A DNA stretch of 64,000 nt from Cyanobium sp. CZS48M (GTDB lineage: Bacteria > Cyanobacteriota > Cyanobacteriia > PCC-6307 > Cyanobiaceae). The stretch spans positions 1 to 64,000 of the forward strand of contig JAUCZK010000007.1 in assembly GCA_030373145.1 (NCBI GenBank), in the 5' to 3' direction. The position numbers were made by a program, and so were the translations under genes. Shown one piece after another: positions 1-64,000 of this stretch. Position 1 is the first letter of the stretch. The number at the start of each line of letters is the position of its first letter. Below the pieces are notes generated by a model that ran no database searches, was not told the origin of the DNA, and was given only the letters and a program-made list of their open reading frames with translations.

Positions 1-565
1 CATAGCTCTGGCTATGCTGGCTTTGAATCTGCCGCGCAGCGGCTTAGTCCAACAACAGCAACAACTCCCGATAACCCATGGTACTGCAAGGAGGTGCGCC
101 CATTGCTGCAGAGGAAGGCTTTCGCTCAGGATGGCTCACACCGAGCGCATTTATGCAGACCATATCTATATCAACACCAAGAACAGACACTTCTTCATGA
201 AGAAGGGAATTCACCTCTTGGGGAAGCGCTTGGGCAGGCCACCGCAGAATCCAGACGTCAACGCTGCACACAAGCAACAACTCAGTGCCGATCAGCGAAA
301 GCGCAATGAAGTGGAGGGTGTTTTTGGCTCTCGAAAACGCAAGTATTCCTTGAGGCTGATCATGGCAAGGCTGCCCCAGGGTGCTGAGACCTCGATCTCT
401 ATGGCGTTCCTGGTCATGTGTGCCGAGAAGGTTCTGAGGTTGCTCCGCCTCTTTTATGTCCTTCTTTGTGGCTGGTTTTGGTGTTTCCTGCGGCCCTATG
501 AGCCAGCCAGGAGGGTCAGGAGCCTCTCATCCACTGGTTGGCAGGATTTGCTGCTGACGGCGTAG
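1..565 (+). pseudogene. IS5-family transposase, C-terminal remnant
   Basis: The frame ending at 565 encodes the C-terminal third of an IS5/IS1182-type DDE transposase. Recognisable pieces are NTKNRHFFMKKGI, LGRPPQNP, RNEVEGVFGSRKRKYS and LIMARLP, followed by the helical tail FLVMCAEKVLRLLRLF. The E of NEVEGVFG sits where the family has its catalytic glutamate. The catalytic aspartates and N-terminus are not readable here: upstream of about 150 the frame no longer resembles a transposase, and the element may also extend past the left edge. After about 475 the reading becomes non-family sequence. I read it as a dead, truncated insertion sequence. Subfamily assignment is uncertain. Confidence 0.75.
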
Positions 566-631
566 ACGATGACGTTGGGGCTGTGAACGCCAGCCTCGGA
601 GCCAGATTGGCTCTGCATGGCAGGATCTTTT

Positions 632-711
632 TTCAGGAGTCCCTGATCAAACAGTAGTTCGGCTATCAGAAGACCCGGCTGCGGAGCATGGCCAAGAACC
701 GCTGAAAGATC
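632..711 (+). pseudogene. IS5-group transposase C-terminus, left part of a split gene
   Basis: Translation of this stretch gives SLIKQ*FGYQKTRLRSMAKNR*KI, with two in-frame stops. FGYQKTRxRxxAKN is a well-known C-terminal block of IS4/IS5-type transposases. The expected continuation is missing here but appears about 4.6 kb away at 5339-5401, so this is the left half of a gene interrupted by the composite element. The in-frame stops show it is dead. It belongs to a different subgroup from the fragment at 1-565. Confidence 0.65.
704..711. repeat. 8-bp target-site duplication, left copy
   Basis: GAAAGATC here is identical to 5331-5338. The two copies lie directly outside the two ends of the IS66-bounded unit. 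IS66-family elements are known to generate 8-bp target duplications. Confidence 0.75.
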
Positions 712-814
712 AATGTGTTCAGAGGGTGGGACGTTTCATCTCGGACATTCGATCCTGCTGAACCCTTGACGGCGTCCTGATTCCCGTTTCCATCTCAGGC
801 AGAGACTGTTTGAG

Positions 815-1432
815 ATGGGCGCCGCACCTGCTGGCATCTCCGACGCGGACTCGTTGTCGTGGCCAGCTGATGCCACGGAGTTCATCCTGACTCAACAGGA
901 GGAGATGGAGCAGCTCCGAGCGCAGCTCACCGCCCTGGAGAGCGAGCTGGCCAGCCTGCGCGAGCGGGTCGGCCGTAACTCCCGCAACTCCTCCAGGCCG
1001 CCCTCCAATAACAGCCCGGTGTTCTAGCCCACTGCCCGCCGTAAAGCTGGTGGCCGCAAGCAGGGTGGGCAGCCAGGTCATCCCGAATCCGGGCGGAGCT
1101 GCTGCCGATCGAGCGGGTGGATGAGGTGGTGGAGCATCACCCCGCTGGGCCATGTCTTCCCCCTTGAGTTTCAACAAGACGCAGGCGTTACTCGATCAGC
1201 TGATGGGGGCGGAGATCAGCTGCGGGGCGATTGCCGCTATCCACCAGCGGCTGAGCGCAGCCCTGGTGTCACCGATGGCAGAAGCGCTGCAGGCCTCCCG
1301 CCCGCAGCTTGTGGCCAACGTGGATGAAATCCGTGCCCCCACCGGAAATGCTGACGGTGGCAATCCCATGGGCAGACGCGGCTGGCAGTGGGTGATGGTG
1401 ACCGCGGTGGTGACGGTGTTTGTGCATGGCCT
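815..1432 (+). pseudogene. IS66 transposase (TnpC) remnant, left copy
   Basis: Starts like the intact right-hand copy (AGISDAD..SWPA, then the coiled-coil LRAQLTALESELASLRE, then SRNSSRPPSNN). It is broken by a stop at 1025-1027, loses about 270 bp relative to the intact copy (zinc-finger region through the segment before the catalytic domain), and resumes in another frame with LSFNKTQALLDQLMGAEIS and APTGNADGGNP. The first catalytic motif reads NVDEI where the intact copy has YVDET. The sequence ends abruptly after VTVFVHGL, so the second Asp and the Glu of the DDE triad are absent. It cannot encode a working transposase. Confidence 0.85.
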
Positions 1433-1458
1433 AACAGATCGGAATATTGAACATAGAA

Positions 1459-3153
1459 TTAGGAGTTGAAGTCACCTCGGCGGATTACTTCGGGTTGCCC
1501 ATTGAAGCGGGTAAACTGAAATACAGGAGTACCAGCGTCAACCTCAGAATAGCTATAGGCATAGGTCTTCAGGAGGGCAATCGCCACCTCTTCGCCAAGA
1601 TTGAGAGAATAAGTACCGTCTGAGCGCCAGTGCACACCGGCAATATTGCGACCAAGGGAGACATTGTTGGCCAATTTGTTGAGCTCGCCCTCGATCGTCA
1701 GGGGTGCACCGGCGTAGTCAACGAGAGTATCCTTTCCGTCGACAATGGACACATGCATGGGATCGGGGTAAGCAGCGGTGGTATCGAACAGAGCCTTGAG
1801 AATGGTCACGCAAGCGCCGGCGACTGTGGCATGGCCAGCGCCATAGGCCGGGTGCATGGGTGATCCCTCCGGGAAGGCCATCGGCAGAAGGGCATTGCCT
1901 TGGGCTGCGACTGCATGCTGGACCGCCTGGGAATTGATCAGTGCAACAGGCAGGTTGAAAGAGCCTGGAGCCTGCCGCGCCCGTTCGATGCGGGCCGCGT
2001 AGACCTCGGGCCGGAAGCGGAGATGGACATACCACTTCTGGAACCAGACGGCCTTCAGCGCAAGTGCGGCGACTTCGCACAGCATGCCGATGTGACCTGG
2101 ACCCCCAAGGGTGCCAAAGCCTTGCTGCATGGGCATTCGACCGAGACTGGCCGCTGCATCACTGGCCATTCGGTAGGGATTGAGCACTGCTGATGGAGCG
2201 CCGATGCCCCCGGGAACACTGGCGGCCAGGTCAGAGCCCTGAAGCATGATCAAACAGGCATTGAAGTAAGCCTGGAAGAGAACGTCAACGCGAACCCAGT
2301 AGGCTAGATCGCGACCATTGCGAAGAAAGTGCAGGTCGGGATCGTAATCAGAAGATTCATAATCACGGCCTGCGCCATTCTGCACATTAAGCCACTCAGA
2401 CCATGTGGTCATGAAGTCTTTGCCGCGCTTAATGGTTCGATTCTTCTGTTCATAGCCTTGGGCACCGAATGGCACAGGCTGCAGCAGAAACTGTGAAATG
2501 TAAGGGCCGGTGCGATCCCCTGGGGTCAGTCCACGAAACAGCAGTTCGGGCGTGATCTGGCCTGCCGACGTTGGCGCCAGTTCCTTCTGGCTACCGCATG
2601 CCCCGAAGCGCTCAGCGGTCGCCGCCTGATGCAAGGCGGTGAGTTCATCTGCCGCCTGCATGGCCAACGGATGGCTGCTGTAATCGCTGAAGGGGATGTC
2701 GCGCAGAGCCGCCATCCAATAGTTTTCGGCGATCTCAAAGGTGAGTTCGTCGCTGCCAAAGGCAGGTGCTGGTGGCATCGCAAACTGTTGAGGATCGCCA
2801 CCTGCGATCGAAAAAGCTCTTCCACCAACAGGATTCACCCAAGGACGAGGATTATCATCGCTACCGCGAAAGGTGCGGCGGAAACCATTGAACTGACTGA
2901 ATATTGTTTCCCGTGGTGAAGCGAGGATGCCAGCAAACATTGCAAAGGCATTTGGATCTACCAGCCCTGTGTCGGGATCATGGCGAAGTCCCTTGGAGAA
3001 TGAACCACGTTTGTCGGCGTAGGAGAAGTCGCCGTTATCGGGCTGTGCTGGGCGGGTACGAGAAACGATTCGCTCAATGATCTGACGGCGACGCTGAGCT
3101 GTGGCTTCATCTAAATCTTCGAACCTGAGGGCATCAACTGAAAAGACAGCCAT
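1459..3153 (-). CDS. Vanadium-dependent haloperoxidase (bromoperoxidase type)
   Basis: 564-residue protein of the PAP2/vanadium haloperoxidase superfamily, which uses bound vanadate and H2O2 to oxidise halides (usually bromide) to a hypohalous-acid-like species. The vanadate-binding residues are in order and at the spacing of algal bromoperoxidases: K373 and R381 (K-x7-R in FQKWYVHLRFRPE), A439-G440-H441 (PAYGAGHA), R502, and H508 (LGRNIAGVHW). The usual Ser of S-G-H is Ala here. No clear Sec signal peptide is visible. It is the only cargo gene of an IS66-bounded element and is less GC-rich than the core genes, suggesting horizontal acquisition. Its stop lies only about 26 bp from the truncated left IS66 copy. 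Halide preference cannot be read from sequence. Confidence 0.9.
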   Translation of the reverse strand: MAVFSVDALRFEDLDEATAQRRRQIIERIVSRTRPAQPDNGDFSYADKRGSFSKGLRHDPDTGLVDPNAFAMFAGILASPRETIFSQFNGFRRTFRGSDDNPRPWVNPVGGRAFSIAGGDPQQFAMPPAPAFGSDELTFEIAENYWMAALRDIPFSDYSSHPLAMQAADELTALHQAATAERFGACGSQKELAPTSAGQITPELLFRGLTPGDRTGPYISQFLLQPVPFGAQGYEQKNRTIKRGKDFMTTWSEWLNVQNGAGRDYESSDYDPDLHFLRNGRDLAYWVRVDVLFQAYFNACLIMLQGSDLAASVPGGIGAPSAVLNPYRMASDAAASLGRMPMQQGFGTLGGPGHIGMLCEVAALALKAVWFQKWYVHLRFRPEVYAARIERARQAPGSFNLPVALINSQAVQHAVAAQGNALLPMAFPEGSPMHPAYGAGHATVAGACVTILKALFDTTAAYPDPMHVSIVDGKDTLVDYAGAPLTIEGELNKLANNVSLGRNIAGVHWRSDGTYSLNLGEEVAIALLKTYAYSYSEVDAGTPVFQFTRFNGQPEVIRRGDFNS

Positions 3154-3736
3154 TGGGAAAATATGCTAGAGGATGGTTGTAGAACGCCTTGGAGCCACAG
3201 GTACAAAACAGTCAAACGGTCGCGGCCTGTTCAGCCCAGCTCCAGGGTAAAAAGCTAGCGGGAAAAGCGTAGGCCATCCATAAGCGACATCGAGTCAACA
3301 CCGTCTCTGCTGTGCTGCTTAACCAAAATGACTTGCACATTGCCCTATCTCTTGTCCTGATGACTTTCAGGAAGACACGGCATTCGTGCCCGTACCGATC
3401 AGCAACAAGGCAGCAATAAGAAAGGATCTGACATCAGGCAATCACGCCCAACCAGTCTGCGACTCAACATTCAATCCTGAATGGGCAGAGCCTTGCTCAA
3501 CCCTTGCTCAGCCATAGAAGATGTTTCGGCGCTTGCACCTTAAACTATGCCAAGTTCTAGAATGACGCACCGGCAATGTTCATGATTCTTTAAGGGTCTG
3601 AGTTGAGAAGTTCATGAAGAATGATTGCAAACGTTGTATCAATTCATTCATAGTCGGGACGCGCCGCCGCGCGAATGCGCGCCTGATCGCTCATCGCTGA
3701 GCGGGCAAAGATGCAGTGTCGCTCTTGCTGCTGAAC
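3154..3736. other. Intergenic spacer inside the composite element
   Basis: 583 bp with no gene I can support; relatively AT-rich. It must contain the haloperoxidase promoter (minus strand) and the inner end of the right IS66 copy. A candidate inner terminus is GCAAACGTTG at 3627-3636, a loose match to the outer end GTAAGCGTTC; this is uncertain. A small palindrome, CGCTCA-TCGC-TGAGCG, lies near 3688-3703. Confidence 0.4.
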
Positions 3737-5254
3737 TCAGGGATCCGGCAGCAGTGATGGCATCACCCCGCCGCGGTGGTGGGCGATCCAGGCCTGCTCC
3801 AGGAACACCCAGACATCCCTCCCCTGTTGCCTGAGGGTGGTGGTGACGGTGAGCAGCCGGCTGCGGCAGATGGCGCCGCTGGCCGATTGGACGCCATGGC
3901 TGATCTTGCGTTGAATCACCGACTGGCGCAGGGCCCGTTCTGCGGCGTTGTTGGTGGGCTCGATCCCCTCAATCTCCAGGAAGGTCCAGAGGCCATCGGC
4001 CACTGGCAGCAACTGATGGCAGGTGCGCACCGTCTTGGCCCACGGCGTTCGCTCGCCCTGCTGGTAGCCCAGCTCCACCACCCGCTGCAGCGTGGCCACA
4101 AACGCCTGGCGGATCGGCCGGCAGGCCAGCTGCAACGTGGACCAGTCGATCGCGGCGTCCTTCCACTGGTGCCACTGGACAAACAGCTGCTGCTGCAGGT
4201 CCAGTAGCTCCGCTCCGAACTCGGCGCTGGCGCCCGGGCGTTCAGCGATGGCGGTGAGATCGCGGATCACGTGCGCCCAGCACAGCTGCCGCTGTTGGAT
4301 GGCCAGGTGGTTGTAGGCGGAGAAGCGATCGCTCACGACAATGCCGCCAAAGGCGTTCCCGAGCAGCTCGATCGCAGCGGCGCCTGAGCGGCTCAGGCCT
4401 TGCACAAACACCGTCACCACGGCGGTCACCATGACCCACTGCCAGCCGCGCTTGCGATCGGGATTGCATCCGTCGGCGTTGCCGGTGGGGGCGCCGGTTT
4501 CATCGACATACGCCACCGGCTGCTGACGGGCGAAGGCGATGGCCTGATGCATGGGCTGCTCCAGGGCTGCGCTCAAGCGCTGGCGGATCGTTGCGATCGC
4601 CCCACGGCTGATTTCCACCCCCAGCAGCTGATCGAGCAGCGCCTGGGTCTTGCTGAAACTCAACGGGAAGGCACTGCCCAGCAGTCCCACCAGGGCACTG
4701 AGCCGGGGCCCGTACCGGCTCGCTTCCACATCCGCCGGCAACGGGGCGCAGGTGCTGGTGGAGCAGCAAGGGCAGACCAACCGATGCAGCCGATGCTCAA
4801 TCACCACGGGAGTGATCGGCGGGATCTCAATCACCTGGTGCCGCAAGGGCTCTGGATCCACGCCTTCCAGCAGCTGGCCGCAGCGGCGGCACGCCTGGGG
4901 GTGGTGCTCCACCACCTCATTCACCCGCTCGATCGGTAGTAGCTCGGGGCCAGCGCCGGGATGGCCCGGCTGGCCGCCGCGGTTGCGGCCACTGCCTTTG
5001 CGCCGCTCTGGGGGCTTAAACCCAGGACCATCGCTGGAGGGCGGTTTTGAGGAATTGCGGGAGCTGCGGCCGATCTGCTCCCGCAGGCTGGCCAGCTCAG
5101 TGGCCAGGGCGGTGAGCTGGGTGCGCAGCTGCTCGATCTCCTCCAGCTGGGCAACGATCAGATCTCTGGCACCGGCCGGCCATGACACCCAGTCCGCGTC
5201 AGAAATGCCTGCCGGGGGTGTGGTCATCACAGGCGCTCTCTGCCCGTGATCCAA
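3737..5254 (-). CDS. tnpC: IS66-family transposase (TnpC), intact
   Basis: 505-residue DDE transposase of the IS66 family. Layout: N-terminal coiled coil (LRTQLTALATELASLREQ), the SRNSSKPPSSDGP linker, a zinc-binding CRRCG...CPCC region, then the catalytic core with YVDETG (first Asp), VVSDRFSAYN (second Asp) and TNNAAERALR (Glu). No frameshift is seen. An alternative start, MTTPPAG at 5227, aligns better with the left copy and may be the true one. No tnpA or tnpB accessory genes accompany it, so it resembles the tnpC-only IS66 group. Upstream, towards 5330, lies the outer terminus ending CGCTTAC. The intact frame suggests recent arrival or selection. Confidence 0.93.
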   Translation of the reverse strand: MDHGQRAPVMTTPPAGISDADWVSWPAGARDLIVAQLEEIEQLRTQLTALATELASLREQIGRSSRNSSKPPSSDGPGFKPPERRKGSGRNRGGQPGHPGAGPELLPIERVNEVVEHHPQACRRCGQLLEGVDPEPLRHQVIEIPPITPVVIEHRLHRLVCPCCSTSTCAPLPADVEASRYGPRLSALVGLLGSAFPLSFSKTQALLDQLLGVEISRGAIATIRQRLSAALEQPMHQAIAFARQQPVAYVDETGAPTGNADGCNPDRKRGWQWVMVTAVVTVFVQGLSRSGAAAIELLGNAFGGIVVSDRFSAYNHLAIQQRQLCWAHVIRDLTAIAERPGASAEFGAELLDLQQQLFVQWHQWKDAAIDWSTLQLACRPIRQAFVATLQRVVELGYQQGERTPWAKTVRTCHQLLPVADGLWTFLEIEGIEPTNNAAERALRQSVIQRKISHGVQSASGAICRSRLLTVTTTLRQQGRDVWVFLEQAWIAHHRGGVMPSLLPDP

Positions 5255-5320
5255 CCGGAATTCAGGGCGTCGTCAAGGGCTCAGCAGGGTCGAAGTTCGT
5301 GGCGTGCTGTCCCAACCCCT

Positions 5321-5330
5321 GAACGCTTAC
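5321..5330. repeat. IS66 outer terminal inverted repeat
   Basis: GAACGCTTAC, read outward-in on the minus strand as GTAAGCGTTC, matches the GTAAGCG-type ends of IS66 elements and abuts the 8-bp direct repeat. The corresponding left end at 712-720 reads AATGTGTTC and is degenerate. Confidence 0.7.
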
Positions 5331-5338
5331 GAAAGATC
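5331..5338. repeat. 8-bp target-site duplication, right copy
   Basis: GAAAGATC, identical to 704-711, directly after the IS66 terminus. Confidence 0.75.
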
Positions 5339-5401
5339 GTATGTGCTAATCGCACTGACCAAACTGTTCTTGGCCCGCCGCCAACTACTGCTGACAAGCT
5401 G
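5339..5401 (+). pseudogene. IS5-group transposase C-terminus, right part of the split gene
   Basis: From about 5341 the plus strand reads YVLIALTKLFLARRQLLLTS and a stop. This is the typical last helix of IS5-type transposases (xLxALxNLFLxRRxLL) and the direct continuation of FGYQKTRLRSMAKNR*KI at 632-711. One extra G near the junction puts it out of frame with the left half. The 235 bp after it, up to 5636, hold nothing I can identify. Confidence 0.6.
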
Positions 5402-5636
5402 AGCAAGGGGTCGGTGCGCCCAATGGGCACGCCGACCAGGGTAAAAAATAGGGCAGATTCATGCCGAAATCAGCAGTAATTGACTGATTTAAGCCTTGAT
5501 GCCCACGGATATGCTCATTTCGGACATCGTGCCGCTGTTGGTGCCTCCACGGACGGCGTTGCCCAGAATTCACTAGCTAAGCGCCATTAGACAAGTGTTG
5601 AAGGCATTCTGCCAGGAAACATCGAAATATCTTCTC

Positions 5637-5747
5637 TCACCAGTACTTCGGATAGCGACTGTCGCGGAAGGCGTTGTTGTACAGCAGGCCCACCACGGTC
5701 ACCGCCAGGGAGCCCAGCAGGGTGGGCAGGAGCAGAAACACGATCAC
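5637..5747 (-). CDS. Candidate 36-residue single-helix membrane protein
   Basis: A short minus-strand frame with GTG start reads MIVFLLLPTLLGSLAVTVVG, then LLYNNAFRDSRYPKYW and stop. It has one hydrophobic segment of about 20 residues and a polar aromatic tail, the layout of small thylakoid or plasma-membrane subunits in cyanobacteria. I do not recognise the family. No good Shine-Dalgarno is visible, and no ATG exists in frame upstream. It is divergent from the desaturase operon. It could be a fragment of a larger lost gene. Homologue conservation would decide. Confidence 0.4.
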   Translation of the reverse strand: MIVFLLLPTLLGSLAVTVVGLLYNNAFRDSRYPKYW

Positions 5748-5805
5748 CGGGTGGACCCCGCTGTTGAGGCATCCGCTACGCAGCGGCGGGCCAGGAACGG
5801 TTGGA

Positions 5806-6783
5806 ATGCAGAGCACTGCTGGGATCCTGAGGTCCGTGACCACGAGCCAACCGGCCCTCAAGGCGGCCCCTGCCGAGCTGATTCCCTCAGAAACCCTGCG
5901 CCAGCTCAACCTGCGCACGGATGGGGCCGGCTGGCGGCAGCTGGCGGGCCATGGGGCGCTGATCCTGGGCAGCGGCCTGATCTGGGCTGATGGGCGTCTG
6001 CCCTGGGCGCTGCGGCTGCCGGCGCTGCTGCTGCTGGGCTGGGGCCTGGCCTTCGCCTTCTGCGCCCTGCACGAATGCGGCCACCGCACCGCCTTCGCCA
6101 GCCGCCGGCTCAACGACGCCGTGGCCTGGTGGGCCGGGGTGCTGAGTTTCTACAACGCTGATTTTTACCGCCGCTACCACCAGTGGCATCACCGCCACAC
6201 CCACCAGCCGGGCCTGGACCCGGAGCTGGAGGATCCGCCGCCCAGCAGCCGCTGGGGCTACCTGCTGGAGCTAAGCGGCCTGCCCTGGTGGGCTGGCAAG
6301 CTGCGCGGCCACACCGCTGGGCTGGTGGGCGACTTCGGCGGTTGCCCCTACATCCCCGCCGAGGCGGCCCCGGCGCTGCGGCGTTCGATCCGGCTGCAGT
6401 TCGCGGTCTACGGGCTGCTGCTGTTGCTGTCGCTGCCGGGCGGCAACGGTTTCCTGCTCTGGCTGTGGCTGCTGCCGCTGGCCCTGGGCCAGCCCCTGCT
6501 GCGCTTCGTGCTGCTGGCGGAGCACGGCGGCTGCAGCACCAGCACCGATGTGCTGCGCAACACCCGTACCACCCATACCCTGGCGCCGCTGCGCTGGTTG
6601 ATGTGGAACATGCCCTTCCATGTGGAGCACCACCTGCTGGCCTCGATTCCCTTCCATGCCCTGCCAGCCGCCCACGGCTGGATCGCCGGGCGTCTGGAGC
6701 ACAACGATCCGGGTTATCTGGCGGTGCACCGGTCGTTTCTGGCCGAGCCATCTCGGCTGGCGCTGCCAGCCCCGCCGACATGA
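5806..6783 (+). CDS. Fatty acid desaturase-family membrane di-iron enzyme
   Basis: 325 residues with the three histidine boxes of membrane desaturases/hydroxylases: HECGH (89-93), HQWHHRHTH (125-133) and HVEHH (272-276). Hydrophobic segments around 48-86 and about 200-235 fit the usual four-helix layout. Such enzymes use O2 and two iron atoms to desaturate or hydroxylate a lipid-like chain; the substrate here is unknown. It is the first gene of a tight operon: its stop overlaps the next start (ATGA at 6780-6783). ATG 5806 was taken as start; GTG at 5836 with a nearby AGG is a real alternative. It could instead be a carotenoid-type hydroxylase or ketolase, but the box spacing favours acyl desaturases. 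Confidence 0.85.
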   Translation: MQSTAGILRSVTTSQPALKAAPAELIPSETLRQLNLRTDGAGWRQLAGHGALILGSGLIWADGRLPWALRLPALLLLGWGLAFAFCALHECGHRTAFASRRLNDAVAWWAGVLSFYNADFYRRYHQWHHRHTHQPGLDPELEDPPPSSRWGYLLELSGLPWWAGKLRGHTAGLVGDFGGCPYIPAEAAPALRRSIRLQFAVYGLLLLLSLPGGNGFLLWLWLLPLALGQPLLRFVLLAEHGGCSTSTDVLRNTRTTHTLAPLRWLMWNMPFHVEHHLLASIPFHALPAAHGWIAGRLEHNDPGYLAVHRSFLAEPSRLALPAPPT

Positions 6784-7799
6784 GCGTGGCCGCGGCGATC
6801 CGGAGCCGCGACGGGCTGTTCGAGCTGGGCCCGATGGAGCTCAGCTGCGGCCAGGAGCTGCCTAACGCGCGCCTGGCCTACCGGGTGTTCGGCGAACTCA
6901 ACGCAGAACGCTCCAACCTGGTGCTCTACCCCAGCTCCTACGGCGCCTGGCCCGAGGACATCGACTGGGTGGTGGGCCCGATTCTCGATCCAGCCCGTTT
7001 CTGCGTGCTGCTGGTGAGCCAGTTCGGCAACGGCCGCTCCAGCAGCCCGAGCACCAGCGCCATGGGGCTGGCCGAGCAGGGCTGGATCTTCCGCCATACC
7101 GACAACGTGACCGCCCAACAACGCCTGATCCAGGAGCTGTTCGCTGTGGAGCGCCTCGCCCTGATCTACGGCTGGTCGATGGGGGCGCAGCAGGCCTACC
7201 ACTGGGCGGCCCTGGAGCCGCAGCGGGTGGAGCGGATCTGCTGCCTCTGCGGCACGGCCCGCACCACCCCCCACAACCGCCTGTTCCTGCTCAGCCTGCG
7301 CCAGGCCCTCACGGCCGATCCCGCCTGGGATGGGGAGCGCTTCAGGGCCACACCGGAGCAGGGGCTGCGCACCTTTGCCCTGATCTACGCCAGCTGGGCC
7401 GCCAGCCAGGCCTACTACCGGAATGGACACCACACGACCCTCGGCTTCACGAGCGTGGAGGAGTACGTGGAGCGCAGCTGGCTGCCCGCCTACCGCCGCC
7501 ATGACCCCCGCGACCTGCTGGCGATGCTCGACACCTGGCTGGCCAATGATCTCGGTGCCGCGGTGGGGAGTTCCCTGGCCGCCGCCCTGGGGCGGATCAC
7601 GGCCCGCACCACCGTGATCGCCGGCTCCCACGACCTCTATTTCCCCCCGGACGACTGCGCCGCGGAAGCCGCCTGCATCCCCGGCGCCCGCTTCGAGCGG
7701 CTGGAGTCGGTGCTGGGGCACCGGGCCGGCAATCCCCGCGAGGCGCCACGGGAGCAGGCCTTGATCCGCGCTGCCCTGGAGCACCTTTGCCACGATTGA
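6780..7799 (+). CDS. Alpha/beta-fold protein of the homoserine O-acetyltransferase (MetX) family
   Basis: 339 residues. The nucleophile elbow is GWSMGAQQ (Ser133), and the probable acid and base are Asp285 (GSHDLYFPP) and His314 (GHRAGNP), giving the Ser-Asp-His triad of the MetX family. MetX enzymes transfer acyl groups to homoserine, but relatives include hydrolases, and the lid differs. Its position between a desaturase and an amide-ligase homologue, with translational coupling to the first and a 4-nt gap to the second, argues for a shared pathway rather than methionine synthesis. The specific reaction is not assigned. Confidence 0.85.
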   Translation: MSVAAAIRSRDGLFELGPMELSCGQELPNARLAYRVFGELNAERSNLVLYPSSYGAWPEDIDWVVGPILDPARFCVLLVSQFGNGRSSSPSTSAMGLAEQGWIFRHTDNVTAQQRLIQELFAVERLALIYGWSMGAQQAYHWAALEPQRVERICCLCGTARTTPHNRLFLLSLRQALTADPAWDGERFRATPEQGLRTFALIYASWAASQAYYRNGHHTTLGFTSVEEYVERSWLPAYRRHDPRDLLAMLDTWLANDLGAAVGSSLAAALGRITARTTVIAGSHDLYFPPDDCAAEAACIPGARFERLESVLGHRAGNPREAPREQALIRAALEHLCHD

Positions 7800-7803
7800 G
7801 CCC

Positions 7804-9051
7804 ATGACCGACCTGGCCCGCTACGCCGCCGACCACGGCATCCGCCACTTCCTTTTCTCCTTCTCCGATCTGTTCGGGGTGCAGCGGGCCAAGCTGGTGC
7901 CCGCCAGCGCCGCCGATCAGCTGGCCCGCAATGGCGCCGGCTTCGCGGGCTTCGCCGCCTGGCTGGCGATGACCCCGGCCGATCCCGATGTGCTCGGCAT
8001 GCCCGATCCCGCCAGCCTGGCGGTGCTGCCCTGGCAGCGCAACGTGGCCTGGGTGGCCACCGATCTGCAGGTGGAGGGCCGGCCGCTGGAGCAGTCACCG
8101 CGCTGGGTGCTGCGCCGCCAGCTGGAACGGGCAACGCAGCTGGGCTACAGCTTCCGCACAGGGGTGGAAGCCGAGTTCTTTCTGCTGCAGCCCGGCGGCA
8201 CGGCGATCGCCGATGGCCGCGACACCCAGGTCAAACCCTGCTACGACCAGCTGGCGCTGATGCGCCAGTTCGAGCTGATCGGCGGCCTGCTCGAAGCGAT
8301 GGAGGAGCTGGGCTGGGGGCCCTACCAGGCCGATCACGAGGATGCCAACGGCCAGTTCGAGATCAACTGGACCTTCGCCGATGCCCTGGTGACCGCCGAC
8401 CGCCACGCCCTCTTCCGGGTGATGGCCCAGTCGATGGCGGAACCGCTGGGCGCTCGGGTGAGCTTCGGGCCCAAACCCTTCCCCCAGCTCACCGGCAGCG
8501 GCGCCCACCTGCACCATTCCCTCTGGGACGCCTCGGGCCGCAACCTCTTCCATGACCCCCGCGGCGCGCTGGGCCTCTCGCCGCTGGCCTATCACTTCCT
8601 CGGCGGACTGCTGGCCCATGCCCCGGCCCTCTGCGCCCTCACCAATCCCACCGCCGAGAGCTACGCCCGCCTCGGCGGCCAGACCACCAACTCCGGCGCC
8701 ACCTGGTCACCGGGCTGGATCAGCTACGGCGGCAACAACCGCAGCCACATGGTGCGCATCCCCGACGACCAGCGACTGGAGCTGCGCCTCGCCGACAGCG
8801 CCGCCAACCCTTACCTGCTGCCGGCGGCGGTGCTGGCCGCCGGCCTCGACGGCCTCGAGCGCCAGCTTGACCCCGGCCCCCGCAACGACGCCAACCTCTA
8901 CACCGACCCGCCGGCCCCGGGCACGGCGGCCTCCCTGCCCACCAGCCTCGACGAGGCCCTGGCCGCCTTCGCCACCGACACGGTGCTGCGCAACGCCCTG
9001 GGCGAACCCTTCTGCCAGGCCTACGAGAGCCTCAGGCGCCAGCACAGCTAG
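7804..9051 (+). CDS. Type III glutamine synthetase-like ATP-dependent amide ligase (GlnT type)
   Basis: 415 residues, GS catalytic fold. Visible are the metal-binding Glu motif GVEAEFFLL (about 122-130), NGQFEIN, the GSGAHLHHSLWD block and the ATP/substrate loop NRSHMVRIP with downstream Arg. The family joins glutamate to ammonia or to an amine (methylamine, putrescine, other amines), so the true amine substrate is open. It is shorter than classical GlnA (about 470) and lacks the adenylylation-type C-terminal region. It is third in the operon with the desaturase and MetX-like gene. The context suggests a ligase for an unusual metabolite rather than housekeeping nitrogen assimilation. That is inference. 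Confidence 0.85.
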   Translation: MTDLARYAADHGIRHFLFSFSDLFGVQRAKLVPASAADQLARNGAGFAGFAAWLAMTPADPDVLGMPDPASLAVLPWQRNVAWVATDLQVEGRPLEQSPRWVLRRQLERATQLGYSFRTGVEAEFFLLQPGGTAIADGRDTQVKPCYDQLALMRQFELIGGLLEAMEELGWGPYQADHEDANGQFEINWTFADALVTADRHALFRVMAQSMAEPLGARVSFGPKPFPQLTGSGAHLHHSLWDASGRNLFHDPRGALGLSPLAYHFLGGLLAHAPALCALTNPTAESYARLGGQTTNSGATWSPGWISYGGNNRSHMVRIPDDQRLELRLADSAANPYLLPAAVLAAGLDGLERQLDPGPRNDANLYTDPPAPGTAASLPTSLDEALAAFATDTVLRNALGEPFCQAYESLRRQHS

Positions 9052-9180
9052 AGGTTGCCCTCAGACGGGTCCGCTGCGGTCCTGCCAGTCGGCTTAGCTG
9101 TATCACTTTGTCCGACTCCCGCACCAGCTTGGGTTCTGCTTGGCGTGAGCCGTGCGGGTGAACGCGGCCAGCGGCGACGG

Positions 9181-9906
9181 TCAGGCCGAATCGAAGGCGT
9201 CCCTGAGCACGCCTGCCAGATCGCTCAGCAGCTGATCACTCCTGCCGACAAAGGACGAGCCGTGCATGACGGCCAGGGCCTCCGGCCTGAGCCCAGCCAG
9301 TGCCTGCAGCACAGATTCCGTATGCCTGGTGTAGGGCATGTAGGACGCCAGTGGACCTTGCTGCATCTGCTCCATGCCCTGAAGTGTTGGCCCGATCAGG
9401 TCGGAGGAGGTGAGCGGAGCCACATCCCCAAAGTGATGGAACAGATCAGAGCAGAACAAGGTTTTGTTCGTCTCTTCGAACAGCAAACCGGCGTCCCAGC
9501 CGTGCGGCAGGTGCGGGGAAGGGTAGAAGCGGTAGCGATATCGACCTGTGCTCAGCACATCATCAGGAAGCATGCCCCGGGCAGGTCGTATCGAAAAGTC
9601 GTCGACACTCACGAGTTTGCCCACGAGCGTACAGACAGGCTGGGCCTCAGGTGCCAGCTCCAGCCAACGGTTGAGGCCGCCGATCTCATCGGATTCGAAA
9701 TGGCTCCAGGCGATGTACTGAAGCTTGGCGGGATCCATCAAGGTGGCCACCGCATCCCGCAGGGCCGGGAACATCCCCTTCAAGCCCGCGTGGAACAGCA
9801 ATGGCTGCTCATCGCGCACCAGGAAGTGGTTGAACTGCATGTCGAAGTCCGGAACATAAATCGAAAGCCGAAACAGGTCTGGAGCAATTTCCGTGATTGT
9901 GGTCAT
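9181..9906 (-). CDS. MBL-fold, ODP-like di-iron protein
   Basis: 241 residues with the metal motif HFESDE (His69, Glu71, Asp73), which is the H-x-E-x-D form typical of flavodiiron (oxygen-binding di-iron) domains rather than the HxHxDH of lactamases. SPHLPHGWD, FCSDLFHHFGD and MHGSSF supply further ligands. There is no flavodoxin domain, so it is a stand-alone di-iron lactamase-like domain. Such proteins may sense or reduce O2/NO, but no partner is adjacent. It lies convergent to the glutamine-synthetase-like operon, and the next minus-strand gene upstream is 307 bp away. Role not assigned. Confidence 0.75.
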   Translation of the reverse strand: MTTITEIAPDLFRLSIYVPDFDMQFNHFLVRDEQPLLFHAGLKGMFPALRDAVATLMDPAKLQYIAWSHFESDEIGGLNRWLELAPEAQPVCTLVGKLVSVDDFSIRPARGMLPDDVLSTGRYRYRFYPSPHLPHGWDAGLLFEETNKTLFCSDLFHHFGDVAPLTSSDLIGPTLQGMEQMQQGPLASYMPYTRHTESVLQALAGLRPEALAVMHGSSFVGRSDQLLSDLAGVLRDAFDSA

Positions 9907-10213
9907 GGCTCGAGAATGCCAGTAAAAACCGCCGGTAAAAAGTTGGCTGAGGCCTCGCCCTTGAAAGAGCCCAATCCTGATCTTCAGGCTAGACCCAAGA
10001 GAAGCTCATGCCCGCTGATTGTGATCAACGGGCATGAGACTCAGAGCCTGAGTGGCACGCAAGGCCTGCCCGGGGTGCAGCCTCCGCCAACACGAGCAAT
10101 CCTGAACTTGCCGAGAAGTGGAGCGGAGGACAGGTCTGCAGATTCCCCGGGCAGCTCACCGGGCAGCACCGAGAAGGTGGCTGCCGCAGTGACCGCTCGC
10201 TGGCAGCCAGCGG
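9907..10213. other. Intergenic region with two hairpins
   Basis: 307 bp between the lipase (upstream on the minus strand) and the MBL gene. No gene is seen. It contains the strong lipase 3' hairpin and a second 10-bp hairpin, listed separately, and presumably the MBL-gene promoter. Confidence 0.5.
10005..10038. terminator. 10-bp hairpin in intergenic region
   Basis: CTCATGCCCG (10005-10014) pairs perfectly with CGGGCATGAG (10029-10038) around a 14-nt loop. No run of T follows on either strand, so a terminator role is plausible but not shown; it could also be an operator or the leader of the MBL gene, which starts 99 bp away. Confidence 0.4.
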
Positions 10214-10225
10214 TCACTGCGGCAG
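10181..10225 (-). terminator. 17-bp hairpin over the lipase stop codon
   Basis: CTGCCGCAGTGACCGCT (10181-10197) is perfectly complementary to 10209-10225, with an 11-nt loop. The lipase stop (10214-10216) lies inside the arm, so the last codons form half of the stem. There is no clear U-tract. It probably ends or protects the lipase transcript. Confidence 0.55.
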
Positions 10226-11380
10226 CAGCGCGGGGATGACGAGGGGCTGTTCCTGTTCCTGATCCACCGCCAGGCGATAGGCGCTGATGAAGTGGTTCGG
10301 GCCGATGTCTCCGGAAGCGCTCGTGAAGCCCCAGGGCTCACCAAGGTGCACGTAGATGATGTCCCTCGTTCTGGTCGGTGGCAGGGTGGGCACCAGGTCG
10401 GCCTGGTTCACGATGCGGTAGCTGTTGGGCACGAGCCGGCTGAAGGCTTCGGCGAAGGCAGGATTGCCCAGCCGCGGTCCGGCATAGGTATAGAGCCTCA
10501 GATTGTCGCGGAAGATGGGGATTTTCTGGGCGATGTCGAGGGCGGCCAGGCTGGCCAGAGGTGAACCAAGACTGTGGCCGGAAATGAACAACGGCTTGGT
10601 CGGATCGAGGTGTCGCGCGGCGTCGATCACGGGCCGGGACAGACGGGCATAGATGCTGGCGAATCCATCGTGGATGGAGCCGGCAAACTCAAGCTCGGGC
10701 ACCTCCCGGGCGACCACCTGATTGGCGCGGAGGGTCTGGAACCATTCATATCCCCGCTGCGTTCCCCGCAGAACCAGCAGGTGATGGCTGGGGCCGCTCA
10801 GCACGAAGCCCCAGTACACAGGAAAGCTCCAACGGATGACCATGGCCGGGCCGGCCCGGCCGGCAAAGCCGGTGATCAACCTGCTGAGGCGATGGCTCCC
10901 TGCCAGAAGCGGATCGCGCCCACTCCTTTGATCGAGATCAATGCGCTGCTCGGCATTCACCGTTTCTGGCCCCTTGATGGAGGCAACCTGCGTGTAGCCA
11001 GAAAACCGGTCGCTATAGGTGGGCAGTCCCCGGATGGAGCCATCAAACGAAAGATTGAACTTCCCCGTGAGGTACTGTTCGGTTGCCAGCCGGCTGGCCT
11101 GGATCAACGTCTTCGAGATGGATCGATCGTAGGGGAGGTTGGGGGCTTGAAGATTCAGCCCCGCAAGGATCCGTTCCACTTCGGCCGTGGCTTCCTTGTC
11201 ACCTTCGATCGCATTCGTCACGGCTCGGTTCACCACATCCGGACTGTTGAGGAGCTGATCAGTGAGATCTGCCTGCTCGTAGTGGAAGGACCGGCGGCGC
11301 AGGAATTCGCTCACGCCGGAGGCTGCTCCGGTGATGGCTAGCCCAGCCAGGAGCACTCGCCGTCGGCTCCACTCAGCCAT
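10214..11380 (-). CDS. Class 3-type lipase with N-terminal signal
   Basis: 388 residues. The N-terminus has SRRR followed by a hydrophobic stretch (VLLAGLAITGAASG), a likely Sec or Tat signal. The nucleophile elbow is FISGHSLGSP (Ser270), with the usual later Asp (NQADLVPTLPP, about 328) and His (GPNHF, about 363), giving the lipase_3 triad. It probably hydrolyses acyl esters outside the cytoplasmic membrane; the substrate is unknown. The start overlaps the end of the upstream membrane-protein gene by 8 nt, so the two are likely co-transcribed. The 3' end forms a perfect hairpin. Confidence 0.85.
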   Translation of the reverse strand: MAEWSRRRVLLAGLAITGAASGVSEFLRRRSFHYEQADLTDQLLNSPDVVNRAVTNAIEGDKEATAEVERILAGLNLQAPNLPYDRSISKTLIQASRLATEQYLTGKFNLSFDGSIRGLPTYSDRFSGYTQVASIKGPETVNAEQRIDLDQRSGRDPLLAGSHRLSRLITGFAGRAGPAMVIRWSFPVYWGFVLSGPSHHLLVLRGTQRGYEWFQTLRANQVVAREVPELEFAGSIHDGFASIYARLSRPVIDAARHLDPTKPLFISGHSLGSPLASLAALDIAQKIPIFRDNLRLYTYAGPRLGNPAFAEAFSRLVPNSYRIVNQADLVPTLPPTRTRDIIYVHLGEPWGFTSASGDIGPNHFISAYRLAVDQEQEQPLVIPALLPQ

Positions 11381-11849
11381 GGTTCAGACCGGCATCCTGC
11401 CGGCGAAAACGACGCAGAAATCCGTTCATGAAGAACTGGTTGGCCCCGGCCCCCAGAGTCCAGCCACCGCTCATCAGGGCGGCGGAAAGGGCGTAGTGAT
11501 CAATCATCGGAAGCCAGGCACCCAGGAAAACAAGCGTCGTCCAGGCGAGAATCGCAACCGCACAGGCACCCAGACCATTCATGACCCACCCCCCGATCGC
11601 GATGGGATTGGCGGTGAGGCTGAATTGCCAGTTTCGGGCGATGTCCCACAGCAGCTTCATCAAAAGAACCACCGCGATCACCAGGACCGGCGTGAGGAAG
11701 GCAGGAAACATCCCCACAATCGCCAGACCGATCGCGTAATCCACCACCATTCCCTGGGCGCAGTGATAGCGGCGCGCCAGGCCTGCGGCGTCGGGAGTCC
11801 AGGAACTGGACTCTGGAGTGGCGGGGGGCATCGACGGGATGGGGGGCAT
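11373..11849 (-). CDS. Integral membrane protein of unknown function
   Basis: 158 residues with a polar, proline-rich N-terminus, then three or four hydrophobic segments (about 38-66, 84-112 and 116-135), including MVVDYAIGLAIVGMFPAF and ACAVAILAWTTLVFLGAWLP. It ends in a basic tail (RRFRRQD). I do not recognise a family. It overlaps the lipase by 8 nt and precedes it, so it may anchor, export or regulate that enzyme; this is context-based only. Confidence 0.65.
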   Translation of the reverse strand: MPPIPSMPPATPESSSWTPDAAGLARRYHCAQGMVVDYAIGLAIVGMFPAFLTPVLVIAVVLLMKLLWDIARNWQFSLTANPIAIGGWVMNGLGACAVAILAWTTLVFLGAWLPMIDHYALSAALMSGGWTLGAGANQFFMNGFLRRFRRQDAGLNHG

Positions 11850-11938
11850 GGTGTGAGGGGATCAGGCCCAAGCAGGAGATCCAGGCGAGTGCGCAGGATG
11901 CTGGCGGTGGAGGGATGACGCAAGCCCGAATACCACAA

Positions 11939-12034
11939 CTACAACGCCCTTTTTGCGCTCTGATCCACCACCTCCAGCACGCCGCGCACCATGTTCATGC
12001 CGCAGTGGAAGGGATAGACGCCAGCCTCGGTGGG
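11939..12034 (-). pseudogene. Cupredoxin-domain C-terminal fragment
   Basis: The minus strand encodes PTEAGVYPFHCGMNMVRGVL followed by EVVDQSAKRAL and a stop. The HCGMNM block is the type-1 copper site (Cys, Met and His ligands) found near the C-terminus of cupredoxin-like domains that accompany copper/heavy-metal systems. No upstream part of the domain or start is in frame, so this is a leftover of a larger gene. The rest of the 422-bp gap (11850-12271) holds no gene I can support. Confidence 0.6.
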
Positions 12035-12271
12035 CGGCCTTGAGCGCCTCCCGCATGTCCTTATAAAAATTGCGCAGATCCGCAAAATGGATCAGCTTGT
12101 GCACCAACGGGAAGCGAGAAGCGCCTGTCTTGCTGATATCGGCAGACTTGGGGATGGCTCCTGCTTCGCGGCAACGGCCTGCAGTGGCCATGGGGCGCTG
12201 GCGCAAAACCAAGATTAGGGTTGGAGGGGAGATGCGGCCGGTCCGGCGGGGCCTGAACTGCAGAGAAGTCG

Positions 12272-12607
12272 ATGACAGCCCCCGCGGAAACTCTCCTGGC
12301 CGTGATCACCACGGTGGCCAACACCGGCGACGCCCGGCGACTGGCGCGGCAGGTGGTGAGGGCCGGGCTGGCGGCCTGCGCCCAGCTGGAGACGATCGAG
12401 AGCGTCTACCTCTGGAAGGGGGAGCTGGTGGAGGAGCCGGAGATCCGGATCAGCTTCAAGACCACCATCCAGCGCCGGCAGGCGCTGATGGAGCTGATTC
12501 GGGAAGCCCATCCCTATGAGATCCCGGCGATCCTGGCCGTGCCCCTGTCAGAGGTTGATCCCGCCTACCGGCGCTGGGTGATCGAGCAGACGCAGCCCAA
12601 GGCCTGA
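12272..12607 (+). CDS. cutA: CutA divalent-cation tolerance family protein
   Basis: 111 residues, the normal CutA length. Landmarks: VITTVANTGDARRLARQVV, the conserved AACAQ, the YLWKGELVEEPE hairpin, and EIPAILAVPLSEVDPAYRRWV. CutA is a very stable PII-like trimer in the cytoplasm. It was named for copper tolerance in E. coli, but its biochemical role is unsettled. It sits just upstream of a methyltransferase gene on the same strand. Confidence 0.95.
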   Translation: MTAPAETLLAVITTVANTGDARRLARQVVRAGLAACAQLETIESVYLWKGELVEEPEIRISFKTTIQRRQALMELIREAHPYEIPAILAVPLSEVDPAYRRWVIEQTQPKA

Positions 12608-12653
12608 GCCGGGGGCGCCAGGATGGCAGCCTCGCCTTGAGTCCAGCGCCGCG

Positions 12654-13637
12654 ATGAACACCAGCGCCATCCACTCCAGCCCGGTGATCGGCGCGTCGAC
12701 ACCGCCGCCCTGGGTGGATGCGCGCACGCCCCTGGGGCGGCTGATCGCTGGGGTGCTGGCGGTGGAGCCCGTGCGGCAGCTGCTGTTCCTGCAGGCCCGG
12801 CGGATGATGATCCGCACGGCCGAGGGCCGGGGCATCCCCTGGCGCCAGCGCCGCGAGCAGCTGCGGCAGCAGGCGGAACCATTGCTCGCCAGCAGCACCG
12901 AGGCGGCCGTGGTCGTCCCGCCCTATTACCGGGCCCGCTTCCACGCCTATGCCCAGGGCAATCTCTGCTGGGAGGCCGCCTGTGAGGCAGAGCAGGCCAC
13001 CGATTCGGTGGCCCTGCGCGTGTGGAAAGAGGAGAAGCAACTCAGCCCCGAAGCCGCCCAGCAGCGTATGCGCGACGGCATCTACGCCGCGATCGAACCC
13101 AGCTTCAGCGGCCCGGTGCGCAACGTCCTCGACATCGGCTGTTCGGTGGGGGTGGGCACCCTGGCCCTGGCCGACTGGCTGGAGCAGCACGGCCACAGCG
13201 ACGCGCGCGTGAGCGGCCTCGATCTCTCCCCGCAGATGCTGGCGGTGGCGCGGGTGCGCGATGCCGGCGGCCGCATCAAGGCCTGGCACCACGGCGCCGC
13301 CGAAGCCACCGGCCTGCCGGCGGCCAGCCTTGATCTGATCACCGCCCAGTTCCTCTGCCATGAACTGCCGGGCGACGCCAGCCGCGCCGTGCTCAGGGAA
13401 GCGGCGCGGCTGCTGCGGCCCCGGGGGGTGCTGGCCCTGGTGGATCAGGACCCCGAGGCGGCGGTGATCCGCGCCATGCCGCCGGCCCTGGCCACCCTGC
13501 TCAAGGCCACAGAGCCCTACCTCGAGGACTACTTCCGTCTGGATCTGCCTGCCGCCCTGGCCGAGGCAGGCTTCACCGCCATCCGCCGGGTGGCCTCCGA
13601 CCACCGCCACCGGGTGCTGGTGGTCACCCGAGCGTGA
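12654..13637 (+). CDS. SAM-dependent methyltransferase, class I
   Basis: 327 residues. An N-terminal helical region of about 150 residues precedes a Rossmann methyltransferase with motif I LDIGCSVGVGTLALA (about 159-173), an acidic residue after strand 2 (GLDLSPQML) and the LLRPRGVLALVDQDP block. The substrate is unknown. The stop overlaps the GTG start of moaD (GTGA, 13634-13637), so it is coupled to the molybdopterin synthase genes, though nothing in the sequence ties it to cofactor synthesis. Confidence 0.8.
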   Translation: MNTSAIHSSPVIGASTPPPWVDARTPLGRLIAGVLAVEPVRQLLFLQARRMMIRTAEGRGIPWRQRREQLRQQAEPLLASSTEAAVVVPPYYRARFHAYAQGNLCWEAACEAEQATDSVALRVWKEEKQLSPEAAQQRMRDGIYAAIEPSFSGPVRNVLDIGCSVGVGTLALADWLEQHGHSDARVSGLDLSPQMLAVARVRDAGGRIKAWHHGAAEATGLPAASLDLITAQFLCHELPGDASRAVLREAARLLRPRGVLALVDQDPEAAVIRAMPPALATLLKATEPYLEDYFRLDLPAALAEAGFTAIRRVASDHRHRVLVVTRA

Positions 13638-13873
13638 TCCACGTGCGCCTGTTCGCCGGCCTGCGCGAGCAGGCGGGCTGGGGGGAACGCAGCCTCGCCA
13701 TCAGCGCACAGTCTTGGCCCACCACCCCGGCCAGCCTCTGGCGCCAGCTGGGTCTGGGGGAGGCCGTCCCGCCTCAGGTGCGGGTGGCCGTGAACCAGGC
13801 TTTCGCCGCCCTCGATCAACCGCTGCAGCCCGGAGACGAAGTGGCCTTTCTGCCCCCGATCAGTGGCGGCTGA
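13634..13873 (+). CDS. moaD: Molybdopterin synthase small subunit MoaD
   Basis: 79 residues, ubiquitin-like, ending in the required Gly-Gly (FLPPISGG) that carries the thiocarboxylate sulfur donated to cyclic pyranopterin. GTG start, overlapping the upstream methyltransferase by 4 nt, and overlapping the start region of moaE, so the two synthase subunits are translationally coupled. Confidence 0.93.
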   Translation: MIHVRLFAGLREQAGWGERSLAISAQSWPTTPASLWRQLGLGEAVPPQVRVAVNQAFAALDQPLQPGDEVAFLPPISGG

Positions 13874-14345
13874 GCTGATGGCTGAAGCCCATCGACCGGG
13901 CCTGGTGCTTCGGCTCCACCCCGAGGCCTTCGAGCCGCTGGTCGCCCTGGCGGAATGGCAGCAACAGCTCACGGCCGGCGGCAGCGAAGCGCCGGCGGCG
14001 GAAGCCCATTTCATCGGCCGGGTGCGCGGCCGCAGCGCCAGCGGCGCGGCGCTCGAGGCCCTGGAGCTGGAGCACTACCCCGGCATGACCGAAGCCCAGA
14101 TCGAGCGGATCGCCGCCACCATCAGCCGCCGCCATGGCCTGCTGGCCCTGCGGGTGGATCACCGGGTGGGGCGGGTGCTGCCGGGGGAGGCGATCGTGCT
14201 GGTGGCGGTGGCGGCCGATCGCCGCGGCCCGGCCCAGCGCGGCGGCCAGGAGCTGCTCGAAGCCCTCAAGCACGACGCCCCCTTCTGGAAGCGTGAGTGG
14301 AGCGACGGCGTGGGCCGCTGGGTGGAGGGCAACACCGCCTACTGA
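13863..14345 (+). CDS. moaE: Molybdopterin synthase catalytic subunit MoaE
   Basis: About 160 residues. The family block HFIGRVRGRSASGAALEALELEHYPGM appears at 49-75 (in part), followed by RHGLLALRVDHRVGRVLPGE and the C-terminal LKHDAPFWKREW with the catalytic Lys. With MoaD it converts precursor Z to molybdopterin in the cytoplasm. The GTG at 13863 lies inside moaD; ATG at 13878 (MAEAHRP) just after the moaD stop is an equally good start. Confidence 0.93.
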   Translation: MAAELMAEAHRPGLVLRLHPEAFEPLVALAEWQQQLTAGGSEAPAAEAHFIGRVRGRSASGAALEALELEHYPGMTEAQIERIAATISRRHGLLALRVDHRVGRVLPGEAIVLVAVAADRRGPAQRGGQELLEALKHDAPFWKREWSDGVGRWVEGNTAY

Positions 14346-14388
14346 ACAGCCGCTGAACCACCGGGACCAGTGCGCCCAGGGGCGGCCC

Positions 14389-15642
14389 TCAGAAGATCGG
14401 CAGCCGCAGCAGCTGCGCCCACAGCTCCGTGCCCGCCGCCAGGGTGCCCAGCTCCGCAGGAATCTCCAGCAGCAGGTCGGCCCTCTGCAGCGAACCGATG
14501 CGCGAGGAGGCCTGGCTGCCTTCCACCAAGGCCAGCAGCTCCCCTTCGGCTCCCACCTGCAGACGGGCGCGGGCCAGCTCGGGGCGGCCGGCACCACGCC
14601 GGAGCTCGGCCGCCAGGCGCACCTTCAGCCGCGGCAGCGGCTCCACCGGCGCCCCCTCCAGCCGCTGCAGCGCCGGCACCAGCAGCTGCAGGGCGGTGAT
14701 CGCCGCCGCCACCGGATTGCCCGGCAGCCCGAAGAACGGCGTGCCCAGCAGCTCGCCGAAGGCGAAGGGCCTCCCGGGCTTGAGGAACAGCTTCCAGAAG
14801 GCCACCGATCCCAGCTCCGCCAGCAGCGGCCGGATCCAGTCGCTGTCGCCCGCCGACACCCCGCCGGTGCTCACCACCAGATCACAGCCGGCCGCCAGCT
14901 CCAGCAGGGCCGAGCGCAGGGCGGCGGGCTGATCTCCCACCACCCGCCGCTCACTCACCACCATCCCCAGCCGCTGCAGCAGCGCCACCAGCAACGTGCC
15001 GTTGCTCTCCCAGATCTGCCCCGGAGCTCGGACGCTGCCCGCCGGCACCAGTTCATCGCCGCTGATCAGCAGCCCCAGCCGCGGCCGCGGCCGCAGGGCC
15101 AGCTCCGCCACGCCACAGCTGGCCAGTCGTCCCAGCAGCGCCGGACCCAGGCGCACGCCGGCCGCCAGCAGCTCCTGGCCGGCGGTGGCCTCCTCATCGG
15201 CGGCGCGGATCCAGGGGTTCGCCCCCGCCTCGCGCACCAGGCTGAGGCGCTCGCCCTCCACAGCCACCAGCTCCTGGGGCAGCACCCGGGTGGCCCCCTC
15301 CGGCAGCGGCGCACCGGTGAGGATTCGGATCGCTTCGCCGTCCGCCAGCGGCCTGGGGTAGGGAGCGCCGGGGGCCGAGCGGCCCAGCAGCGGCCACGAG
15401 TGTCCCACCTGCGGGACACTCGCCGCCGCCAGGGCATAGCCATCCATGATTGAGGCGCGGAAACCCGGCACCGCCTCACTGGCCAGCAGCGACTCGGCAC
15501 TCACCCGGCCCAGGGCCTGCTCCAGCGGCAGCACCTCGCGGCCGGCCAGGGGCGTGAGGGCGGCCAGCACCTGGCGGCGGGCCTCCTCCAGGGGCAGGCC
15601 TTCGCGGGGATAGGGCTCGAACGATGCAGCGCTGGTGCTCAT
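14389..15642 (-). CDS. moeA: Molybdopterin molybdenumtransferase MoeA
   Basis: 417 residues. Contains PGFRASIMDGYAL (61-73), ILTGAPLPEGA, STGGVSAGDSDW and FGLPGNPVAA, all diagnostic for MoeA, which inserts molybdate into adenylated molybdopterin. It is convergent to moaE and follows moaC on the same strand with a 13-nt gap. The moaA, moaB/mog and mobA functions are not in the window. Confidence 0.95.
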   Translation of the reverse strand: MSTSAASFEPYPREGLPLEEARRQVLAALTPLAGREVLPLEQALGRVSAESLLASEAVPGFRASIMDGYALAAASVPQVGHSWPLLGRSAPGAPYPRPLADGEAIRILTGAPLPEGATRVLPQELVAVEGERLSLVREAGANPWIRAADEEATAGQELLAAGVRLGPALLGRLASCGVAELALRPRPRLGLLISGDELVPAGSVRAPGQIWESNGTLLVALLQRLGMVVSERRVVGDQPAALRSALLELAAGCDLVVSTGGVSAGDSDWIRPLLAELGSVAFWKLFLKPGRPFAFGELLGTPFFGLPGNPVAAAITALQLLVPALQRLEGAPVEPLPRLKVRLAAELRRGAGRPELARARLQVGAEGELLALVEGSQASSRIGSLQRADLLLEIPAELGTLAAGTELWAQLLRLPIF

Positions 15643-15655
15643 CGGAAGCTCCGGC

Positions 15656-16171
15656 TCAGGAGGACACGGCGACAGGACGGCTCCAGGCGCCGTGGCGTCC
15701 CCCCGTCTTGCTCAGCAGCCGCACCGGGCCGATGGTCATGGCCGGATCGGCGGATTTGAGCATGTCGTAAAGGGTGAGCAGGCCCACCTGAACGGCGGTG
15801 AGCGCCTCCATCTCCACCCCCGTGGGCGCGGTGGTGCGGGCGGCCGCCTCAAGGCGCAGGCCGCGGCCATCGGCGCTGGGCTCGATGCGCACCTCCAGGC
15901 CCGTGAGCGCGATCGGGTGGCAGAGGGGGATCAGCTCCCAGGTGCGCTTGGCCCCCTGGATCGCCGCCACCCGCGCCACCGCCAGCACATCGCCTTTGGG
16001 GGCCCGGCCTTCCAGCACCAGGGCCAGCACCGCCGCCTCCATGCTGAGGAAACCCTCGGCCACGGCGCGACGATCGCTGGCGGGGCGATCGCCCACCTCC
16101 ACCATGTGCACCTCACCGCTGGCGTTGAGGTGGCTGAGCCGGCCCGGGGCTGAATCCATGCCGGCGATCAT
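15656..16171 (-). CDS. moaC: Cyclic pyranopterin monophosphate synthase MoaC
   Basis: 171 residues. Landmarks: [42 protein letters not shown] and [20 protein letters not shown], with the conserved Lys and His residues of the active site. It catalyses the second step of cyclic pyranopterin monophosphate synthesis after MoaA. MDSAPGRL at 16159 is an alternative start. The gene lies 13 nt after a DM13 protein gene on the same strand. Confidence 0.95.
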
Positions 16172-16183
16172 GGCGGGTCGGGA

Positions 16184-16657
16184 TCACTTCATCATCGAGT
16201 CCTTGCCCATGGAGTCGTGCTGCAGGGGCGCCCAGGCCATGGTGGCGTTGAACTTCTTGCACCAGATCAGCACCGACTTCTGCTTGGCCAGATCGATCGA
16301 AGCGGGAATCACATAGCTCTGGGCTCCCTTGCTCGACTTGAGCGGCGCGAGCACGGTGTAGCTGCCGGCCTTGAGTTCGTACTTGGGAGGCTTGCTCATG
16401 GCCAGCGGCTTGGCCGATGGACTGAAGGCCACCTTCAGGTCGGGAGCACTGTCGTTGGTCTTGAAATCACTGCTGAGCACGAGCACCTGCTTGCCCGCCT
16501 CCTTCTTGATCATGAAGCTGCCGCTCACCGGGGCTTCCGCCTTCTGAAATGTGCCGCTGAGGGCTCCCATCTCGGCGGCCTGGACCGCCAGCACGGTGGA
16601 GGCTCCCAGGGCCAGGGCGGCGAGGCCGCGCGCAACGGTTTGGTTGGAGAACAACAT
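16184..16657 (-). CDS. Secreted DM13-domain protein
   Basis: 157 residues from MLFSNQTVARGLAALALGAS, a Sec signal peptide ending near VQAAEM. The rest is a DM13 domain: GTFQKAEAPVSGSF, VLSSDFKTNDSAPDLKVAFS, then LIWCKKFNATMAWAPL with the single conserved Cys. DM13 domains are predicted redox or metal-linked modules in the periplasm. It is divergently oriented to the ECF sigma gene 133 bp away, so it is a candidate target of that regulator. ATG 16657 was chosen because it gives a clean signal peptide; the frame extends to 16705. Confidence 0.8.
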   Translation of the reverse strand: MLFSNQTVARGLAALALGASTVLAVQAAEMGALSGTFQKAEAPVSGSFMIKKEAGKQVLVLSSDFKTNDSAPDLKVAFSPSAKPLAMSKPPKYELKAGSYTVLAPLKSSKGAQSYVIPASIDLAKQKSVLIWCKKFNATMAWAPLQHDSMGKDSMMK

Positions 16658-16790
16658 GACTGGTAGGTGGTGTGAGACCCCTTCAATACCGGCGGGGGCA
16701 GCCATCGGATTGCCCCGCTCCCCGGGCCAATCCGATCCGCAGGCTCAGCGGTAGACCATCTGTTCAAGCCCGTCCGGCTCCCCGTTGCGC

Positions 16791-17366
16791 GTGACCAACC
16801 CCGAGCCCAACACCACCGCACCCCCCGGGGCCAGGCTCCAGGACAACCTCCCAGCGGGGTATCCCGATCTGGCCGGCCTCTACGACGCCTGCGGGGCGCC
16901 GGTGTTCCGCCTGGCCCTGAGGCTCAGTCAGTCCCATCAGGAGGCAGAAGACCTCTGCCACGACGTCTTCCTGCGCTACTGGCAGCAGGGCCGCTACGAC
17001 CCCAAGCGCGGGCCGGTGCTGGCCTACCTGCTGCTGATGACGCGCTCGATGGCCTTCAACCGCATCGAGCAGCGCCGCAACCGCTGGCAGCTGGTGCAAC
17101 GCTGGTCGCAGCAGCTGTTTCCCTCGGCCGTGCGCAGCCCCCAGGAAGCCGCCGAGGCCGACGAGCTCGCCCAGCGGGTGCGACTCGCCCTTGAGGCGAT
17201 ACCCGCCAACCAGCGCCAGGTGCTGGAGATGGCCTACTACGAAGGCCTGAGCCAATCGGCCATCGCCGAGCGGTTGCAACTGCCCCTCGGCACCGTCAAG
17301 ACCCGCTCCCGCCAGGGTCTGATTCGCCTGCGTGACCAGCTGATCGACGAGCGCCCACAGCCATGA
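16791..17366 (+). CDS. ECF-type RNA polymerase sigma factor
   Basis: 191 residues. Region 2: LYDACGAPVFRLALRLSQSHQEAEDLCHDVFLRYW is visible in part at about 26-60. Region 4: ALEAIPANQRQVLEMAYYEG, LSQSAIAERLQLPLGTVKTR, RSRQGLIRLRDQL. GTG start at 16791; a TTG two codons earlier is less likely. It overlaps the downstream anti-sigma gene by 4 nt (ATGA), the standard sigma/anti-sigma coupling. The group resembles SigK-type sigma factors with RskA partners. Confidence 0.9.
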   Translation: MTNPEPNTTAPPGARLQDNLPAGYPDLAGLYDACGAPVFRLALRLSQSHQEAEDLCHDVFLRYWQQGRYDPKRGPVLAYLLLMTRSMAFNRIEQRRNRWQLVQRWSQQLFPSAVRSPQEAAEADELAQRVRLALEAIPANQRQVLEMAYYEGLSQSAIAERLQLPLGTVKTRSRQGLIRLRDQLIDERPQP

Positions 17367-18088
17367 GCATCCACGACACCCACATCCACGGCAGCGGAGC
17401 AGAGCCCCAGGCCGATCTCGACCTGCTGCTGGCCGGCCATGCCCTCGGCGACCTCGACGAACAGGAGCGCCAGCGGCTGGCGGCGCTGTTGCAGGAGCGC
17501 CCTGAGCTGCGCCAGCGCCTCGATGAGTTCAGCACCACCCTCGAACTGCTGCCCCTCGCCCTCCCCGTCGCCGCCAGTCCGCCGCAGCGCCTGCGCCAAC
17601 GGCTGCTGGCTCAGCCTCCACAGCGGCGGGCGATCCTCCCCTGGCTGCTGCCGGCACTGATGGGACTGGGGGTGCTGGTGCTGGGCAGCCAGCTGCACCA
17701 GACCCGCCAGCAGCTGGCGCGGGTGCAGCAGCAGGCAGGCTTCAACGGCACCCTCACCCCCGCCAGCCGGGAGATGCCTCTCCAGGCCATGGGCGGCGAG
17801 GGCGGCGCCAGCGGCAAGGTGCTGGTCACCGGCAATCCCACCCACAACATGCTGATGCTCGACGGACTGCCGCCGCCGCCGCCCAACAGCACCTACCGGC
17901 TCTGGGCCCGCGTCAATGGCCGCGAGGTGGGCTGTGTTCCCTTCGTGCCCGACGGCCAGGGCCATGTGGCCATGCCGATTCCCACCTACCCCACCAGCGC
18001 CGCCAGCAGCGTCAGCGTCAGCATCGAATCGCTGGGGGGCCTGGGGGCGCAGCCCACCGGCCGTCGCGTTCTCACCAGCACCATCTGA
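17363..18088 (+). CDS. RskA-like transmembrane anti-sigma factor
   Basis: 241 residues: an N-terminal cytoplasmic anti-sigma domain (DLDLLLAGHALGDLDEQERQ, helical to about 75), one membrane segment (ILPWLLPALMGLGVLVLGS, about 90-108), and an extracytoplasmic RskA domain with NPTHNMLMLDGLPPPPPNST, TYRLWARVNG and the Ser-rich VSVSIES. It should hold the upstream ECF factor inactive until an envelope or redox signal. It ends 8 nt before the start of the arsenosugar gene arsS, suggesting a common transcript. Confidence 0.88.
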   Translation: MSIHDTHIHGSGAEPQADLDLLLAGHALGDLDEQERQRLAALLQERPELRQRLDEFSTTLELLPLALPVAASPPQRLRQRLLAQPPQRRAILPWLLPALMGLGVLVLGSQLHQTRQQLARVQQQAGFNGTLTPASREMPLQAMGGEGGASGKVLVTGNPTHNMLMLDGLPPPPPNSTYRLWARVNGREVGCVPFVPDGQGHVAMPIPTYPTSAASSVSVSIESLGGLGAQPTGRRVLTSTI

Positions 18089-18096
18089 TTCCCACC

Positions 18097-19125
18097 GTGA
18101 CCAATACCCCACGCGTGACCAGCGCCCCCCACCTCAGCCGCTCAGGGCATGGCCGCCTGCAGCCCGCCCAGGCCTTCCCACCCCTCAGCCGCGGCCGCCT
18201 CGACACCCTGCAGGTGAACCTCACCTACCGCTGCAACCAGGCCTGCGTGCACTGCCACGTCAATGCCGGCCCCACCCGCACGGAGAGCATGGAGGCCGCC
18301 AGCGTCGAGCTGATCCCAGAGGTGCTGGCCGCCAGGGATCTGCGCTGCCTCGACCTCACCGGTGGGGCACCGGAGCTGCACCCCCAGTTCCGGGCGTTGG
18401 TGCGCGCGGCCCGCGCCCTCGGGGTGGAGGTGATCGATCGCTGCAACCTGACGATCCTGCAGGAACCGGGTCAGGAGGATCTGGCCGGCTTCCTCGCCGA
18501 CCAGGGGGTCACGGTGGTGGCCTCGCTGCCCTGCTACCTCCAGGACAACGTCGAGCGCCAGCGGGGCTCCGGGGTGTTCCAGCGCAGCATCAGCGGCCTG
18601 CGCCAGCTCAACGCCCTCGGCTACGGCCAGCCGGGCTCGGGCCTGGAGCTGAACCTGGTGTACAACCCCCAGGGCGCGGCGCTGCCGCCGGAGCAGGGGC
18701 CGCTGGAGGCCGACTACCGGCGGGTGCTCTGGGCCGATCACGGCGTGGTCTTCAACCGGCTCTATGCGCTGGCCAACATGCCGGTGCAGCGCTTCGCGGC
18801 GGTGCTGAGCGCCCAGGGAGAACTGGAGGACTACCTGCAGCTCCTGCGCCGCAGCCACCGCAACGACAACCTGGAGCAGGTGATGTGCCGCCAGCTGATC
18901 AGCGTCGACTGGCAGGGCTTCCTCTACGACTGCGATTTCAACCAGCAGCTGGGGCTGGCGGCCAGCGGTGATCCAACCGCCAACGCTGAAGGCAACGTCG
19001 GCCGCTCCCACCTGCGTGATCTGCTGCAGCGCGACCCCGCCGGCGACCCAATCCAGGTGGCGGACCACTGCTTCGGCTGCACCGCCGGCAGCGGCTCCAG
19101 CTGCGGCGGAGCCCTGGCCGCGTGA
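18097..19125 (+). CDS. arsS: ArsS, arsenosugar biosynthesis radical SAM protein
   Basis: 342 residues. The radical SAM cluster motif is CNQACVHC (Cys46, Cys50, Cys53), followed by the family signature LDLTGGAPELHPQFR, DRCNLTILQEPGQ, and the C-terminal DUF3641-type region with YDCDFNQQLGL and HCFGCTAGSGSSCGG. ArsS transfers the deoxyadenosyl moiety from SAM to dimethylarsenite. GTG start just after the anti-sigma stop. It overlaps the next gene by 4 nt (GTGA). ArsM, which makes the dimethylated substrate, is two genes downstream. Confidence 0.93.
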   Translation: MTNTPRVTSAPHLSRSGHGRLQPAQAFPPLSRGRLDTLQVNLTYRCNQACVHCHVNAGPTRTESMEAASVELIPEVLAARDLRCLDLTGGAPELHPQFRALVRAARALGVEVIDRCNLTILQEPGQEDLAGFLADQGVTVVASLPCYLQDNVERQRGSGVFQRSISGLRQLNALGYGQPGSGLELNLVYNPQGAALPPEQGPLEADYRRVLWADHGVVFNRLYALANMPVQRFAAVLSAQGELEDYLQLLRRSHRNDNLEQVMCRQLISVDWQGFLYDCDFNQQLGLAASGDPTANAEGNVGRSHLRDLLQRDPAGDPIQVADHCFGCTAGSGSSCGGALAA

Positions 19126-21299
19126 GCGGCACTCGGCAGCGCTGGCTGCTGCTGCTGGCGGTGGCGACCCTGGTGGCCCTGTTCTTTCTGCTGGATCTGC
19201 CCCAGAAGCTGAGCCTTGAGGCCCTGCGCGACGCCCAGACCAGCCTTCTGGCCTGGCGCCAGCGGGCACCCGCCAGCGCCGCCGCCCTCTACGGCCTGGC
19301 CTACGTGCTCGTCACTGGCCTCTCCCTGCCCGGGGCGGCGGTGATGACCCTGGCCGGCGGAGCCATCTTCGGGCTGGGGCTCGGAACCCTGCTGGTGTCG
19401 TTCGCCTCCAGCGCCGGCGCCACCATCGCCTTCCTGCTGGCGCGCACTCTGCTGCGGGAGCCGATGCTGAAGCGCTTCGCGGCCCGCCTGGCCCCGATCG
19501 AGGCGGGGTTGCGCCGCGATGGGGTGCTCTACCTGCTCAGCCTGCGGCTGGTGCCCGTGTTTCCCTTCTTTCTGGTGAACGTGGTGATGGGGCTGACCCC
19601 GATCCGCACGCTCTCCTTTTATCTCACCAGCCAGATCGGCATGCTGCCCGGCACCCTCGTGTACGTGAACGCCGGCACGCAGCTGGCGCGGCTGCGCAGC
19701 CTCGAGGGCATCCTCACGCCGCCGCTGCTGCTGTCCCTGGCACTGCTGGGGGCCTTCCCCTGGATCGCGCGCCTGGGCCTGGAGCGCTGGAAGCTCTGGC
19801 GGCTGTACAGCCCCTGGAGAAAACCGGCCCGCTTCGATCGCAACCTGATCGTGATCGGCGCCGGCGCGGCGGGCCTGGTCACCGCTTACATCGCCGCGGC
19901 CGTGAAGGCGAAGGTGACCCTGATCGAAGCCGAGCGCATGGGCGGCGACTGCCTCAACACCGGCTGCGTCCCCAGCAAAGCCCTGATCGCCACGGCCCGG
20001 GCGGCGGCGCGCATGCGCCAGGCCGATCGCTATGGCCTCGAACCGCACGAGCCCAGCGTCTCGCTGCCGCTGGTGCTGGAGCGGGTGTTCGCCAAGGTGG
20101 CGGCGGTGGCTCCCCACGACAGCGTCGAGCGCTACGGGGGGCTGGGGGTGGAGGTGCTGCGCGGCCACGGCCGCCTGATCGACCCCTGGACCGTGGCCAT
20201 CAGCGGCAGCGACGGCCAGGAGCACCGGCTGACGGCGCCGGCGATCGTGCTGGCCACCGGCGCCAGCCCGGTGCTGCCGGATCTGCCTGGGGCCGAGGCG
20301 GTCGGCCTGCTCACCAGTGAAACGGTGTGGCAGGCCCTGCGGGATTGCCCCCTGGCCTCACCGCGGATCGTGGTGATGGGAGGCGGTCCGATCGGTTGTG
20401 AACTCTCCCAGGCTCTGGCCCGCCTGGGCGCACGGGTCACCCTGCTGCAGCGGGGCCCGCAGCTGCTCAGCCGCGAAGACTACGACGCGGCCGCCGTGGT
20501 GCACCAGGCCCTCGAAGCCGATGGCGTGCGGGTGCTCACCCGTTGCACCGTGCTGGGCTTTGAACCGCGCGGTGCCGAAAAGTCGGTGCTGATCAGCAGC
20601 GGCGGGCCCGAAGCCCCAGAAGCCGGCGAGCTGCTCTGTGATCAGGTGCTCTGCGCCATCGGCCGGCGGGCGCGGCTGCAGGGCTATGGCCTCGAGGAGC
20701 TGGGCATCCCCTGCGGCCGCACCATCGATACCAACGCCTCACTGCAGACCCTCTTCCCCAACATCTATGCCGCCGGTGATGTGGCCGGCCCCTGGCAGTT
20801 CACCCACACCGCCGCCCACCAGGCCTGGTACGCCGCCGTCAATGCCCTGTTCGGGCCCTTCCGCCGTTTTCGCGTCGACGGGCGGGTGATCCCGCGCACC
20901 ACCTTCACCGAACCTGAGGTGGCGGGGGTGGGGCTGAGCGAGAGCGAAGCCGCCCGCCAGGGGGTGGCGGTGGAGGTGACCCGCTTCCCGATGCAGGAGC
21001 TGGATCGGGCGATCGTGGAAAGCGCCGAAACAGGTTTCGTGAAGGTGCTCACGCCCCCGGGCAGCGACAGGATCCTGGGGGTGACGATCGTGGCTGAGCA
21101 GGCCGGTGAACTGCTCGCGGAGTTCGTGCTGGCCATGCGCTGGCGCCTGGGACTCGGCAAAATCCTCTCCACCATCCACGCCTACCCCACCCTCTCGGAA
21201 GCAAACAAGTACGCCGCCGGGGCCTGGAAACGGGCCCACGCCCCCCAGCGCACCCTTGCCCTGCTGCAACGCTTCCACAGCTGGCGCCGCGGCGCCTGA
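19122..21299 (+). CDS. Fusion of TVP38/TMEM64 membrane domain with a MerA-like flavoprotein
   Basis: 725 residues. Residues 1-225 form a TVP38/TMEM64 (SNARE-associated, DedA-like) membrane domain with GAAVMTLAGGAIFGLGLGTL and RLVPVFPFFLVNVVMG. From about 240 begins a class I pyridine nucleotide-disulfide oxidoreductase: FAD motif VIGAGAAGLVTAYIAA, redox pair CLNTGC (Cys277, Cys282), NAD(P)H motif VVMGGGPIGCELSQAL, and C-terminal HAYPTLSE. There is no N-terminal HMA domain and no C-terminal Cys pair, so it is not a classical mercuric reductase. GTG start overlapping arsS. Position between arsS and arsM suggests an arsenic-related redox or membrane function; this is inference. Confidence 0.9.
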   Translation: MSGTRQRWLLLLAVATLVALFFLLDLPQKLSLEALRDAQTSLLAWRQRAPASAAALYGLAYVLVTGLSLPGAAVMTLAGGAIFGLGLGTLLVSFASSAGATIAFLLARTLLREPMLKRFAARLAPIEAGLRRDGVLYLLSLRLVPVFPFFLVNVVMGLTPIRTLSFYLTSQIGMLPGTLVYVNAGTQLARLRSLEGILTPPLLLSLALLGAFPWIARLGLERWKLWRLYSPWRKPARFDRNLIVIGAGAAGLVTAYIAAAVKAKVTLIEAERMGGDCLNTGCVPSKALIATARAAARMRQADRYGLEPHEPSVSLPLVLERVFAKVAAVAPHDSVERYGGLGVEVLRGHGRLIDPWTVAISGSDGQEHRLTAPAIVLATGASPVLPDLPGAEAVGLLTSETVWQALRDCPLASPRIVVMGGGPIGCELSQALARLGARVTLLQRGPQLLSREDYDAAAVVHQALEADGVRVLTRCTVLGFEPRGAEKSVLISSGGPEAPEAGELLCDQVLCAIGRRARLQGYGLEELGIPCGRTIDTNASLQTLFPNIYAAGDVAGPWQFTHTAAHQAWYAAVNALFGPFRRFRVDGRVIPRTTFTEPEVAGVGLSESEAARQGVAVEVTRFPMQELDRAIVESAETGFVKVLTPPGSDRILGVTIVAEQAGELLAEFVLAMRWRLGLGKILSTIHAYPTLSEANKYAAGAWKRAHAPQRTLALLQRFHSWRRGA

Positions 21300-21336
21300 C
21301 TCCCGCCATCGCGACCCCCCTCCGTTTCGTCTCGCC

Positions 21337-22416
21337 ATGACCGCTTCAACAACCAGCAGCTGCTGCAGCAGCGACGACTCCGGCGTGCGCGAGGCCGTGC
21401 AGAGCTATTACGGCAGCACCCTGGCCAGCAGCGCCGATCTGCGCACGAGCGCCTGCTGCGATGCCAGCGCGGTGCCCGCCGCCCTCAAGCCCCTGCTCAG
21501 CCGTCTCCATCCCGAGGTGCTCTCCCGCTACTACGGCTGCGGTCTGGTCTGCCCGCCGCTGCTGGAGGGCTCGCGGGTGCTGGATCTGGGCTGCGGCAGC
21601 GGCCGTGACGCCTACCTGCTCGCTCAATTGGTGGGGCCGGGCGGCATGGTAGTGGGGGTCGACATGACGGCGGAGCAGCTGGCGGTGGCCGAAGCCCACC
21701 GCGCCTTCCACGCCGAGGCCTTCGGCTACGACAACGTCCGCTTTCTTGAGGGCTACATCGAGCACCTGGATCAGCTTGAGCTGGAGCCGGGCAGCTTCGA
21801 TGTGGTGATCTCCAACTGCGTGGTGAACCTCTCCACCGACAAGCTGGCGGTGCTGCGCGGGGTGCGGCGGTTGCTCAAACCCGGCGGTGAGTTCTTCTTC
21901 GCCGATGTCTATGCCGACCGGCGGGTGCCCCAGGCCCTGCAGGCCGACCCGGTGCTCTACGGCGAATGCCTCAGTGGCGCCCTCTACTGGAACGATTTCC
22001 TGCGTCTGGCCCGCCAGGCGGGCTTCGCCGATCCGCGCCTGGTGAACGACCGCCCGCTGGAGATCACCGATCCGGAGCTGGCCGAGCGCACCGGTGAGCT
22101 GCGCTTTTTCTCCGCCACCTACCGGCTGTTCCAGATCGACGACCTCGAAGATGCCTGCGAGGACCACGGCCAGGCCGTGATCTACCGGGGCACGATCCCC
22201 GGCCACCCCCACCGCCTCGACTTCGACAAACACCACAGCCTGGAAGCGGGCCGGGTCTTTCCCGTCTGCGGCAACACCTTCCGGATGCTCCACCAGAGCC
22301 GGCTGGCGCCCCATTTCAACTTCATCGGCGCCGACTCCAGCGCCCACTTCGGCCTCTTTCCCGGCTGTGGCAGCGTGATGCCCTTCACAGCGGCAGGCTC
22401 CGCTTCCTGTTGTTGA
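21337..22416 (+). CDS. arsM: Arsenite S-adenosylmethionine methyltransferase
   Basis: 359 residues. SAM-binding motif VLDLGCGSGRDAYLLAQLVG (81-100). Conserved arsenic-binding cysteines are at candidate positions Cys40/41, Cys72 (GLVCPP), Cys161 (SNCVVNLS) and the one in FPVCGNTF, matching the pattern known for algal ArsM. It methylates As(III) stepwise. The extended Cys-rich N-terminus (SSCCSS) and C-terminus (SASCC) are extra. It lies 37 nt after the fusion gene, so it is the last gene of the arsenosugar set. Confidence 0.95.
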   Translation: MTASTTSSCCSSDDSGVREAVQSYYGSTLASSADLRTSACCDASAVPAALKPLLSRLHPEVLSRYYGCGLVCPPLLEGSRVLDLGCGSGRDAYLLAQLVGPGGMVVGVDMTAEQLAVAEAHRAFHAEAFGYDNVRFLEGYIEHLDQLELEPGSFDVVISNCVVNLSTDKLAVLRGVRRLLKPGGEFFFADVYADRRVPQALQADPVLYGECLSGALYWNDFLRLARQAGFADPRLVNDRPLEITDPELAERTGELRFFSATYRLFQIDDLEDACEDHGQAVIYRGTIPGHPHRLDFDKHHSLEAGRVFPVCGNTFRMLHQSRLAPHFNFIGADSSAHFGLFPGCGSVMPFTAAGSASCC

Positions 22417-22449
22417 GGGCTTGAGTCCTGTTGCTGAACATTGCCGCCC

Positions 22450-23295
22450 TCACTGGCGGTTGAGCGACCAGTCGTAGTCGAGGGTGCCCAGGGCATAGCG
22501 GCCCTGCGCCAGGACAGCGCGGTCCTCAGGGCTGACGTAATCGCCGATGAAGGCCAGCACCGCACTGTCCTTCAGATGGCCGGGCACCGGAGCCGCCGTT
22601 GGGTTGGCCCGGTCCCAGTCCTCGCCGAACCAGCGGAAGATCGGCGAGATCAGCACCCGCTCCCCAGTCCGATCGATCCGCAGGCCATGGGGAGCCGCCA
22701 GCCAGCGGCGCACCTGATCCTCCAGTTGCTGCTCCAGCCGCTCAGCCGCGTAGGGCTCCCGGCGCAGGGGCGGGCAGCTGTTGGCGGCACACACCAGAGC
22801 CGCATGGATGCGCGGTTCGTTGAAGTCCTTGCGCAGGATCTGATGCTCGATCGCATCGAGCGTGCGCGGCTGGCCCGCCACCTGGTGGCGCCGCAGATTC
22901 CACACGCCCCAGATGTCCTTGATGCTGGCCTTCAGCGGAGTCTCCTGGATGATCGAGGCCAGGGTCAGGGCGTTGTAGGCATTGAGCAGGAAGGCGATCT
23001 GCTCCGCCTCACTCCAGGAGCGGTAGCGCTCCGGGGGCACGGCGCCGATCACCGCCACATAGCGCTCCAGATCCTCTGGTCGGCGCTGAAGGCCCTCGTA
23101 GTCCACCAGGCCCCGCTCGTTGACGTACTCCTGGAGCACCCGGGTGTAAGTCTCGCTGGAGTACGGCACAGCCGCGGCCGCCCCGGAGCCCGCCGTGCCG
23201 GCTGCCCCGGAGCCCGGCACGGCGAAGGGAGGCAGAGAGCAGCCCACCAGGGCGGTGGTCACTCCAGCCAGCAGAAACAGTCTCAGGGTGGTCAT
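22450..23295 (-). CDS. DUF547-domain lipoprotein
   Basis: 281 residues. The signal peptide ends in a lipobox (ALVGC), followed by a Gly/Ala-rich linker. The DUF547 domain contains FLLNAYNALTLASII, KDIWGVWN, DAIEHQILRKDFNEPRIHAALVCA (in part) and SCPPLRREPY. DUF547 has a papain-like or transglutaminase-like appearance but no settled function. ATG at 23295 overlaps the stop of the glycosyltransferase upstream (ATGA), so it is last in a three-gene minus-strand operon. It converges on arsM. Confidence 0.85.
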   Translation of the reverse strand: MTTLRLFLLAGVTTALVGCSLPPFAVPGSGAAGTAGSGAAAAVPYSSETYTRVLQEYVNERGLVDYEGLQRRPEDLERYVAVIGAVPPERYRSWSEAEQIAFLLNAYNALTLASIIQETPLKASIKDIWGVWNLRRHQVAGQPRTLDAIEHQILRKDFNEPRIHAALVCAANSCPPLRREPYAAERLEQQLEDQVRRWLAAPHGLRIDRTGERVLISPIFRWFGEDWDRANPTAAPVPGHLKDSAVLAFIGDYVSPEDRAVLAQGRYALGTLDYDWSLNRQ

Positions 23296-24617
23296 GGCAC
23301 GGACGGGTTGGAGTGATCGGGGGGCTGGAGCCTGGCCTGCCTCAGCTGGGTGATGCCGAAGCCCGCCACGAACGGGACCCAGATCAGGGCGCGCTCGATC
23401 TCCAGCAGGTTCCAATCGGGTTTTCGGTGCAGCAGCACGAAGTAGATGAACCCGCTCAGGCTCACCAGCCGCACGCCCCAGTTCGCCGTGGGCACGGCAA
23501 AGGGCACGATCCAGCTGAAGTACCAGAGATGAACGATCGGCGAGAGCGTGAGCACGGCAAACCAGTAGGCCTGCGCGAACCCGCCGAAGCGGCGGCAGCG
23601 CCACTGCAGCAGGGCCACCACCAGCAGCAGCGGCAGCAGATGGATGGCATTGCTGCTGCTGCTGGCCGGCCAGATCCGAGCCAACAGATGGGGAACGAAT
23701 TCGGCGCTGCGGGCCTGGGTCACGAAGGCCGAACCCGTGGGAATCAATGGGCAGAGGATCGAGTCGCAGTAGGCCAGTGACCCCAGGCCGAGGGGCAGAA
23801 GCCCCAGCAGGCCGAGTCCCAGCGCAAGCAGCCGTCGCCGATGGCGCAGCGCCCGCCAGCAGGGGTAGGCCAGCAGGGGCAGCGACACCCATTTGATCGC
23901 CACGCTCACCCCGATCAGCAGGGCGCCCAGGGCCCAGCGGCCGGCGAGCCCTGGTCCTGTTCCTGTTCCTGGCTCAGGTGGACGGTCGAACAGGAACCAG
24001 GCCGCCACCAGAGGCAGCAGAAACCAGCTGTCGTAGTGGGCACCGCCGCTGAAGCTGTAGATCACCAGGGGGTTCCAGGCCCAGAGCAACGCCGACGCCG
24101 CCCCGAACCGCCGGCTCAGCAGGGCACAGAGGCCCAGATCGCAAGCCAGGAAGGCCAGCTTGAACAGCAGCACCTGGGCGGGCACCAGGGTGAGCAGGCG
24201 AAAGCCGAGCTGCGTCAGGGGCGGGTAGATGGCCGTCACCGCCGGATGGTTGATCTGACCCCACCAGGCGGTCCGCAGGGCCTGCAGGGCAGTGGCGTCG
24301 GGAGCCAGTTCGTAGGGATTGAAGCCGTGCTGCTGGATCGTGCCTTCCCAGAGGTAACGCCAGACGTCATCGCCGGGCTCCATGGCCAGCAGCAGCAGCC
24401 GGGTGGCGATCGCCACCCCCCAGAACCAGACGGCCGGCAGCGCCACAATCCGCCAGGAGAGGGCAAAGCCCAGACCCATCACCGCCACGGCGCCCCAGAA
24501 CGCCTGCAGGACCCGCCAATCGCTGAGCTGGCCATGGGGGGCCATCCAGGCGGCCCCGCCCACCAGCAGCAGGGCGCACAGGCGCCAGAGGCTCCGCTGG
24601 CTGGAGGGGGCAGTCAT
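23292..24617 (-). CDS. Polytopic GT-C-type glycosyltransferase (GT87/DUF2029-like)
   Basis: 441 residues, with ten or more hydrophobic segments. An acidic pair lies in the first large loop (EPGDDVWRYLWEG, about 76-88), as in lipid-linked-sugar mannosyltransferases. NPLVIYSFSGGAHYDSWFLL follows the pattern of GT87 and related families. ATG 24617 overlaps the restored stop of the upstream family 2 glycosyltransferase (ATGA). It probably works in the membrane with polyprenyl-phosphate sugars made by that upstream enzyme. Confidence 0.75.
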   Translation of the reverse strand: MTAPSSQRSLWRLCALLLVGGAAWMAPHGQLSDWRVLQAFWGAVAVMGLGFALSWRIVALPAVWFWGVAIATRLLLLAMEPGDDVWRYLWEGTIQQHGFNPYELAPDATALQALRTAWWGQINHPAVTAIYPPLTQLGFRLLTLVPAQVLLFKLAFLACDLGLCALLSRRFGAASALLWAWNPLVIYSFSGGAHYDSWFLLPLVAAWFLFDRPPEPGTGTGPGLAGRWALGALLIGVSVAIKWVSLPLLAYPCWRALRHRRRLLALGLGLLGLLPLGLGSLAYCDSILCPLIPTGSAFVTQARSAEFVPHLLARIWPASSSSNAIHLLPLLLVVALLQWRCRRFGGFAQAYWFAVLTLSPIVHLWYFSWIVPFAVPTANWGVRLVSLSGFIYFVLLHRKPDWNLLEIERALIWVPFVAGFGITQLRQARLQPPDHSNPSVP

Positions 24618-25371
24618 GGCTGGCGTCGACGCCAGATCCGCGCCAGGTACAGGCCCCCGAGAGTGCGCAGGATCACCGCCCCGGCCCGGAGGCTGCCCAG
24701 CAGCGAGCCGGAGATCTTGGAACGCCCCCCTGGCGCGGCCGATAACCCACCGGCACTTCGCGGATACGGCAGCCCTGCTCCACCGCCCGCACCTGCATCT
24801 CGAGCGTCCAGCCAAAGCCCCGATCCCGCAGGGCGAGGGCCTCGAGGCAGGGGCGTCGGATCATGCGCATCGGACCGAGATCCCGATACCTGTGACCCCA
24901 GCCCAGCTGGATCAGGCGGGTCGCCAGGCGGTTGCCGAAGTGCTGCAGCGGGGTCATCGCCCGCCGACCCTCCGCCCCAGCCAGGCGGTTACCCAGCACC
25001 AGATCCGCTTCTGCCGCCGCCGCCAGCAACCTGGGCAGCGCCGCCAGATCGTCGCTGCCGTCACCGTCGCAGAAGAAAATCCACTCCACAGCAGGCGGCA
25101 GTCCGCCCAGGCCACGCCAGCAGGCCCGGCCATAGCCCGGCCTCGGCTCAACCACCACCTCCGCGCCGGCAGCGCTGGCCACCGCCGCGGTGTCATCGCC
25201 ACTGCCGTTATCCACCACCCGGATGCGCTCCAGACCCTGACCGCGCAGCTCCTGGATCACCGCGGCGATGGCGGCGGCCTCATCGCGCGCGGGAATCAGC
25301 ACCTGCAGGGAGGCGGCGGCTGGTCTGGGCGGCTGGGGGCGAATGAGTATGGGTCGGCTCGGGCAGTTCAC
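24614..25371 (-). CDS. Family 2 glycosyltransferase, frameshifted at a G tract
   Basis: DPM1/GtrB-like GT2: LQVLIPARDEAAAIAAVIQE, DNGSGDDT, FFCDGDGSDDLAALP (the DxD), and DLGPMRMIRR. From GTG 25371 the frame reads to YRPRQGG, then becomes nonsense and stops at 24673. In the neighbouring frame the expected tail follows: RSKISGSLLGSLRAGAVILR, then TLGGLYLARIWRRRQP, and a stop at 24614-24616 overlapping the next gene's ATG. The switch lies at a run of six G (minus strand, 24725-24730); one more or two fewer G would restore the frame. This could be a sequencing error, a real mutation or slippage. Confidence 0.8.
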
Positions 25372-25451
25372 CCCAGATGTACCGGCGGGTGGGGCGATCG
25401 GATCGTGCGGCCACCCATGGGAAGGTAACGGCAGTGTTGCGGGTCGCCGCC

Positions 25452-26708
25452 ATGGGCTGGTCGCGCCCTTCCACGCGGTTCTGCATCTTCTTGACGCTGC
25501 TGAACGACCGCCTCGGGGAAAGCATCGTCTTTCCCCTGCTGCCCTTTCTGCTGGCGAGTTTCACCAGCGACGGGCGCACATTGGGCCTGCTGGCGGGCAG
25601 CTACGCCCTGGCCCAGTTCCTGTTCACCCCCCTGATCGGCGCCCTCAGCGACCGCTTCGGGCGCAAACCGGTGATCGCCGGCTGCGTCGCCGGCTCCGTG
25701 CTCGGCCTGGGCGGCTTTGCCCTCACCCTGGCCCTGCCCTGGCCGGCGGGCAGCGCCTGGCCCCTGCCGCTGCTGTTCGGCGCCCGGCTGATCGATGGGG
25801 TGAGCGGAGGCACCGCCGCCACCGCCGGCGCCGTGCTGGCCGACATCAGTCCGCCGGAGAAGCGGGCCAAGGCCTTCGGGCTGATCGGCGTGGCCTTCGG
25901 GCTCGGTTTCATCCTCGGGCCGGCCCTGGGGGGGCTGCTGGCGGGGGTGAATGTGACCCTGCCATTGCTGCTGGCGGTGGCGGTGGCGGCCGTGAACCTG
26001 GTGCTGGTGCTCACGGTGCTGCCGGAAACCCATCCCCCGGCCGCGCGCCTGGCGCTGCCGCGCAAGCGGGAGCTCAACCCTCTCACCCAGCTCGGCAGGG
26101 TGTTTCGCAATCCCCGGGTGCGGCGGCTCAGCCTGGCCTTCTTTCTGTTCTTCCTTGGCTTCAACGGCTTCACCGCCGTGCTGGTGCTCTATTTCAAGCA
26201 GGTGTTCGGCTGGGGGCCGGAGCTGGCGGCCATGGCCTTCCTGGTGGTGGGCGTGGTGGCCACGGTGGTGCAGGGCGGCCTGATCGGACCGCTGGTGCAG
26301 CGCTTCGGCGAAGGGCGCCTCAGCCTGGCCGGTCTGGGGCTGGTGGTGGTGGGCTGCCTGCTGATTCCCCTGGCCACACCGGCCAGCGCCATCCCGGTGG
26401 TGTTCACGGCGTTAGCGCTGCTGGCCTGCGGCACCGGGCTGGTCACCCCCTGCCTGCGCAGCCAGGTGTCGCGCCGGCTGGATGACAGCGGCCAGGGGGC
26501 GGCCCTGGGCAGCCTGCAGGGCCTGCAGAGCCTGGGCAGCTTCATCGGCCCACCGCTGGCGGGTCTGGCCTATGACCTGGTGGGCAAGACCAGTCCTTTC
26601 TGGACCGGCATCGCCCTGTTCCTGGTGGTGGCCCTGCTGGTGGCAGGGGGTGGACCCCTGAACAACCTTTCGGCAAGCAAGCCCGCGACAGTGCCCCCTG
26701 GCCCTTGA
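25452..26708 (+). CDS. MFS transporter
   Basis: 418 residues with about 12 hydrophobic segments. The A-motif loop is GALSDRFGRKPVI, and RLIDGVSGGTAATAGAVLADI follows, as in the DHA1/TetA-like drug and sugar efflux branches. Cargo is unknown. ATG at 25452 (MGWSRPST) begins shortly before the first helix; earlier in-frame starts exist back to 25377. It is divergent from the family 2 glycosyltransferase and 29 bp upstream of ppk. Confidence 0.88.
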   Translation: MGWSRPSTRFCIFLTLLNDRLGESIVFPLLPFLLASFTSDGRTLGLLAGSYALAQFLFTPLIGALSDRFGRKPVIAGCVAGSVLGLGGFALTLALPWPAGSAWPLPLLFGARLIDGVSGGTAATAGAVLADISPPEKRAKAFGLIGVAFGLGFILGPALGGLLAGVNVTLPLLLAVAVAAVNLVLVLTVLPETHPPAARLALPRKRELNPLTQLGRVFRNPRVRRLSLAFFLFFLGFNGFTAVLVLYFKQVFGWGPELAAMAFLVVGVVATVVQGGLIGPLVQRFGEGRLSLAGLGLVVVGCLLIPLATPASAIPVVFTALALLACGTGLVTPCLRSQVSRRLDDSGQGAALGSLQGLQSLGSFIGPPLAGLAYDLVGKTSPFWTGIALFLVVALLVAGGGPLNNLSASKPATVPPGP

Positions 26709-26737
26709 TTGCTACCTTCCCCTCAGCAGCCCCAGCC

Positions 26738-28885
26738 ATGAATTCGGCGATGAATGAACCCGTTGTGGCTCCAGAGCTCTACATCAACCGTGAGCTGAGC
26801 TGGATCGCGTTCAACAGCCGCGTGCTGGCCCAGGCCCTCGATCCCGCCACGCCATTGCTGGAGCAGGCGAAATTCAGCGCCATCTTCAGCAACAACCTCG
26901 ATGAGTTCTTCATGGTCAGGGTGGCGTCCCTGAAGTCGCAATTGGAGGCCGGTCTCTCCACCCTCAGCGACGACGGTCTCACCCCCAGGCAGCAGCTGGA
27001 GGCGATCCAGCAGAAACTACGGCCGCTGCTGAAGCAGCAGCAGGACCACTACCGCCATCACCTCAAACAGGAGCTGTTCGAGCAGGGCGTTCAGCTGATC
27101 GACTACCAGCGGCTGAACAAGCAGCAGAAGACCTGGGTCAACACCTACTTCCAGACCGCCATCTTCCCGGTGCTCACACCCCTGGCGGTGGACCCGGCCC
27201 ATCCTTTCCCGTTCATGAGCAACCTCAGCTTGAACGTGGCGGCACTGATCCGCGATCCCGACACCAAGCAGCAGCAGTTCGCCCGGGTGAAGGTGCCCAC
27301 CAAGACCCTGGCGCGCTTCGTGGAAATTCCCACCGAGCTCTGCAGCCGCGAGCCCTCCCCCGTCTACACCGTGGTGCCCCTGGAGCAGGTGGTGGCCTTC
27401 AACCTGCAGCTGCTCTTCCCGGGCATGACGATCGAGGGGCATTACTTCTTCCGCATCACCCGCGACGCCGACCTGGAGCTGCGTGATCTGGAGGCCGACG
27501 ACCTGATGGAGGCCCTGCAGGAGGGCCTGCGCAAACGCCGCCGCGGCGGCGAGGTGGTGCGGCTCGAGGTGGCCGATGAGATGCCCGATGAGGTGGTGGA
27601 CCTGCTGATAGAGGGCACCGCCGTGGATCCGGCCGACCTCTACCGGGTCAATGGACCGCTGGGGCTCGACGACCTGATGCGCCTGCTGGCGATCCCCCTG
27701 CCCCAGCTCAAGGACAAACCCCACCAGGGCCGCACCGCCACGGCCCTGGCCCGGGCGCAGAAGAGCCGCCTGGGGGATGGCTCGATCAAGGCGGAGGAGT
27801 TCGAGAGCATCTTCGCGGCGATCCGGCGCAGCGATGTGCTGCTCCAGCACCCCTACGACCTCTTCTCCACCTCGGTGGAGGAGTTCATCGGTCAGGCCGC
27901 CGATGACCCCTCGGTGCTGGCCATCAAGATGACCCTCTACCGCACCTCGAAGGATTCACCGATCATCGCGGCGCTGATCCGCGCCGCCGAGAACGGCAAG
28001 CAGGTGATGGCCCTGGTGGAGCTCAAGGCCCGCTTCGACGAGGACAACAACATCCAGTGGGCGCGTCAGCTGGAGCACTCCGGCGTTCACGTGGTCTATG
28101 GCGTACTGGGCCTCAAGACCCACACCAAGATCATGCTGGTGGTGCGCAAGGAAAAAGAGCGCCTGCGCAGCTATGTGCACATCGGCACCGGCAACTACAA
28201 CTCGAAAACCTCCAGTCTCTACACCGATATCGGCCTGCTCTCGGCCCAGCCGGAACTGGGTCAGGATCTGGTGGAGCTGTTCAACTACCTCACCGGCTTC
28301 TCGAAGCAGCAGAGCTTCCGCAGCTTGTTGGTGGCTCCCGTCACCCTGCGCAAGGGAATGGAGGCCCTGATTCAACGGGAGATCAGCCATGCCCGCGAGG
28401 GCAAGGGCGGACACATCCGCGCCAAGATGAATGCCCTGGTGGATCCAGCCATCATCGCCCTGCTCTATGAAGCCTCCCAGGCCGGGGTGGTGATCGAGCT
28501 GGTGATCCGCGGCATGTGCTGCCTGAGGCCCGGGGTGCCCGGCGTGAGCGAAACGATCCAGGTGATCAGCATCATCGGCCGCTTTCTCGAGCACTCGCGC
28601 ATGTTCTGGTTCGCCAATGCCGGTGAGGCGGAGATGTACATCGGCAGTGCCGATTGGATGCCCCGCAACCTGGATCGCCGCGTCGAAGCGGTGACACCGA
28701 TCAAGAATCCGCAGCTGCGGGGCCAGCTGGAGCGCCTGCTGGACACCTATCAGAACGACGACTGCGCCGCCTGGGACATGCAGAGCGACGGCAGCTTCAT
28801 CCAGCGCAAGCCCAGCGGCGAACCCCGCTGCGCCCAGCTGGATCTGATCAAGCAATGGCGCACGGGTCTGGCGGCCCCGGCCTGA
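26738..28885 (+). CDS. ppk1: Polyphosphate kinase 1
   Basis: 715 residues, normal Ppk1 length. N-terminal YINRELSWIAFNSRVL, the AHPFPFMSNLSLN block, then HPYDLFSTSVEEFI, IKMTLYRTSKDSPI, the catalytic HTKIMLVVRKE and YVHIGTGNYNSKTSSLYTDI (autophosphorylated His), and WMPRNLDRRVEAVTPI. It reversibly transfers ATP gamma-phosphate to polyphosphate. ATG 26738 chosen; a second ATG lies at 26750. An NtcA-like palindrome follows 30 bp after the stop, belonging to the next gene. Confidence 0.96.
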   Translation: MNSAMNEPVVAPELYINRELSWIAFNSRVLAQALDPATPLLEQAKFSAIFSNNLDEFFMVRVASLKSQLEAGLSTLSDDGLTPRQQLEAIQQKLRPLLKQQQDHYRHHLKQELFEQGVQLIDYQRLNKQQKTWVNTYFQTAIFPVLTPLAVDPAHPFPFMSNLSLNVAALIRDPDTKQQQFARVKVPTKTLARFVEIPTELCSREPSPVYTVVPLEQVVAFNLQLLFPGMTIEGHYFFRITRDADLELRDLEADDLMEALQEGLRKRRRGGEVVRLEVADEMPDEVVDLLIEGTAVDPADLYRVNGPLGLDDLMRLLAIPLPQLKDKPHQGRTATALARAQKSRLGDGSIKAEEFESIFAAIRRSDVLLQHPYDLFSTSVEEFIGQAADDPSVLAIKMTLYRTSKDSPIIAALIRAAENGKQVMALVELKARFDEDNNIQWARQLEHSGVHVVYGVLGLKTHTKIMLVVRKEKERLRSYVHIGTGNYNSKTSSLYTDIGLLSAQPELGQDLVELFNYLTGFSKQQSFRSLLVAPVTLRKGMEALIQREISHAREGKGGHIRAKMNALVDPAIIALLYEASQAGVVIELVIRGMCCLRPGVPGVSETIQVISIIGRFLEHSRMFWFANAGEAEMYIGSADWMPRNLDRRVEAVTPIKNPQLRGQLERLLDTYQNDDCAAWDMQSDGSFIQRKPSGEPRCAQLDLIKQWRTGLAAPA

Positions 28886-28914
28886 TCGATCCGGGCCCCG
28901 AACCTGACATCTGA

Positions 28915-28930
28915 TGTAATCATCGCTACA
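28915..28930 (+). promoter_or_regulatory. NtcA-type palindrome upstream of the sigma factor gene
   Basis: TGTAATCATCGCTACA matches TGTA-N8-TACA, the consensus for the nitrogen regulator NtcA. It lies about 140 bp before the sigma factor start. No perfect TAN3T box is found 22-23 nt downstream; TAACTC at 28956 is the nearest. Function is predicted only. Confidence 0.5.
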
Positions 28931-29068
28931 CCAGTTGCAGAATTGGCATCATGGATAACTCAATGAAGAAAAATTGTCCTGCTCCTTTAGGGTATTTTCG
29001 GATTCATACAGCAGCCAACCTCCCGACCCTGCTACATTCCGCCCACAACACATCCGGAGGCTGGGGTG

Positions 29069-30049
29069 ATGGGGACACCTTTGCAATCCACCCCTGCCAC
29101 AGGGCTCGCTCCCAAAAAAGCGAAAACCGCGGCACGGGCGGCCCAGCCCAAAACCGGAGGTGGCCGGCTCAGCGCTGATTCGATCGGCTGGTACCTCAGC
29201 AACATCGGCCGTGTTCCGCTGCTCACGGCAGCGGAAGAAATTGAGCTGGCTCACCACGTTCAGGCGATGAAATGTCTGCTTGAACTACCGGACGCTTCCC
29301 TCACCCCCCGCCAGCGTCATCAGATCCGCATGGGCGGCCGAGCCCGCGACCGCATGATGGCCGCCAACCTGCGGCTGGTGGTGAGCGTCGCCAAGAAATA
29401 TCAGAATCAGGGATTGGAGCTGCTGGATCTCGTCCAGGAGGGGGCGATCGGGCTGGAGCGGGCCGTCGATAAGTTCGATCCCGCCATGGGCTACAAGTTC
29501 TCCACCTATGCCTACTGGTGGATTCGTCAGGGCATGACCCGGGCCATTGACAACAGCGCGCGCACGATTCGCCTGCCCATTCATGTGAGTGAAAAACTCT
29601 CGAAGATGCGCCGCATCACCCGGGAGCTCTCGCACCGTTTCGGCCGTCAGCCCAACCGGCTGGAGCTCTCCCATGCCATGGGCATGGACATCAAGGATCT
29701 GGAGGATCTGATTTCCCAGAGCGCCCCCTGCGCCTCCCTCGATGCCCACGCCAGGGGCGAAGAGGATCGCAGCACCCTCGGTGAGCTGATCGCCGATCCG
29801 GCCAGCAACGAGCCCATGGATCACATGGACCGCTCGATCCAGAAGGAGCACCTCAGCGCCTGGCTCTCCCAGCTCAACGAGCGCGAACAGGAGATCCTGC
29901 GCCTGCGCTTCGGCCTGGAGGGCAAAGAACCCCTCACCCTCGCTGAGATCGGCCGCAAGATCAATGTTTCGCGTGAACGGGTGCGCCAGCTGGAGGCCAA
30001 GGCGATCATGAAACTGCGGCTGATGAGCAACCTGCAGCAGGCCGCCTGA
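29069..30049 (+). CDS. Group 2 RNA polymerase sigma factor (sigma-70 family)
   Basis: 326 residues. Region 1.2 DSIGWYLSNIGRVPLLTAAEE, region 2 NLRLVVSVAKKYQNQGLELL and FSTYAYWWIRQGMTRAIDNS, region 4 LRLRFGLEGKEPLTLAEIGR and VSRERVRQLEAKAIMKLR. No long N-terminal acidic region 1.1, hence group 2 rather than the housekeeping factor. ATG 29069 was chosen over GTG 29066 because GGAGG (29056-29060) is 8 nt upstream. In other cyanobacteria some group 2 factors (SigE) are NtcA-dependent, which fits the palindrome upstream. Which Sig letter it represents cannot be set here. Confidence 0.92.
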   Translation: MGTPLQSTPATGLAPKKAKTAARAAQPKTGGGRLSADSIGWYLSNIGRVPLLTAAEEIELAHHVQAMKCLLELPDASLTPRQRHQIRMGGRARDRMMAANLRLVVSVAKKYQNQGLELLDLVQEGAIGLERAVDKFDPAMGYKFSTYAYWWIRQGMTRAIDNSARTIRLPIHVSEKLSKMRRITRELSHRFGRQPNRLELSHAMGMDIKDLEDLISQSAPCASLDAHARGEEDRSTLGELIADPASNEPMDHMDRSIQKEHLSAWLSQLNEREQEILRLRFGLEGKEPLTLAEIGRKINVSRERVRQLEAKAIMKLRLMSNLQQAA

Positions 30050-30125
30050 ATCTGGCCCGACTGAACCCGGGCCGTCTAAGCCCTGGCCACTGCCAACCTG
30101 GACCCCGACTGTCGGGTGTCAGGCT

Positions 30126-30773
30126 GTGATCGGAGTGGTGTTGGTGCTGCTCTGGCTGGGCGCTGTGCTGGGCCTGGCGCTGGGGGCGAGGCGGCGCTGG
30201 CCTGATCAGCCCGAGTGGAGCCGCAAGCTGCTGCACATCGGCACCGGACCGGTGGTGCTGATCGCCTGGGCCACCGGGATCGATCGCTGGATTGCCCTGC
30301 CGGCGGCCGCTGTGGTCACCCTGCTGGCAGCCCTGAACCACCGCTATCGCCTGCTGCCAGCCATCGAGGACGTGGGCCGCCACAGCTATGGAACGGTGGC
30401 CTACGGCGCCTCAATCACCCTGCTGCTGGCGCTGTTCTGGCCGGCCCAGCCCCAGGCGGTGGCGGCGGGGGTGCTGGTGATGGCCCTGGGAGATGGCCTC
30501 GCCGGGCTGCTGGGACCGCTGATCCCCTCACCGAGCTGGCAGATCCTGGGCCAGCGCAAATCCGTGGTGGGCACCACAGCCATGGCCGGCACAGCGCTGC
30601 TGGTGCTGCTGCTGCTGCGTCAGCTGGGGGGCACAGGGCCCGGCCCTGGCGCCCTGGTGCTGATCAGCCTGGCGGCCACCCTGCTGGAGCAGCTGGCCGT
30701 GCTCGGTCTCGACAACCTCACGGTGCCTGTGGTCACGGGGCTGCTCTGGAGCTGGCTGGCGCTCAGGCCCTGA
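30126..30773 (+). CDS. Phytol/dolichol kinase-family membrane protein
   Basis: 215 residues with about six hydrophobic segments. Motifs PEWSRKLLHIGTGPVVLIAW, ALGDGLAGLLG and GQRKSVVGT are those of the CTP-dependent phytol/polyprenol kinase family (VTE5-like), which phosphorylates phytol released from chlorophyll for tocopherol or chlorophyll salvage. GTG start. Its 3' end overlaps the convergent gene at 30763 by 11 nt. Confidence 0.8.
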   Translation: MIGVVLVLLWLGAVLGLALGARRRWPDQPEWSRKLLHIGTGPVVLIAWATGIDRWIALPAAAVVTLLAALNHRYRLLPAIEDVGRHSYGTVAYGASITLLLALFWPAQPQAVAAGVLVMALGDGLAGLLGPLIPSPSWQILGQRKSVVGTTAMAGTALLVLLLLRQLGGTGPGPGALVLISLAATLLEQLAVLGLDNLTVPVVTGLLWSWLALRP

Positions 30774-31104
30774 GCATCCCCTCACAGCGGTGCTGCCAGT
30801 CGAGGGAGGTGCCAAGACCGGCCACCACCAGGCGATCGCTGGGCTCGGCCTTGAGGCGCAGCTGCCACTGGCGGATCACTTCGGCCCGCTCCATCCAGGC
30901 CTGCAGCACCGTGGTCTGGATGCCCTCGGCATCCCAGCCCCGCTGCCGGGCAGAACCCAGGGCCCAGCCGAGCAGATCATCCAGCTGAAAGGGCCGAAAG
31001 CCGGCGAAGACCGGCCCTGTGGGTTCCTTGGCCGCGCCACTCTGCTCGAGATAGAACAGCTGCAGCGGTTCGCTCAAGCCACAGAATTGCAGGAGATACG
31101 ACAT
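30763..31104 (-). CDS. Conserved-looking hypothetical protein
   Basis: 113 residues from MSYLLQFCGLSEPLQLFYLE. Soluble, with a predicted helical C-terminal half (TTVLQAWMERAEVIRQWQLR). No family recognised. ATG 31104 is preferred over an in-frame start at 31149. It is convergent with the phytol-kinase-like gene and lies downstream of the DAHP synthase terminator on the same strand, so it likely has its own promoter. Confidence 0.6.
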   Translation of the reverse strand: MSYLLQFCGLSEPLQLFYLEQSGAAKEPTGPVFAGFRPFQLDDLLGWALGSARQRGWDAEGIQTTVLQAWMERAEVIRQWQLRLKAEPSDRLVVAGLGTSLDWQHRCEGMLRA

Positions 31105-31177
31105 CAAATAGCCTCCCGATGCATCAGCGGATGCCTCATGGAAGGGCAACTTAGTGCTCCAGCCAGAAACAACTGTT

Positions 31178-31196
31178 CAACAGGAACATCCTGTTG
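31178..31196. other. 7-bp hairpin upstream of the hypothetical gene
   Basis: CAACAGG-AACAT-CCTGTTG forms a perfect short stem 74 bp before the start of the minus-strand hypothetical gene. It could be an operator or an extra terminator element after the DAHP synthase gene; no T-tract is seen. Confidence 0.3.
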
Positions 31197-31206
31197 CAAC
31201 GGATGA

Positions 31207-31237
31207 TTCTGGCAGTCTCACTCTGGGAGTGCCAGAA
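31207..31237 (-). terminator. Terminator-like hairpin after DAHP synthase
   Basis: TTCTGGCA (31207-31214) pairs with TGCCAGAA (31230-31237); an inner CTC/GAG pairing extends the stem past a small bulge. It lies 10 nt beyond the DAHP synthase stop. Confidence 0.55.
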
Positions 31238-31246
31238 CTAATCCAG

Positions 31247-32320
31247 TCAGGCCGGCGCCAGCTGGCTGGCCTGGGCGCCCGCCACGGCTTCGGCCAGAGC
31301 GTCAAGCACCGTTCGGGTGGTCTCCAGGTCGATGCAGGCATCGGTGATGCTCTGGCCGTAGGCGAGCTCGCTGAGATCGGCGGGGATCGACTGATTGCCG
31401 GCCACCAGGTGGCTTTCGATCATCACGCCCATCACGTGGCGGGAACCCCCACGCACCTGGCCGGCCACCTCAGCGAGCACCTCCCCCTGGCGCCTGTAGT
31501 CCTTGTTGGAGTTGCCGTGACTGCAGTCGACCATTAACCGCGCCGGCAGCCCCTGCTTCTGCAGCGCCAAGGCCGCCTGCTCGATGGCCTCCGGGTGGTA
31601 GTTGCTGCCTCCCTTGCCGCCGCGCAGCACCAGATGGCCATCGGGGTTGCCGGTGGTGGAGACGATCGCGGCATGGCCCAGCTGGCTGATGCCCAGGAAA
31701 TGGTGGGGCTTGGAGGCGGCCTGCATGGCATGGATGGCCGTGACGGCGCTGCCGTCGGTGCCGTTCTTGAAGCCGATCGGCATCGACAGGCCCGAGGCCA
31801 TTTCCCGGTGGGTCTGGCTTTCGGTGGTGCGCGCCCCGATCGCTGTCCAGCCGATCAGATCGGCGATGTACTGGGGCACCACCGGATCGAGCAGCTCGGT
31901 GGCCGCGGGCAGCCCCATCTCGGCCAGGTGCACCAGCAGGCCCCGCGCCAGGCGCAGGCCGGTGTTGATGTCGTAGCTGCCGTCGAGGTGGGGATCATTG
32001 ATCAGGCCCTTCCAGCCCACGGTGGTGCGGGGCTTCTCGAAGTACACCCGCATCACCACCTCCAGCTGGTCGCGGTGGCGCTCACGCACCTCGGCGATGG
32101 CCTCGGCGTAGGCCCGGGCGGCCTCCACGTCGTGCACCGAGCAGGGACCGACGATCACCAGCAGGCGGGAATCCTGCCCATGCAGGATCGCCTTGATCCG
32201 CTCGCGGGCATCGAGCACGGTGCCGGCCGCCGTCTGGCTCAGGGGCAGTTCGCGATGGAGAACCGCCGGTGCCACCAGCGGCCGTGTCTCCACGATGTGG
32301 AGGTCGGAGGTGGTGAGCAT
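31247..32320 (-). CDS. 3-deoxy-7-phosphoheptulonate synthase (DAHP synthase, AroFGH type)
   Basis: 357 residues, class I AroFGH type. Key blocks: VIVGPCSVHDVEAARAYAEA, MRVYFEKPRTTVGWKGLIND, GARTTESQTHREMASGLSMP, GFKNGTDG, VLRGGKGGSNY and MVDCSHGNSNKDY (metal-binding His). It condenses phosphoenolpyruvate and erythrose-4-phosphate, opening the shikimate pathway. ATG 32320 gives the usual N-terminus; upstream in-frame sequence to 32380 is not family-like. It is divergent from acnB and probably subject to aromatic amino acid feedback. Confidence 0.95.
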   Translation of the reverse strand: MLTTSDLHIVETRPLVAPAVLHRELPLSQTAAGTVLDARERIKAILHGQDSRLLVIVGPCSVHDVEAARAYAEAIAEVRERHRDQLEVVMRVYFEKPRTTVGWKGLINDPHLDGSYDINTGLRLARGLLVHLAEMGLPAATELLDPVVPQYIADLIGWTAIGARTTESQTHREMASGLSMPIGFKNGTDGSAVTAIHAMQAASKPHHFLGISQLGHAAIVSTTGNPDGHLVLRGGKGGSNYHPEAIEQAALALQKQGLPARLMVDCSHGNSNKDYRRQGEVLAEVAGQVRGGSRHVMGVMIESHLVAGNQSIPADLSELAYGQSITDACIDLETTRTVLDALAEAVAGAQASQLAPA

Positions 32321-32450
32321 GCCGGGAGCGGTCGTGAACCGAGGTCCAATCCCACACCTTAGAGAGTCCCTTCGCAGCATCTTTGGCAGCGACGGTGACT
32401 GAGGAGGGGCCCTCGGCCAGAAACAATGGGCTTATCTCCGTCGTTTCGCC

Positions 32451-35078
32451 ATGCCCTCTTCAGAGAGTGTCACCGACCTGCTGGTCAGCTACCGCCAGGC
32501 GGAGGCGGAGCGCGCGGCCCTGGGTGTGCCGCCCCTGCCCCTGACCGCCCCCGAGGTTCAGGCCCTTATTCAGCTGCTGGAGCAGCCTCCCGCCGGCGAG
32601 GAGGTGTTTCTGCTCGATCTGCTCAGTGAACGCATCCCGCCCGGGGTGGATGAGGCCGCTTACGTCAAGGCCAGCTGGTTGAGTGCCATCGCCCAGGAGC
32701 TGAGCTCGAGCCCCCTGCTGAGCCCGATCGAGGCCACCCGGCTGCTGGCCACCATGATCGGTGGCTACAACGTCAGCGCTCTGATCAGCCTGCTCGGCCA
32801 CAGCGATGCCACCATCGCCGCCGAAGCGGCCAGCGGCCTCAGCCGCACCCTGCTGGTCTACGACTCCTTCCACGACGTGCTGGAACTGGCGGCCAGCAAC
32901 CCCTGGGCCCAGCAGGTGGTCGACTCCTGGGCCGCGGCCGAATGGTTCACCGCCAAACCGGCGCTGCCGGCTGAAATCACCGTCACGGTGTTCAAGGTGG
33001 AGGGCGAAACCAACACCGACGACCTCTCCCCCGCCACCCACGCCACCACCCGCCCCGACATCCCACTACACGCCATGGCGATGCTGGAAACCCGCATGCC
33101 GGGTGGCCTGGAGCTGATCGAGCAGCTCAAGGCCAAAGGCCACCCTGTGGCCTACGTGGGTGATGTGGTGGGCACCGGTAGCTCGCGCAAGTCGGCGATC
33201 AACTCGGTGCTCTGGCACACCGGTACCGACATTCCCCACGTGCCCAACAAGCGCGGCGGTGGGGTGATCCTGGGGGGAAAGATCGCCCCGATCTTCTTCA
33301 ACACCGCCGAGGACTCCGGCGCCCTGCCGATCGAGTGCGATGTCTCCGCTCTGAACTCGGGCGATGTGATCACGATCCGGCCCCTGGCCGGCACAATCGA
33401 GCGCGCGGCGGGTGAATCGAACGCCGGCGAAGTGGTGGCCCGTTTCGAGCTCAAGCCCAGCACGATCGCCGATGAGGTGCGCGCCGGCGGCCGCATCCCC
33501 CTGCTGATCGGCCGCTCCCTCACCGACAAGGTGCGCACCCAGCTGGGCCTGCCGCCCTCGGAGCTGTTCATCCGCCCTGCCGCCCCCACCGACACCGGCA
33601 AGGGCTTCACCCTGGCCCAGAAGATGGTGGGCAAGGCCTGCGGCCTAGGGGGCGTGCGCCCCGGCACCAGCTGCGAGCCGCTGATGACCACCGTGGGCTC
33701 CCAGGACACCACCGGGCCGATGACCCGCGATGAGATGAAGGAGCTGGCCTGCCTCGGCTTCTCCGCTGATCTGGTGCTGCAGAGCTTCTGCCACACCGCC
33801 GCTTACCCCAAGCCGGTGGATCTGAAAACCCACGCCGAGCTGCCCGATTTCATCAGCTCCAGGGGCGGGGTGGCCCTGCGTCCCGGCGACGGCATCATCC
33901 ACAGCTGGCTGAACCGCATGCTGCTGCCCGACACCGTTGGCACCGGCGGTGACAGCCACACCCGCTTCCCGCTCGGGATCTCCTTCCCGGCCGGCTCGGG
34001 CCTGGTGGCCTTCGCCGCCGCCATCGGCGCCATGCCGCTCGACATGCCCGAATCGGTGCTGGTGCGCTTCACCGGCTCGCTTCAGCCCGGCGTCACCCTG
34101 CGTGACGTGGTGAATGCCATCCCCTGGGTGGCGATCCAGAAGGGCCTGCTCACCGTGGCGAAGGCGGGCAAGGTCAACGTGTTCTCCGGCAGGATCATGG
34201 AGATCGAGGGGCTGCCCGATCTCAAGCTGGAACAGGCGTTTGAGTTAACGGACGCGACTGCCGAGCGCTCCTGTGCCGGCTGCACGATCAAGCTCTCGGA
34301 AGCCACCGTGGCCGAATACCTGAGCAGCAATGTGGCGCTGCTCAAGAACATGATCGCCCGCGGCTACAGCGATGCCCGCACCATGGCCCGACGGATCCAG
34401 GCGATGGAGGCCTGGCTGGCCGATCCCCAGCTGATGAGCGCCGATGCCGACGCCGAGTACGCCGAAATCATCGAGATCAACCTCGATGAACTCACCGAAC
34501 CGGTGCTGGCCTGCCCCAACGATCCCGACAACGTCAAGCTGCTCTCGGAGGTGGCCGGGGACCGCATCGATGAGGTGTTCATCGGCTCCTGCATGACCAA
34601 CATCGGCCACTACCGCGCCGCTGCCACCGTGCTGGATGGGGCGGGCACCAGCGCCGCCAAGCTCTGGGTGTGCCCCCCCACCCGCATGGACGACGAGGTA
34701 CTGCGCGCCGAGGGCTACACCAGCAAGTTCGAGGCCGCCGGCGCCCGCATGGAGCTGCCCGGCTGCTCCTTGTGCATGGGCAACCAGGCCCGCGTCGACG
34801 ACAACACCACCGTGTTCTCCACCAGCACCCGCAACTTCAACAACCGCCTCGGCAACGGCGCCCAGGTGTATCTGGGCAGCGCCGAGCTGGCGGCGGTCTG
34901 CGCTCTGCTGGGCCGTATTCCAACCCCGGCCGAGTACCTGGAGATCGCGGCAGCCAAGATCGATCCCCTGGCCGCTGATCTCTACCGGTACCTCAACTTC
35001 GACCAGATCGAGGGCTTCGGCGACGAGGGCCGGGTGGTGAGCAGCGCAGAGGAGGCCAGGGTGCTGGCGGAGGTCTGA
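32451..35078 (+). CDS. acnB: Aconitate hydratase B
   Basis: 875 residues with the AcnB-specific order: N-terminal HEAT-like helical domain, then the swivel domain ([31 protein letters not shown]), then the catalytic domain with the Fe-S cysteines in [13 protein letters not shown] and [11 protein letters not shown], plus [19 protein letters not shown] and [12 protein letters not shown]. It isomerises citrate and isocitrate in the TCA cycle. Only one residue-level check was possible (all three cluster cysteines are present). Confidence 0.97.
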
Positions 35079-35155
35079 GCCTGGCCGCTGAGCACCACGC
35101 CCCCACCCTGTTCCAGCCCCAGAAGCAGCGGCTGACCACCTCCAGCATCCGCCGG

Positions 35156-36511
35156 ATGCTGGAGGTGCACTGGCTCAAGGTGATCCTGGCGCTGGTGATC
35201 ACCGGCCTGGGGGCCGCCACCGCGGCCCTGCTGTTCAAGCTGGGGCTCGATGGGCTGGGTCGCCTGCGCCTGCGCATGCTCGCCCTCGGCCCCGACTGGC
35301 TGCTGCTGCCGGCCATCAGCGGCGGCGGCGGCTTGATCGCCGGCCTGCTGGTGCAGATCGGCGCCCCTGCGGCCCAGGGCTCAGGGGTCCCCCAGGTGAT
35401 GCAGTTCCTGCGCGGTCGATCGATCCCGATGGGCCTGGAGGTGGCGGCGGTGAAGCTGGTGGCGGGGATCGTGGCCATCGGCAGCGGCTTTCCGCTCGGC
35501 CCATCCGGCCCCTCGATCCAGATGGGCAGCTCCGTGGGCTGGGTGATGGCCCGTCTGCTCCAGGCACCCAACGCCTTCAGGCGCATGATCGTCGCCGCTG
35601 GCGGCGGCGCCGGCATCGCCGCAGTGTTCAACGCGCCGATCGGCGGCTTTTTCTACACCCTCGAGGAGCTACTGCAAGGGGCACGCCCCGTGGTGATGCT
35701 GCTGGTGCTGGTCACCACCTTCTGGGCCGATACCTGGGCCGATCTGCTCGGCCTAGCGGGCCTGGGCATGCACAGCACCGGCTGGAATCTGGGCCGTGGA
35801 TTCGTGCTCTCGCGGCAGGTCACCACCTACGTGGAGGTGCTGCCCCTGGATCTGCTGGTGCTGTTCTTGGTCGGCGCCCTGGTGGCGCTGGCAGCGGAGG
35901 CCTACTGCCGCTTCGTGGTCAGGCTGCACAACTGGCGGCGCCAGCTGGCCATCCCCCTGGCTGGGGCCATGGCCACAGCCGGGGTGGTGCTCGGGGTGGT
36001 CGACGCCCTGCTGCCCGCCGATTTCATCAACCGTGCCGGCATCCGCCAGGCCGTGGCGGAGGGCGATATCAACATCAGCAAGGCCCTGGCCATCTTCCTT
36101 GTTCTGTTCCTGAGCACGGGTCTGGCGGCCGCCGCCGGAGCCCCCGGCGGGCTGTTCGCACCGATGCTCACCCTCGGGGGGGCCCTGGGGCTGGCGGCGG
36201 CGGGGGTGATGGAGCAGGTGGGCTTCAGCGCCCCGAACACCACGATCTTCGCCGGCATGGCGGCCTTCATGACCGGCTGCGCCCGCACGCCGATCACCGC
36301 CACCTTCCTGACCTTCGCCCTTACCAAGGAGCTGCTGCTGCTCAAGCCGGTGCTGGTGGCCAGCCTGGGCAGCCTCGTGGTGGCCCGCCTGCTGCATCGC
36401 CAGTCGATCTTCCAGCGGCTGATTCCCCCGGAACCTCCCCGCAGCTCCAGCAGCAAGGGGGTCGGCGGTCTGCCGGTGCTGTCGGTGCCGCTGCGGCCAC
36501 GGGAGCTCTGA
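35156..36511 (+). CDS. ClC-family chloride transport protein with altered gating site
   Basis: 451 residues, about 10-12 membrane segments. The anion filter is recognisable: GSGVP (E. coli GSGIP), PLGPSGPSIQMGS (where E. coli has LGREGPTVQIGG) and GGLFAPML (GxFxP). The external gating glutamate (E148 in E. coli ClC) is replaced by Ser; the inner proton-path Glu is kept in FYTLEEL. In E. coli ClC, removal of E148 uncouples chloride from protons, so this protein may behave as a channel-like conductance; that is inference. ATG 35156 chosen; no CBS domains are seen at the C-terminus. Confidence 0.88.
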   Translation: MLEVHWLKVILALVITGLGAATAALLFKLGLDGLGRLRLRMLALGPDWLLLPAISGGGGLIAGLLVQIGAPAAQGSGVPQVMQFLRGRSIPMGLEVAAVKLVAGIVAIGSGFPLGPSGPSIQMGSSVGWVMARLLQAPNAFRRMIVAAGGGAGIAAVFNAPIGGFFYTLEELLQGARPVVMLLVLVTTFWADTWADLLGLAGLGMHSTGWNLGRGFVLSRQVTTYVEVLPLDLLVLFLVGALVALAAEAYCRFVVRLHNWRRQLAIPLAGAMATAGVVLGVVDALLPADFINRAGIRQAVAEGDINISKALAIFLVLFLSTGLAAAAGAPGGLFAPMLTLGGALGLAAAGVMEQVGFSAPNTTIFAGMAAFMTGCARTPITATFLTFALTKELLLLKPVLVASLGSLVVARLLHRQSIFQRLIPPEPPRSSSSKGVGGLPVLSVPLRPREL

Positions 36512-36574
36512 GGTGCGCCAGGCCTCAGCCCACGCTTGGGCCTCAACCCCCACGAAGCGCTCAACCCACAGATT

Positions 36575-36590
36575 TGTAGTTCAAGTTACA
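36575..36590 (+). promoter_or_regulatory. NtcA-type palindrome upstream of the lipoprotein gene
   Basis: TGTAGTTCAAGTTACA matches TGTA-N8-TACA, extended to TTTGTA...TACAAA at 36573-36592. A TAN3T box (TACTTT, 36628-36633) follows 38 nt later, which would place the site near -57, a class I-like position. Lies 66 bp before the lipoprotein start. Confidence 0.5.
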
Positions 36591-36655
36591 AATTGCGGCA
36601 TCAGCCGACGGGGCGAATGCAGCTGGATACTTTGAGTGCCGTCTAATCCGCTGCC

Positions 36656-37105
36656 ATGAAAGCCACCCGTCTGTTGGCCCGCTCCGCCTGGAGCGCAGTG
36701 ATCCTGACCTCACTGCTGCTCAGCAGCTGCCAGGGCGCCAAGGAGACCATGAAGCAGGCCGGTGACGGCATGGGTGATGCGGCCAAGCAGGCGGCCGGCG
36801 ATGCCGCCAGCACGGCCATGACCCCTGTCCTCGCTCCGCTGATGGACCTCCTCAACAAGGGTGAGAGCCAGATCAAGGCCGGCGACCTGCAGGCCGCCAT
36901 GGCCACCATGGGCGGATTCGAGGGGGTCTTCAAGAAGGTGGGGCCCCTGATCCAGCCCCTGGCCGGCGACAAGTGGCCCGCCATCGAGGCCGCCGCCCAG
37001 GAGGTGATCAGCACCTTCGGCGGCACCACGCCTCCCAGCGCCGAGAACGGCAGTAGCGCCATCACTGGTCTGATGGGCCTGCTGAAGGGGCTCAAGTCCA
37101 ACTGA
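36656..37105 (+). CDS. Small lipoprotein of unknown function
   Basis: 149 residues. Signal peptide with lipobox LLSSC (Cys25), then an amphipathic Ala/Gly/Lys-rich helix (MKQAGDGMGDAAKQAAGDAA) and a more ordered C-terminal half (MATMGGFEGVFKKVGPLIQP). No known domain recognised. The NtcA-like site in its upstream region suggests nitrogen-responsive expression. It lies 17 nt before the radical SAM gene on the same strand. Confidence 0.75.
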   Translation: MKATRLLARSAWSAVILTSLLLSSCQGAKETMKQAGDGMGDAAKQAAGDAASTAMTPVLAPLMDLLNKGESQIKAGDLQAAMATMGGFEGVFKKVGPLIQPLAGDKWPAIEAAAQEVISTFGGTTPPSAENGSSAITGLMGLLKGLKSN

Positions 37106-37121
37106 CGGCCGGACCCCGGGG

Positions 37122-38801
37122 GTGACAGCCTGGGGGAAGTGCGCGGGTGGCCTTTCCCTGGATCAGGAAACTCTGCTGTTCGAGCCGGCCCAGCCGGCCG
37201 CTGATGCCCTGCGCACCGTTCTGGCCTTCCCCAGCACCTATTCGGTGGGCATCACCAGCCTGGGGTTTCAGGTGGTCTGGGCCACCCTGGCGCGGCGCTC
37301 CGACCTGGACGTGCGTCGGCTGTTCACCGACCGGGGCGATCCCCCCCACCGCCGCTGCGACCTGTTCGGGCTCTCACTCAGCTGGGAACTGGATGGGCCG
37401 GTGCTGCTCGACCTGCTGGAGCAGCAGCGCATTCCGCTCTGGAGCCAGCAGCGGGGTGAAGACGATCCGATCGTCTTCGGGGGCGGGCCGGTGCTCACCG
37501 CCAACCCCGAGCCCCTGGCACCCTTCTTCGACGCCGTCCTGCTGGGCGACGGCGAACAGTTGCTGCCCGACTTCGTCGAGGCGGTGATCGCCCAGCGACA
37601 GGCCCCACGGGCGGAGCGGCTGCGGGCCCTGGCCCGGGTGCCGGGGGTGTACGTGCCGGCGCTCTACGCCCCGCGCTACAGCTCCGATGGCCAGCTGCTA
37701 GGCGTCGAGCCCACAGAAGACGGCATCCCCGCGACCGTGGCCAAACAGACCTGGCGGGGCAACACCCTCAGCCACTCCACGGTGATCACCCCCGAGGCGG
37801 CCTGGCCTTCGATCCACATGGTGGAGGTGGTGCGCAGCTGCCCCGAGCTTTGCCGCTTCTGCCTGGCCAGCTACCTCACCCTGCCCTTCCGCACCCCGTC
37901 GCTGGACGACGGCCTGATCCCCGCGGTGGAAGCGGGCCTGGGGGCCACCCGCCGGCTGGGGCTGCTGGGGGCCTCGGTCACCCAGCACCCCCAGTTCGCC
38001 GACCTGCTGAGCTGGCTCGACCAGGACCGCTTCGATGACACCCGGGTGAGCGTGAGCTCGGTGCGCGCCGCCACGGTGACCCCACAGCTGGGGCGGATCC
38101 TGGCCCGGCGGGGCAGCAAATCACTCACGATCGCGATCGAAAGCGGCAGTGATCGCCTGCGCCAGGTGGTGAACAAGAAGCTCAGCGGCGAGGAGATCTT
38201 CGCGGCGGCCCGCTACGCCAAAGAAGGAGGGCTCAGCGGCCTGAAGCTTTACGGCATGGCCGGCCTGCCCACTGAAGTCGATGACGACATCGAAGCCACC
38301 GCCGATCTGCTGCTGGCCCTGAAAAAAGCCACCCCCGGCCTGCGCCTGAGCCTGGGGGTGAGCAGTTTCGTGCCCAAGGCCCACACGCCCTTCCAGTGGG
38401 ATCCGCTGCGGCCCGAGGCGGAGAAGCGGCTGAAACGCCTGGCCAAACGGCTCAAGCCCAAGGGCATCGAACTGCGGCCTGAGAGCTACGGCTGGAGTGT
38501 GATCCAGGCCCTGCTCTCCCGCAGCGACCGGCGCCTGGCCGCCGTGATCGCCGCCGTGCGCAGCCGCCACGACAGCCAGGGCGGCTGGAAGGCCGCCTAC
38601 CGCAGCGTCTGCGAGCAGAGGGAGGGAAACCTGCCGCCACTGCCGTCCTGGCAGGAGACGATCCATGGCGTCTGGGACGCGGATCGGGTGTTGCCCTGGG
38701 AGCACCTGGAGGGGCCGCTGCCCAAGGCCACCCTGGCCAGGCACCGCCAGGAGGCCCTGGCGGTCGGCGAGCTCAGCCCCGCTGGCGCGGCTGCGGGTTG
38801 A
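37122..38801 (+). CDS. B12-binding-type radical SAM protein of unknown substrate
   Basis: 559 residues. The N-terminal 200 residues resemble the cobalamin-binding-like domain of TIGR03960/TIGR03936-type proteins (FPSTYSVGITSLGFQ, VFGGGPVLTANPEPLAPF, LGDGEQLLPDF). The radical SAM motif is CPELCRFC (Cys240, Cys244, Cys247). Further blocks are LTIAIESGSDRLRQVVNKKL and GLKLYGMAGLPTE. Likely GTG start. Its 3' end overlaps the convergent O-antigen-ligase-type gene by 29 nt. Reaction unknown. Confidence 0.85.
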   Translation: MTAWGKCAGGLSLDQETLLFEPAQPAADALRTVLAFPSTYSVGITSLGFQVVWATLARRSDLDVRRLFTDRGDPPHRRCDLFGLSLSWELDGPVLLDLLEQQRIPLWSQQRGEDDPIVFGGGPVLTANPEPLAPFFDAVLLGDGEQLLPDFVEAVIAQRQAPRAERLRALARVPGVYVPALYAPRYSSDGQLLGVEPTEDGIPATVAKQTWRGNTLSHSTVITPEAAWPSIHMVEVVRSCPELCRFCLASYLTLPFRTPSLDDGLIPAVEAGLGATRRLGLLGASVTQHPQFADLLSWLDQDRFDDTRVSVSSVRAATVTPQLGRILARRGSKSLTIAIESGSDRLRQVVNKKLSGEEIFAAARYAKEGGLSGLKLYGMAGLPTEVDDDIEATADLLLALKKATPGLRLSLGVSSFVPKAHTPFQWDPLRPEAEKRLKRLAKRLKPKGIELRPESYGWSVIQALLSRSDRRLAAVIAAVRSRHDSQGGWKAAYRSVCEQREGNLPPLPSWQETIHGVWDADRVLPWEHLEGPLPKATLARHRQEALAVGELSPAGAAAG

Positions 38802-40053
38802 GGGAGTAGGCGCGCAGGCCGCAGAGCAGCACCCAGCCGGCGATGTTGATGCGGCTGTCGTAGAGCGGAATGTCGGTGGCGTGCAGGGCCATCAGCACCA
38901 GGAAGGACGCCCACCAGGCCCGCTCGAACAGGGCGCCGCCGGCCATGCCCAGGCGGGCGGCGTGGATCTGCAGCGCCAGCACCAGTCCCACCAGCAACAC
39001 CGCCACCAGCGCCCCATGGCTGACCGCCAGGTCGATCGGCAGGTTGTGGGGATGGCCATGCCAGATGCCGGCGGTGCGCAGGGGATAGATCACGCTGAAG
39101 GCCGCGGCGCCCCATCCCAGCCAGGGACGTTCGGCCACCAGCTGCAGGGCCACTCCCCACTGGTTGACCCGGGTGATGGCCAGGGGCCGGCGGCCGGCGA
39201 ACTCCAGATCGCTCAGCCGCTCCCAGACCACACCGGGAACCAGGACGCGGGCGGGCTGCTGCAACGCCAGAGGCACCCCCGGCAGGCTGGCCAGTCCCAC
39301 GGGGATCAGCAGCAGCAGCAGCAGGGGCAGGAGCCAGATCCAGCGGGCGGGACCCACCACCAGGGGAAGCGCCAGCACCAGGGCCCCCCAGGCGTTGCGG
39401 GAGTCGGTGAGGGCCATGGCGGCCACAAGGCCCACGGTGATCAGCAGCGCCGGCAGGCGCTTGAGCCACGGCTGAGGTCGCTGCAGCAGGGCCGCCAGGG
39501 CAAAGGGCCAGGCCAGGGCCAGCCAGGCTCCGGCGATGTTGGCGTAGTCGAACAGGCCGGCCAGACGCCCGGTTGGATTGCCACCGGCCTTGAGGTGCCA
39601 GATGATCGCTCCCCCCAGAATCTGAAACGGGCCGCTCCAGCCCCAGACCAGTTGTCCCAGGCCGGTGACGATCACCGGCACTGTGCCGGCCACCAGCCAG
39701 AGGGCCACCCGGCGGCGGGCCGGGGCCGAGGCCAGATAGGGCTGATACCCCCAGAACGCCCAGAAGAAGGGCAGCCAGTTGCCCAGCCCCACCCAGGCCA
39801 GCCAGCCACTGGAGGCGGTGAAACAGCCCAGCACCATCAGCGCTGACACCAGCAGCAGCACCTGGTTGACGCGATCCCGCCACCAGGGCAGGCGCTGGAG
39901 GCAGCCGAGGATCAGGGCCACCAACAGCAGCACACCGGCCAGCAAGGCCGAACTGGCCAGCAGCAGCAACCCCAGCTGAAAGCAGCGCCATCCCAGGGGC
40001 GAAGCCCCTTCGGGCCTGGTCGCATCAAGGCGCCCCAGCCATTCCTGATTCAC
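38773..40053 (-). CDS. O-antigen ligase/polymerase-family (IctB-like) membrane protein
   Basis: 426 residues with about ten hydrophobic segments and the Wzy/WaaL-type periplasmic loop near RPWLGWGAAAFSVIYPLRTAG and HGHPHNLPIDLAVSHG, where the His-rich H-x-H-N matches the ligase signature. Members in cyanobacteria were once called IctB (inorganic carbon) but the fold points to surface-polysaccharide or lipid-linked sugar chemistry. GTG start overlapping the purU stop by 4 nt (GTGA). Confidence 0.8.
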   Translation of the reverse strand: MNQEWLGRLDATRPEGASPLGWRCFQLGLLLLASSALLAGVLLLVALILGCLQRLPWWRDRVNQVLLLVSALMVLGCFTASSGWLAWVGLGNWLPFFWAFWGYQPYLASAPARRRVALWLVAGTVPVIVTGLGQLVWGWSGPFQILGGAIIWHLKAGGNPTGRLAGLFDYANIAGAWLALAWPFALAALLQRPQPWLKRLPALLITVGLVAAMALTDSRNAWGALVLALPLVVGPARWIWLLPLLLLLLIPVGLASLPGVPLALQQPARVLVPGVVWERLSDLEFAGRRPLAITRVNQWGVALQLVAERPWLGWGAAAFSVIYPLRTAGIWHGHPHNLPIDLAVSHGALVAVLLVGLVLALQIHAARLGMAGGALFERAWWASFLVLMALHATDIPLYDSRINIAGWVLLCGLRAYSLNPQPRQRG

Positions 40054-40904
40054 GAGAACACGGCGGTGCGACCCCGGTAGACCATCACCTGGCGGCGCAG
40101 GTGCAGACGCAGGGCCCGGGCCAGGGCAAGCCGCTCCATGTCGCGGCCCTTGCGGATCAGGTCCTCCACGTCATCCCGGTGGCTGACTGGCACGGTGGCC
40201 TGCTCGATGATCGGTCCGCCGTCGAGATCCTCGGTCACGTAGTGGGCCGTGGCCCCGATCAGCTTCACGCCCCGCTCCCAGGCACGGTGATAGGGCTGAG
40301 CGCCCTGGAAGGCGGGAAGGAAGGAGTGGTGGATATTGATCACCGCGTCAAAGCGGGAGAGGAACTCGGGGCTGAGCACCTGCATGTACTTGGCGAGGAC
40401 CACCAGCTCAATGCCATGGTCGTCGAGAAGCTGCAGCTGGGCCCGCTCAGCCTCCGGCTTGGCTGCGGGCAGCACCGGCAGATGAACGAAACGTGCCCCG
40501 AAATTCTCCGCCAGCGCCTGCAGATCCGGGTGATTGGAGATCACCAGCGGCACCTGCATCGGCAATTCCCCGGCCCGGGTGCGCCAGAGCAGATCCACCA
40601 GACAGTGATCCTGCTTGCTCACGAAAATAGCCACCTGGGTGGCGGCGTCGGAGAAGTGCAGCTGGCCTTCGCCGCCGAGCCGCTGCGCCAGGGCCTTCAC
40701 CGCCGGCGCCACCGCCTCCCGCGGCAGTCCGAAACCCTCCAGCTGCCACTCGATCCGACTGAGGAACAGCCCGGCACCGGCGTCGGTGTGGTGATCAGCG
40801 TGGCGGATGTTGCCACCGTTGGCCGCCACCCAGCCGGAGAGCTCACTGACCAGGCCGGGGCGGTCGGGGCAGATCACCTGCAGAATCGCTGTGGGCACGC
40901 TCAT
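40050..40904 (-). CDS. purU: Formyltetrahydrofolate deformylase
   Basis: 284 residues. N-terminal ACT domain (TAILQVICPDRPGLVSELSG), then the formyltransferase-like hydrolase domain with QVAIFVSKQDHCLVDLLWRT, VLAKYMQVLSPEFLSRF, NIHHSFLPAF and IGATAHYVTEDLDGGPIIEQ (catalytic Asn/His/Asp). It releases formate from 10-formyl-THF. ATG 40904 chosen as the family N-terminus; upstream frame to 41021 is not conserved-looking and overlaps psbQ. The formate can feed PurT (51.6 kb). Confidence 0.95.
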   Translation of the reverse strand: MSVPTAILQVICPDRPGLVSELSGWVAANGGNIRHADHHTDAGAGLFLSRIEWQLEGFGLPREAVAPAVKALAQRLGGEGQLHFSDAATQVAIFVSKQDHCLVDLLWRTRAGELPMQVPLVISNHPDLQALAENFGARFVHLPVLPAAKPEAERAQLQLLDDHGIELVVLAKYMQVLSPEFLSRFDAVINIHHSFLPAFQGAQPYHRAWERGVKLIGATAHYVTEDLDGGPIIEQATVPVSHRDDVEDLIRKGRDMERLALARALRLHLRRQVMVYRGRTAVFS

Positions 40905-41019
40905 CGGCACCGGGGCCTGTCTCGAAGGGCATTGTGCCCGGCGCTCCCCAGCCAGTCGCCAGCAGGGCAGACGGCGATGACGGTGCGGCGTACAGTCGCG
41001 CCTGACTTCGGTGTTCGCC

Positions 41020-41517
41020 ATGGCCGCTCAGCTGGTTTCCACCCTTCGCGATTCCCTGAGGCGGCTGTCCTTTCTCGCCCTCGCCGTGGTGCTCAGTTTC
41101 GGATTGGTGGCCTGCGGTGGCGGCCAGGCCAAGAAACCCCCGAGCATCAGCCCCGCCGACATGGCGATCATCCAGCGGCAGGCCGAAGGCTTCCTCGCCG
41201 CCAAGGATCGCTTGCCCGAGCTGGCCTCCCTGGTGAACGGCAAGAACTGGGTGTTCACCCGCAACTTGATCCACGGCCCGATGCAGGAAGTGGGTCGCGA
41301 GATGCTGTACATCAACCAGCGCCTCCTGCCCGCCGACCGCGCCGGGGCCACGGCCCTGGCCAACCAGCTCAAGAGCGCCCTCGCCGAGCTTGATGAGGCC
41401 GCCCGTCTCCAGGACGGAGAACGGCTGCGCAAGGGCTACATCAAGGTGGCCAGCGGCTTCGGCTCCTACGCAGAAGTGCTCCCTGCGGCCGCCCTGCCCA
41501 GCGGCTCCGCAGGCTGA
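41020..41517 (+). CDS. psbQ: Photosystem II lipoprotein PsbQ (CyanoQ)
   Basis: 165 residues. Signal peptide and lipobox GLVACG, then the four-helix-bundle PsbQ domain: KNWVFTRNLIHGPMQEVGRE, MLYINQRLLPADRAGATALA, and RLRKGYIKVASGFGSYAEVLP. It sits on the lumenal face of photosystem II and stabilises the oxygen-evolving complex. The start is ATG 41020; a GTG three codons earlier is less likely. It is divergent from purU. Confidence 0.93.
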   Translation: MAAQLVSTLRDSLRRLSFLALAVVLSFGLVACGGGQAKKPPSISPADMAIIQRQAEGFLAAKDRLPELASLVNGKNWVFTRNLIHGPMQEVGREMLYINQRLLPADRAGATALANQLKSALAELDEAARLQDGERLRKGYIKVASGFGSYAEVLPAAALPSGSAG

Positions 41518-41579
41518 GCGCCAGCCGGCCGGATCTGGGACACCCGGCGGAGAGGCCCATCGCTGAGCAATCCAGCTCG

Positions 41580-42650
41580 GTGCTGGTGATCGGTGGCGGC
41601 ATCGTCGCCCTGGCCACCGCCTGGTTGCTGCAATGCCATGGGCATCGGGTGCGCTTGATCGCCCCCGATGCCCATGGGCCAGATCCTGGCGGGTGCCGCA
41701 GTGGCAGTGCCGCAGCCCTAGGGGTGCTCATGGCCCAGGTGTTTCAGCGCAGCCGGGGCCGCGCCTGGCGCCTGCGCCAGGCCTCCCTCGCCCTCTGGGA
41801 GCAGTGGCGCCAGGAGCTGGCCGGGCGCGGCTGCCCCATCCCGTTCCAGGCCGGCCTGCTGCTGCTGGCGCGGGATGCCGCCGACGCCGAACGGCTGCAG
41901 CGGCTGCTGGAGGAACGCCAGGCCCTCGGCCTGCCGCTGGACTGGTGGAGCCCTGAGCGGCTGGAGGAGCAGGGCCTCGCTGGTGGCGGCGGCAACCTGG
42001 GCGGGCTCCACTCGGCCCAGGACGGACAGCTGGATCCCCTGGCCGCCATGGACGCCTTTCGCCGTGATGGCCTGCGGCGGGGTCTGGAACTGGTGAGCGG
42101 TCGGGTGCTGGAACTGGAGCGGCTGCCGGCGGGCTGGAGGGTGCACAGCCACGGGGCCGCTCCAGCCAGCGAGGCTGCATGGCTGGTGGTGGCCGCAGGC
42201 TTGGCCAGCGAGGCGCTGCTGGCACCCCTGGGGCACCAGCGACCGATGGAGCCGGTCCTGGGCCAGTGCCTGGAGCTGGTGACCAGCGATCCGATCCCCT
42301 GGCCCTGTCCTGTGGTGTGGCAGGGCCTCAACCTGGTGCCCCGTCCCGGCGGAGGACTCTGGCTGGGGGCGACCCTGGAGCCGGGGGATCAAGCCGAGCC
42401 GACGCTGCTGGAGCCGATGCGGCAGCTCGCCAGCGCAGCCCCGGGCTGCGGTTGGATCAGGGCGGCGGCCGTGGCTCGCCACTGGCAGGGCCTGAGGGCC
42501 AGGCCCATCGGCCGACCGGCCCCCCTGCTGGAGCCACTGGAACCAGGACTGCTGCTGCTCAGCGGCCACTACCGCAATGGTGTGCTGCTGGCGCCGGCCT
42601 CAGCCCAGTGGGCCCTGGGGCAGATCGAAGGTTCCCTTACCTGTCGTTAA
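41580..42650 (+). CDS. FAD-dependent oxidoreductase, DAO family (glycine oxidase-like)
   Basis: 356 residues. Starts at the FAD dinucleotide motif VIGGGIVALATAWLLQ, has GSAAALGVLM, an internal substrate-binding region, and the C-terminal GHYRNGVLLAPASAQWAL typical of ThiO/DadA-type enzymes. It probably oxidises a glycine-like amine, perhaps for thiazole synthesis, but it is not fused to ThiG here. GTG start at 41580 leaves almost no residues before the FAD strand, so translation may begin slightly upstream at a non-standard codon. Confidence 0.8.
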   Translation: MLVIGGGIVALATAWLLQCHGHRVRLIAPDAHGPDPGGCRSGSAAALGVLMAQVFQRSRGRAWRLRQASLALWEQWRQELAGRGCPIPFQAGLLLLARDAADAERLQRLLEERQALGLPLDWWSPERLEEQGLAGGGGNLGGLHSAQDGQLDPLAAMDAFRRDGLRRGLELVSGRVLELERLPAGWRVHSHGAAPASEAAWLVVAAGLASEALLAPLGHQRPMEPVLGQCLELVTSDPIPWPCPVVWQGLNLVPRPGGGLWLGATLEPGDQAEPTLLEPMRQLASAAPGCGWIRAAAVARHWQGLRARPIGRPAPLLEPLEPGLLLLSGHYRNGVLLAPASAQWALGQIEGSLTCR

Positions 42651-42653
42651 CGT
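42636..42653 (+). promoter_or_regulatory. Pho-box-like sequence upstream of pstS
   Basis: CTTACCTG and GTTAACGT form two imperfect copies of the cyanobacterial Pho repeat (PyTTAAPyPy) spaced 10 nt apart, 65-82 bp before pstS and overlapping the end of the oxidase gene. Weak match; PhoB-type control is known for pstS elsewhere but is only suggested here. Confidence 0.3.
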
Positions 42654-42717
42654 CTGCGGGGAGATGGCTGGATAGCGTCGCCGGGTGACTGCAGGCCCCA
42701 AGCGTTCTCTCCCCACC

Positions 42718-43731
42718 ATGAAACACAGCCAGCCCCGTTCCCTCGCCCCAGTCTGTACGGCCGTGGGGCTCAGCCTCACCCTGGCCCTCTCCGCCTGCGG
42801 GGGAGGCGGTGGCGGCGGCGGTGGCGGTGTCACCGGCAGCCTCAATGGCGCCGGAGCCTCCTTTCCGGCCTCGATCTATCAGCGCTGGTTCCAGGATCTG
42901 GCCAGCGAGGGCATCAACGTCAATTACCAGTCGGTGGGATCAGGGGCTGGCGTGCGCCAGTTCGTGGCGGGCACCATTGATTTCGGGGCCTCAGACGCGC
43001 CGATGAAGGCCGAGGACATCGCCAAGGTGCCGCGGGGCGTGGTGCAGGTGCCGATGACGGCGGGCGCCATTGCCGTGGCCTACAACCTGCCCGGCTGTGA
43101 TCTCAAGCTCAGCCAGGAGCAGGTGGTGGGAGTGTTCCTCGGCAAGATCAAGAACTACAAGGATCTGGGCTGCGCCGACAAGCCGATCACCGTGGTGCAC
43201 CGCTCCGATGGCTCCGGCACCACCTACAACTTCACCAACAGCCTGGCGGCCTTCAGCGACGAGTGGAAGAGCGGACCCGGGGCGGCCAAGTCGGTGGCCT
43301 GGCCCACCGGCGTGGGTGCCAAGGGCAATGAAGGCATCGCCGCCACCTTGAAGCAGACACCCGGCGGTATCGGCTATGTGGAAACCGCCTACGTGCAGGG
43401 AGAACTGCAAGCGGCGGCCGTGGCGAACAAGAAAGGCGACATGCTCAAGCCCACCAACGAAACCGCCAGCGCCGCCCTGGGCTCGATCGACATCGGTCCT
43501 GAGCTGGTGGGCAGCGATCCCAACCCGGCCGTCGGCTATCCGATCGTGACCTTCACCTGGATCCTGCTCTACAAAACCGGCAACGGCGACAAGACTGCCC
43601 TGCTCCAGAAGGTGTTCGAGCACACCCTCTCACCCAAGGCCCAGTCACTGGCCCCCGAACTGGGCTACGTGAGCCTGCCCCCCGAAGTGGTGAGCAAAGC
43701 CAAGGAAGCCGTGGCCAGCATCGGCAAATGA
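42718..43731 (+). CDS. pstS: Phosphate ABC transporter substrate-binding protein PstS
   Basis: 337 residues. Signal peptide with lipobox ALSAC, followed by an unbroken run of ten Gly. The mature domain has LNGAGASFPASIYQRWF, QSVGSGAGVRQFVAGTIDFG, APMKAEDI, HRSDGSGTTYNF and GGIGYVETAYV, the phosphate-binding signature. It delivers Pi to the PstCAB transporter. pstC, pstA and pstB are not in the window. A long bidirectional terminator follows. Confidence 0.97.
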   Translation: MKHSQPRSLAPVCTAVGLSLTLALSACGGGGGGGGGGVTGSLNGAGASFPASIYQRWFQDLASEGINVNYQSVGSGAGVRQFVAGTIDFGASDAPMKAEDIAKVPRGVVQVPMTAGAIAVAYNLPGCDLKLSQEQVVGVFLGKIKNYKDLGCADKPITVVHRSDGSGTTYNFTNSLAAFSDEWKSGPGAAKSVAWPTGVGAKGNEGIAATLKQTPGGIGYVETAYVQGELQAAAVANKKGDMLKPTNETASAALGSIDIGPELVGSDPNPAVGYPIVTFTWILLYKTGNGDKTALLQKVFEHTLSPKAQSLAPELGYVSLPPEVVSKAKEAVASIGK

Positions 43732-43740
43732 GTCCTGTCA

Positions 43741-43787
43741 GGTGATCAGGGAAGGGTGGCAATAAATGCCGCCCTTCCCTGATCACC
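43741..43787. terminator. Bidirectional 21-bp stem between pstS and dnaK
   Basis: GGTGATCAGGGAAGGG (43741-43756) pairs perfectly with 43772-43787. A G-U pair and an inner GGCA/TGCC extend it to a continuous 21-bp stem with a 5-nt loop ATAAA (43762-43766). It lies 10 bp after the pstS stop and 7 bp after the dnaK stop on the other strand, so it serves both genes. Confidence 0.8.
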
Positions 43788-43793
43788 CAGGGA

Positions 43794-45710
43794 TCACTTG
43801 CTCTCGGTGAACTCCGCGTCGATCACATCATCGGCACTGGGACCTGAGGAGGTGGCACCGGCAGAGCCATTGCCACCTGGTTCAGCGCCGCCGGCAGCGG
43901 CTTCAGCGCCGGCCTGCTGGTAGACGGAGGCACCCACTTCGTAGAGCTCCTTCTGAAGCTCCTCGAAACGGGTCTTCATCGCCTCGTAGTCCTCCTTGTC
44001 GACGGCCTCCTGGAGCTGCTGACGCTTCTCCTCCATCTTGGTTTTGACTTCGGCGCTGACCTTGTCGCCCAGGTCGGTGAGTTGCTTCTCCGACTGGTAG
44101 ATGAGCGTTTCGGCCTGATTCTTGAGGTCGATGCGCTCGCGCTTCTCCTTGTCGGCCGCCGAGTTGGCCTCGGCATCCTTCACCATCTTGTCCACCTCGG
44201 TGTCACTGAGGGTGGAGGCCCCGGTGATCGAGATGCTCTGCTCCTTGCCGCTGCCCTTGTCCTTGGCGGTGACGCTGAGGATGCCGTTAGCATCGATGTC
44301 GAAGGTGACTTCGATCTGGGGCACGCCGCGGGGGGCCGGCGGAATGCCATCGAGGCGGAAGGTGCCCAGGCTCTTGTTGTCGGAGGCGAGTTCCCGCTCC
44401 CCCTGGAGCACGTGGATCTCCACGTTGGTCTGGCCGTCCACGGCGGTGGAGTACACCTCCGATTTCTTGGTGGGGATGGTGGTGTTGCGGGTGATCATCT
44501 TGGTCATCACGCCACCCAGGGTTTCAACGCCCAGGGACAGCGGGGTGACGTCCAGCAGCAGGATGTCCTTGACCTCACCGGCCAGCACGCCGCCCTGGAT
44601 GGCGGCGCCCACGGCCACCACCTCATCGGGGTTCACCGTCTGGTTGGGCTCCTTGCCGGTGACGCGCTTGACCAGCTCGAGCACGGCGGGGATGCGGGTG
44701 GAACCCCCCACCATCACCACTTCATCAAGCTCTGACGAGGAGAGCTTGGCGTCCTTGAGGGCCTGCTCCACCGGCACGCGGCAGCGGTCGATGAGCTTGG
44801 AGGCCAGCTCCTCGAATTTCGCCCGGGTGAGGGTGAGATCGAGGTGCTTGGGACCCTCGGGAGTGGCCGTGATGAACGGCAGGTTGATCTCGCTCTGGGT
44901 GGCACTGGAGAGCTCGATCTTGGCCTTCTCGGCCGCCTCGGTCAGGCGCTGCAGGGCCTGCTTGTCCTGGCGCAGATCGATGCCTTCGTTGGCCTTGAAG
45001 CTGGCGGCCAGGTGATCGACGATCACCTTGTCGAAGTCGTCGCCGCCCAGGTGGGTGTCCCCACTGGTGGAGAGCACCTCGAAGACGCCATCACCCACCT
45101 CCAGCACCGACACGTCGAAGGTGCCGCCGCCCAGGTCGAAGACCAGGATCCGCTCATTGCTCTTGCGATCGAGGCCATAGGCCAGGGCCGCCGCCGTGGG
45201 CTCGTTGATGATGCGCAGCACCTCAAGGCCGGCGATCTTGCCGGCGTCCTTGGTGGCCTGGCGCTGGGAGTCGTTGAAGTACGCCGGCACCGTGATCACC
45301 GCCTGGGTGACGGTTTCACCGAGGTATTTGCCGGCGTCGTCGGCCAGCTTGCGCAGCACCTGGGCACTCACCTCTTCGGGGGCGAACTGCTTGTTCAGCA
45401 CCGGGCACTTCACCTTCACATTGGCGCCCGCCTTCTCGACGCCATAGCTCACTTCCTTCGATTCTTCGTTCACCTCATCGACCCGGCGGCCGATGAAGCG
45501 CTTCACCGAGTAGAAGGTGTTCTCCGGGTTCATCACCGCCTGGCGCTTGGCGATCTGGCCCACCAGCTGATCCTGGTTCTTGGTGTAGGCCACCACCGAT
45601 GGTGTGGTGCGGAACCCTTCGGCATTGGCGATCACGGTGGGCTTGCCGCCCTCCATCACCGCCACGCAGCTGTTCGTCGTGCCCAGGTCAATACCGACAA
45701 CCTTGCCCAT
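43794..45710 (-). CDS. dnaK: Molecular chaperone DnaK (Hsp70)
   Basis: 638 residues. [55 protein letters not shown], then the linker [20 protein letters not shown] and substrate domain, ending in the acidic tail [10 protein letters not shown] typical of the housekeeping DnaK. ATP-driven chaperone working with DnaJ and GrpE. It has a near-perfect Shine-Dalgarno (45716-45727). No CIRCE element is seen upstream, so HrcA control is not indicated. Confidence 0.98.
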
Positions 45711-45715
45711 GGGTT

Positions 45716-45727
45716 CTCACCTCCTTT
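45716..45727 (-). promoter_or_regulatory. Strong dnaK ribosome binding site
   Basis: On the minus strand AAAGGAGGTGAG ends 5 nt before the dnaK ATG. It is nearly full complementarity to the 16S rRNA 3' end, far stronger than most starts in the window, and fixes the start codon. Confidence 0.85.
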
Positions 45728-45864
45728 GAATGGAATGTTCTGTCCCATGCATCTTCAGCAGTGGGGGCCACCGCAGGCGAGGTGTGGTTTCCGAACAGTG
45801 GGCGGGCGGGCGGCGCTCAGACCCGTACATTTCGCTGCCGGCATCGCCCCAGACCCCAGCCGCC

Positions 45865-46782
45865 ATGCCCCCTGAGATCTCAGCCCACACCTCGCTTCTG
45901 GCCGTTCTCGGCGATCCGGTGCGCCACTCCCTCTCACCGGCCATGCACAACTCCGCCCTGCGGCAGCTGGGACTCGACTGGGTCTATCTGGCGCTGCCGG
46001 TGCAGGCCCGTGATCTGGCTGTGGTGGTGCGGGCCCTGGAGGCCATCGACTGCCGAGGGGTGAACGTGACGCTGCCCCACAAGCGGGCGGTGGCGGAGCT
46101 GGCGGCGGAACTCACCCCCCTGGCCCGGCGGGTCGGGGCCGTGAACACCCTGGTGCGGCGCCAAGGCGGAGGCTGGCTGGGCACCAACACTGACGTGGAG
46201 GGGTTCCTGGCTCCGCTACGGGCCAATGGCGCCGCTGTGGGCCGGGCCCTGGTGTTGGGCTGCGGCGGCAGCGCCCGAGCTGTGGTGGCGGCCCTGGTGG
46301 AGCTGGGCGTGGAGCGCATTGAGCTGGCCGGACGGCGACCCGAGGCCCTGGCGGCGTTCCTGGCGGAGTGCGGCTCATGGGCACCGCAGCTCAATGGGGT
46401 GGCCTGGCCGGCGCTGGCCACGGAGCGCGGCGATCTGCGCCGGGCACTGGCCCAGGCTGATCTGGTGGTCCACACCACCCCGGTGGGTATGGGCGCCAAC
46501 TGCGGCGCCTGCCCCCTGGATCCAGCTGAACTCGACGCCCTGAGCCCCAAAAGCCTGATCTACGACCTGATCTACACCCCCCGCCCCAGCCGCCTGCTGC
46601 AGGAGGCCCGTCTGCGGGGTTGCGGCGTGCTCGATGGCCTGGAGATGCTGGTGCAGCAGGGGGCCGCCGCCCTGCAGCTCTGGCTCGCTGAGCCAGGGGC
46701 TGAGCCAGGCCACACCACGGCCAAGTCGCTGCCGCTGGCGGCGATGCGCCAGGCCGCCCTCGATCAGCTGGCCAGCGCCTGA
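45865..46782 (+). CDS. aroE: Shikimate dehydrogenase (NADP+)
   Basis: 305 residues. Substrate loop LGDPVRHSLSPAMHNSALRQ, GVNVTLPHKRAVAELA (catalytic Lys), GAVNTLVR, GTNTDVEGFL (catalytic Asp), the NADP motif LGCGGSARAVVAAL and AGRRPEALAAF, and DLIYTPRPSRLLQEA with GLEMLVQQGA. Reduces 3-dehydroshikimate. ATG 45865 chosen on the family N-terminus. Divergent from dnaK. Confidence 0.97.
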   Translation: MPPEISAHTSLLAVLGDPVRHSLSPAMHNSALRQLGLDWVYLALPVQARDLAVVVRALEAIDCRGVNVTLPHKRAVAELAAELTPLARRVGAVNTLVRRQGGGWLGTNTDVEGFLAPLRANGAAVGRALVLGCGGSARAVVAALVELGVERIELAGRRPEALAAFLAECGSWAPQLNGVAWPALATERGDLRRALAQADLVVHTTPVGMGANCGACPLDPAELDALSPKSLIYDLIYTPRPSRLLQEARLRGCGVLDGLEMLVQQGAAALQLWLAEPGAEPGHTTAKSLPLAAMRQAALDQLASA

Positions 46783-46844
46783 TCCCGGGCGACGGGGGCT
46801 ATCCCCCTAGCCTGGGCGGAGTGCAGCCCCTGCGTCCCGCATCC

Positions 46845-47312
46845 ATGGAAGGCCCCCCGCTCTGGCAACGGCTCCTGGCCGCGCTGGCCTATTTGCTGCC
46901 CTGGAGTGACGGGGTGCCCTTCGGTGAGGCCCTGTTCAGCCTGGTGCCGGCCCTGCAGTGGCTGGTGCTGCCGGTCCTGCCGCTGATGGCACTGCAGCAG
47001 CAGATTCCCTTCGGTGGCTTCCTGCTGTTCCTGGTGCTGTTTTTGGCGGTGGTGCGCAATACCCGGGTGCCCTACTTCATCCGCTTCAACGTGCTGCAGG
47101 CCATCCTGATCGACATCGTGCTGATCCTGGTGTCGCTGGCCTTCAACGTTCTGCTGCGCCCCATGGGAGCCGGATTTGCCTTGCGCACCCTCAGCAACAC
47201 CGTGTTCCTGGCCACCCTGCTGCTGGTGGTGTTCTCGGTGGTGCAAAGCATCCGGGGCCGCGAGGCCGACATCCCCACGGTCTCGGAAGCGGTGCGGATG
47301 CAGCTCTACTGA
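46845..47312 (+). CDS. Tic20 family (Ycf60-like) membrane protein
   Basis: 155 residues with four membrane helices; FIRFNVLQAILIDIVLILVS is the family core, and the N-terminal RLLAALAYLLPWSDGVPFG is also typical. The chloroplast relative Tic20 is part of the inner-envelope translocon, but the role of the cyanobacterial proteins is not established. ATG 46845 is preferred over a GTG at 46821. Confidence 0.9.
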   Translation: MEGPPLWQRLLAALAYLLPWSDGVPFGEALFSLVPALQWLVLPVLPLMALQQQIPFGGFLLFLVLFLAVVRNTRVPYFIRFNVLQAILIDIVLILVSLAFNVLLRPMGAGFALRTLSNTVFLATLLLVVFSVVQSIRGREADIPTVSEAVRMQLY

Positions 47313-47342
47313 CCCCAGTGGCGGTAGCTCTAGAGGGGAGGA

Positions 47343-47362
47343 GACCAGCAGGTAAGCTGGTC
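47343..47362. other. Perfect 7-bp hairpin before rpsF
   Basis: GACCAGC-AGGTAA-GCTGGTC, between the Tic20 gene and rpsF; a second small stem (GGCAG/CTGCC) follows about 10 nt later. It may be a leader structure of rpsF or the Tic20 terminator. No T-tract is seen. Confidence 0.35.
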
Positions 47363-47426
47363 GATCCGTTGCTGGCAGCGCCCTGCCGCCGGCCTCCCAC
47401 GAGCCCATCACGGAGCCTCAGCCGCC

Positions 47427-47780
47427 ATGTCGCAGAAGCCTTACTACGAAACCATGTACATCCTTCGTCCGGACATCCCGGAGGAAGAGGTGGAGACCCA
47501 CGTGGCCAAGTACCGCGATCTGCTCACTGAAGCCGGCGCTGAAGTTCTCGATTGCCAGATGCGCGGCAAGCGCCGCCTGGCCTACACGATCGCCAAGCAC
47601 CGCGAAGGCATCTACGTGCAGCTCAACCACGACGGCGACGGTCAGCAGGTGGCGCTGCTGGAGCGGGCCATGCGCCTCAGCGAAGACGTGATCCGCTACC
47701 TCACCGTCAAGCAGGACGGTCCGCTGCCCACCCCCCGCAGCGCCCCTGCCGCGGCTGAAGCGGTGGCCGTCGAGAGCTGA
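47427..47780 (+). CDS. rpsF: 30S ribosomal protein S6
   Basis: 117 residues. [39 protein letters not shown] and [10 protein letters not shown] are S6 signatures. The C-terminal Ala/Pro-rich extension ([16 protein letters not shown]) is common in cyanobacteria. No rpsR is adjacent. Confidence 0.97.
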
Positions 47781-47850
47781 GCCAGCGGGCATCGACGGAT
47801 CGGCCTTGGGCTGGGGATGATGGGTTGGCCAACATCCCCCTGGGCCGCCC

Positions 47851-48183
47851 ATGGTTGAGGACCTCTCCAGACCAGGGGAGCCACCGTCGCCGGTGCCTGA
47901 GCAACTGGAAGTCCGTCTCAGGGTTGCCCTGAGGGAGTCTCGGCTGGAGCTGGATGCCACCAGAGCCCAGCTGCACACCTGCCAGCAAGACCTAGAGCGG
48001 GCACAGCGTCAGCTGGTGGACCTCGAGGAACTGATCAGGGATCTGCCCCAGATCTTCGAGCGCAAATTTCATCAGCGCCTGCAGCCCCTGCTGGATCAGC
48101 AGCAGTTGCTGGCCCAGGACAACCACGCCCTCAGGGAACAGGCGCGACGCCTGCTGCCTCCGCCACCACCACCGCCGCCCTGA
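47851..48183 (+). CDS. Coiled-coil hypothetical protein with a polyproline tail
   Basis: 110 residues. A long predicted coiled coil (about 20-95: RVALRESRLELDATRAQL, DLERAQRQLVDLEELIRDLP) and eight consecutive Pro at the C-terminus. No family recognised. It lies 70 bp after rpsF and converges on argG with only 2 nt between stops. Confidence 0.65.
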   Translation: MVEDLSRPGEPPSPVPEQLEVRLRVALRESRLELDATRAQLHTCQQDLERAQRQLVDLEELIRDLPQIFERKFHQRLQPLLDQQQLLAQDNHALREQARRLLPPPPPPPP

Positions 48184-48185
48184 GC

Positions 48186-49409
48186 TCAGCCCTGACGCCG
48201 GCTGGCGGCCCAGAGGCGCGTGGGCATGCCCCACACATAGATGAAGCCCTCGGCGGCCCGGTGATCGAAGCGATCGTCGCTGCCATAGGTGGCCATCGCC
48301 GGCACGTAGAGACTGTCGCTGCTGCTGGAGCGGCCGATCACCACAGCATTGCCCTTGTGCAGGCGCAGGCGCACCACGCCGTTCACCGTGGCCTGGGTGC
48401 AATCCAGGAAGCCATCCAGTGCCTGCTTGAGCGGACCGAACCAGAGGCCCTGGTAGACGAGATCAGCCCAGCTGGATTCGATCTGGCGCTTGTAGCGCAC
48501 CACGTCGGCAGCCAGGGTGAGGCTCTCGAGCTCCTGGTGGGCGCGGATCAGCAGCAACAGACCGGGCGTTTCGTAGATCTCCCTGGACTTGATCCCCACC
48601 ACCCGGTTCTCGATGATGTCGAGGCGGCCGAAGCCGTGGAGGCCGGCCAGCTCATTGGCGCGGCGAATCACACTGACCGGATCGAGGGCAAGGCCATCAA
48701 TCGCCACCGGGTTGCCCTGCTCGAAGGCGATCTCCACCACCTGGGGCTCATCGGGGGTGTCGGAGATCGAGCGGGTCATGGCGAACACCTCCTCAGGGGG
48801 CTCCACCATCGGATCTTCCAGCGGACCCGCCTCGATGCTGCGGCCCAGCAGGTTGAGATCGATTGAATAGGGATTCTTTTTGCTCACCGGCGCCGGGATG
48901 CCGCAGCGCTCGCCATAGGCAATGGTGTCCTCACGGCTCATGGCCCACTCCCGCGCCGGGGTGAGCACCTTCAGATCAGGGGCCAGGGCGCCGATGGCCA
49001 CATCGAAGCGCACCTGATCGTTGCCTTTTCCCGTGCAGCCATGGGCCACGGCATCGGCCCCCAGCTCCCGGGCCACCTCCACCAGGCGGCGGGCGATCAG
49101 GGGCCGCGCCAGAGCGGTGGAGAGGGGATAGCGACCCTCATAGAGGGCATTGGCGCGGATGGCGGGGAAGGCGAACTCGCGGATGAAGGGATCGATCAGA
49201 TCCCCCACGATCGACTGACTGGCGCCGGAGTCGAGGGCCTTCTGGCGAATCGGCTCCAACTCATCGCCCTGGCCCAGGTCGGCGGCAAAGGTGATCACCT
49301 CCTCCACGCCCCACTCCTGCTTGAGATAAGGAATGCAGACACTGGTGTCCACCCCGCCGGAGTAGGCGAGCACCACCCGCTTTGCCCTGGCGACCTGCTC
49401 CTGTGCCAT
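48186..49409 (-). CDS. argG: Argininosuccinate synthase
   Basis: 407 residues. PP-loop ATP pyrophosphatase motif [52 protein letters not shown] and [19 protein letters not shown]. Joins citrulline and aspartate in arginine synthesis. ATG 49409 chosen; further in-frame sequence to 49463 is not family-like. Confidence 0.98.
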
Positions 49410-49413
49410 CCCC

Positions 49414-49680
49414 TCAGTCCTGTGCGTGTGAGCTGTTGCAGGATTGTCCCTTGTCACCGTCACCGCCGGGGTGCATGGCCGCGGCCGGCACCCCTCCTCT
49501 CCAGCGGCTGGCGATCCAGAGCCCCATCAGCAGCGGTGGGATCAGCACCAGAGCCCACACCTGCCACGACACCACCTCCAGGGGCTCTGGCCAGCGCTGG
49601 CCCGCCCACACCAGCAGGGCACTGATCAGCAGGGCCAGGCTCCAGCCCAGCAGCAGCGATGGGAGTTTGCCGTCGGCCAA
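49414..49680 (-). CDS. Small membrane protein, two helices
   Basis: 88 residues if translation begins at TTG 49680. Two hydrophobic segments ([19 protein letters not shown] and [19 protein letters not shown]) and a polar His/Ser/Cys-containing tail. No known family. It ends 4 nt before the argG ATG on the same strand, so it would be the first gene of an argG transcript. The weak start lowers confidence. Confidence 0.5.
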
Positions 49681-49751
49681 GGAAAGGGTTCGAGGTGCTG
49701 GCTTATGGTGGTCGATCGGCGTCCAACGGTTGCACGCTTCACAGGCTTTCC

Positions 49752-50003
49752 ATGAGCACCCTCGACAGCATCAACCCCTCGCTCACCCGCTACCGGCGGG
49801 ATGAGCCGGCACCGGTGCTGCCCCTGCGGGATGAGCCCGACCTGCTCAGCTGGCTAGAGAGCAGCGGCCGTCTGGTGGCCGATGAGGAAACCGCCGCTCC
49901 GGATGTGAGCACGGTGGAGGAAGAGGAGCTTTCGGCTCTGATGGGCGAGAAGGAGGAATACAACCAGGCCGATGAGCAGTCGGATGAGAACTGGGAAGAT
50001 TGA
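49752..50003 (+). CDS. DUF3134-like acidic cyanobacterial protein
   Basis: 83 residues, strongly acidic C-terminus ([20 protein letters not shown]). The N-terminal [20 protein letters not shown] resembles the cyanobacterial DUF3134 family of unknown function. It ends 4 nt before the mraY start, so it is probably co-transcribed with it. Confidence 0.75.
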
Positions 50004-50007
50004 TCCG

Positions 50008-51096
50008 ATGCCGGTCCCCGCGGGGGCCACTGCCGCTCCAGCCGATGGTCGATCCAGTGCCCTGGCCCTGGCCGTTGGCCTTCTGATCGCCTGCTTGGTC
50101 TGCGATGGCCTCAGCGGCGCTCCCCAGCTCACGCCGCCGCTGCTGGTGGCCGCTCTGGTGAGCTGGGCGCTCTGCCGCTGGGGGGTGCCCAGGCTGCGAT
50201 CCCTGAAGCTCGGCCAGGTGATCCGGGAGGAAGGTCCCCAGGGCCACCTCGGCAAGGCCGGCACACCCACCATGGGCGGTCTGCTGGCGGTGCCGGTGGG
50301 GGTGATCGTGGGCGGGCTGGTCGCCCCGGGCGACGACCGGCTGCTGGCGGTGGCAGCCATCACCCTGGCCTACCTGGCCATCGGCGGCATCGACGACTGG
50401 CGCAGCCTCACCCGCCAGACCAACACCGGCCTGACGCCGCGGGGCAAACTGCTGCTGCAGGCCCTGGCGGCAGTCCTGTTCCTGGCCTGGGCCCAGTGGA
50501 ACCTCTGGATCCGCCCCGATGTCTCCCTGGCCCTGGGCTGGGTGCTGCCCCTCGGTCTGCTGATCCTGCCCCTGGGTCTGTTCGTCTTCCTGGCGGAGAG
50601 CAACGCCACCAACCTCACCGACGGCCTCGACGGACTGGCGGCCGGCTGCGGCGCCATCGTCTTCACCGGCTTCGGCGCCCAGTTGATGCTGCGGGGGTCC
50701 CTGGGGGATCCAGCGATGGCCGGTTTCTGCGCCGCCATGGCCGGGGCCTGGCTGGGTTTCCTGGCCCACAACCGCCATCCGGCCCGGGTGTTCATGGGCG
50801 ACACCGGCTCCCTGGCCATGGGCGCGGCCCTGAGCGCGGTGGCTCTGCTCAGCGACAGCCTCTGGCCGCTGCTGCTGATGGGGGGAGTGTTCCTGGCGGA
50901 ATCGCTCTCGGTGATCCTGCAGGTGTGGGTGTTCAAGGCCACCAAGGGCCCCGACGGCCAGGGCCGCCGCCTGTTCCGCATGGCGCCGCTGCACCACCAT
51001 TTCGAGCTGGGGGGCCTGCCGGAGCTGACGGTGGTGGTGCGCTTCTGGGCCGCCAGCGCGCTGCTGGTGCTGCTGGCCCTGCTGTTGCTGCCCTGA
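50008..51096 (+). CDS. mraY: Phospho-N-acetylmuramoyl-pentapeptide transferase
   Basis: 362 residues with about ten membrane helices. Signature stretches: [59 protein letters not shown] (catalytic Asp) and [12 protein letters not shown]. It forms lipid I from undecaprenyl phosphate and UDP-MurNAc-pentapeptide. It stands alone here, not in a dcw cluster. Confidence 0.97.
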
Positions 51097-51145
51097 GCGA
51101 ATCGGCAGCAGACTTGGGGGGTGACTGAAGCAACGGGAGTCTGAA

Positions 51146-51388
51146 GTGGCTTATTTCACCTGGAAGGAGCAAGGCCTGACCGCGGACTGCGCCAGCCTCG
51201 AGGCCATGGCGGCCCGCTTCGAGGAGGCGGCAGCCCTGATGCGGCGCATGGCCGCGGAGGGGTTCAGTCTGGAGCGACACAGCGATGGGCAGCACATCAC
51301 CCATCCCGATGCGGGGGTGTTCGAGGCCTACGGCTTCATCAGCGAGGAGCCGCCGGTGCGCCAGCTGGACCTGATCCCTGGGGGCTGA
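51146..51388 (+). CDS. Conserved cyanobacterial hypothetical protein
   Basis: 80 residues from GTG 51146: MAYFTWKEQGLTADCASLEA, then a helix (RFEEAAALMRRMAAEGFSL) and HITHPDAGVFEAYGFISEE. Soluble. I recognise no function. It lies 49 bp after mraY on the same strand and converges on the small ORF at 51404. Confidence 0.65.
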   Translation: MAYFTWKEQGLTADCASLEAMAARFEEAAALMRRMAAEGFSLERHSDGQHITHPDAGVFEAYGFISEEPPVRQLDLIPGG

Positions 51389-51403
51389 GCGGCTTCCGGG
51401 CTC

Positions 51404-51565
51404 TCAGCGGCGCAGGTAACCCACCACCCACACGGCCACGAACCCCAGCGAGGAGAGCACCAGGTAGATCAGGGCCCACTTCTGGAACGTGGCGATGTCG
51501 TAGCCGAACACCAGGCCGGCCTCGGCATCACCGGCGGTGGAGAAGGCGAACAGCAGGCTCTGCAA
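51404..51565 (-). CDS. Candidate 53-residue single-helix membrane protein
   Basis: Minus-strand frame with TTG start: MQSLLFAFSTAGDAEAGLVF, then GYDIATFQKWALIYLVLSSL, then GFVAVWVVGYLRR and stop. One membrane segment (about 30-48) with a basic end. Size and layout resemble small thylakoid complex subunits, but I cannot assign one. It fills an otherwise empty gap between the hypothetical gene and purT. No strong Shine-Dalgarno is seen. Confidence 0.55.
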   Translation of the reverse strand: MQSLLFAFSTAGDAEAGLVFGYDIATFQKWALIYLVLSSLGFVAVWVVGYLRR

Positions 51566-51640
51566 GGCATTCGGGCGCGGAATCCTTCTCTAGCAGGCCT
51601 TGCCGGGGGCGAGGATCGAGGGGAGATCTCCACCAGCCCC

Positions 51641-52828
51641 ATGGCCGCCGCCCCCTTCCCGCGAACCCTGATGCTGCTGGGCAGCGGCGAACTGGGCAAG
51701 GAGGTGGCCATCGCCGCCCAGCGGCTGGGCTGCCGGGTGATCGCCGTCGATCGCTACGCCGCTGCGCCGGCGATGCAGGTGGCCGATCAGGCGGAGGTGA
51801 TCGCCATGACCGATCCCGAGGCCCTCAAGGCGGTCGTGAGGCGGCACCGTCCCGATCTGGTCATCCCGGAAATCGAGGCCCTGGCGGTGGATGCCCTGGC
51901 CGAGATCGAAGCGGAGGGGATCACGGTGATTCCCACCGCCCGGGCCACGGCCGTGACCATGAACCGCGACCGGATCCGTGACCTGGCCGCCGGCAAGCTC
52001 GGGCTGCGCACGGCCCGCTTCGCCTATGCCGAGAGTGCCGAGGAGCTGGCGGCTGCCGCCGCTCCCCTGGGCTGGCCCGTGGTGGTCAAGCCGGTGATGA
52101 GCTCCTCGGGCAAGGGCCAGAGCGTGGTGCGCTCCAGTGAGGGCCTCGCCGCCGCCTGGCAGGCGGCCCTCGACGGGGCCAGAGGTGCAGGCGCCCGAGT
52201 GATTGTGGAGGAGTTCCTGGCCTTCGAGCTGGAAATCACCCTGCTCACGGTCAGGCCCTGGTCGGGCCCCACCCTCTTCTGCCCACCGATCGGCCATGTG
52301 CAGGAGCGCGGCGACTACCAGTGCAGCTGGCAGCCGGCGGCCCTCAGCGAAGCGCAGCTGGCGGCCGCCCAGGCCATGGCCCTCGCCGTCACCGACGAAC
52401 TGGGGGGCGCCGGGCTGTTCGGCGTGGAGTTCTTCCTCTGCGGCGAGCCCGGCCGGGAGGAGGTGGTCTTCTCCGAGCTCTCCCCCCGCCCCCACGACAC
52501 CGGCCTCGTCACCCTGATGGGGCAGAATCTGAGCGAATTCGAGCTGCACCTGCGGGCGGTGCTGGGCCTGCCGATCCCCGCCATCCGCTCCAGCACAGCT
52601 GCCGCCAGCCGGGTGATCCTGGCGGACCAGACCCTTGAAGCCGTGGCCTTCACCGGAGTGGCCGAGGCCCTGACGGAACCAGACACCCAGGTGCTGCTGT
52701 TCGGCAAACCCAACGCCCGCCCCAATCGCCGCATGGGGGTGGCCCTGGCCGCCGGGTCCACCGTGGCCGAAGCGCGGGCACGGGCGGATCGGGCCGCCGG
52801 GCGGATCGCGGTGGTGGCCGCTGGCTGA
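51641..52828 (+). CDS. purT: Formate-dependent phosphoribosylglycinamide formyltransferase
   Basis: 395 residues, ATP-grasp enzyme. LMLLGSGELGKEVAIAAQRL, VIPEIEALAVDALAEIE, WPVVVKPVMSSSGKGQSVV, GVEFFLCG and FSELSPRPHDTGLVTLMGQ are PurT signatures. It formylates GAR using formate and ATP, an alternative to folate-dependent PurN. PurU (40.0-40.9 kb) could supply the formate. Confidence 0.97.
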   Translation: MAAAPFPRTLMLLGSGELGKEVAIAAQRLGCRVIAVDRYAAAPAMQVADQAEVIAMTDPEALKAVVRRHRPDLVIPEIEALAVDALAEIEAEGITVIPTARATAVTMNRDRIRDLAAGKLGLRTARFAYAESAEELAAAAAPLGWPVVVKPVMSSSGKGQSVVRSSEGLAAAWQAALDGARGAGARVIVEEFLAFELEITLLTVRPWSGPTLFCPPIGHVQERGDYQCSWQPAALSEAQLAAAQAMALAVTDELGGAGLFGVEFFLCGEPGREEVVFSELSPRPHDTGLVTLMGQNLSEFELHLRAVLGLPIPAIRSSTAAASRVILADQTLEAVAFTGVAEALTEPDTQVLLFGKPNARPNRRMGVALAAGSTVAEARARADRAAGRIAVVAAG

Positions 52829-52891
52829 GCAGCGCGGCTCCCCTGGCCTTGAGACGGTTTCGGTTTTATGGTGCGGCGATCAGGATTCCCC

Positions 52892-53956
52892 ATGGCCCAG
52901 GCCCAGCGTCGTCCCAACCGTCCAGCCACAGGCAAGGTCGACGCTGCCCATCAGGCTGAGCGAGCGGCTGCTTCGGTGGTGGCCCTCAACCGCCGCTCAG
53001 GTCGCGATGAGGCCAGCCCCAAACCCACGGGTTGGCTCCGGCGCGGACTGCGCCCGGCCGTTCTGGTGGCCTTCGCCAGCGGCATCGGCCTGGGCTATGG
53101 CCTGGCGGGCCCACTGCCGCGGCTGATCGGTCCCGCCCTGGCGGCCCTGAACCGCAGCGCACCCACGCTTAGCAAGCTGGTGCCGGCGCTCCCCATGGAT
53201 CACCACCGCATCCTGATCCTGGGCTCCGACCAGATCAGCGGCAGCACCGATGTGATGCTGGTGGTCAACATCGAAGACGGCACCACCAAGCTCACCCAGG
53301 TGCCGCGCGACACCTTCATCGAATCCAAGCGCTTCGGCGTGCTCAAGGCCAATGCCCTCTATGCCTCCGGTGGGGTGGAGGCCGTCAAGGAGGAACTCAC
53401 CTCCCTGCTCACCACTCCGGTGGACCGCTACCTGCTGGTGAATCTGGACGCCGTTCAGAACCTCGCCGAGGCCCTCGGGGGTGTCGAGTTGGATGTCCCC
53501 AAGCGGATGTATTACACCGACACTCGCCAGGACCTGTACATCGATCTCTACCCGGGAGTGCAGCTGCTCAAGGGCAAGGACCTGGAGGGCTTCCTGCGCT
53601 TCCGCAACGATGAGCTGGGGGACATCGGCCGGCTGGAGCGGCAGAAGCTCGTCTTCCGGGAAGTGTTCCGCAAGCTGGCGCAACCCAGCACCATGACCCG
53701 CCTGCCGGAGCTGCTCCGCATCGCCGGCAACGACATCAGCACCGATCTCTCCCCCCTGGAACTGGGGAATCTGATCAGCAAGCTGGGCAGCACCAAGCTC
53801 AGCACCGATCAGCTGGCGGGACGCCTCTACTGGCATGACGACCTGAGCTACTGGATGCCGGACCTCAACACCCAGCACGCCGCGTCACTGGAGCCGGACA
53901 CCGGCGAACCGGGATCGGGACAAACGCCATCAGGCGAAGCGGGATCCAGCCCCTGA
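52892..53956 (+). CDS. LytR-CpsA-Psr (LCP) family protein
   Basis: 354 residues. A basic N-terminus, one membrane anchor (PAVLVAFASGIGLGYGLAG), then the LCP domain: ILILGSDQISGSTDVMLVVN, TKLTQVPRDTFIESKRFG, KANALYASGGVEAVKEEL, GGVELDVPKRMYYTD and LRFRNDELGDIGRLERQ (conserved Arg/Asp). Such enzymes attach polysaccharides to peptidoglycan. ATG 52892 is favoured by AGGA 6 nt upstream; ATG 52868 is an alternative. A terminator hairpin follows. Confidence 0.9.
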   Translation: MAQAQRRPNRPATGKVDAAHQAERAAASVVALNRRSGRDEASPKPTGWLRRGLRPAVLVAFASGIGLGYGLAGPLPRLIGPALAALNRSAPTLSKLVPALPMDHHRILILGSDQISGSTDVMLVVNIEDGTTKLTQVPRDTFIESKRFGVLKANALYASGGVEAVKEELTSLLTTPVDRYLLVNLDAVQNLAEALGGVELDVPKRMYYTDTRQDLYIDLYPGVQLLKGKDLEGFLRFRNDELGDIGRLERQKLVFREVFRKLAQPSTMTRLPELLRIAGNDISTDLSPLELGNLISKLGSTKLSTDQLAGRLYWHDDLSYWMPDLNTQHAASLEPDTGEPGSGQTPSGEAGSSP

Positions 53957-53987
53957 GCCCAGCGGGATCCACTCGTCTTCCGGTTTT

Positions 53988-54011
53988 GGGTACCCCCTTC
54001 AGGGGGTACCC
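53988..54011. terminator. Hairpin terminator with a stop codon in the loop
   Basis: GGGTACCCCC-TTCA-GGGGGTACCC. The minus-strand hydrolase stop (53999-54001) lies in the 4-nt loop. TTTT (53984-53987) flanks the stem on the minus-strand exit side as AAAA, so classical rho-independent termination is clearer for neither strand; shared use is likely. Confidence 0.6.
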
Positions 54012-55573
54012 AGCTGGGCTGGTGAGAACTCCACCAGCGGCAGGGTCGCATCGCCCCAGCCATTGGCCGGCAGCAGATCGGGCGCACCGGGGGCGGGGAG
54101 AACGGCGTCACCGGCGGCAAAGGCCCCGTTGGTCCAGGCCAGCAGCAGCCCGCGCAACGCCCCCCCTCCCTCAGGAAGGGTGGAGCGCAGGTTGAAGTGA
54201 TCACCCCCCTGCGCCAGCACCAGGCGATGGCCGCGTTCTCCGCGAGCGGCCGCCAGTTGCATCGGCCGGATCGCCTCTGGATCAGATGGCACCACCCAGT
54301 CGCGGCTGCCGCTCACCAGCAGCACCCGAGCATTCATGCTCTGGCTCGCTCCGGTGTCAAATAGCAGCGACATCGGCGGGCTCACGGCCACGCCGGCCTT
54401 GACCCGTGGATCGGCCAGGGCGGCCTGATTGGCCGTGCCGATGAAGCTGCATTGCAGCACCCAGCTGAGATTGCGCTCCGGATCGAGCACCTCGTTGCAA
54501 CGTTCCTTGAGCCGTACGTCGCTCGGCTTGGCCCCCGCCAGCTGCAACACGGTGGTGGCGCCCCACGACTGGCCGAGTACCACCACAAAATCGGTGTTCA
54601 GCCAGGTGGAGAGGCCCTCAAGACCCGCCGCGGCCCCATCGATCACCGCCGACACATCCAGGGGCCGCAAGCGCAGTTCCTCGCCCCCGGGGGGCGGGAC
54701 CTTGCCGGAGAGCATCGCCTGCTGCTGACCCTGATCACTGCCGGGGTGGTACGGCAGCAGCACTGTGTAGCCGTGGCTGGCCAGGTGGCTGGCCCAACCC
54801 TCGAAGCTCTCCGGGGCATCCCAGAGCCCGTGGGAGATCACCACCAGGCGGTTGTTCGCGCCCTGGATGGGGCTGACCTGCACCACCTGCAGCGGCTTGG
54901 GCCGGTGGGGAGCCGGCAGGGTGATCAGTTTGCGCTCCACCGTCAGGGGGCCGGGCTGACTGAGGGCCGGGCTGACGCTGGCTGGAGTCCGGTCGGCCAG
55001 GAGGCGGTCAGCCGGCCGCTGCTGGGAGGCCAGCCGCTGCACCGCGAAGACAGCCCGAGCCAGGTCCACCGAGGCGGTCCTGCCCGGCAACGCCCGCATC
55101 ACGCTGAGCATGGTGAGGGGTCCCCGGGCCGCCGCCTGATCGAGCGACCGGGAGAGGTCGTTGCCGTTGAACTGAGCCGGCAGTCCATCGATGCCCCCCA
55201 GGGCTGAGACCAGCAGCAGCGCCTGGTTGAGCAACGGGGAACCCACCGCTTCATTCACCACAGCCGGCACCTGCAGGGGCAGGGGCGCGTTGAACAGGGC
55301 GATCAGGTGGCGTCCGACGGCACCGTTGGTGGCCTGATCCAGTTCAGCCAGATCACTGGTGCCGCTCAGCAGACGAGCCGGATTGCTCAGCTCCTCCAGC
55401 TTGATGGTGAAGCTGGTCTCGAGGAAGGGCAGGCGCAGCTCCACCTGCTCCAGGGCCCGTGCCGGAGCAAGCTGGAAGAGTGCCGCCCCCAGCAGCCCGG
55501 AGATGGTGAGCAGCAACGGAGCAGCCGAAACGGAGCGGAGCGGGGGCACGGGAATGCAACCGAGAAGCTCCAT
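53999..55573 (-). CDS. DUF1400/alpha-beta hydrolase fusion protein
   Basis: 524 residues. Signal peptide, then a DUF1400 region (VELRLPFLETSFTIKLEELS, DQATNGAVGRHLIALFNAPL), then an alpha/beta hydrolase: LVVISHGLWDAPESFEGWAS, the nucleophile elbow VVLGQSWGATTV, and late Asp and His (GSRDWVVPSD, GGDHFNLRSTL). Probably a secreted esterase-like enzyme. A shorter DUF1400-type protein is at 62414. Convergent with the LCP gene. Confidence 0.85.
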   Translation of the reverse strand: MELLGCIPVPPLRSVSAAPLLLTISGLLGAALFQLAPARALEQVELRLPFLETSFTIKLEELSNPARLLSGTSDLAELDQATNGAVGRHLIALFNAPLPLQVPAVVNEAVGSPLLNQALLLVSALGGIDGLPAQFNGNDLSRSLDQAAARGPLTMLSVMRALPGRTASVDLARAVFAVQRLASQQRPADRLLADRTPASVSPALSQPGPLTVERKLITLPAPHRPKPLQVVQVSPIQGANNRLVVISHGLWDAPESFEGWASHLASHGYTVLLPYHPGSDQGQQQAMLSGKVPPPGGEELRLRPLDVSAVIDGAAAGLEGLSTWLNTDFVVVLGQSWGATTVLQLAGAKPSDVRLKERCNEVLDPERNLSWVLQCSFIGTANQAALADPRVKAGVAVSPPMSLLFDTGASQSMNARVLLVSGSRDWVVPSDPEAIRPMQLAAARGERGHRLVLAQGGDHFNLRSTLPEGGGALRGLLLAWTNGAFAAGDAVLPAPGAPDLLPANGWGDATLPLVEFSPAQLGTP

Positions 55574-55604
55574 GATCTCCCCTGCGGGGCTCCGGACCTG
55601 TCCG

Positions 55605-58625
<3,021 letters not shown>

Positions 58626-58662
58626 TCAGCAACCCTGACAGCCTGGAGTCTACGGCTGCGGC

Positions 58663-60351
58663 TCAGGTGGTGCCCTGCTGCAGCAGGCTGGCCACATAGC
58701 TGAGGGTTTCCCCGGAATCCCCGCCGGCCAGCTCAGCCAGTTCCCTCTCCCGCTCGCCGCTCTCCAGCAGGGCCGTCACCCCCGTGCGGGTACGTCCCGC
58801 CTCCACCTGCTTGCTGACGCGGAAGTGGTGCTGGGCCATGGCGGCCACCAGCGGCTGATGGGTGACGCAGAACACCTGACGCTGCTCAGCCAGGCGTCGC
58901 AGCAGGGCGGCGATGGCCCCGCTGACCCGGCCACTCACGCCACTGTCGATTTCATCGAAGAGCAGGGTGACCTGGGGATCGGCGGCCGCCAGGCAGGTTT
59001 TCAGGGCCAGCAGGAAGCGGCTCATCTCGCCGCCGCTGGCCACCTCCTGCAGGGGGGCGATGGGCTGGCCGGGGTTGGCCGAGAACAGGAAACCGATGGC
59101 ATCGGCCCCCTCCTCTGCGGGCGAGGCCGGCTCGATTGAGACCTTGAAGCGCACCTGGGCCAACCCCAGTGGCCTCAAGGTGTCCATCAGTTGCCGCTCC
59201 AGGGCCGTGGCGGCGACCCGGCGGCGCTGGCTGAGCTCGGCGCAGATCTGATCGCGCCTGAGGCGACTGGCCTGCTCCTGGTGCTCCAGCTGCCGCAGCG
59301 AAGCCTCCACCCCAGTGGCATCGCATTGGCGGCGGAGATCGTCGCGCAGGCTGATCAGGGCAGCCAGCTCCTGGCCATGGCGCCGCTCCAGGGCCTTGAG
59401 CTGCGCCATCCGCTCCTGCAGTCCAGAAAGCGTTTCAGGATCGCTCTCCAGGCCGGCGCCATAACGATCGAGGCCTGAGGCCAGCTCCTGCAACAGTTGG
59501 ATCGCCTCGCTGCAGCGCTCCAGCCAGGGTTGCAGGCCCGCATCGAAGCCCTGCAGCTGCTGCAGCTCCTGCTCGATGGCGGCGAGATGGTCGAGCACCG
59601 ATGGGGCCCCCTCCAAGCCCTCCACCAGCCGTCCGCCCACTGTTGTGACCCCCTCCTGCAGGCGCACGGCGTGGGCCAGTCGGTCCTGTTCCCCCTGCAG
59701 ACGCTGGCGTTCGTGGGGGTCGTTGAGCTGAGCCGCCTCCAGGTCGTCCAACAACTGCAGCCGCTGCTGCCGATCGAGCTGCTGGCGCTGCTGTTCGGCC
59801 CTGGCGGTGTTCAGGGCCGCGGCGGCGACTTTCCAGGCCCGCACCGCCGAGCGGGCCGCCACCAGAGCCGCAGCGATCGGCTCCCCGCCGAAGCGATCCA
59901 GCCAGCGCCGCTGCTGCCCTGGGCGCGCCAGCTGCTGGGTCTGCCCCTGAACAGTGAGATCGAGCAGCAGGGGGCGCAACTCCAGCAACTGGCTGCGGTT
60001 GACGATCACCCCATTGACGCGGCTGCGGCTGCTGATGCGTTCCTCCTGCTGGCGCCATTCCCGGCTGATGACCAGCTCGGACTCTTCGGGGGCGAGTTCC
60101 TGCTCCATCAGCCAGGCCCGCAGCGGCTCCGAGCAGGAGAATCCGGCTTCGATGCGCGCCCGCCCACAACCCGGGCGCAGCAGCCGCAGGCCCTCACCCC
60201 CCTGGGCACCTCCGAGCAGGGCATCAAGGGCATCGAGGAGGAGAGATTTGCCCGCGCCGGTCTCCCCGGTGAGAACGGTGAACCCTGGCCTGAAACTGAG
60301 ATCCAGAGCATCGATCAGGGCGATGTTCTCCAGGCGCAGACCCGTGAGCAC
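58663..60351 (-). CDS. recN: DNA repair protein RecN
   Basis: 562 residues. Walker A TGETGAGKSLLLDALDALLG, a long coiled-coil region in the middle third, the signature EVASGGEMSRFLLALKTCLA and Walker B LLFDEIDSGVSGRV. SMC-like protein acting in double-strand-break repair. Upstream on the same strand as uvrA with a 37-nt gap, so a repair-gene pair. Confidence 0.97.
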   Translation of the reverse strand: MLTGLRLENIALIDALDLSFRPGFTVLTGETGAGKSLLLDALDALLGGAQGGEGLRLLRPGCGRARIEAGFSCSEPLRAWLMEQELAPEESELVISREWRQQEERISSRSRVNGVIVNRSQLLELRPLLLDLTVQGQTQQLARPGQQRRWLDRFGGEPIAAALVAARSAVRAWKVAAAALNTARAEQQRQQLDRQQRLQLLDDLEAAQLNDPHERQRLQGEQDRLAHAVRLQEGVTTVGGRLVEGLEGAPSVLDHLAAIEQELQQLQGFDAGLQPWLERCSEAIQLLQELASGLDRYGAGLESDPETLSGLQERMAQLKALERRHGQELAALISLRDDLRRQCDATGVEASLRQLEHQEQASRLRRDQICAELSQRRRVAATALERQLMDTLRPLGLAQVRFKVSIEPASPAEEGADAIGFLFSANPGQPIAPLQEVASGGEMSRFLLALKTCLAAADPQVTLLFDEIDSGVSGRVSGAIAALLRRLAEQRQVFCVTHQPLVAAMAQHHFRVSKQVEAGRTRTGVTALLESGERERELAELAGGDSGETLSYVASLLQQGTT

Positions 60352-60427
60352 GCCGGCCTCCGGTGATTGCCCTGACCGTAGCGGCGGTCGCTTTCGTTTA
60401 GAAGAGAAACAGTCGAACTCCTCCCTG

Positions 60428-62386
60428 ATGGTCCGCTCGGATCAGGCCACGATCACCGGGGACACGATCGCCGAACAAACCAGCGACCCCGAGGAACTCA
60501 GCGACTTCATCGAAGCCGCCGGTCTGCTGAGCTACGACCCGCAGACCATCTCGCGGATCTACACCGGCCACCCCCAGCGCTTGCTGCGGCGTCTGTGGCA
60601 AACCATCGTGCCCATCAGCCTGTTCCTGATCGGCGTGGGCTTCGACAAATTTCTGGGAGCGCTCAACAACGAAGAACGTGCCCGGGCAAGGGCACGGGAA
60701 TGCGCTGAGCTCCTGGCAGAGCTGGGTCCGGCCTTCATCAAGGCCGGGCAGGCCCTCTCCACGAGACCAGACATCATCCCGCCGCTGCTGCTGGAGGAAC
60801 TGGCCCAGCTACAGGATCAGCTGCCGGGCTTCGAGAGTTCCCTGGCGATGGCCTGCATTGAGGAAGACCTCGGCGCCCCGGTGAACAGCCTGTTTCAGCA
60901 ACTGGATCGGGAGCCGATCTCAGCGGCCTCCCTGGGCCAGGTGCACCGGGGGGTACTGCTCAGCGGCGAGGCCGTGGCGGTGAAGGTGCAGCGGCCAGGG
61001 CTGCGCGAGCAGATCACGCTCGATCTCTACATCGTGCGCCAGATCGCCGCCTGGCTGAACCAGAACGTACGCCTGATCCGCAGCGATCTGGTGGCCCTGA
61101 TCGATGAGCTCGGCAAACGGGTCTTCGAGGAGATGGACTACCTCAACGAAGCCAGCAACGCCGAACATTTCGCACGCCTGCATCAGCACAATCCCCGCAT
61201 CGCCGTGCCGCGCATTTACCGCGAAGTCACCAGCCGTCGGGTGCTGACGATGGAGTGGATGGATGGGGTGAAGCTCACCAACCTGGAGGCAGTGCGCTCG
61301 CTGGGGATCGACCCTGATGAGATGGTGCAGATCGGAGTGAACTGCAGCCTGCAGCAATTGCTGGAGCATGGTTTTTTTCATGCGGATCCCCACCCCGGCA
61401 ACCTGCTGGCCCTGCCCGATGGCCGGCTGGCCTATCTCGATTTCGGCATGATGAGCGAGGTGAGCCGCGAGTCGAGAACTGGTCTGATCCAGGCCGTGGT
61501 GCATATGGTGAACCGCAACTTCACCTCCCTCTCGCGTGATTTCGTCAACCTGGGATTCCTCGGGGAGGAGGTGAATCTCGAACCGATCGTGCCGGCCTTC
61601 GAGAGTGTCTTCGGCCAGGCCCTGGAGATGGGTGTCAGCCGCATGGATTTCAAGGCCGTCACCGATGACCTCTCGGGGGTGATGTACCGCTTCCCCTTCC
61701 AGGTACCGCCTTACTACGCCCTGATCATCCGCTCCCTGGTGACGCTGGAGGGCATCGCCCTGAGCGTGGACCCCGACTTCAAGATCCTCGGCGCCGCCTA
61801 CCCCTACTTCGCCCGCCGGCTGATGGAGGACCCGGATCCGGCCCTGCGCAGCAGCCTGCGCGAAATGCTCTTCGACGGCGAGGACTTCCGCTGGCAGCGG
61901 CTGGAGAACCTGGTCAGCAGCGCCTCCCTGCAGGACCAGCTGGACCTGGAGGGGTTGCTGGATCAGGTGATCGACTTTCTCTTCTCCCCCAAGGGCGGCC
62001 TGCTGCGTCAGCAGCTCGTCGATGCCGTGGTGGATCGGGTGGATGCGATCGGCTGGCAGGCCTTCCGCCGCCTGGGCAGCCGCCTGCCGCGCCGCCTGCA
62101 ACCGCCGGGACTGCGCAGCCCCCGGCTGGAGAGCCCAGAGGAGGCCCTGCTCAGCCTGGAGCCGGTGCAGCAACTGCTGACGATCCTGAGGGAACTGCCC
62201 GGCTTCGAGCCCCAGCTACTGCTGCGCCGCCTGCCCCGGCTGCTGGGGGAACCGGATCTGCGCCGCATGGGCGTGCAGCTGGCCCAGGGTCTGGCCGAGC
62301 GCAGTGTGGTGCGCCTGCTGCGCGACGTCCTGGTGGCTCCCGAGCTGCGGCAGAGCGCTGTTCTCAGCGCCACCGGCAGCTCTTAG
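60428..62386 (+). CDS. ABC1/UbiB-family atypical kinase
   Basis: 652 residues. Kinase-like motifs are GPAFIKAGQALSTRPDIIPP, AASLGQVHRGVLLSGEAVAVKVQRPGL (in part; the KxGQ and nucleotide Lys), DYLNEASNAEHFARL, HGFFHADPHPGNLLALPDG and YLDFGMMSEV (DFG). A C-terminal extension of about 200 residues carries further helices. In cyanobacteria and plastids these kinases influence prenylquinone and tocopherol metabolism. Divergent from recN. Confidence 0.93.
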   Translation: MVRSDQATITGDTIAEQTSDPEELSDFIEAAGLLSYDPQTISRIYTGHPQRLLRRLWQTIVPISLFLIGVGFDKFLGALNNEERARARARECAELLAELGPAFIKAGQALSTRPDIIPPLLLEELAQLQDQLPGFESSLAMACIEEDLGAPVNSLFQQLDREPISAASLGQVHRGVLLSGEAVAVKVQRPGLREQITLDLYIVRQIAAWLNQNVRLIRSDLVALIDELGKRVFEEMDYLNEASNAEHFARLHQHNPRIAVPRIYREVTSRRVLTMEWMDGVKLTNLEAVRSLGIDPDEMVQIGVNCSLQQLLEHGFFHADPHPGNLLALPDGRLAYLDFGMMSEVSRESRTGLIQAVVHMVNRNFTSLSRDFVNLGFLGEEVNLEPIVPAFESVFGQALEMGVSRMDFKAVTDDLSGVMYRFPFQVPPYYALIIRSLVTLEGIALSVDPDFKILGAAYPYFARRLMEDPDPALRSSLREMLFDGEDFRWQRLENLVSSASLQDQLDLEGLLDQVIDFLFSPKGGLLRQQLVDAVVDRVDAIGWQAFRRLGSRLPRRLQPPGLRSPRLESPEEALLSLEPVQQLLTILRELPGFEPQLLLRRLPRLLGEPDLRRMGVQLAQGLAERSVVRLLRDVLVAPELRQSAVLSATGSS

Positions 62387-62413
62387 AGTCGATCGATCAC
62401 CAGGCTGCAGCTC

Positions 62414-63037
62414 TTGGCCCGTTCGCCCAAACTCCTGGCCGTCCTGCTGGGGCTTTCGCTGAGTGCAGCAACCCCAGGACTGCAGGCGCAGGCTGCCCAG
62501 CAGGTGGTGTTCGTGAGTGGCGCCTTCCGCCGCTCGATTCCGGTCGCCGACCTGGAGCACCTGGCCCAGACAGGGGAGGCCCGCGGGCTGCTGGGCGATG
62601 TGATGCGCTTCAGCAATCAGGATCCGGCCTCGGTGTCCAAGCTGCTCAACCAGCAACTCTCACTGCCGCTGGTGCTCACCAGCCGACTGCTCTCGACCCG
62701 GATCGGCGAAGCCCTGCTGCAGCGGCTGGCAACAATCTTCTCCCCCTTGCGGGCGCCCCATAAAGGGGTCCAGGCCATCCGCGGCGCCCTGATCACGGGT
62801 CTGGCCAATGGCAACGGCAGCCTCAGCGCCACCGGCTTCCTGCAGGCCTATCCGTCTCCGGACCTGGCCGTGAACATTCCCGCCCTGCTGGGGGTGATCA
62901 GCAAAGCGAGCTCGATTTCCGATTTGGTGCGCTTCTTCTCGGAATCGCCGCTCGACGGCCTGCGCGGCGATGGAACCGCCAAACCCGGCAGCGGCGATCA
63001 CGATCAGCCCACAGCCACACCAGTGCCCACCCCCTGA
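62414..63037 (+). CDS. DUF1400-type secreted protein
   Basis: 207 residues, TTG start. Signal peptide (LLAVLLGLSLSAATPGLQAQ), then VVFVSGAFRRSIPVADLEHL and LPLVLTSRLLSTRIGEALLQ and the NIPALLGVISKASSISDLVR end, the DUF1400 order also seen in the first third of the protein at 53999-55573, but without a hydrolase domain. It ends with a proline/Thr tail. 27 nt after the ABC1 kinase on the same strand. Confidence 0.75.
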   Translation: MARSPKLLAVLLGLSLSAATPGLQAQAAQQVVFVSGAFRRSIPVADLEHLAQTGEARGLLGDVMRFSNQDPASVSKLLNQQLSLPLVLTSRLLSTRIGEALLQRLATIFSPLRAPHKGVQAIRGALITGLANGNGSLSATGFLQAYPSPDLAVNIPALLGVISKASSISDLVRFFSESPLDGLRGDGTAKPGSGDHDQPTATPVPTP

Positions 63038-63110
63038 GCCGGCAAACCAACGCCCGGAAGCAGCCAGGAACCGGCCGCGTAGATTCACTTCAGCCTGACC
63101 CCCTGCCGAC

Positions 63111-64000
63111 GTGCCCCTGCTTTCAGCTCTTCGGCGACTGGGCCAGCAGCCCACGATGCAGGACTGGCCGGGGTTGATCGAGGCCTACCGGCGCTGGTTG
63201 CCTGTGAGCGACTCCACGCCGGTGATCACCCTGCGCGAAGGGGCCACCCCCCTGATCCCGGCGCCGGCGGTGTCGGCGCGGCTGGGCCGCGGCATCAAGG
63301 TATTCCTCAAATACGACGGCCTGAACCCCACCGGCAGCTTCAAGGACCGGGGGATGACGATGGCGGTGAGCAAGGCGAAGGAAGCTGGCGCCGAAGCGGT
63401 GATCTGCGCCAGCACCGGCAACACCAGCGCCGCGGCCGCCGCCTATGCCCGCCGCGGCGGCATGCGCGCCTTCGTGCTGATCCCTGACGGCTATGTGGCC
63501 CAGGGCAAGCTGGCCCAGGCTCTGGTGTACGGGGCTGAGGTGCTGGCGGTGAAGGGGAACTTCGATCGGGCCCTGGCGATCGTGCGCGAGGTGGCCGACA
63601 CCTACCCGGTGACCCTGGTGAATTCGCTCAACCCCTACCGCCTGCAGGGACAGAAGACCGCCGCCTTCGAGGTGGTCGATGCCCTCGGTGACGCCCCCGA
63701 CTGGCTCTGCATCCCCATGGGCAACGCCGGCAACATCAGTGCCTACTGGATGGGCTTCCAGGAGTACCGGCAGGCCGGCCACAGCCGGAGGCTGCCCCGG
63801 ATGATGGGCTTCCAGGCCAGTGGATCCGCTCCGTTGGTGCTGGGTCACACGGTGGAGCAACCGGACACCATCGCCACAGCGATCCGCATCGGCAATCCCG
63901 CCAACCGCGAGAAGGCCCTTGCCGTGCGTGAGCAGAGCGGCGGCAGCTTCCATGCCGTCACCGACCAGGACATCCTCGAGGCCTACCAGCTGCTGGGCCG
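63111..64000 (+). CDS. thrC: Threonine synthase, 5' part
   Basis: At least 296 residues before the window ends. PLP-binding [20 protein letters not shown] (Lys), [38 protein letters not shown] and [15 protein letters not shown] are threonine synthase signatures of the shorter bacterial/plant-like class. It makes threonine from O-phosphohomoserine. GTG 63111 and ATG 63156 (MQDWPGL) are both possible starts. The gene runs off the right edge. Confidence 0.93.

Follow-up and report, generated by a model that had tools for sequence, protein, structure and literature searches.

What does a membrane protein fused to a redox flavoprotein do among the genes of arsenosugar formation? The question is raised by one locus in the window, by which we mean the whole 64,000-nucleotide stretch of Cyanobium sp. 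CZS48M DNA that was analyzed. Arsenosugars and arsenolipids are products of algae and cyanobacteria. In this locus, a 725-aa protein (19122..21299, +) joins a TVP38/YdjX-type membrane domain to an FAD-dependent flavoprotein resembling class I disulfide reductases, and its gene lies within an arsenosugar-type gene cluster.

Gene order at the Cyanobium locus

The fusion gene follows that of ArsS, the arsenosugar radical SAM enzyme (18097..19125, +; TIGR04167, 440.5 bits against a cut-off of 300), and precedes that of an ArsM-like arsenite methyltransferase (21337..22416, +), all three in tandem on the same strand. Gene order and overlap are observed directly: the fusion and arsS share 4 nt (GTGA), and the ATG of the ArsM-like frame, at 21337, is located 37 nt past the stop of the fusion. 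The first-pass annotation, whose span of 18097-22416 covers all three genes and is wider than the fusion alone, had placed the fusion between arsS and arsM with a 4-nt overlap; position and overlap hold, but the "arsM" is only ArsM-like by score. Since the protein falls below the cut-offs of both PRK11873 (166.9 versus 263 bits) and the arsenosugar-ArsM model NF038099 (86.6 versus 400 bits), "ArsM-like" is the accurate word. It is the best NF038099 match in the genome, the second-best reaching 25.9 bits only, and no protein in the whole genome exceeds the cut-off of that model.

Upstream of arsS are an ECF sigma factor gene (16785..17366, +; Sigma70_r2/r4) and a gene for an RskA-like anti-sigma factor (17363..18088, +; PF10099 above cut-off), which overlaps the sigma gene by 4 nt and ends 8 nt before arsS. 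Judging from the sequence, the genes from the sigma factor, the first, to the ArsM-like enzyme likely form one operon. An ECF sigma gene likewise lies upstream of the fusion in loci L065-L070 and L187. Convergent with the ArsM-like gene is a DUF547-domain ORF (22450..23892, −, putative start), which is a recurrent neighbor of the fusion at other loci. Compared with arsenosugar clusters (ArsS, ArsM, TIGR04282 and TIGR04283), the window shares an ArsS above cut-off and the tandem ArsM-like gene, but its ArsM is not of the NF038099 type and the TIGR04282/TIGR04283-type glycosyltransferase matches above cut-off are on other contigs of the genome. Two ORFs of the window, one AglJ-like GT2 (24673-25371, −) and one of 507 aa (23292-24815, −), give no match above cut-off to the arsenosugar glycosyltransferase models. 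A search of the genome for an Acr3 exporter found none.

Domains, active site and coenzyme site

The domains and motifs of the fusion can be read directly. A VTT (TVP38/DedA) membrane domain covers residues 73-186 (19338..19679, +; PF09335, 75.1 bits, cut-off 33.9), and the flavoprotein domain covers residues 241-698 (19842..21215, +), with Pyr_redox_2 at residues 241-568 (192.6 bits) and Pyr_redox_dim at residues 590-698 (103 bits), both above cut-off. The redox-active Cys277 and Cys282 lie in the motif CLNTGC (19950..19967, +), and both are present in 106/106 relatives. These assignments confirm the earlier description of a 725-residue protein with a DedA-like membrane domain and a CLNTGC flavoprotein. 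The stretch of residues 55-210 shares 38% identity with E. coli YdjX, and from this similarity we infer that the membrane domain belongs to COG0398.

The fusion as such is already known. RefSeq names the architecture "bifunctional TVP38/TMEM64 family protein/FAD-dependent oxidoreductase", and a 2023 paper reports that, among fusions of COG0398 DedA proteins, TVP38-flavoprotein is the most frequent (PMC10127716). The RefSeq proteins share both domains and their order (COG0398 DedA, then PF07992 and PF02852), and the window's fusion is 53-61% identical to proteobacterial members over nearly the full length (58.8% over 96% to H1). It differs from them in its ArsS and ArsM-like operon partners and in carrying Gln443-Arg444 rather than Glu443.

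The flavoprotein half does not fall cleanly into a known enzyme class. Its closest sequence among solved structures is 2eq6, a dihydrolipoyl dehydrogenase (2.2e-72), and a fold comparison of residues 236-704 of the fusion ended in a tie between MerA (4ywo, Z 41.9) and dihydrolipoyl dehydrogenase (2qae, Z 41.3). Membership of the latter family was rejected because the protein reaches only 341.2 bits against the TIGR01350 cut-off of 408.8, and because Tyr688 (21183..21185, +) replaces the catalytic His of Lpd and GR. This Tyr is found in 106/106 relatives, and two outgroup paralogues keep a His at the equivalent position, before Pro-Thr. The Tyr at this position argues against a conventional disulfide-reducing activity.

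A vicinal Cys pair at the C terminus is a hallmark of MerA. The first-pass annotation had remarked on the absence of this pair, and we found the same: no CC occurs within the last 60 residues in any of the 108 rows compared. The fusion resembles MerA in its fold, its redox Cys pair and its Tyr at the base position, yet it lacks the C-terminal pair and has an N-terminal membrane domain, and at 336.7 bits against a TIGR02053 cut-off of 454.45 it was rejected as a member of that family. We consider it highly unlikely that the protein is a MerA-type enzyme reducing mercury (or another metal), with arsenic genes only as neighbors. The fold tie and Tyr688 at the MerA tyrosine position favor such an activity, as does Synechocystis Slr1849, called MerA, which according to PMC6741143 has been demonstrated biochemically to reduce mercury; the TIGR02053 score and the occurrence of a C-terminal CC in 0/106 relatives argue against it.

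The residues Gln443-Arg444 (20448..20453, +) occupy the coenzyme-specificity site and appear NADPH-like. They are found in 21/21 Synechococcus/Cyanobium fusions, compared with an NADH-like Glu443 in 61 of the 68 remaining fusions and His443 in 16/17 unfused cyanobacterial relatives. We therefore infer that the fusion of the Synechococcus/Cyanobium clade uses NADPH.

Association with ArsS within and beyond cyanobacteria

The first-pass annotation had linked the fusion to ArsS and ArsM and named its frequent occurrence in genomes lacking these genes as the finding that would speak against the link. In the window's family, Cyanobiaceae, ArsS is present in 64/64 sampled genomes and the fusion in 5/64 (flavoprotein presence called at best E < 1e-70 as read from tables, with G068 and G184 near that line; 18 loci, sampled from the 64, were examined). 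In seven further genomes of Synechococcus/Cyanobium (L064-L070), the gene immediately before the fusion likewise encodes ArsS; one of them is Synechococcus sp. WH 5701 (L068), a laboratory strain that carries the operon. Other cyanobacteria encode the two parts as separate genes, the membrane gene being directly upstream in 18/25 loci. Apparent fusions in nine other cyanobacteria, suggested by large open frames, were rejected: the proteins there are unfused, 510-528 aa long, and each directly follows a VTT gene of its own (9/9, three rechecked stop to stop). On the tree, all 89 fusions fall on one side of a branch with SH-aLRT 97. ArsS linkage changes 13 times on a quick tree and at least 8 times when well-supported branches are counted (trees were quick or FastTree builds), and the linkage has therefore been repeatedly gained or lost.

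Outside the family, among the matches listed from 262 genomes with an ArsS match, 9/89 cyanobacterial loci place an unfused flavoprotein no more than 8 kb from ArsS, where about 0.3 would be expected by chance (an estimate from rounded genome sizes that ignores kinship). A VTT gene is near in 8 of these 9, and in the 3/3 checked, the ArsM beside ArsS is a true arsenosugar ArsM. Against a required link, 59 of the 64 family genomes have ArsS but not the fusion, and 80 of the 89 loci outside the family lack a flavoprotein over the same 8-kb distance. Since 11/89 loci have a VTT gene near ArsS and no flavoprotein, the membrane part is not dependent on the reductase.

Beyond cyanobacteria, we compared 66 fusion loci, with neighbors counted by sequence clusters; the fusion loci were the best 80 of 233, some on short contigs, so that absence from a locus is a lower bound. 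ArsS occurs in 17/66, and in at least 14 of those 17 it is the same-strand gene immediately before the fusion (a count omitting L113, whose fusion ORF start was placed too far upstream). Glycosyltransferases of the TIGR04282/TIGR04283 type, labeled "arsenosugar biosynthesis" by NCBI, occur in 23/66 (of 12 cluster members scanned, 11 were above cut-off; the TIGR04282 member of L142 was below). A second context is marked by a CDP-alcohol phosphatidyltransferase in 24/66 loci (6/6 cluster members scanned matched PF01066), within 700 bp of the fusion in 21 of the 24, with ABC transporter genes in 17 and ArsS in none. Eleven further loci of the 66 have none of the marker genes. Seven loci, five of the 24 and two on plasmids, were compared and are homologous to E. 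coli ydjXYZ-ynjABCDEF, with the fusion beside homologues of YnjB, YnjC, YnjD and YnjF. In the E. coli operon, by contrast, YdjX and YdjZ are unfused and such a flavoprotein gene is absent; sequence clustering found no YnjBCD- or YnjF-type genes in 9122-31299, about 10 kb around the window's fusion.

At the genome level, a search of 50 genomes with the fusion, some of them MAGs, yielded no ArsS in 21; the 50 belong to the best 80 of 233, from which L064-L076, L094, L096, L110-L112, L114, L118, L120, L122, L123, L125, L131, L132, L135, L138, L140 and L141 were left out. ArsS is present in 0/16 of these genomes with the phosphatidyltransferase context versus 29/34 of the others, kinship not being controlled. 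In Gammaproteobacteria, 72/91 genomes with the fusion or flavoprotein have ArsS versus 66/183 without it, and among the 72, ArsS lies within 10 kb in only 11, search center included. The recurrence beside ArsS and ArsM, above chance, of fused and unfused parts in unrelated groups stands, as does its non-exclusivity; both are direct observations. With no ArsS found in 21/50 genomes and 24/66 loci, what the first-pass annotation named as contrary evidence is half present.

It is possible, though on balance somewhat unlikely, that the fusion is a redox or membrane-stress protein of general function, perhaps ECF-controlled, that resides in metal and redox islands, acts on a non-arsenic substrate and occupies the arsS operon opportunistically. 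The phosphatidyltransferase loci with their ydj/ynj kinship point in this direction, as do the 19/91 gammaproteobacterial carriers lacking ArsS, the second fusion copies in G302 and G311 (L204 and L205) that are not adjacent to ArsS, and the ECF sigma gene within 6 kb of the fusion in 11/53 full-flank loci (and near it, at 3.8-6.6 kb, in L144, L145, L187, L246 and L264). However, in two phyla the module, fused and unfused, occurs together with ArsS and lies close to it more often than chance predicts, and the 0/16 versus 29/34 split, with the same caveat of kinship, is unlike random carriage.

Less probable still, and distinctly unlikely, is that the main work is done by the TVP38 half, which would flip or export an arsenosugar lipid or carrier, with the flavoprotein half gating or repairing it. 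COG0398 DedA proteins have been proposed to act as phospholipid scramblases (PMC10127716), and arsenosugar phospholipids are known (PMC7345539). Moreover, VTT residues R142, P145, P148 and N153 are invariant across 51 fusions, and the partner in the non-ArsS context is a CDP-alcohol phosphatidyltransferase. However, the five tandem genes of the window include no recognizable lipid gene, conservation is as strict in the flavoprotein active site as in the membrane half, and in 11/89 cyanobacterial ArsS loci a VTT gene is nearby without a flavoprotein.

A proposed role for the fusion

Overall, we tentatively favor, at somewhat less than even probability, an NAD(P)H reductase that is anchored in the membrane and plays an accessory part. 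As a general module it would have been recruited by several pathways, of which arsenosugar formation is probably one. In this clade, the C-terminal half would draw on NADPH and pass the electrons via FAD to Cys277/Cys282, presumably on the cytoplasmic face. The N-terminal TVP38 half would serve as a membrane anchor and probably has a lipid-like partner that it transports or senses. The fusion is probably co-translated with ArsS and made alongside the ArsM-like enzyme, and most likely provides the reductant for thiols or arsenic intermediates in the steps carried out by ArsM and ArsS. Its site of action would be the membrane, where arsenosugar phospholipids end up, and it would be helpful rather than required. 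We rejected a dedicated arsenosugar gene: the fusion is neither dedicated to nor required for arsenosugar formation, since it often occurs without ArsS (21/50 genomes, 24/66 loci) and ArsS often without it (59/64 in the family).

A more ambitious reading, which we regard as unlikely taken as a whole, combines a true arsenosugar-lipid step with a coenzyme switch and kinship to the E. coli operon. A lipid-moving domain and a reductase with a MerA-like Tyr would act together at the membrane on arsenic-bearing intermediates; the pair would have been recruited repeatedly in Cyanobacteria and Proteobacteria; the coenzyme site would have switched from NADH-like to NADPH-like in Synechococcus/Cyanobium; and the similar site of the unfused cyanobacterial proteins may have a separate origin. 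If so, E. coli ydjXYZ-ynjABCDEF would be related machinery with another substrate.

The open-licence literature, to the extent accessible, yielded no paper linking TVP38 fusions to arsenosugars, a weak absence given that most subscription papers lie outside that scope. Although the fusion itself is known, its recurrence beside arsenosugar genes in distant bacteria suggests a testable, non-exclusive role there. In the portions of the literature available, enzymes of the arsenosugar pathway are assigned for the methyltransferase and radical-SAM steps only, and a flavoprotein-membrane module recurring beside ArsS is a concrete gene for the study of the membrane stage. Its presence in ydj/ynj-type operons additionally provides a handle on an E. 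coli operon composed mostly of y-genes.

The probable ArsS operon of the window

The genome containing the window is cyanobacterial and 2.77 Mb in size. Five consecutive genes encode an ECF sigma factor (16785-17366, +), an RskA-like anti-sigma factor (17363-18088, +), ArsS (18097-19125, +), the TVP38-flavoprotein fusion (19122-21299, +) and an ArsM-like protein (21337-22416, +), and a DUF547 ORF (22450-23892, -) converges on the last of these. The overlap of the ArsS and fusion genes reported in the first-pass annotation was confirmed, the shared nucleotides being GTGA. The ArsM-like protein scored under the curated cut-offs of the general and arsenosugar ArsM models alike. Because the runner-up to the arsenosugar ArsM model in this genome reached merely 25.9 bits, the protein is nevertheless the likely partner of ArsS.

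Upstream of the operon are what we take, judging the translations by eye, to be CutA-like (ORF from 12272, +), MoaE-like (ORF from 13863, +), MoeA-like (14389-15642, -) and MoaC-like (15656-16171, -) proteins. A methyltransferase at 12654-13637 has CpaM as its top model, under cut-off. A 507-aa ORF (23292-24815, -) resembles a membrane glycosyltransferase by eye, has no NCBIfam match at 1e-15 and is overlapped by an AglJ-like GT2 ORF (24673-25371, -; 113 bits against a cut-off of 325).

Fold, active site and coenzyme site of the fusion

The fusion comprises a VTT domain (residues 73-186) and a flavoprotein (residues 241-698) with FAD/NAD(P) and dimerisation domains. Its AlphaFold2 model, built from an alignment of 51 fusions, has a mean pLDDT of 84.3 and a pTM of 0.74, with pLDDT below 50 at residues 685-699, the region surrounding Tyr688. 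In structure comparison, residues 236-704 matched MerA 4ywo at Z 41.9 (rmsd 2.2 over 433 residues) and Lpd 2qae at Z 41.3 (rmsd 2.3 over 442 residues); as the nearest fold of the predicted model, the two are tied.

The redox pair Cys277/Cys282 was present in all 106 relatives compared (89 fusions and 17 unfused cyanobacterial proteins), as was Tyr688, which occupies the position of the catalytic His in Lpd and glutathione reductase; 104 of them have Glu at the partner position 693, the other 2 Asp. Solved-structure alignments place His at the Tyr688 position in Lpd, unlike the fusion, but Tyr in MerA 5x1y. Given Tyr688, an ordinary disulfide reductase seems less likely, and it becomes more conceivable that the enzyme handles a thiolate-bound metalloid as MerA does. 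That the fusion is a metal reductase, sharing this tyrosine with MerA, is very improbable; the first-pass annotation was right that the MerA terminal Cys pair is missing, and none of the 106 relatives has one.

The coenzyme site lies where the second strand of the NAD(P) domain ends; Glu443 is found there in 61 of 68 fusions of other bacteria, resembling the Glu of Lpd. All 21 Synechococcus/Cyanobium fusions have Gln-Arg, like the QRS of MerA 5x1y, and the unfused cyanobacterial relatives have His443 in 16/17 and Lys or Arg at 444 in 16/17. In this flavoprotein family, Glu at the coenzyme site marks NADH users and a basic residue NADPH users, a rule from which we infer that the window fusion would use NADPH. 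Since the Synechococcus/Cyanobium clade is nested within Glu-bearing fusions, the coenzyme site has likely switched on this branch.

Genomic contexts of the fusion

Such proteins are named 'bifunctional TVP38/TMEM64 family protein/FAD-dependent oxidoreductase' in RefSeq, and the architecture was already described by Todor et al. (PMC10127716) as the most frequent fusion of COG0398 DedA proteins, in a paper whose available text contains no occurrence of 'arsen'. The best 80 of 233 relatives in a genome-contig scan comprised 14 cyanobacterial and 66 non-cyanobacterial loci; judged by their record titles, nearly all of the latter come from Proteobacteria as formerly and broadly defined. Among these 80, the closest named relatives were Synechococcus sp. 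RedBA-s (97% identity of the fusion protein) and CS-1329 (95%). Of the 66 non-cyanobacterial loci, 17 contain ArsS (same strand, directly upstream of the fusion in at least 14), 23 contain glycosyltransferases of type TIGR04282 or TIGR04283, 8 contain ArsM and 13 contain DUF547, the last also occurring in 9/14 cyanobacterial fusion loci. Locus L099 is a full example, with the order ArsS, fusion, DUF547, TIGR04283, TIGR04282, ArsM. Beside the fusion or its unfused parts, a DUF547 gene recurs in Cyanobacteria and Proteobacteria (e.g. loci L078, L082, L099, L155 and L176).

The 66 loci divide into three groups: 31 carry ArsS, a glycosyltransferase or ArsM as a marker of arsenosugar type, 24 carry a CDP-alcohol phosphatidyltransferase (no more than 700 bp from the fusion in 21) and 11 carry neither. 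ABC transporter genes are also present in 17 of the 24 phosphatidyltransferase loci, and ArsS or arsenosugar-type glycosyltransferases in none. This second context shows homology to E. coli ydjXYZ-ynjABCDEF in all seven loci compared (L079, L101, L121, L125, L133 and plasmid loci L144 and L145), except that E. coli has YdjX/YdjZ in place of the fusion; operons of this type span 10001-16256 in L101, 7920-15219 in L144 and 5402-13404 in L266. L144 pairs a distant fusion (53%) with ynj-type genes on enterobacterial plasmids and, in the record examined, lies some 4 kb away from an IS4321 transposase.

Phospholipid scramblase activity is proposed for COG0398 proteins in the available text of PMC10127716, so a lipid role of the membrane half is possible. 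A lipid or export role for the fusion as a whole appears improbable to us.

In other cyanobacteria, the flavoprotein has its own gene, with a VTT gene on the same strand directly upstream in 18/25 loci (L009-L033, taken as returned by the cyanobacterial search, not picked for VTT pairing) at gaps of -47 to +202 nt. Of 89 ArsS loci, 9 have the unfused flavoprotein no more than 8 kb away (about 0.3 expected), with a VTT gene close by in 8 of these 9. Locus L176 reads ArsS, flavoprotein, VTT, ArsM, VTT, DUF547, and by model score the ArsM of L154, L155 and L176 is a true arsenosugar ArsM.

Association with ArsS, origin and possible role

The suggested link to ArsS and ArsM was upheld in part: the association recurs in Proteobacteria and other cyanobacteria, but ArsS of the Cyanobiaceae mostly occurs without the fusion. 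ArsS was found in 29 of 50 fusion-carrying genomes searched (from the best 80 of 233), which alone is little evidence because the base rate in Gammaproteobacteria is already high (138/274). Divided by context, it occurs in 0/16 genomes with the second context versus 29/34 others, kinship not being controlled. Among the 274 gammaproteobacterial genomes, 91 have the fusion or its flavoprotein and 72 of these also have ArsS (Fisher p ~1e-11, such p-values being inflated by shared ancestry and incomplete MAGs); the two lie within 10 kb in only 11/72, the search centre included, with about 0.4 expected. Of 324 cyanobacterial genomes from outside the family, 262 have ArsS and 62 do not; 238 of the former and 26 of the latter encode the flavoprotein. 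Within the Cyanobiaceae, ArsS occurs in 64/64 sampled genomes and the fusion in 5 (G000, G119, G302, G311 and G358); therefore, the fusion is dispensable for ArsS.

We consider it rather unlikely, though less so than a lipid or metal-reductase role, that the fusion is a general stress protein placed beside ArsS by historical accident. Genes for ECF sigma factors turn up repeatedly close to the fusion or to its separate halves (window 16785-18088, L187, L246, L264, L145). They are accompanied by an RskA-like anti-sigma gene in L187, L246 and L264 and by a zf-HC2 protein in L145, which hints at control by stress.

A quick tree of 108 rows groups the 21 Synechococcus/Cyanobium fusions in a single clade (support 100) nested within other fusions; its neighbours are a gammaproteobacterial MAG (L084) and Mariprofundus (L077), at supports of only 80-83. 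By FastTree, the window-type ArsM also clusters with proteobacterial ArsM, and the family ArsS is separate from both proteobacterial and other cyanobacterial ArsS. Arrangements vary among genomes: the fusion adjoins ArsM with ArsS about 3 kb away in G302 and G358, ArsS and the fusion are on different contigs in G119, and ArsS-ArsM pairs have no fusion in between in G119, G335 and G268. A second Synechococcus/Cyanobium fusion clade (L204, L205, L071-L076, L138) has no ArsS within its loci; a glyoxalase-like ORF (identity checked in one) follows the fusion in L071-L076 and L138, and DUF547 and a TIGR04283-type glycosyltransferase lie about 4-7 kb off in L071-L075, L204 and L205. These patterns are most simply read as a local ArsS having acquired two partners of proteobacterial origin, the fusion and ArsM.

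ArsS carries out arsenic adenosylation (Cheng et al. 2021, as cited in the available part of PMC12159101). Algae contain arsenosugar phospholipids, according to PMC7345539, and Synechocystis contains arsenolipids, going by a reference title in PMC12159101. We tentatively favor an accessory reductase as the role of the fusion. The substrates of ArsM and ArsS are trivalent, thiol-bound arsenic, and therefore a reductant is required, a need that an NADPH reductase held at the membrane would meet.
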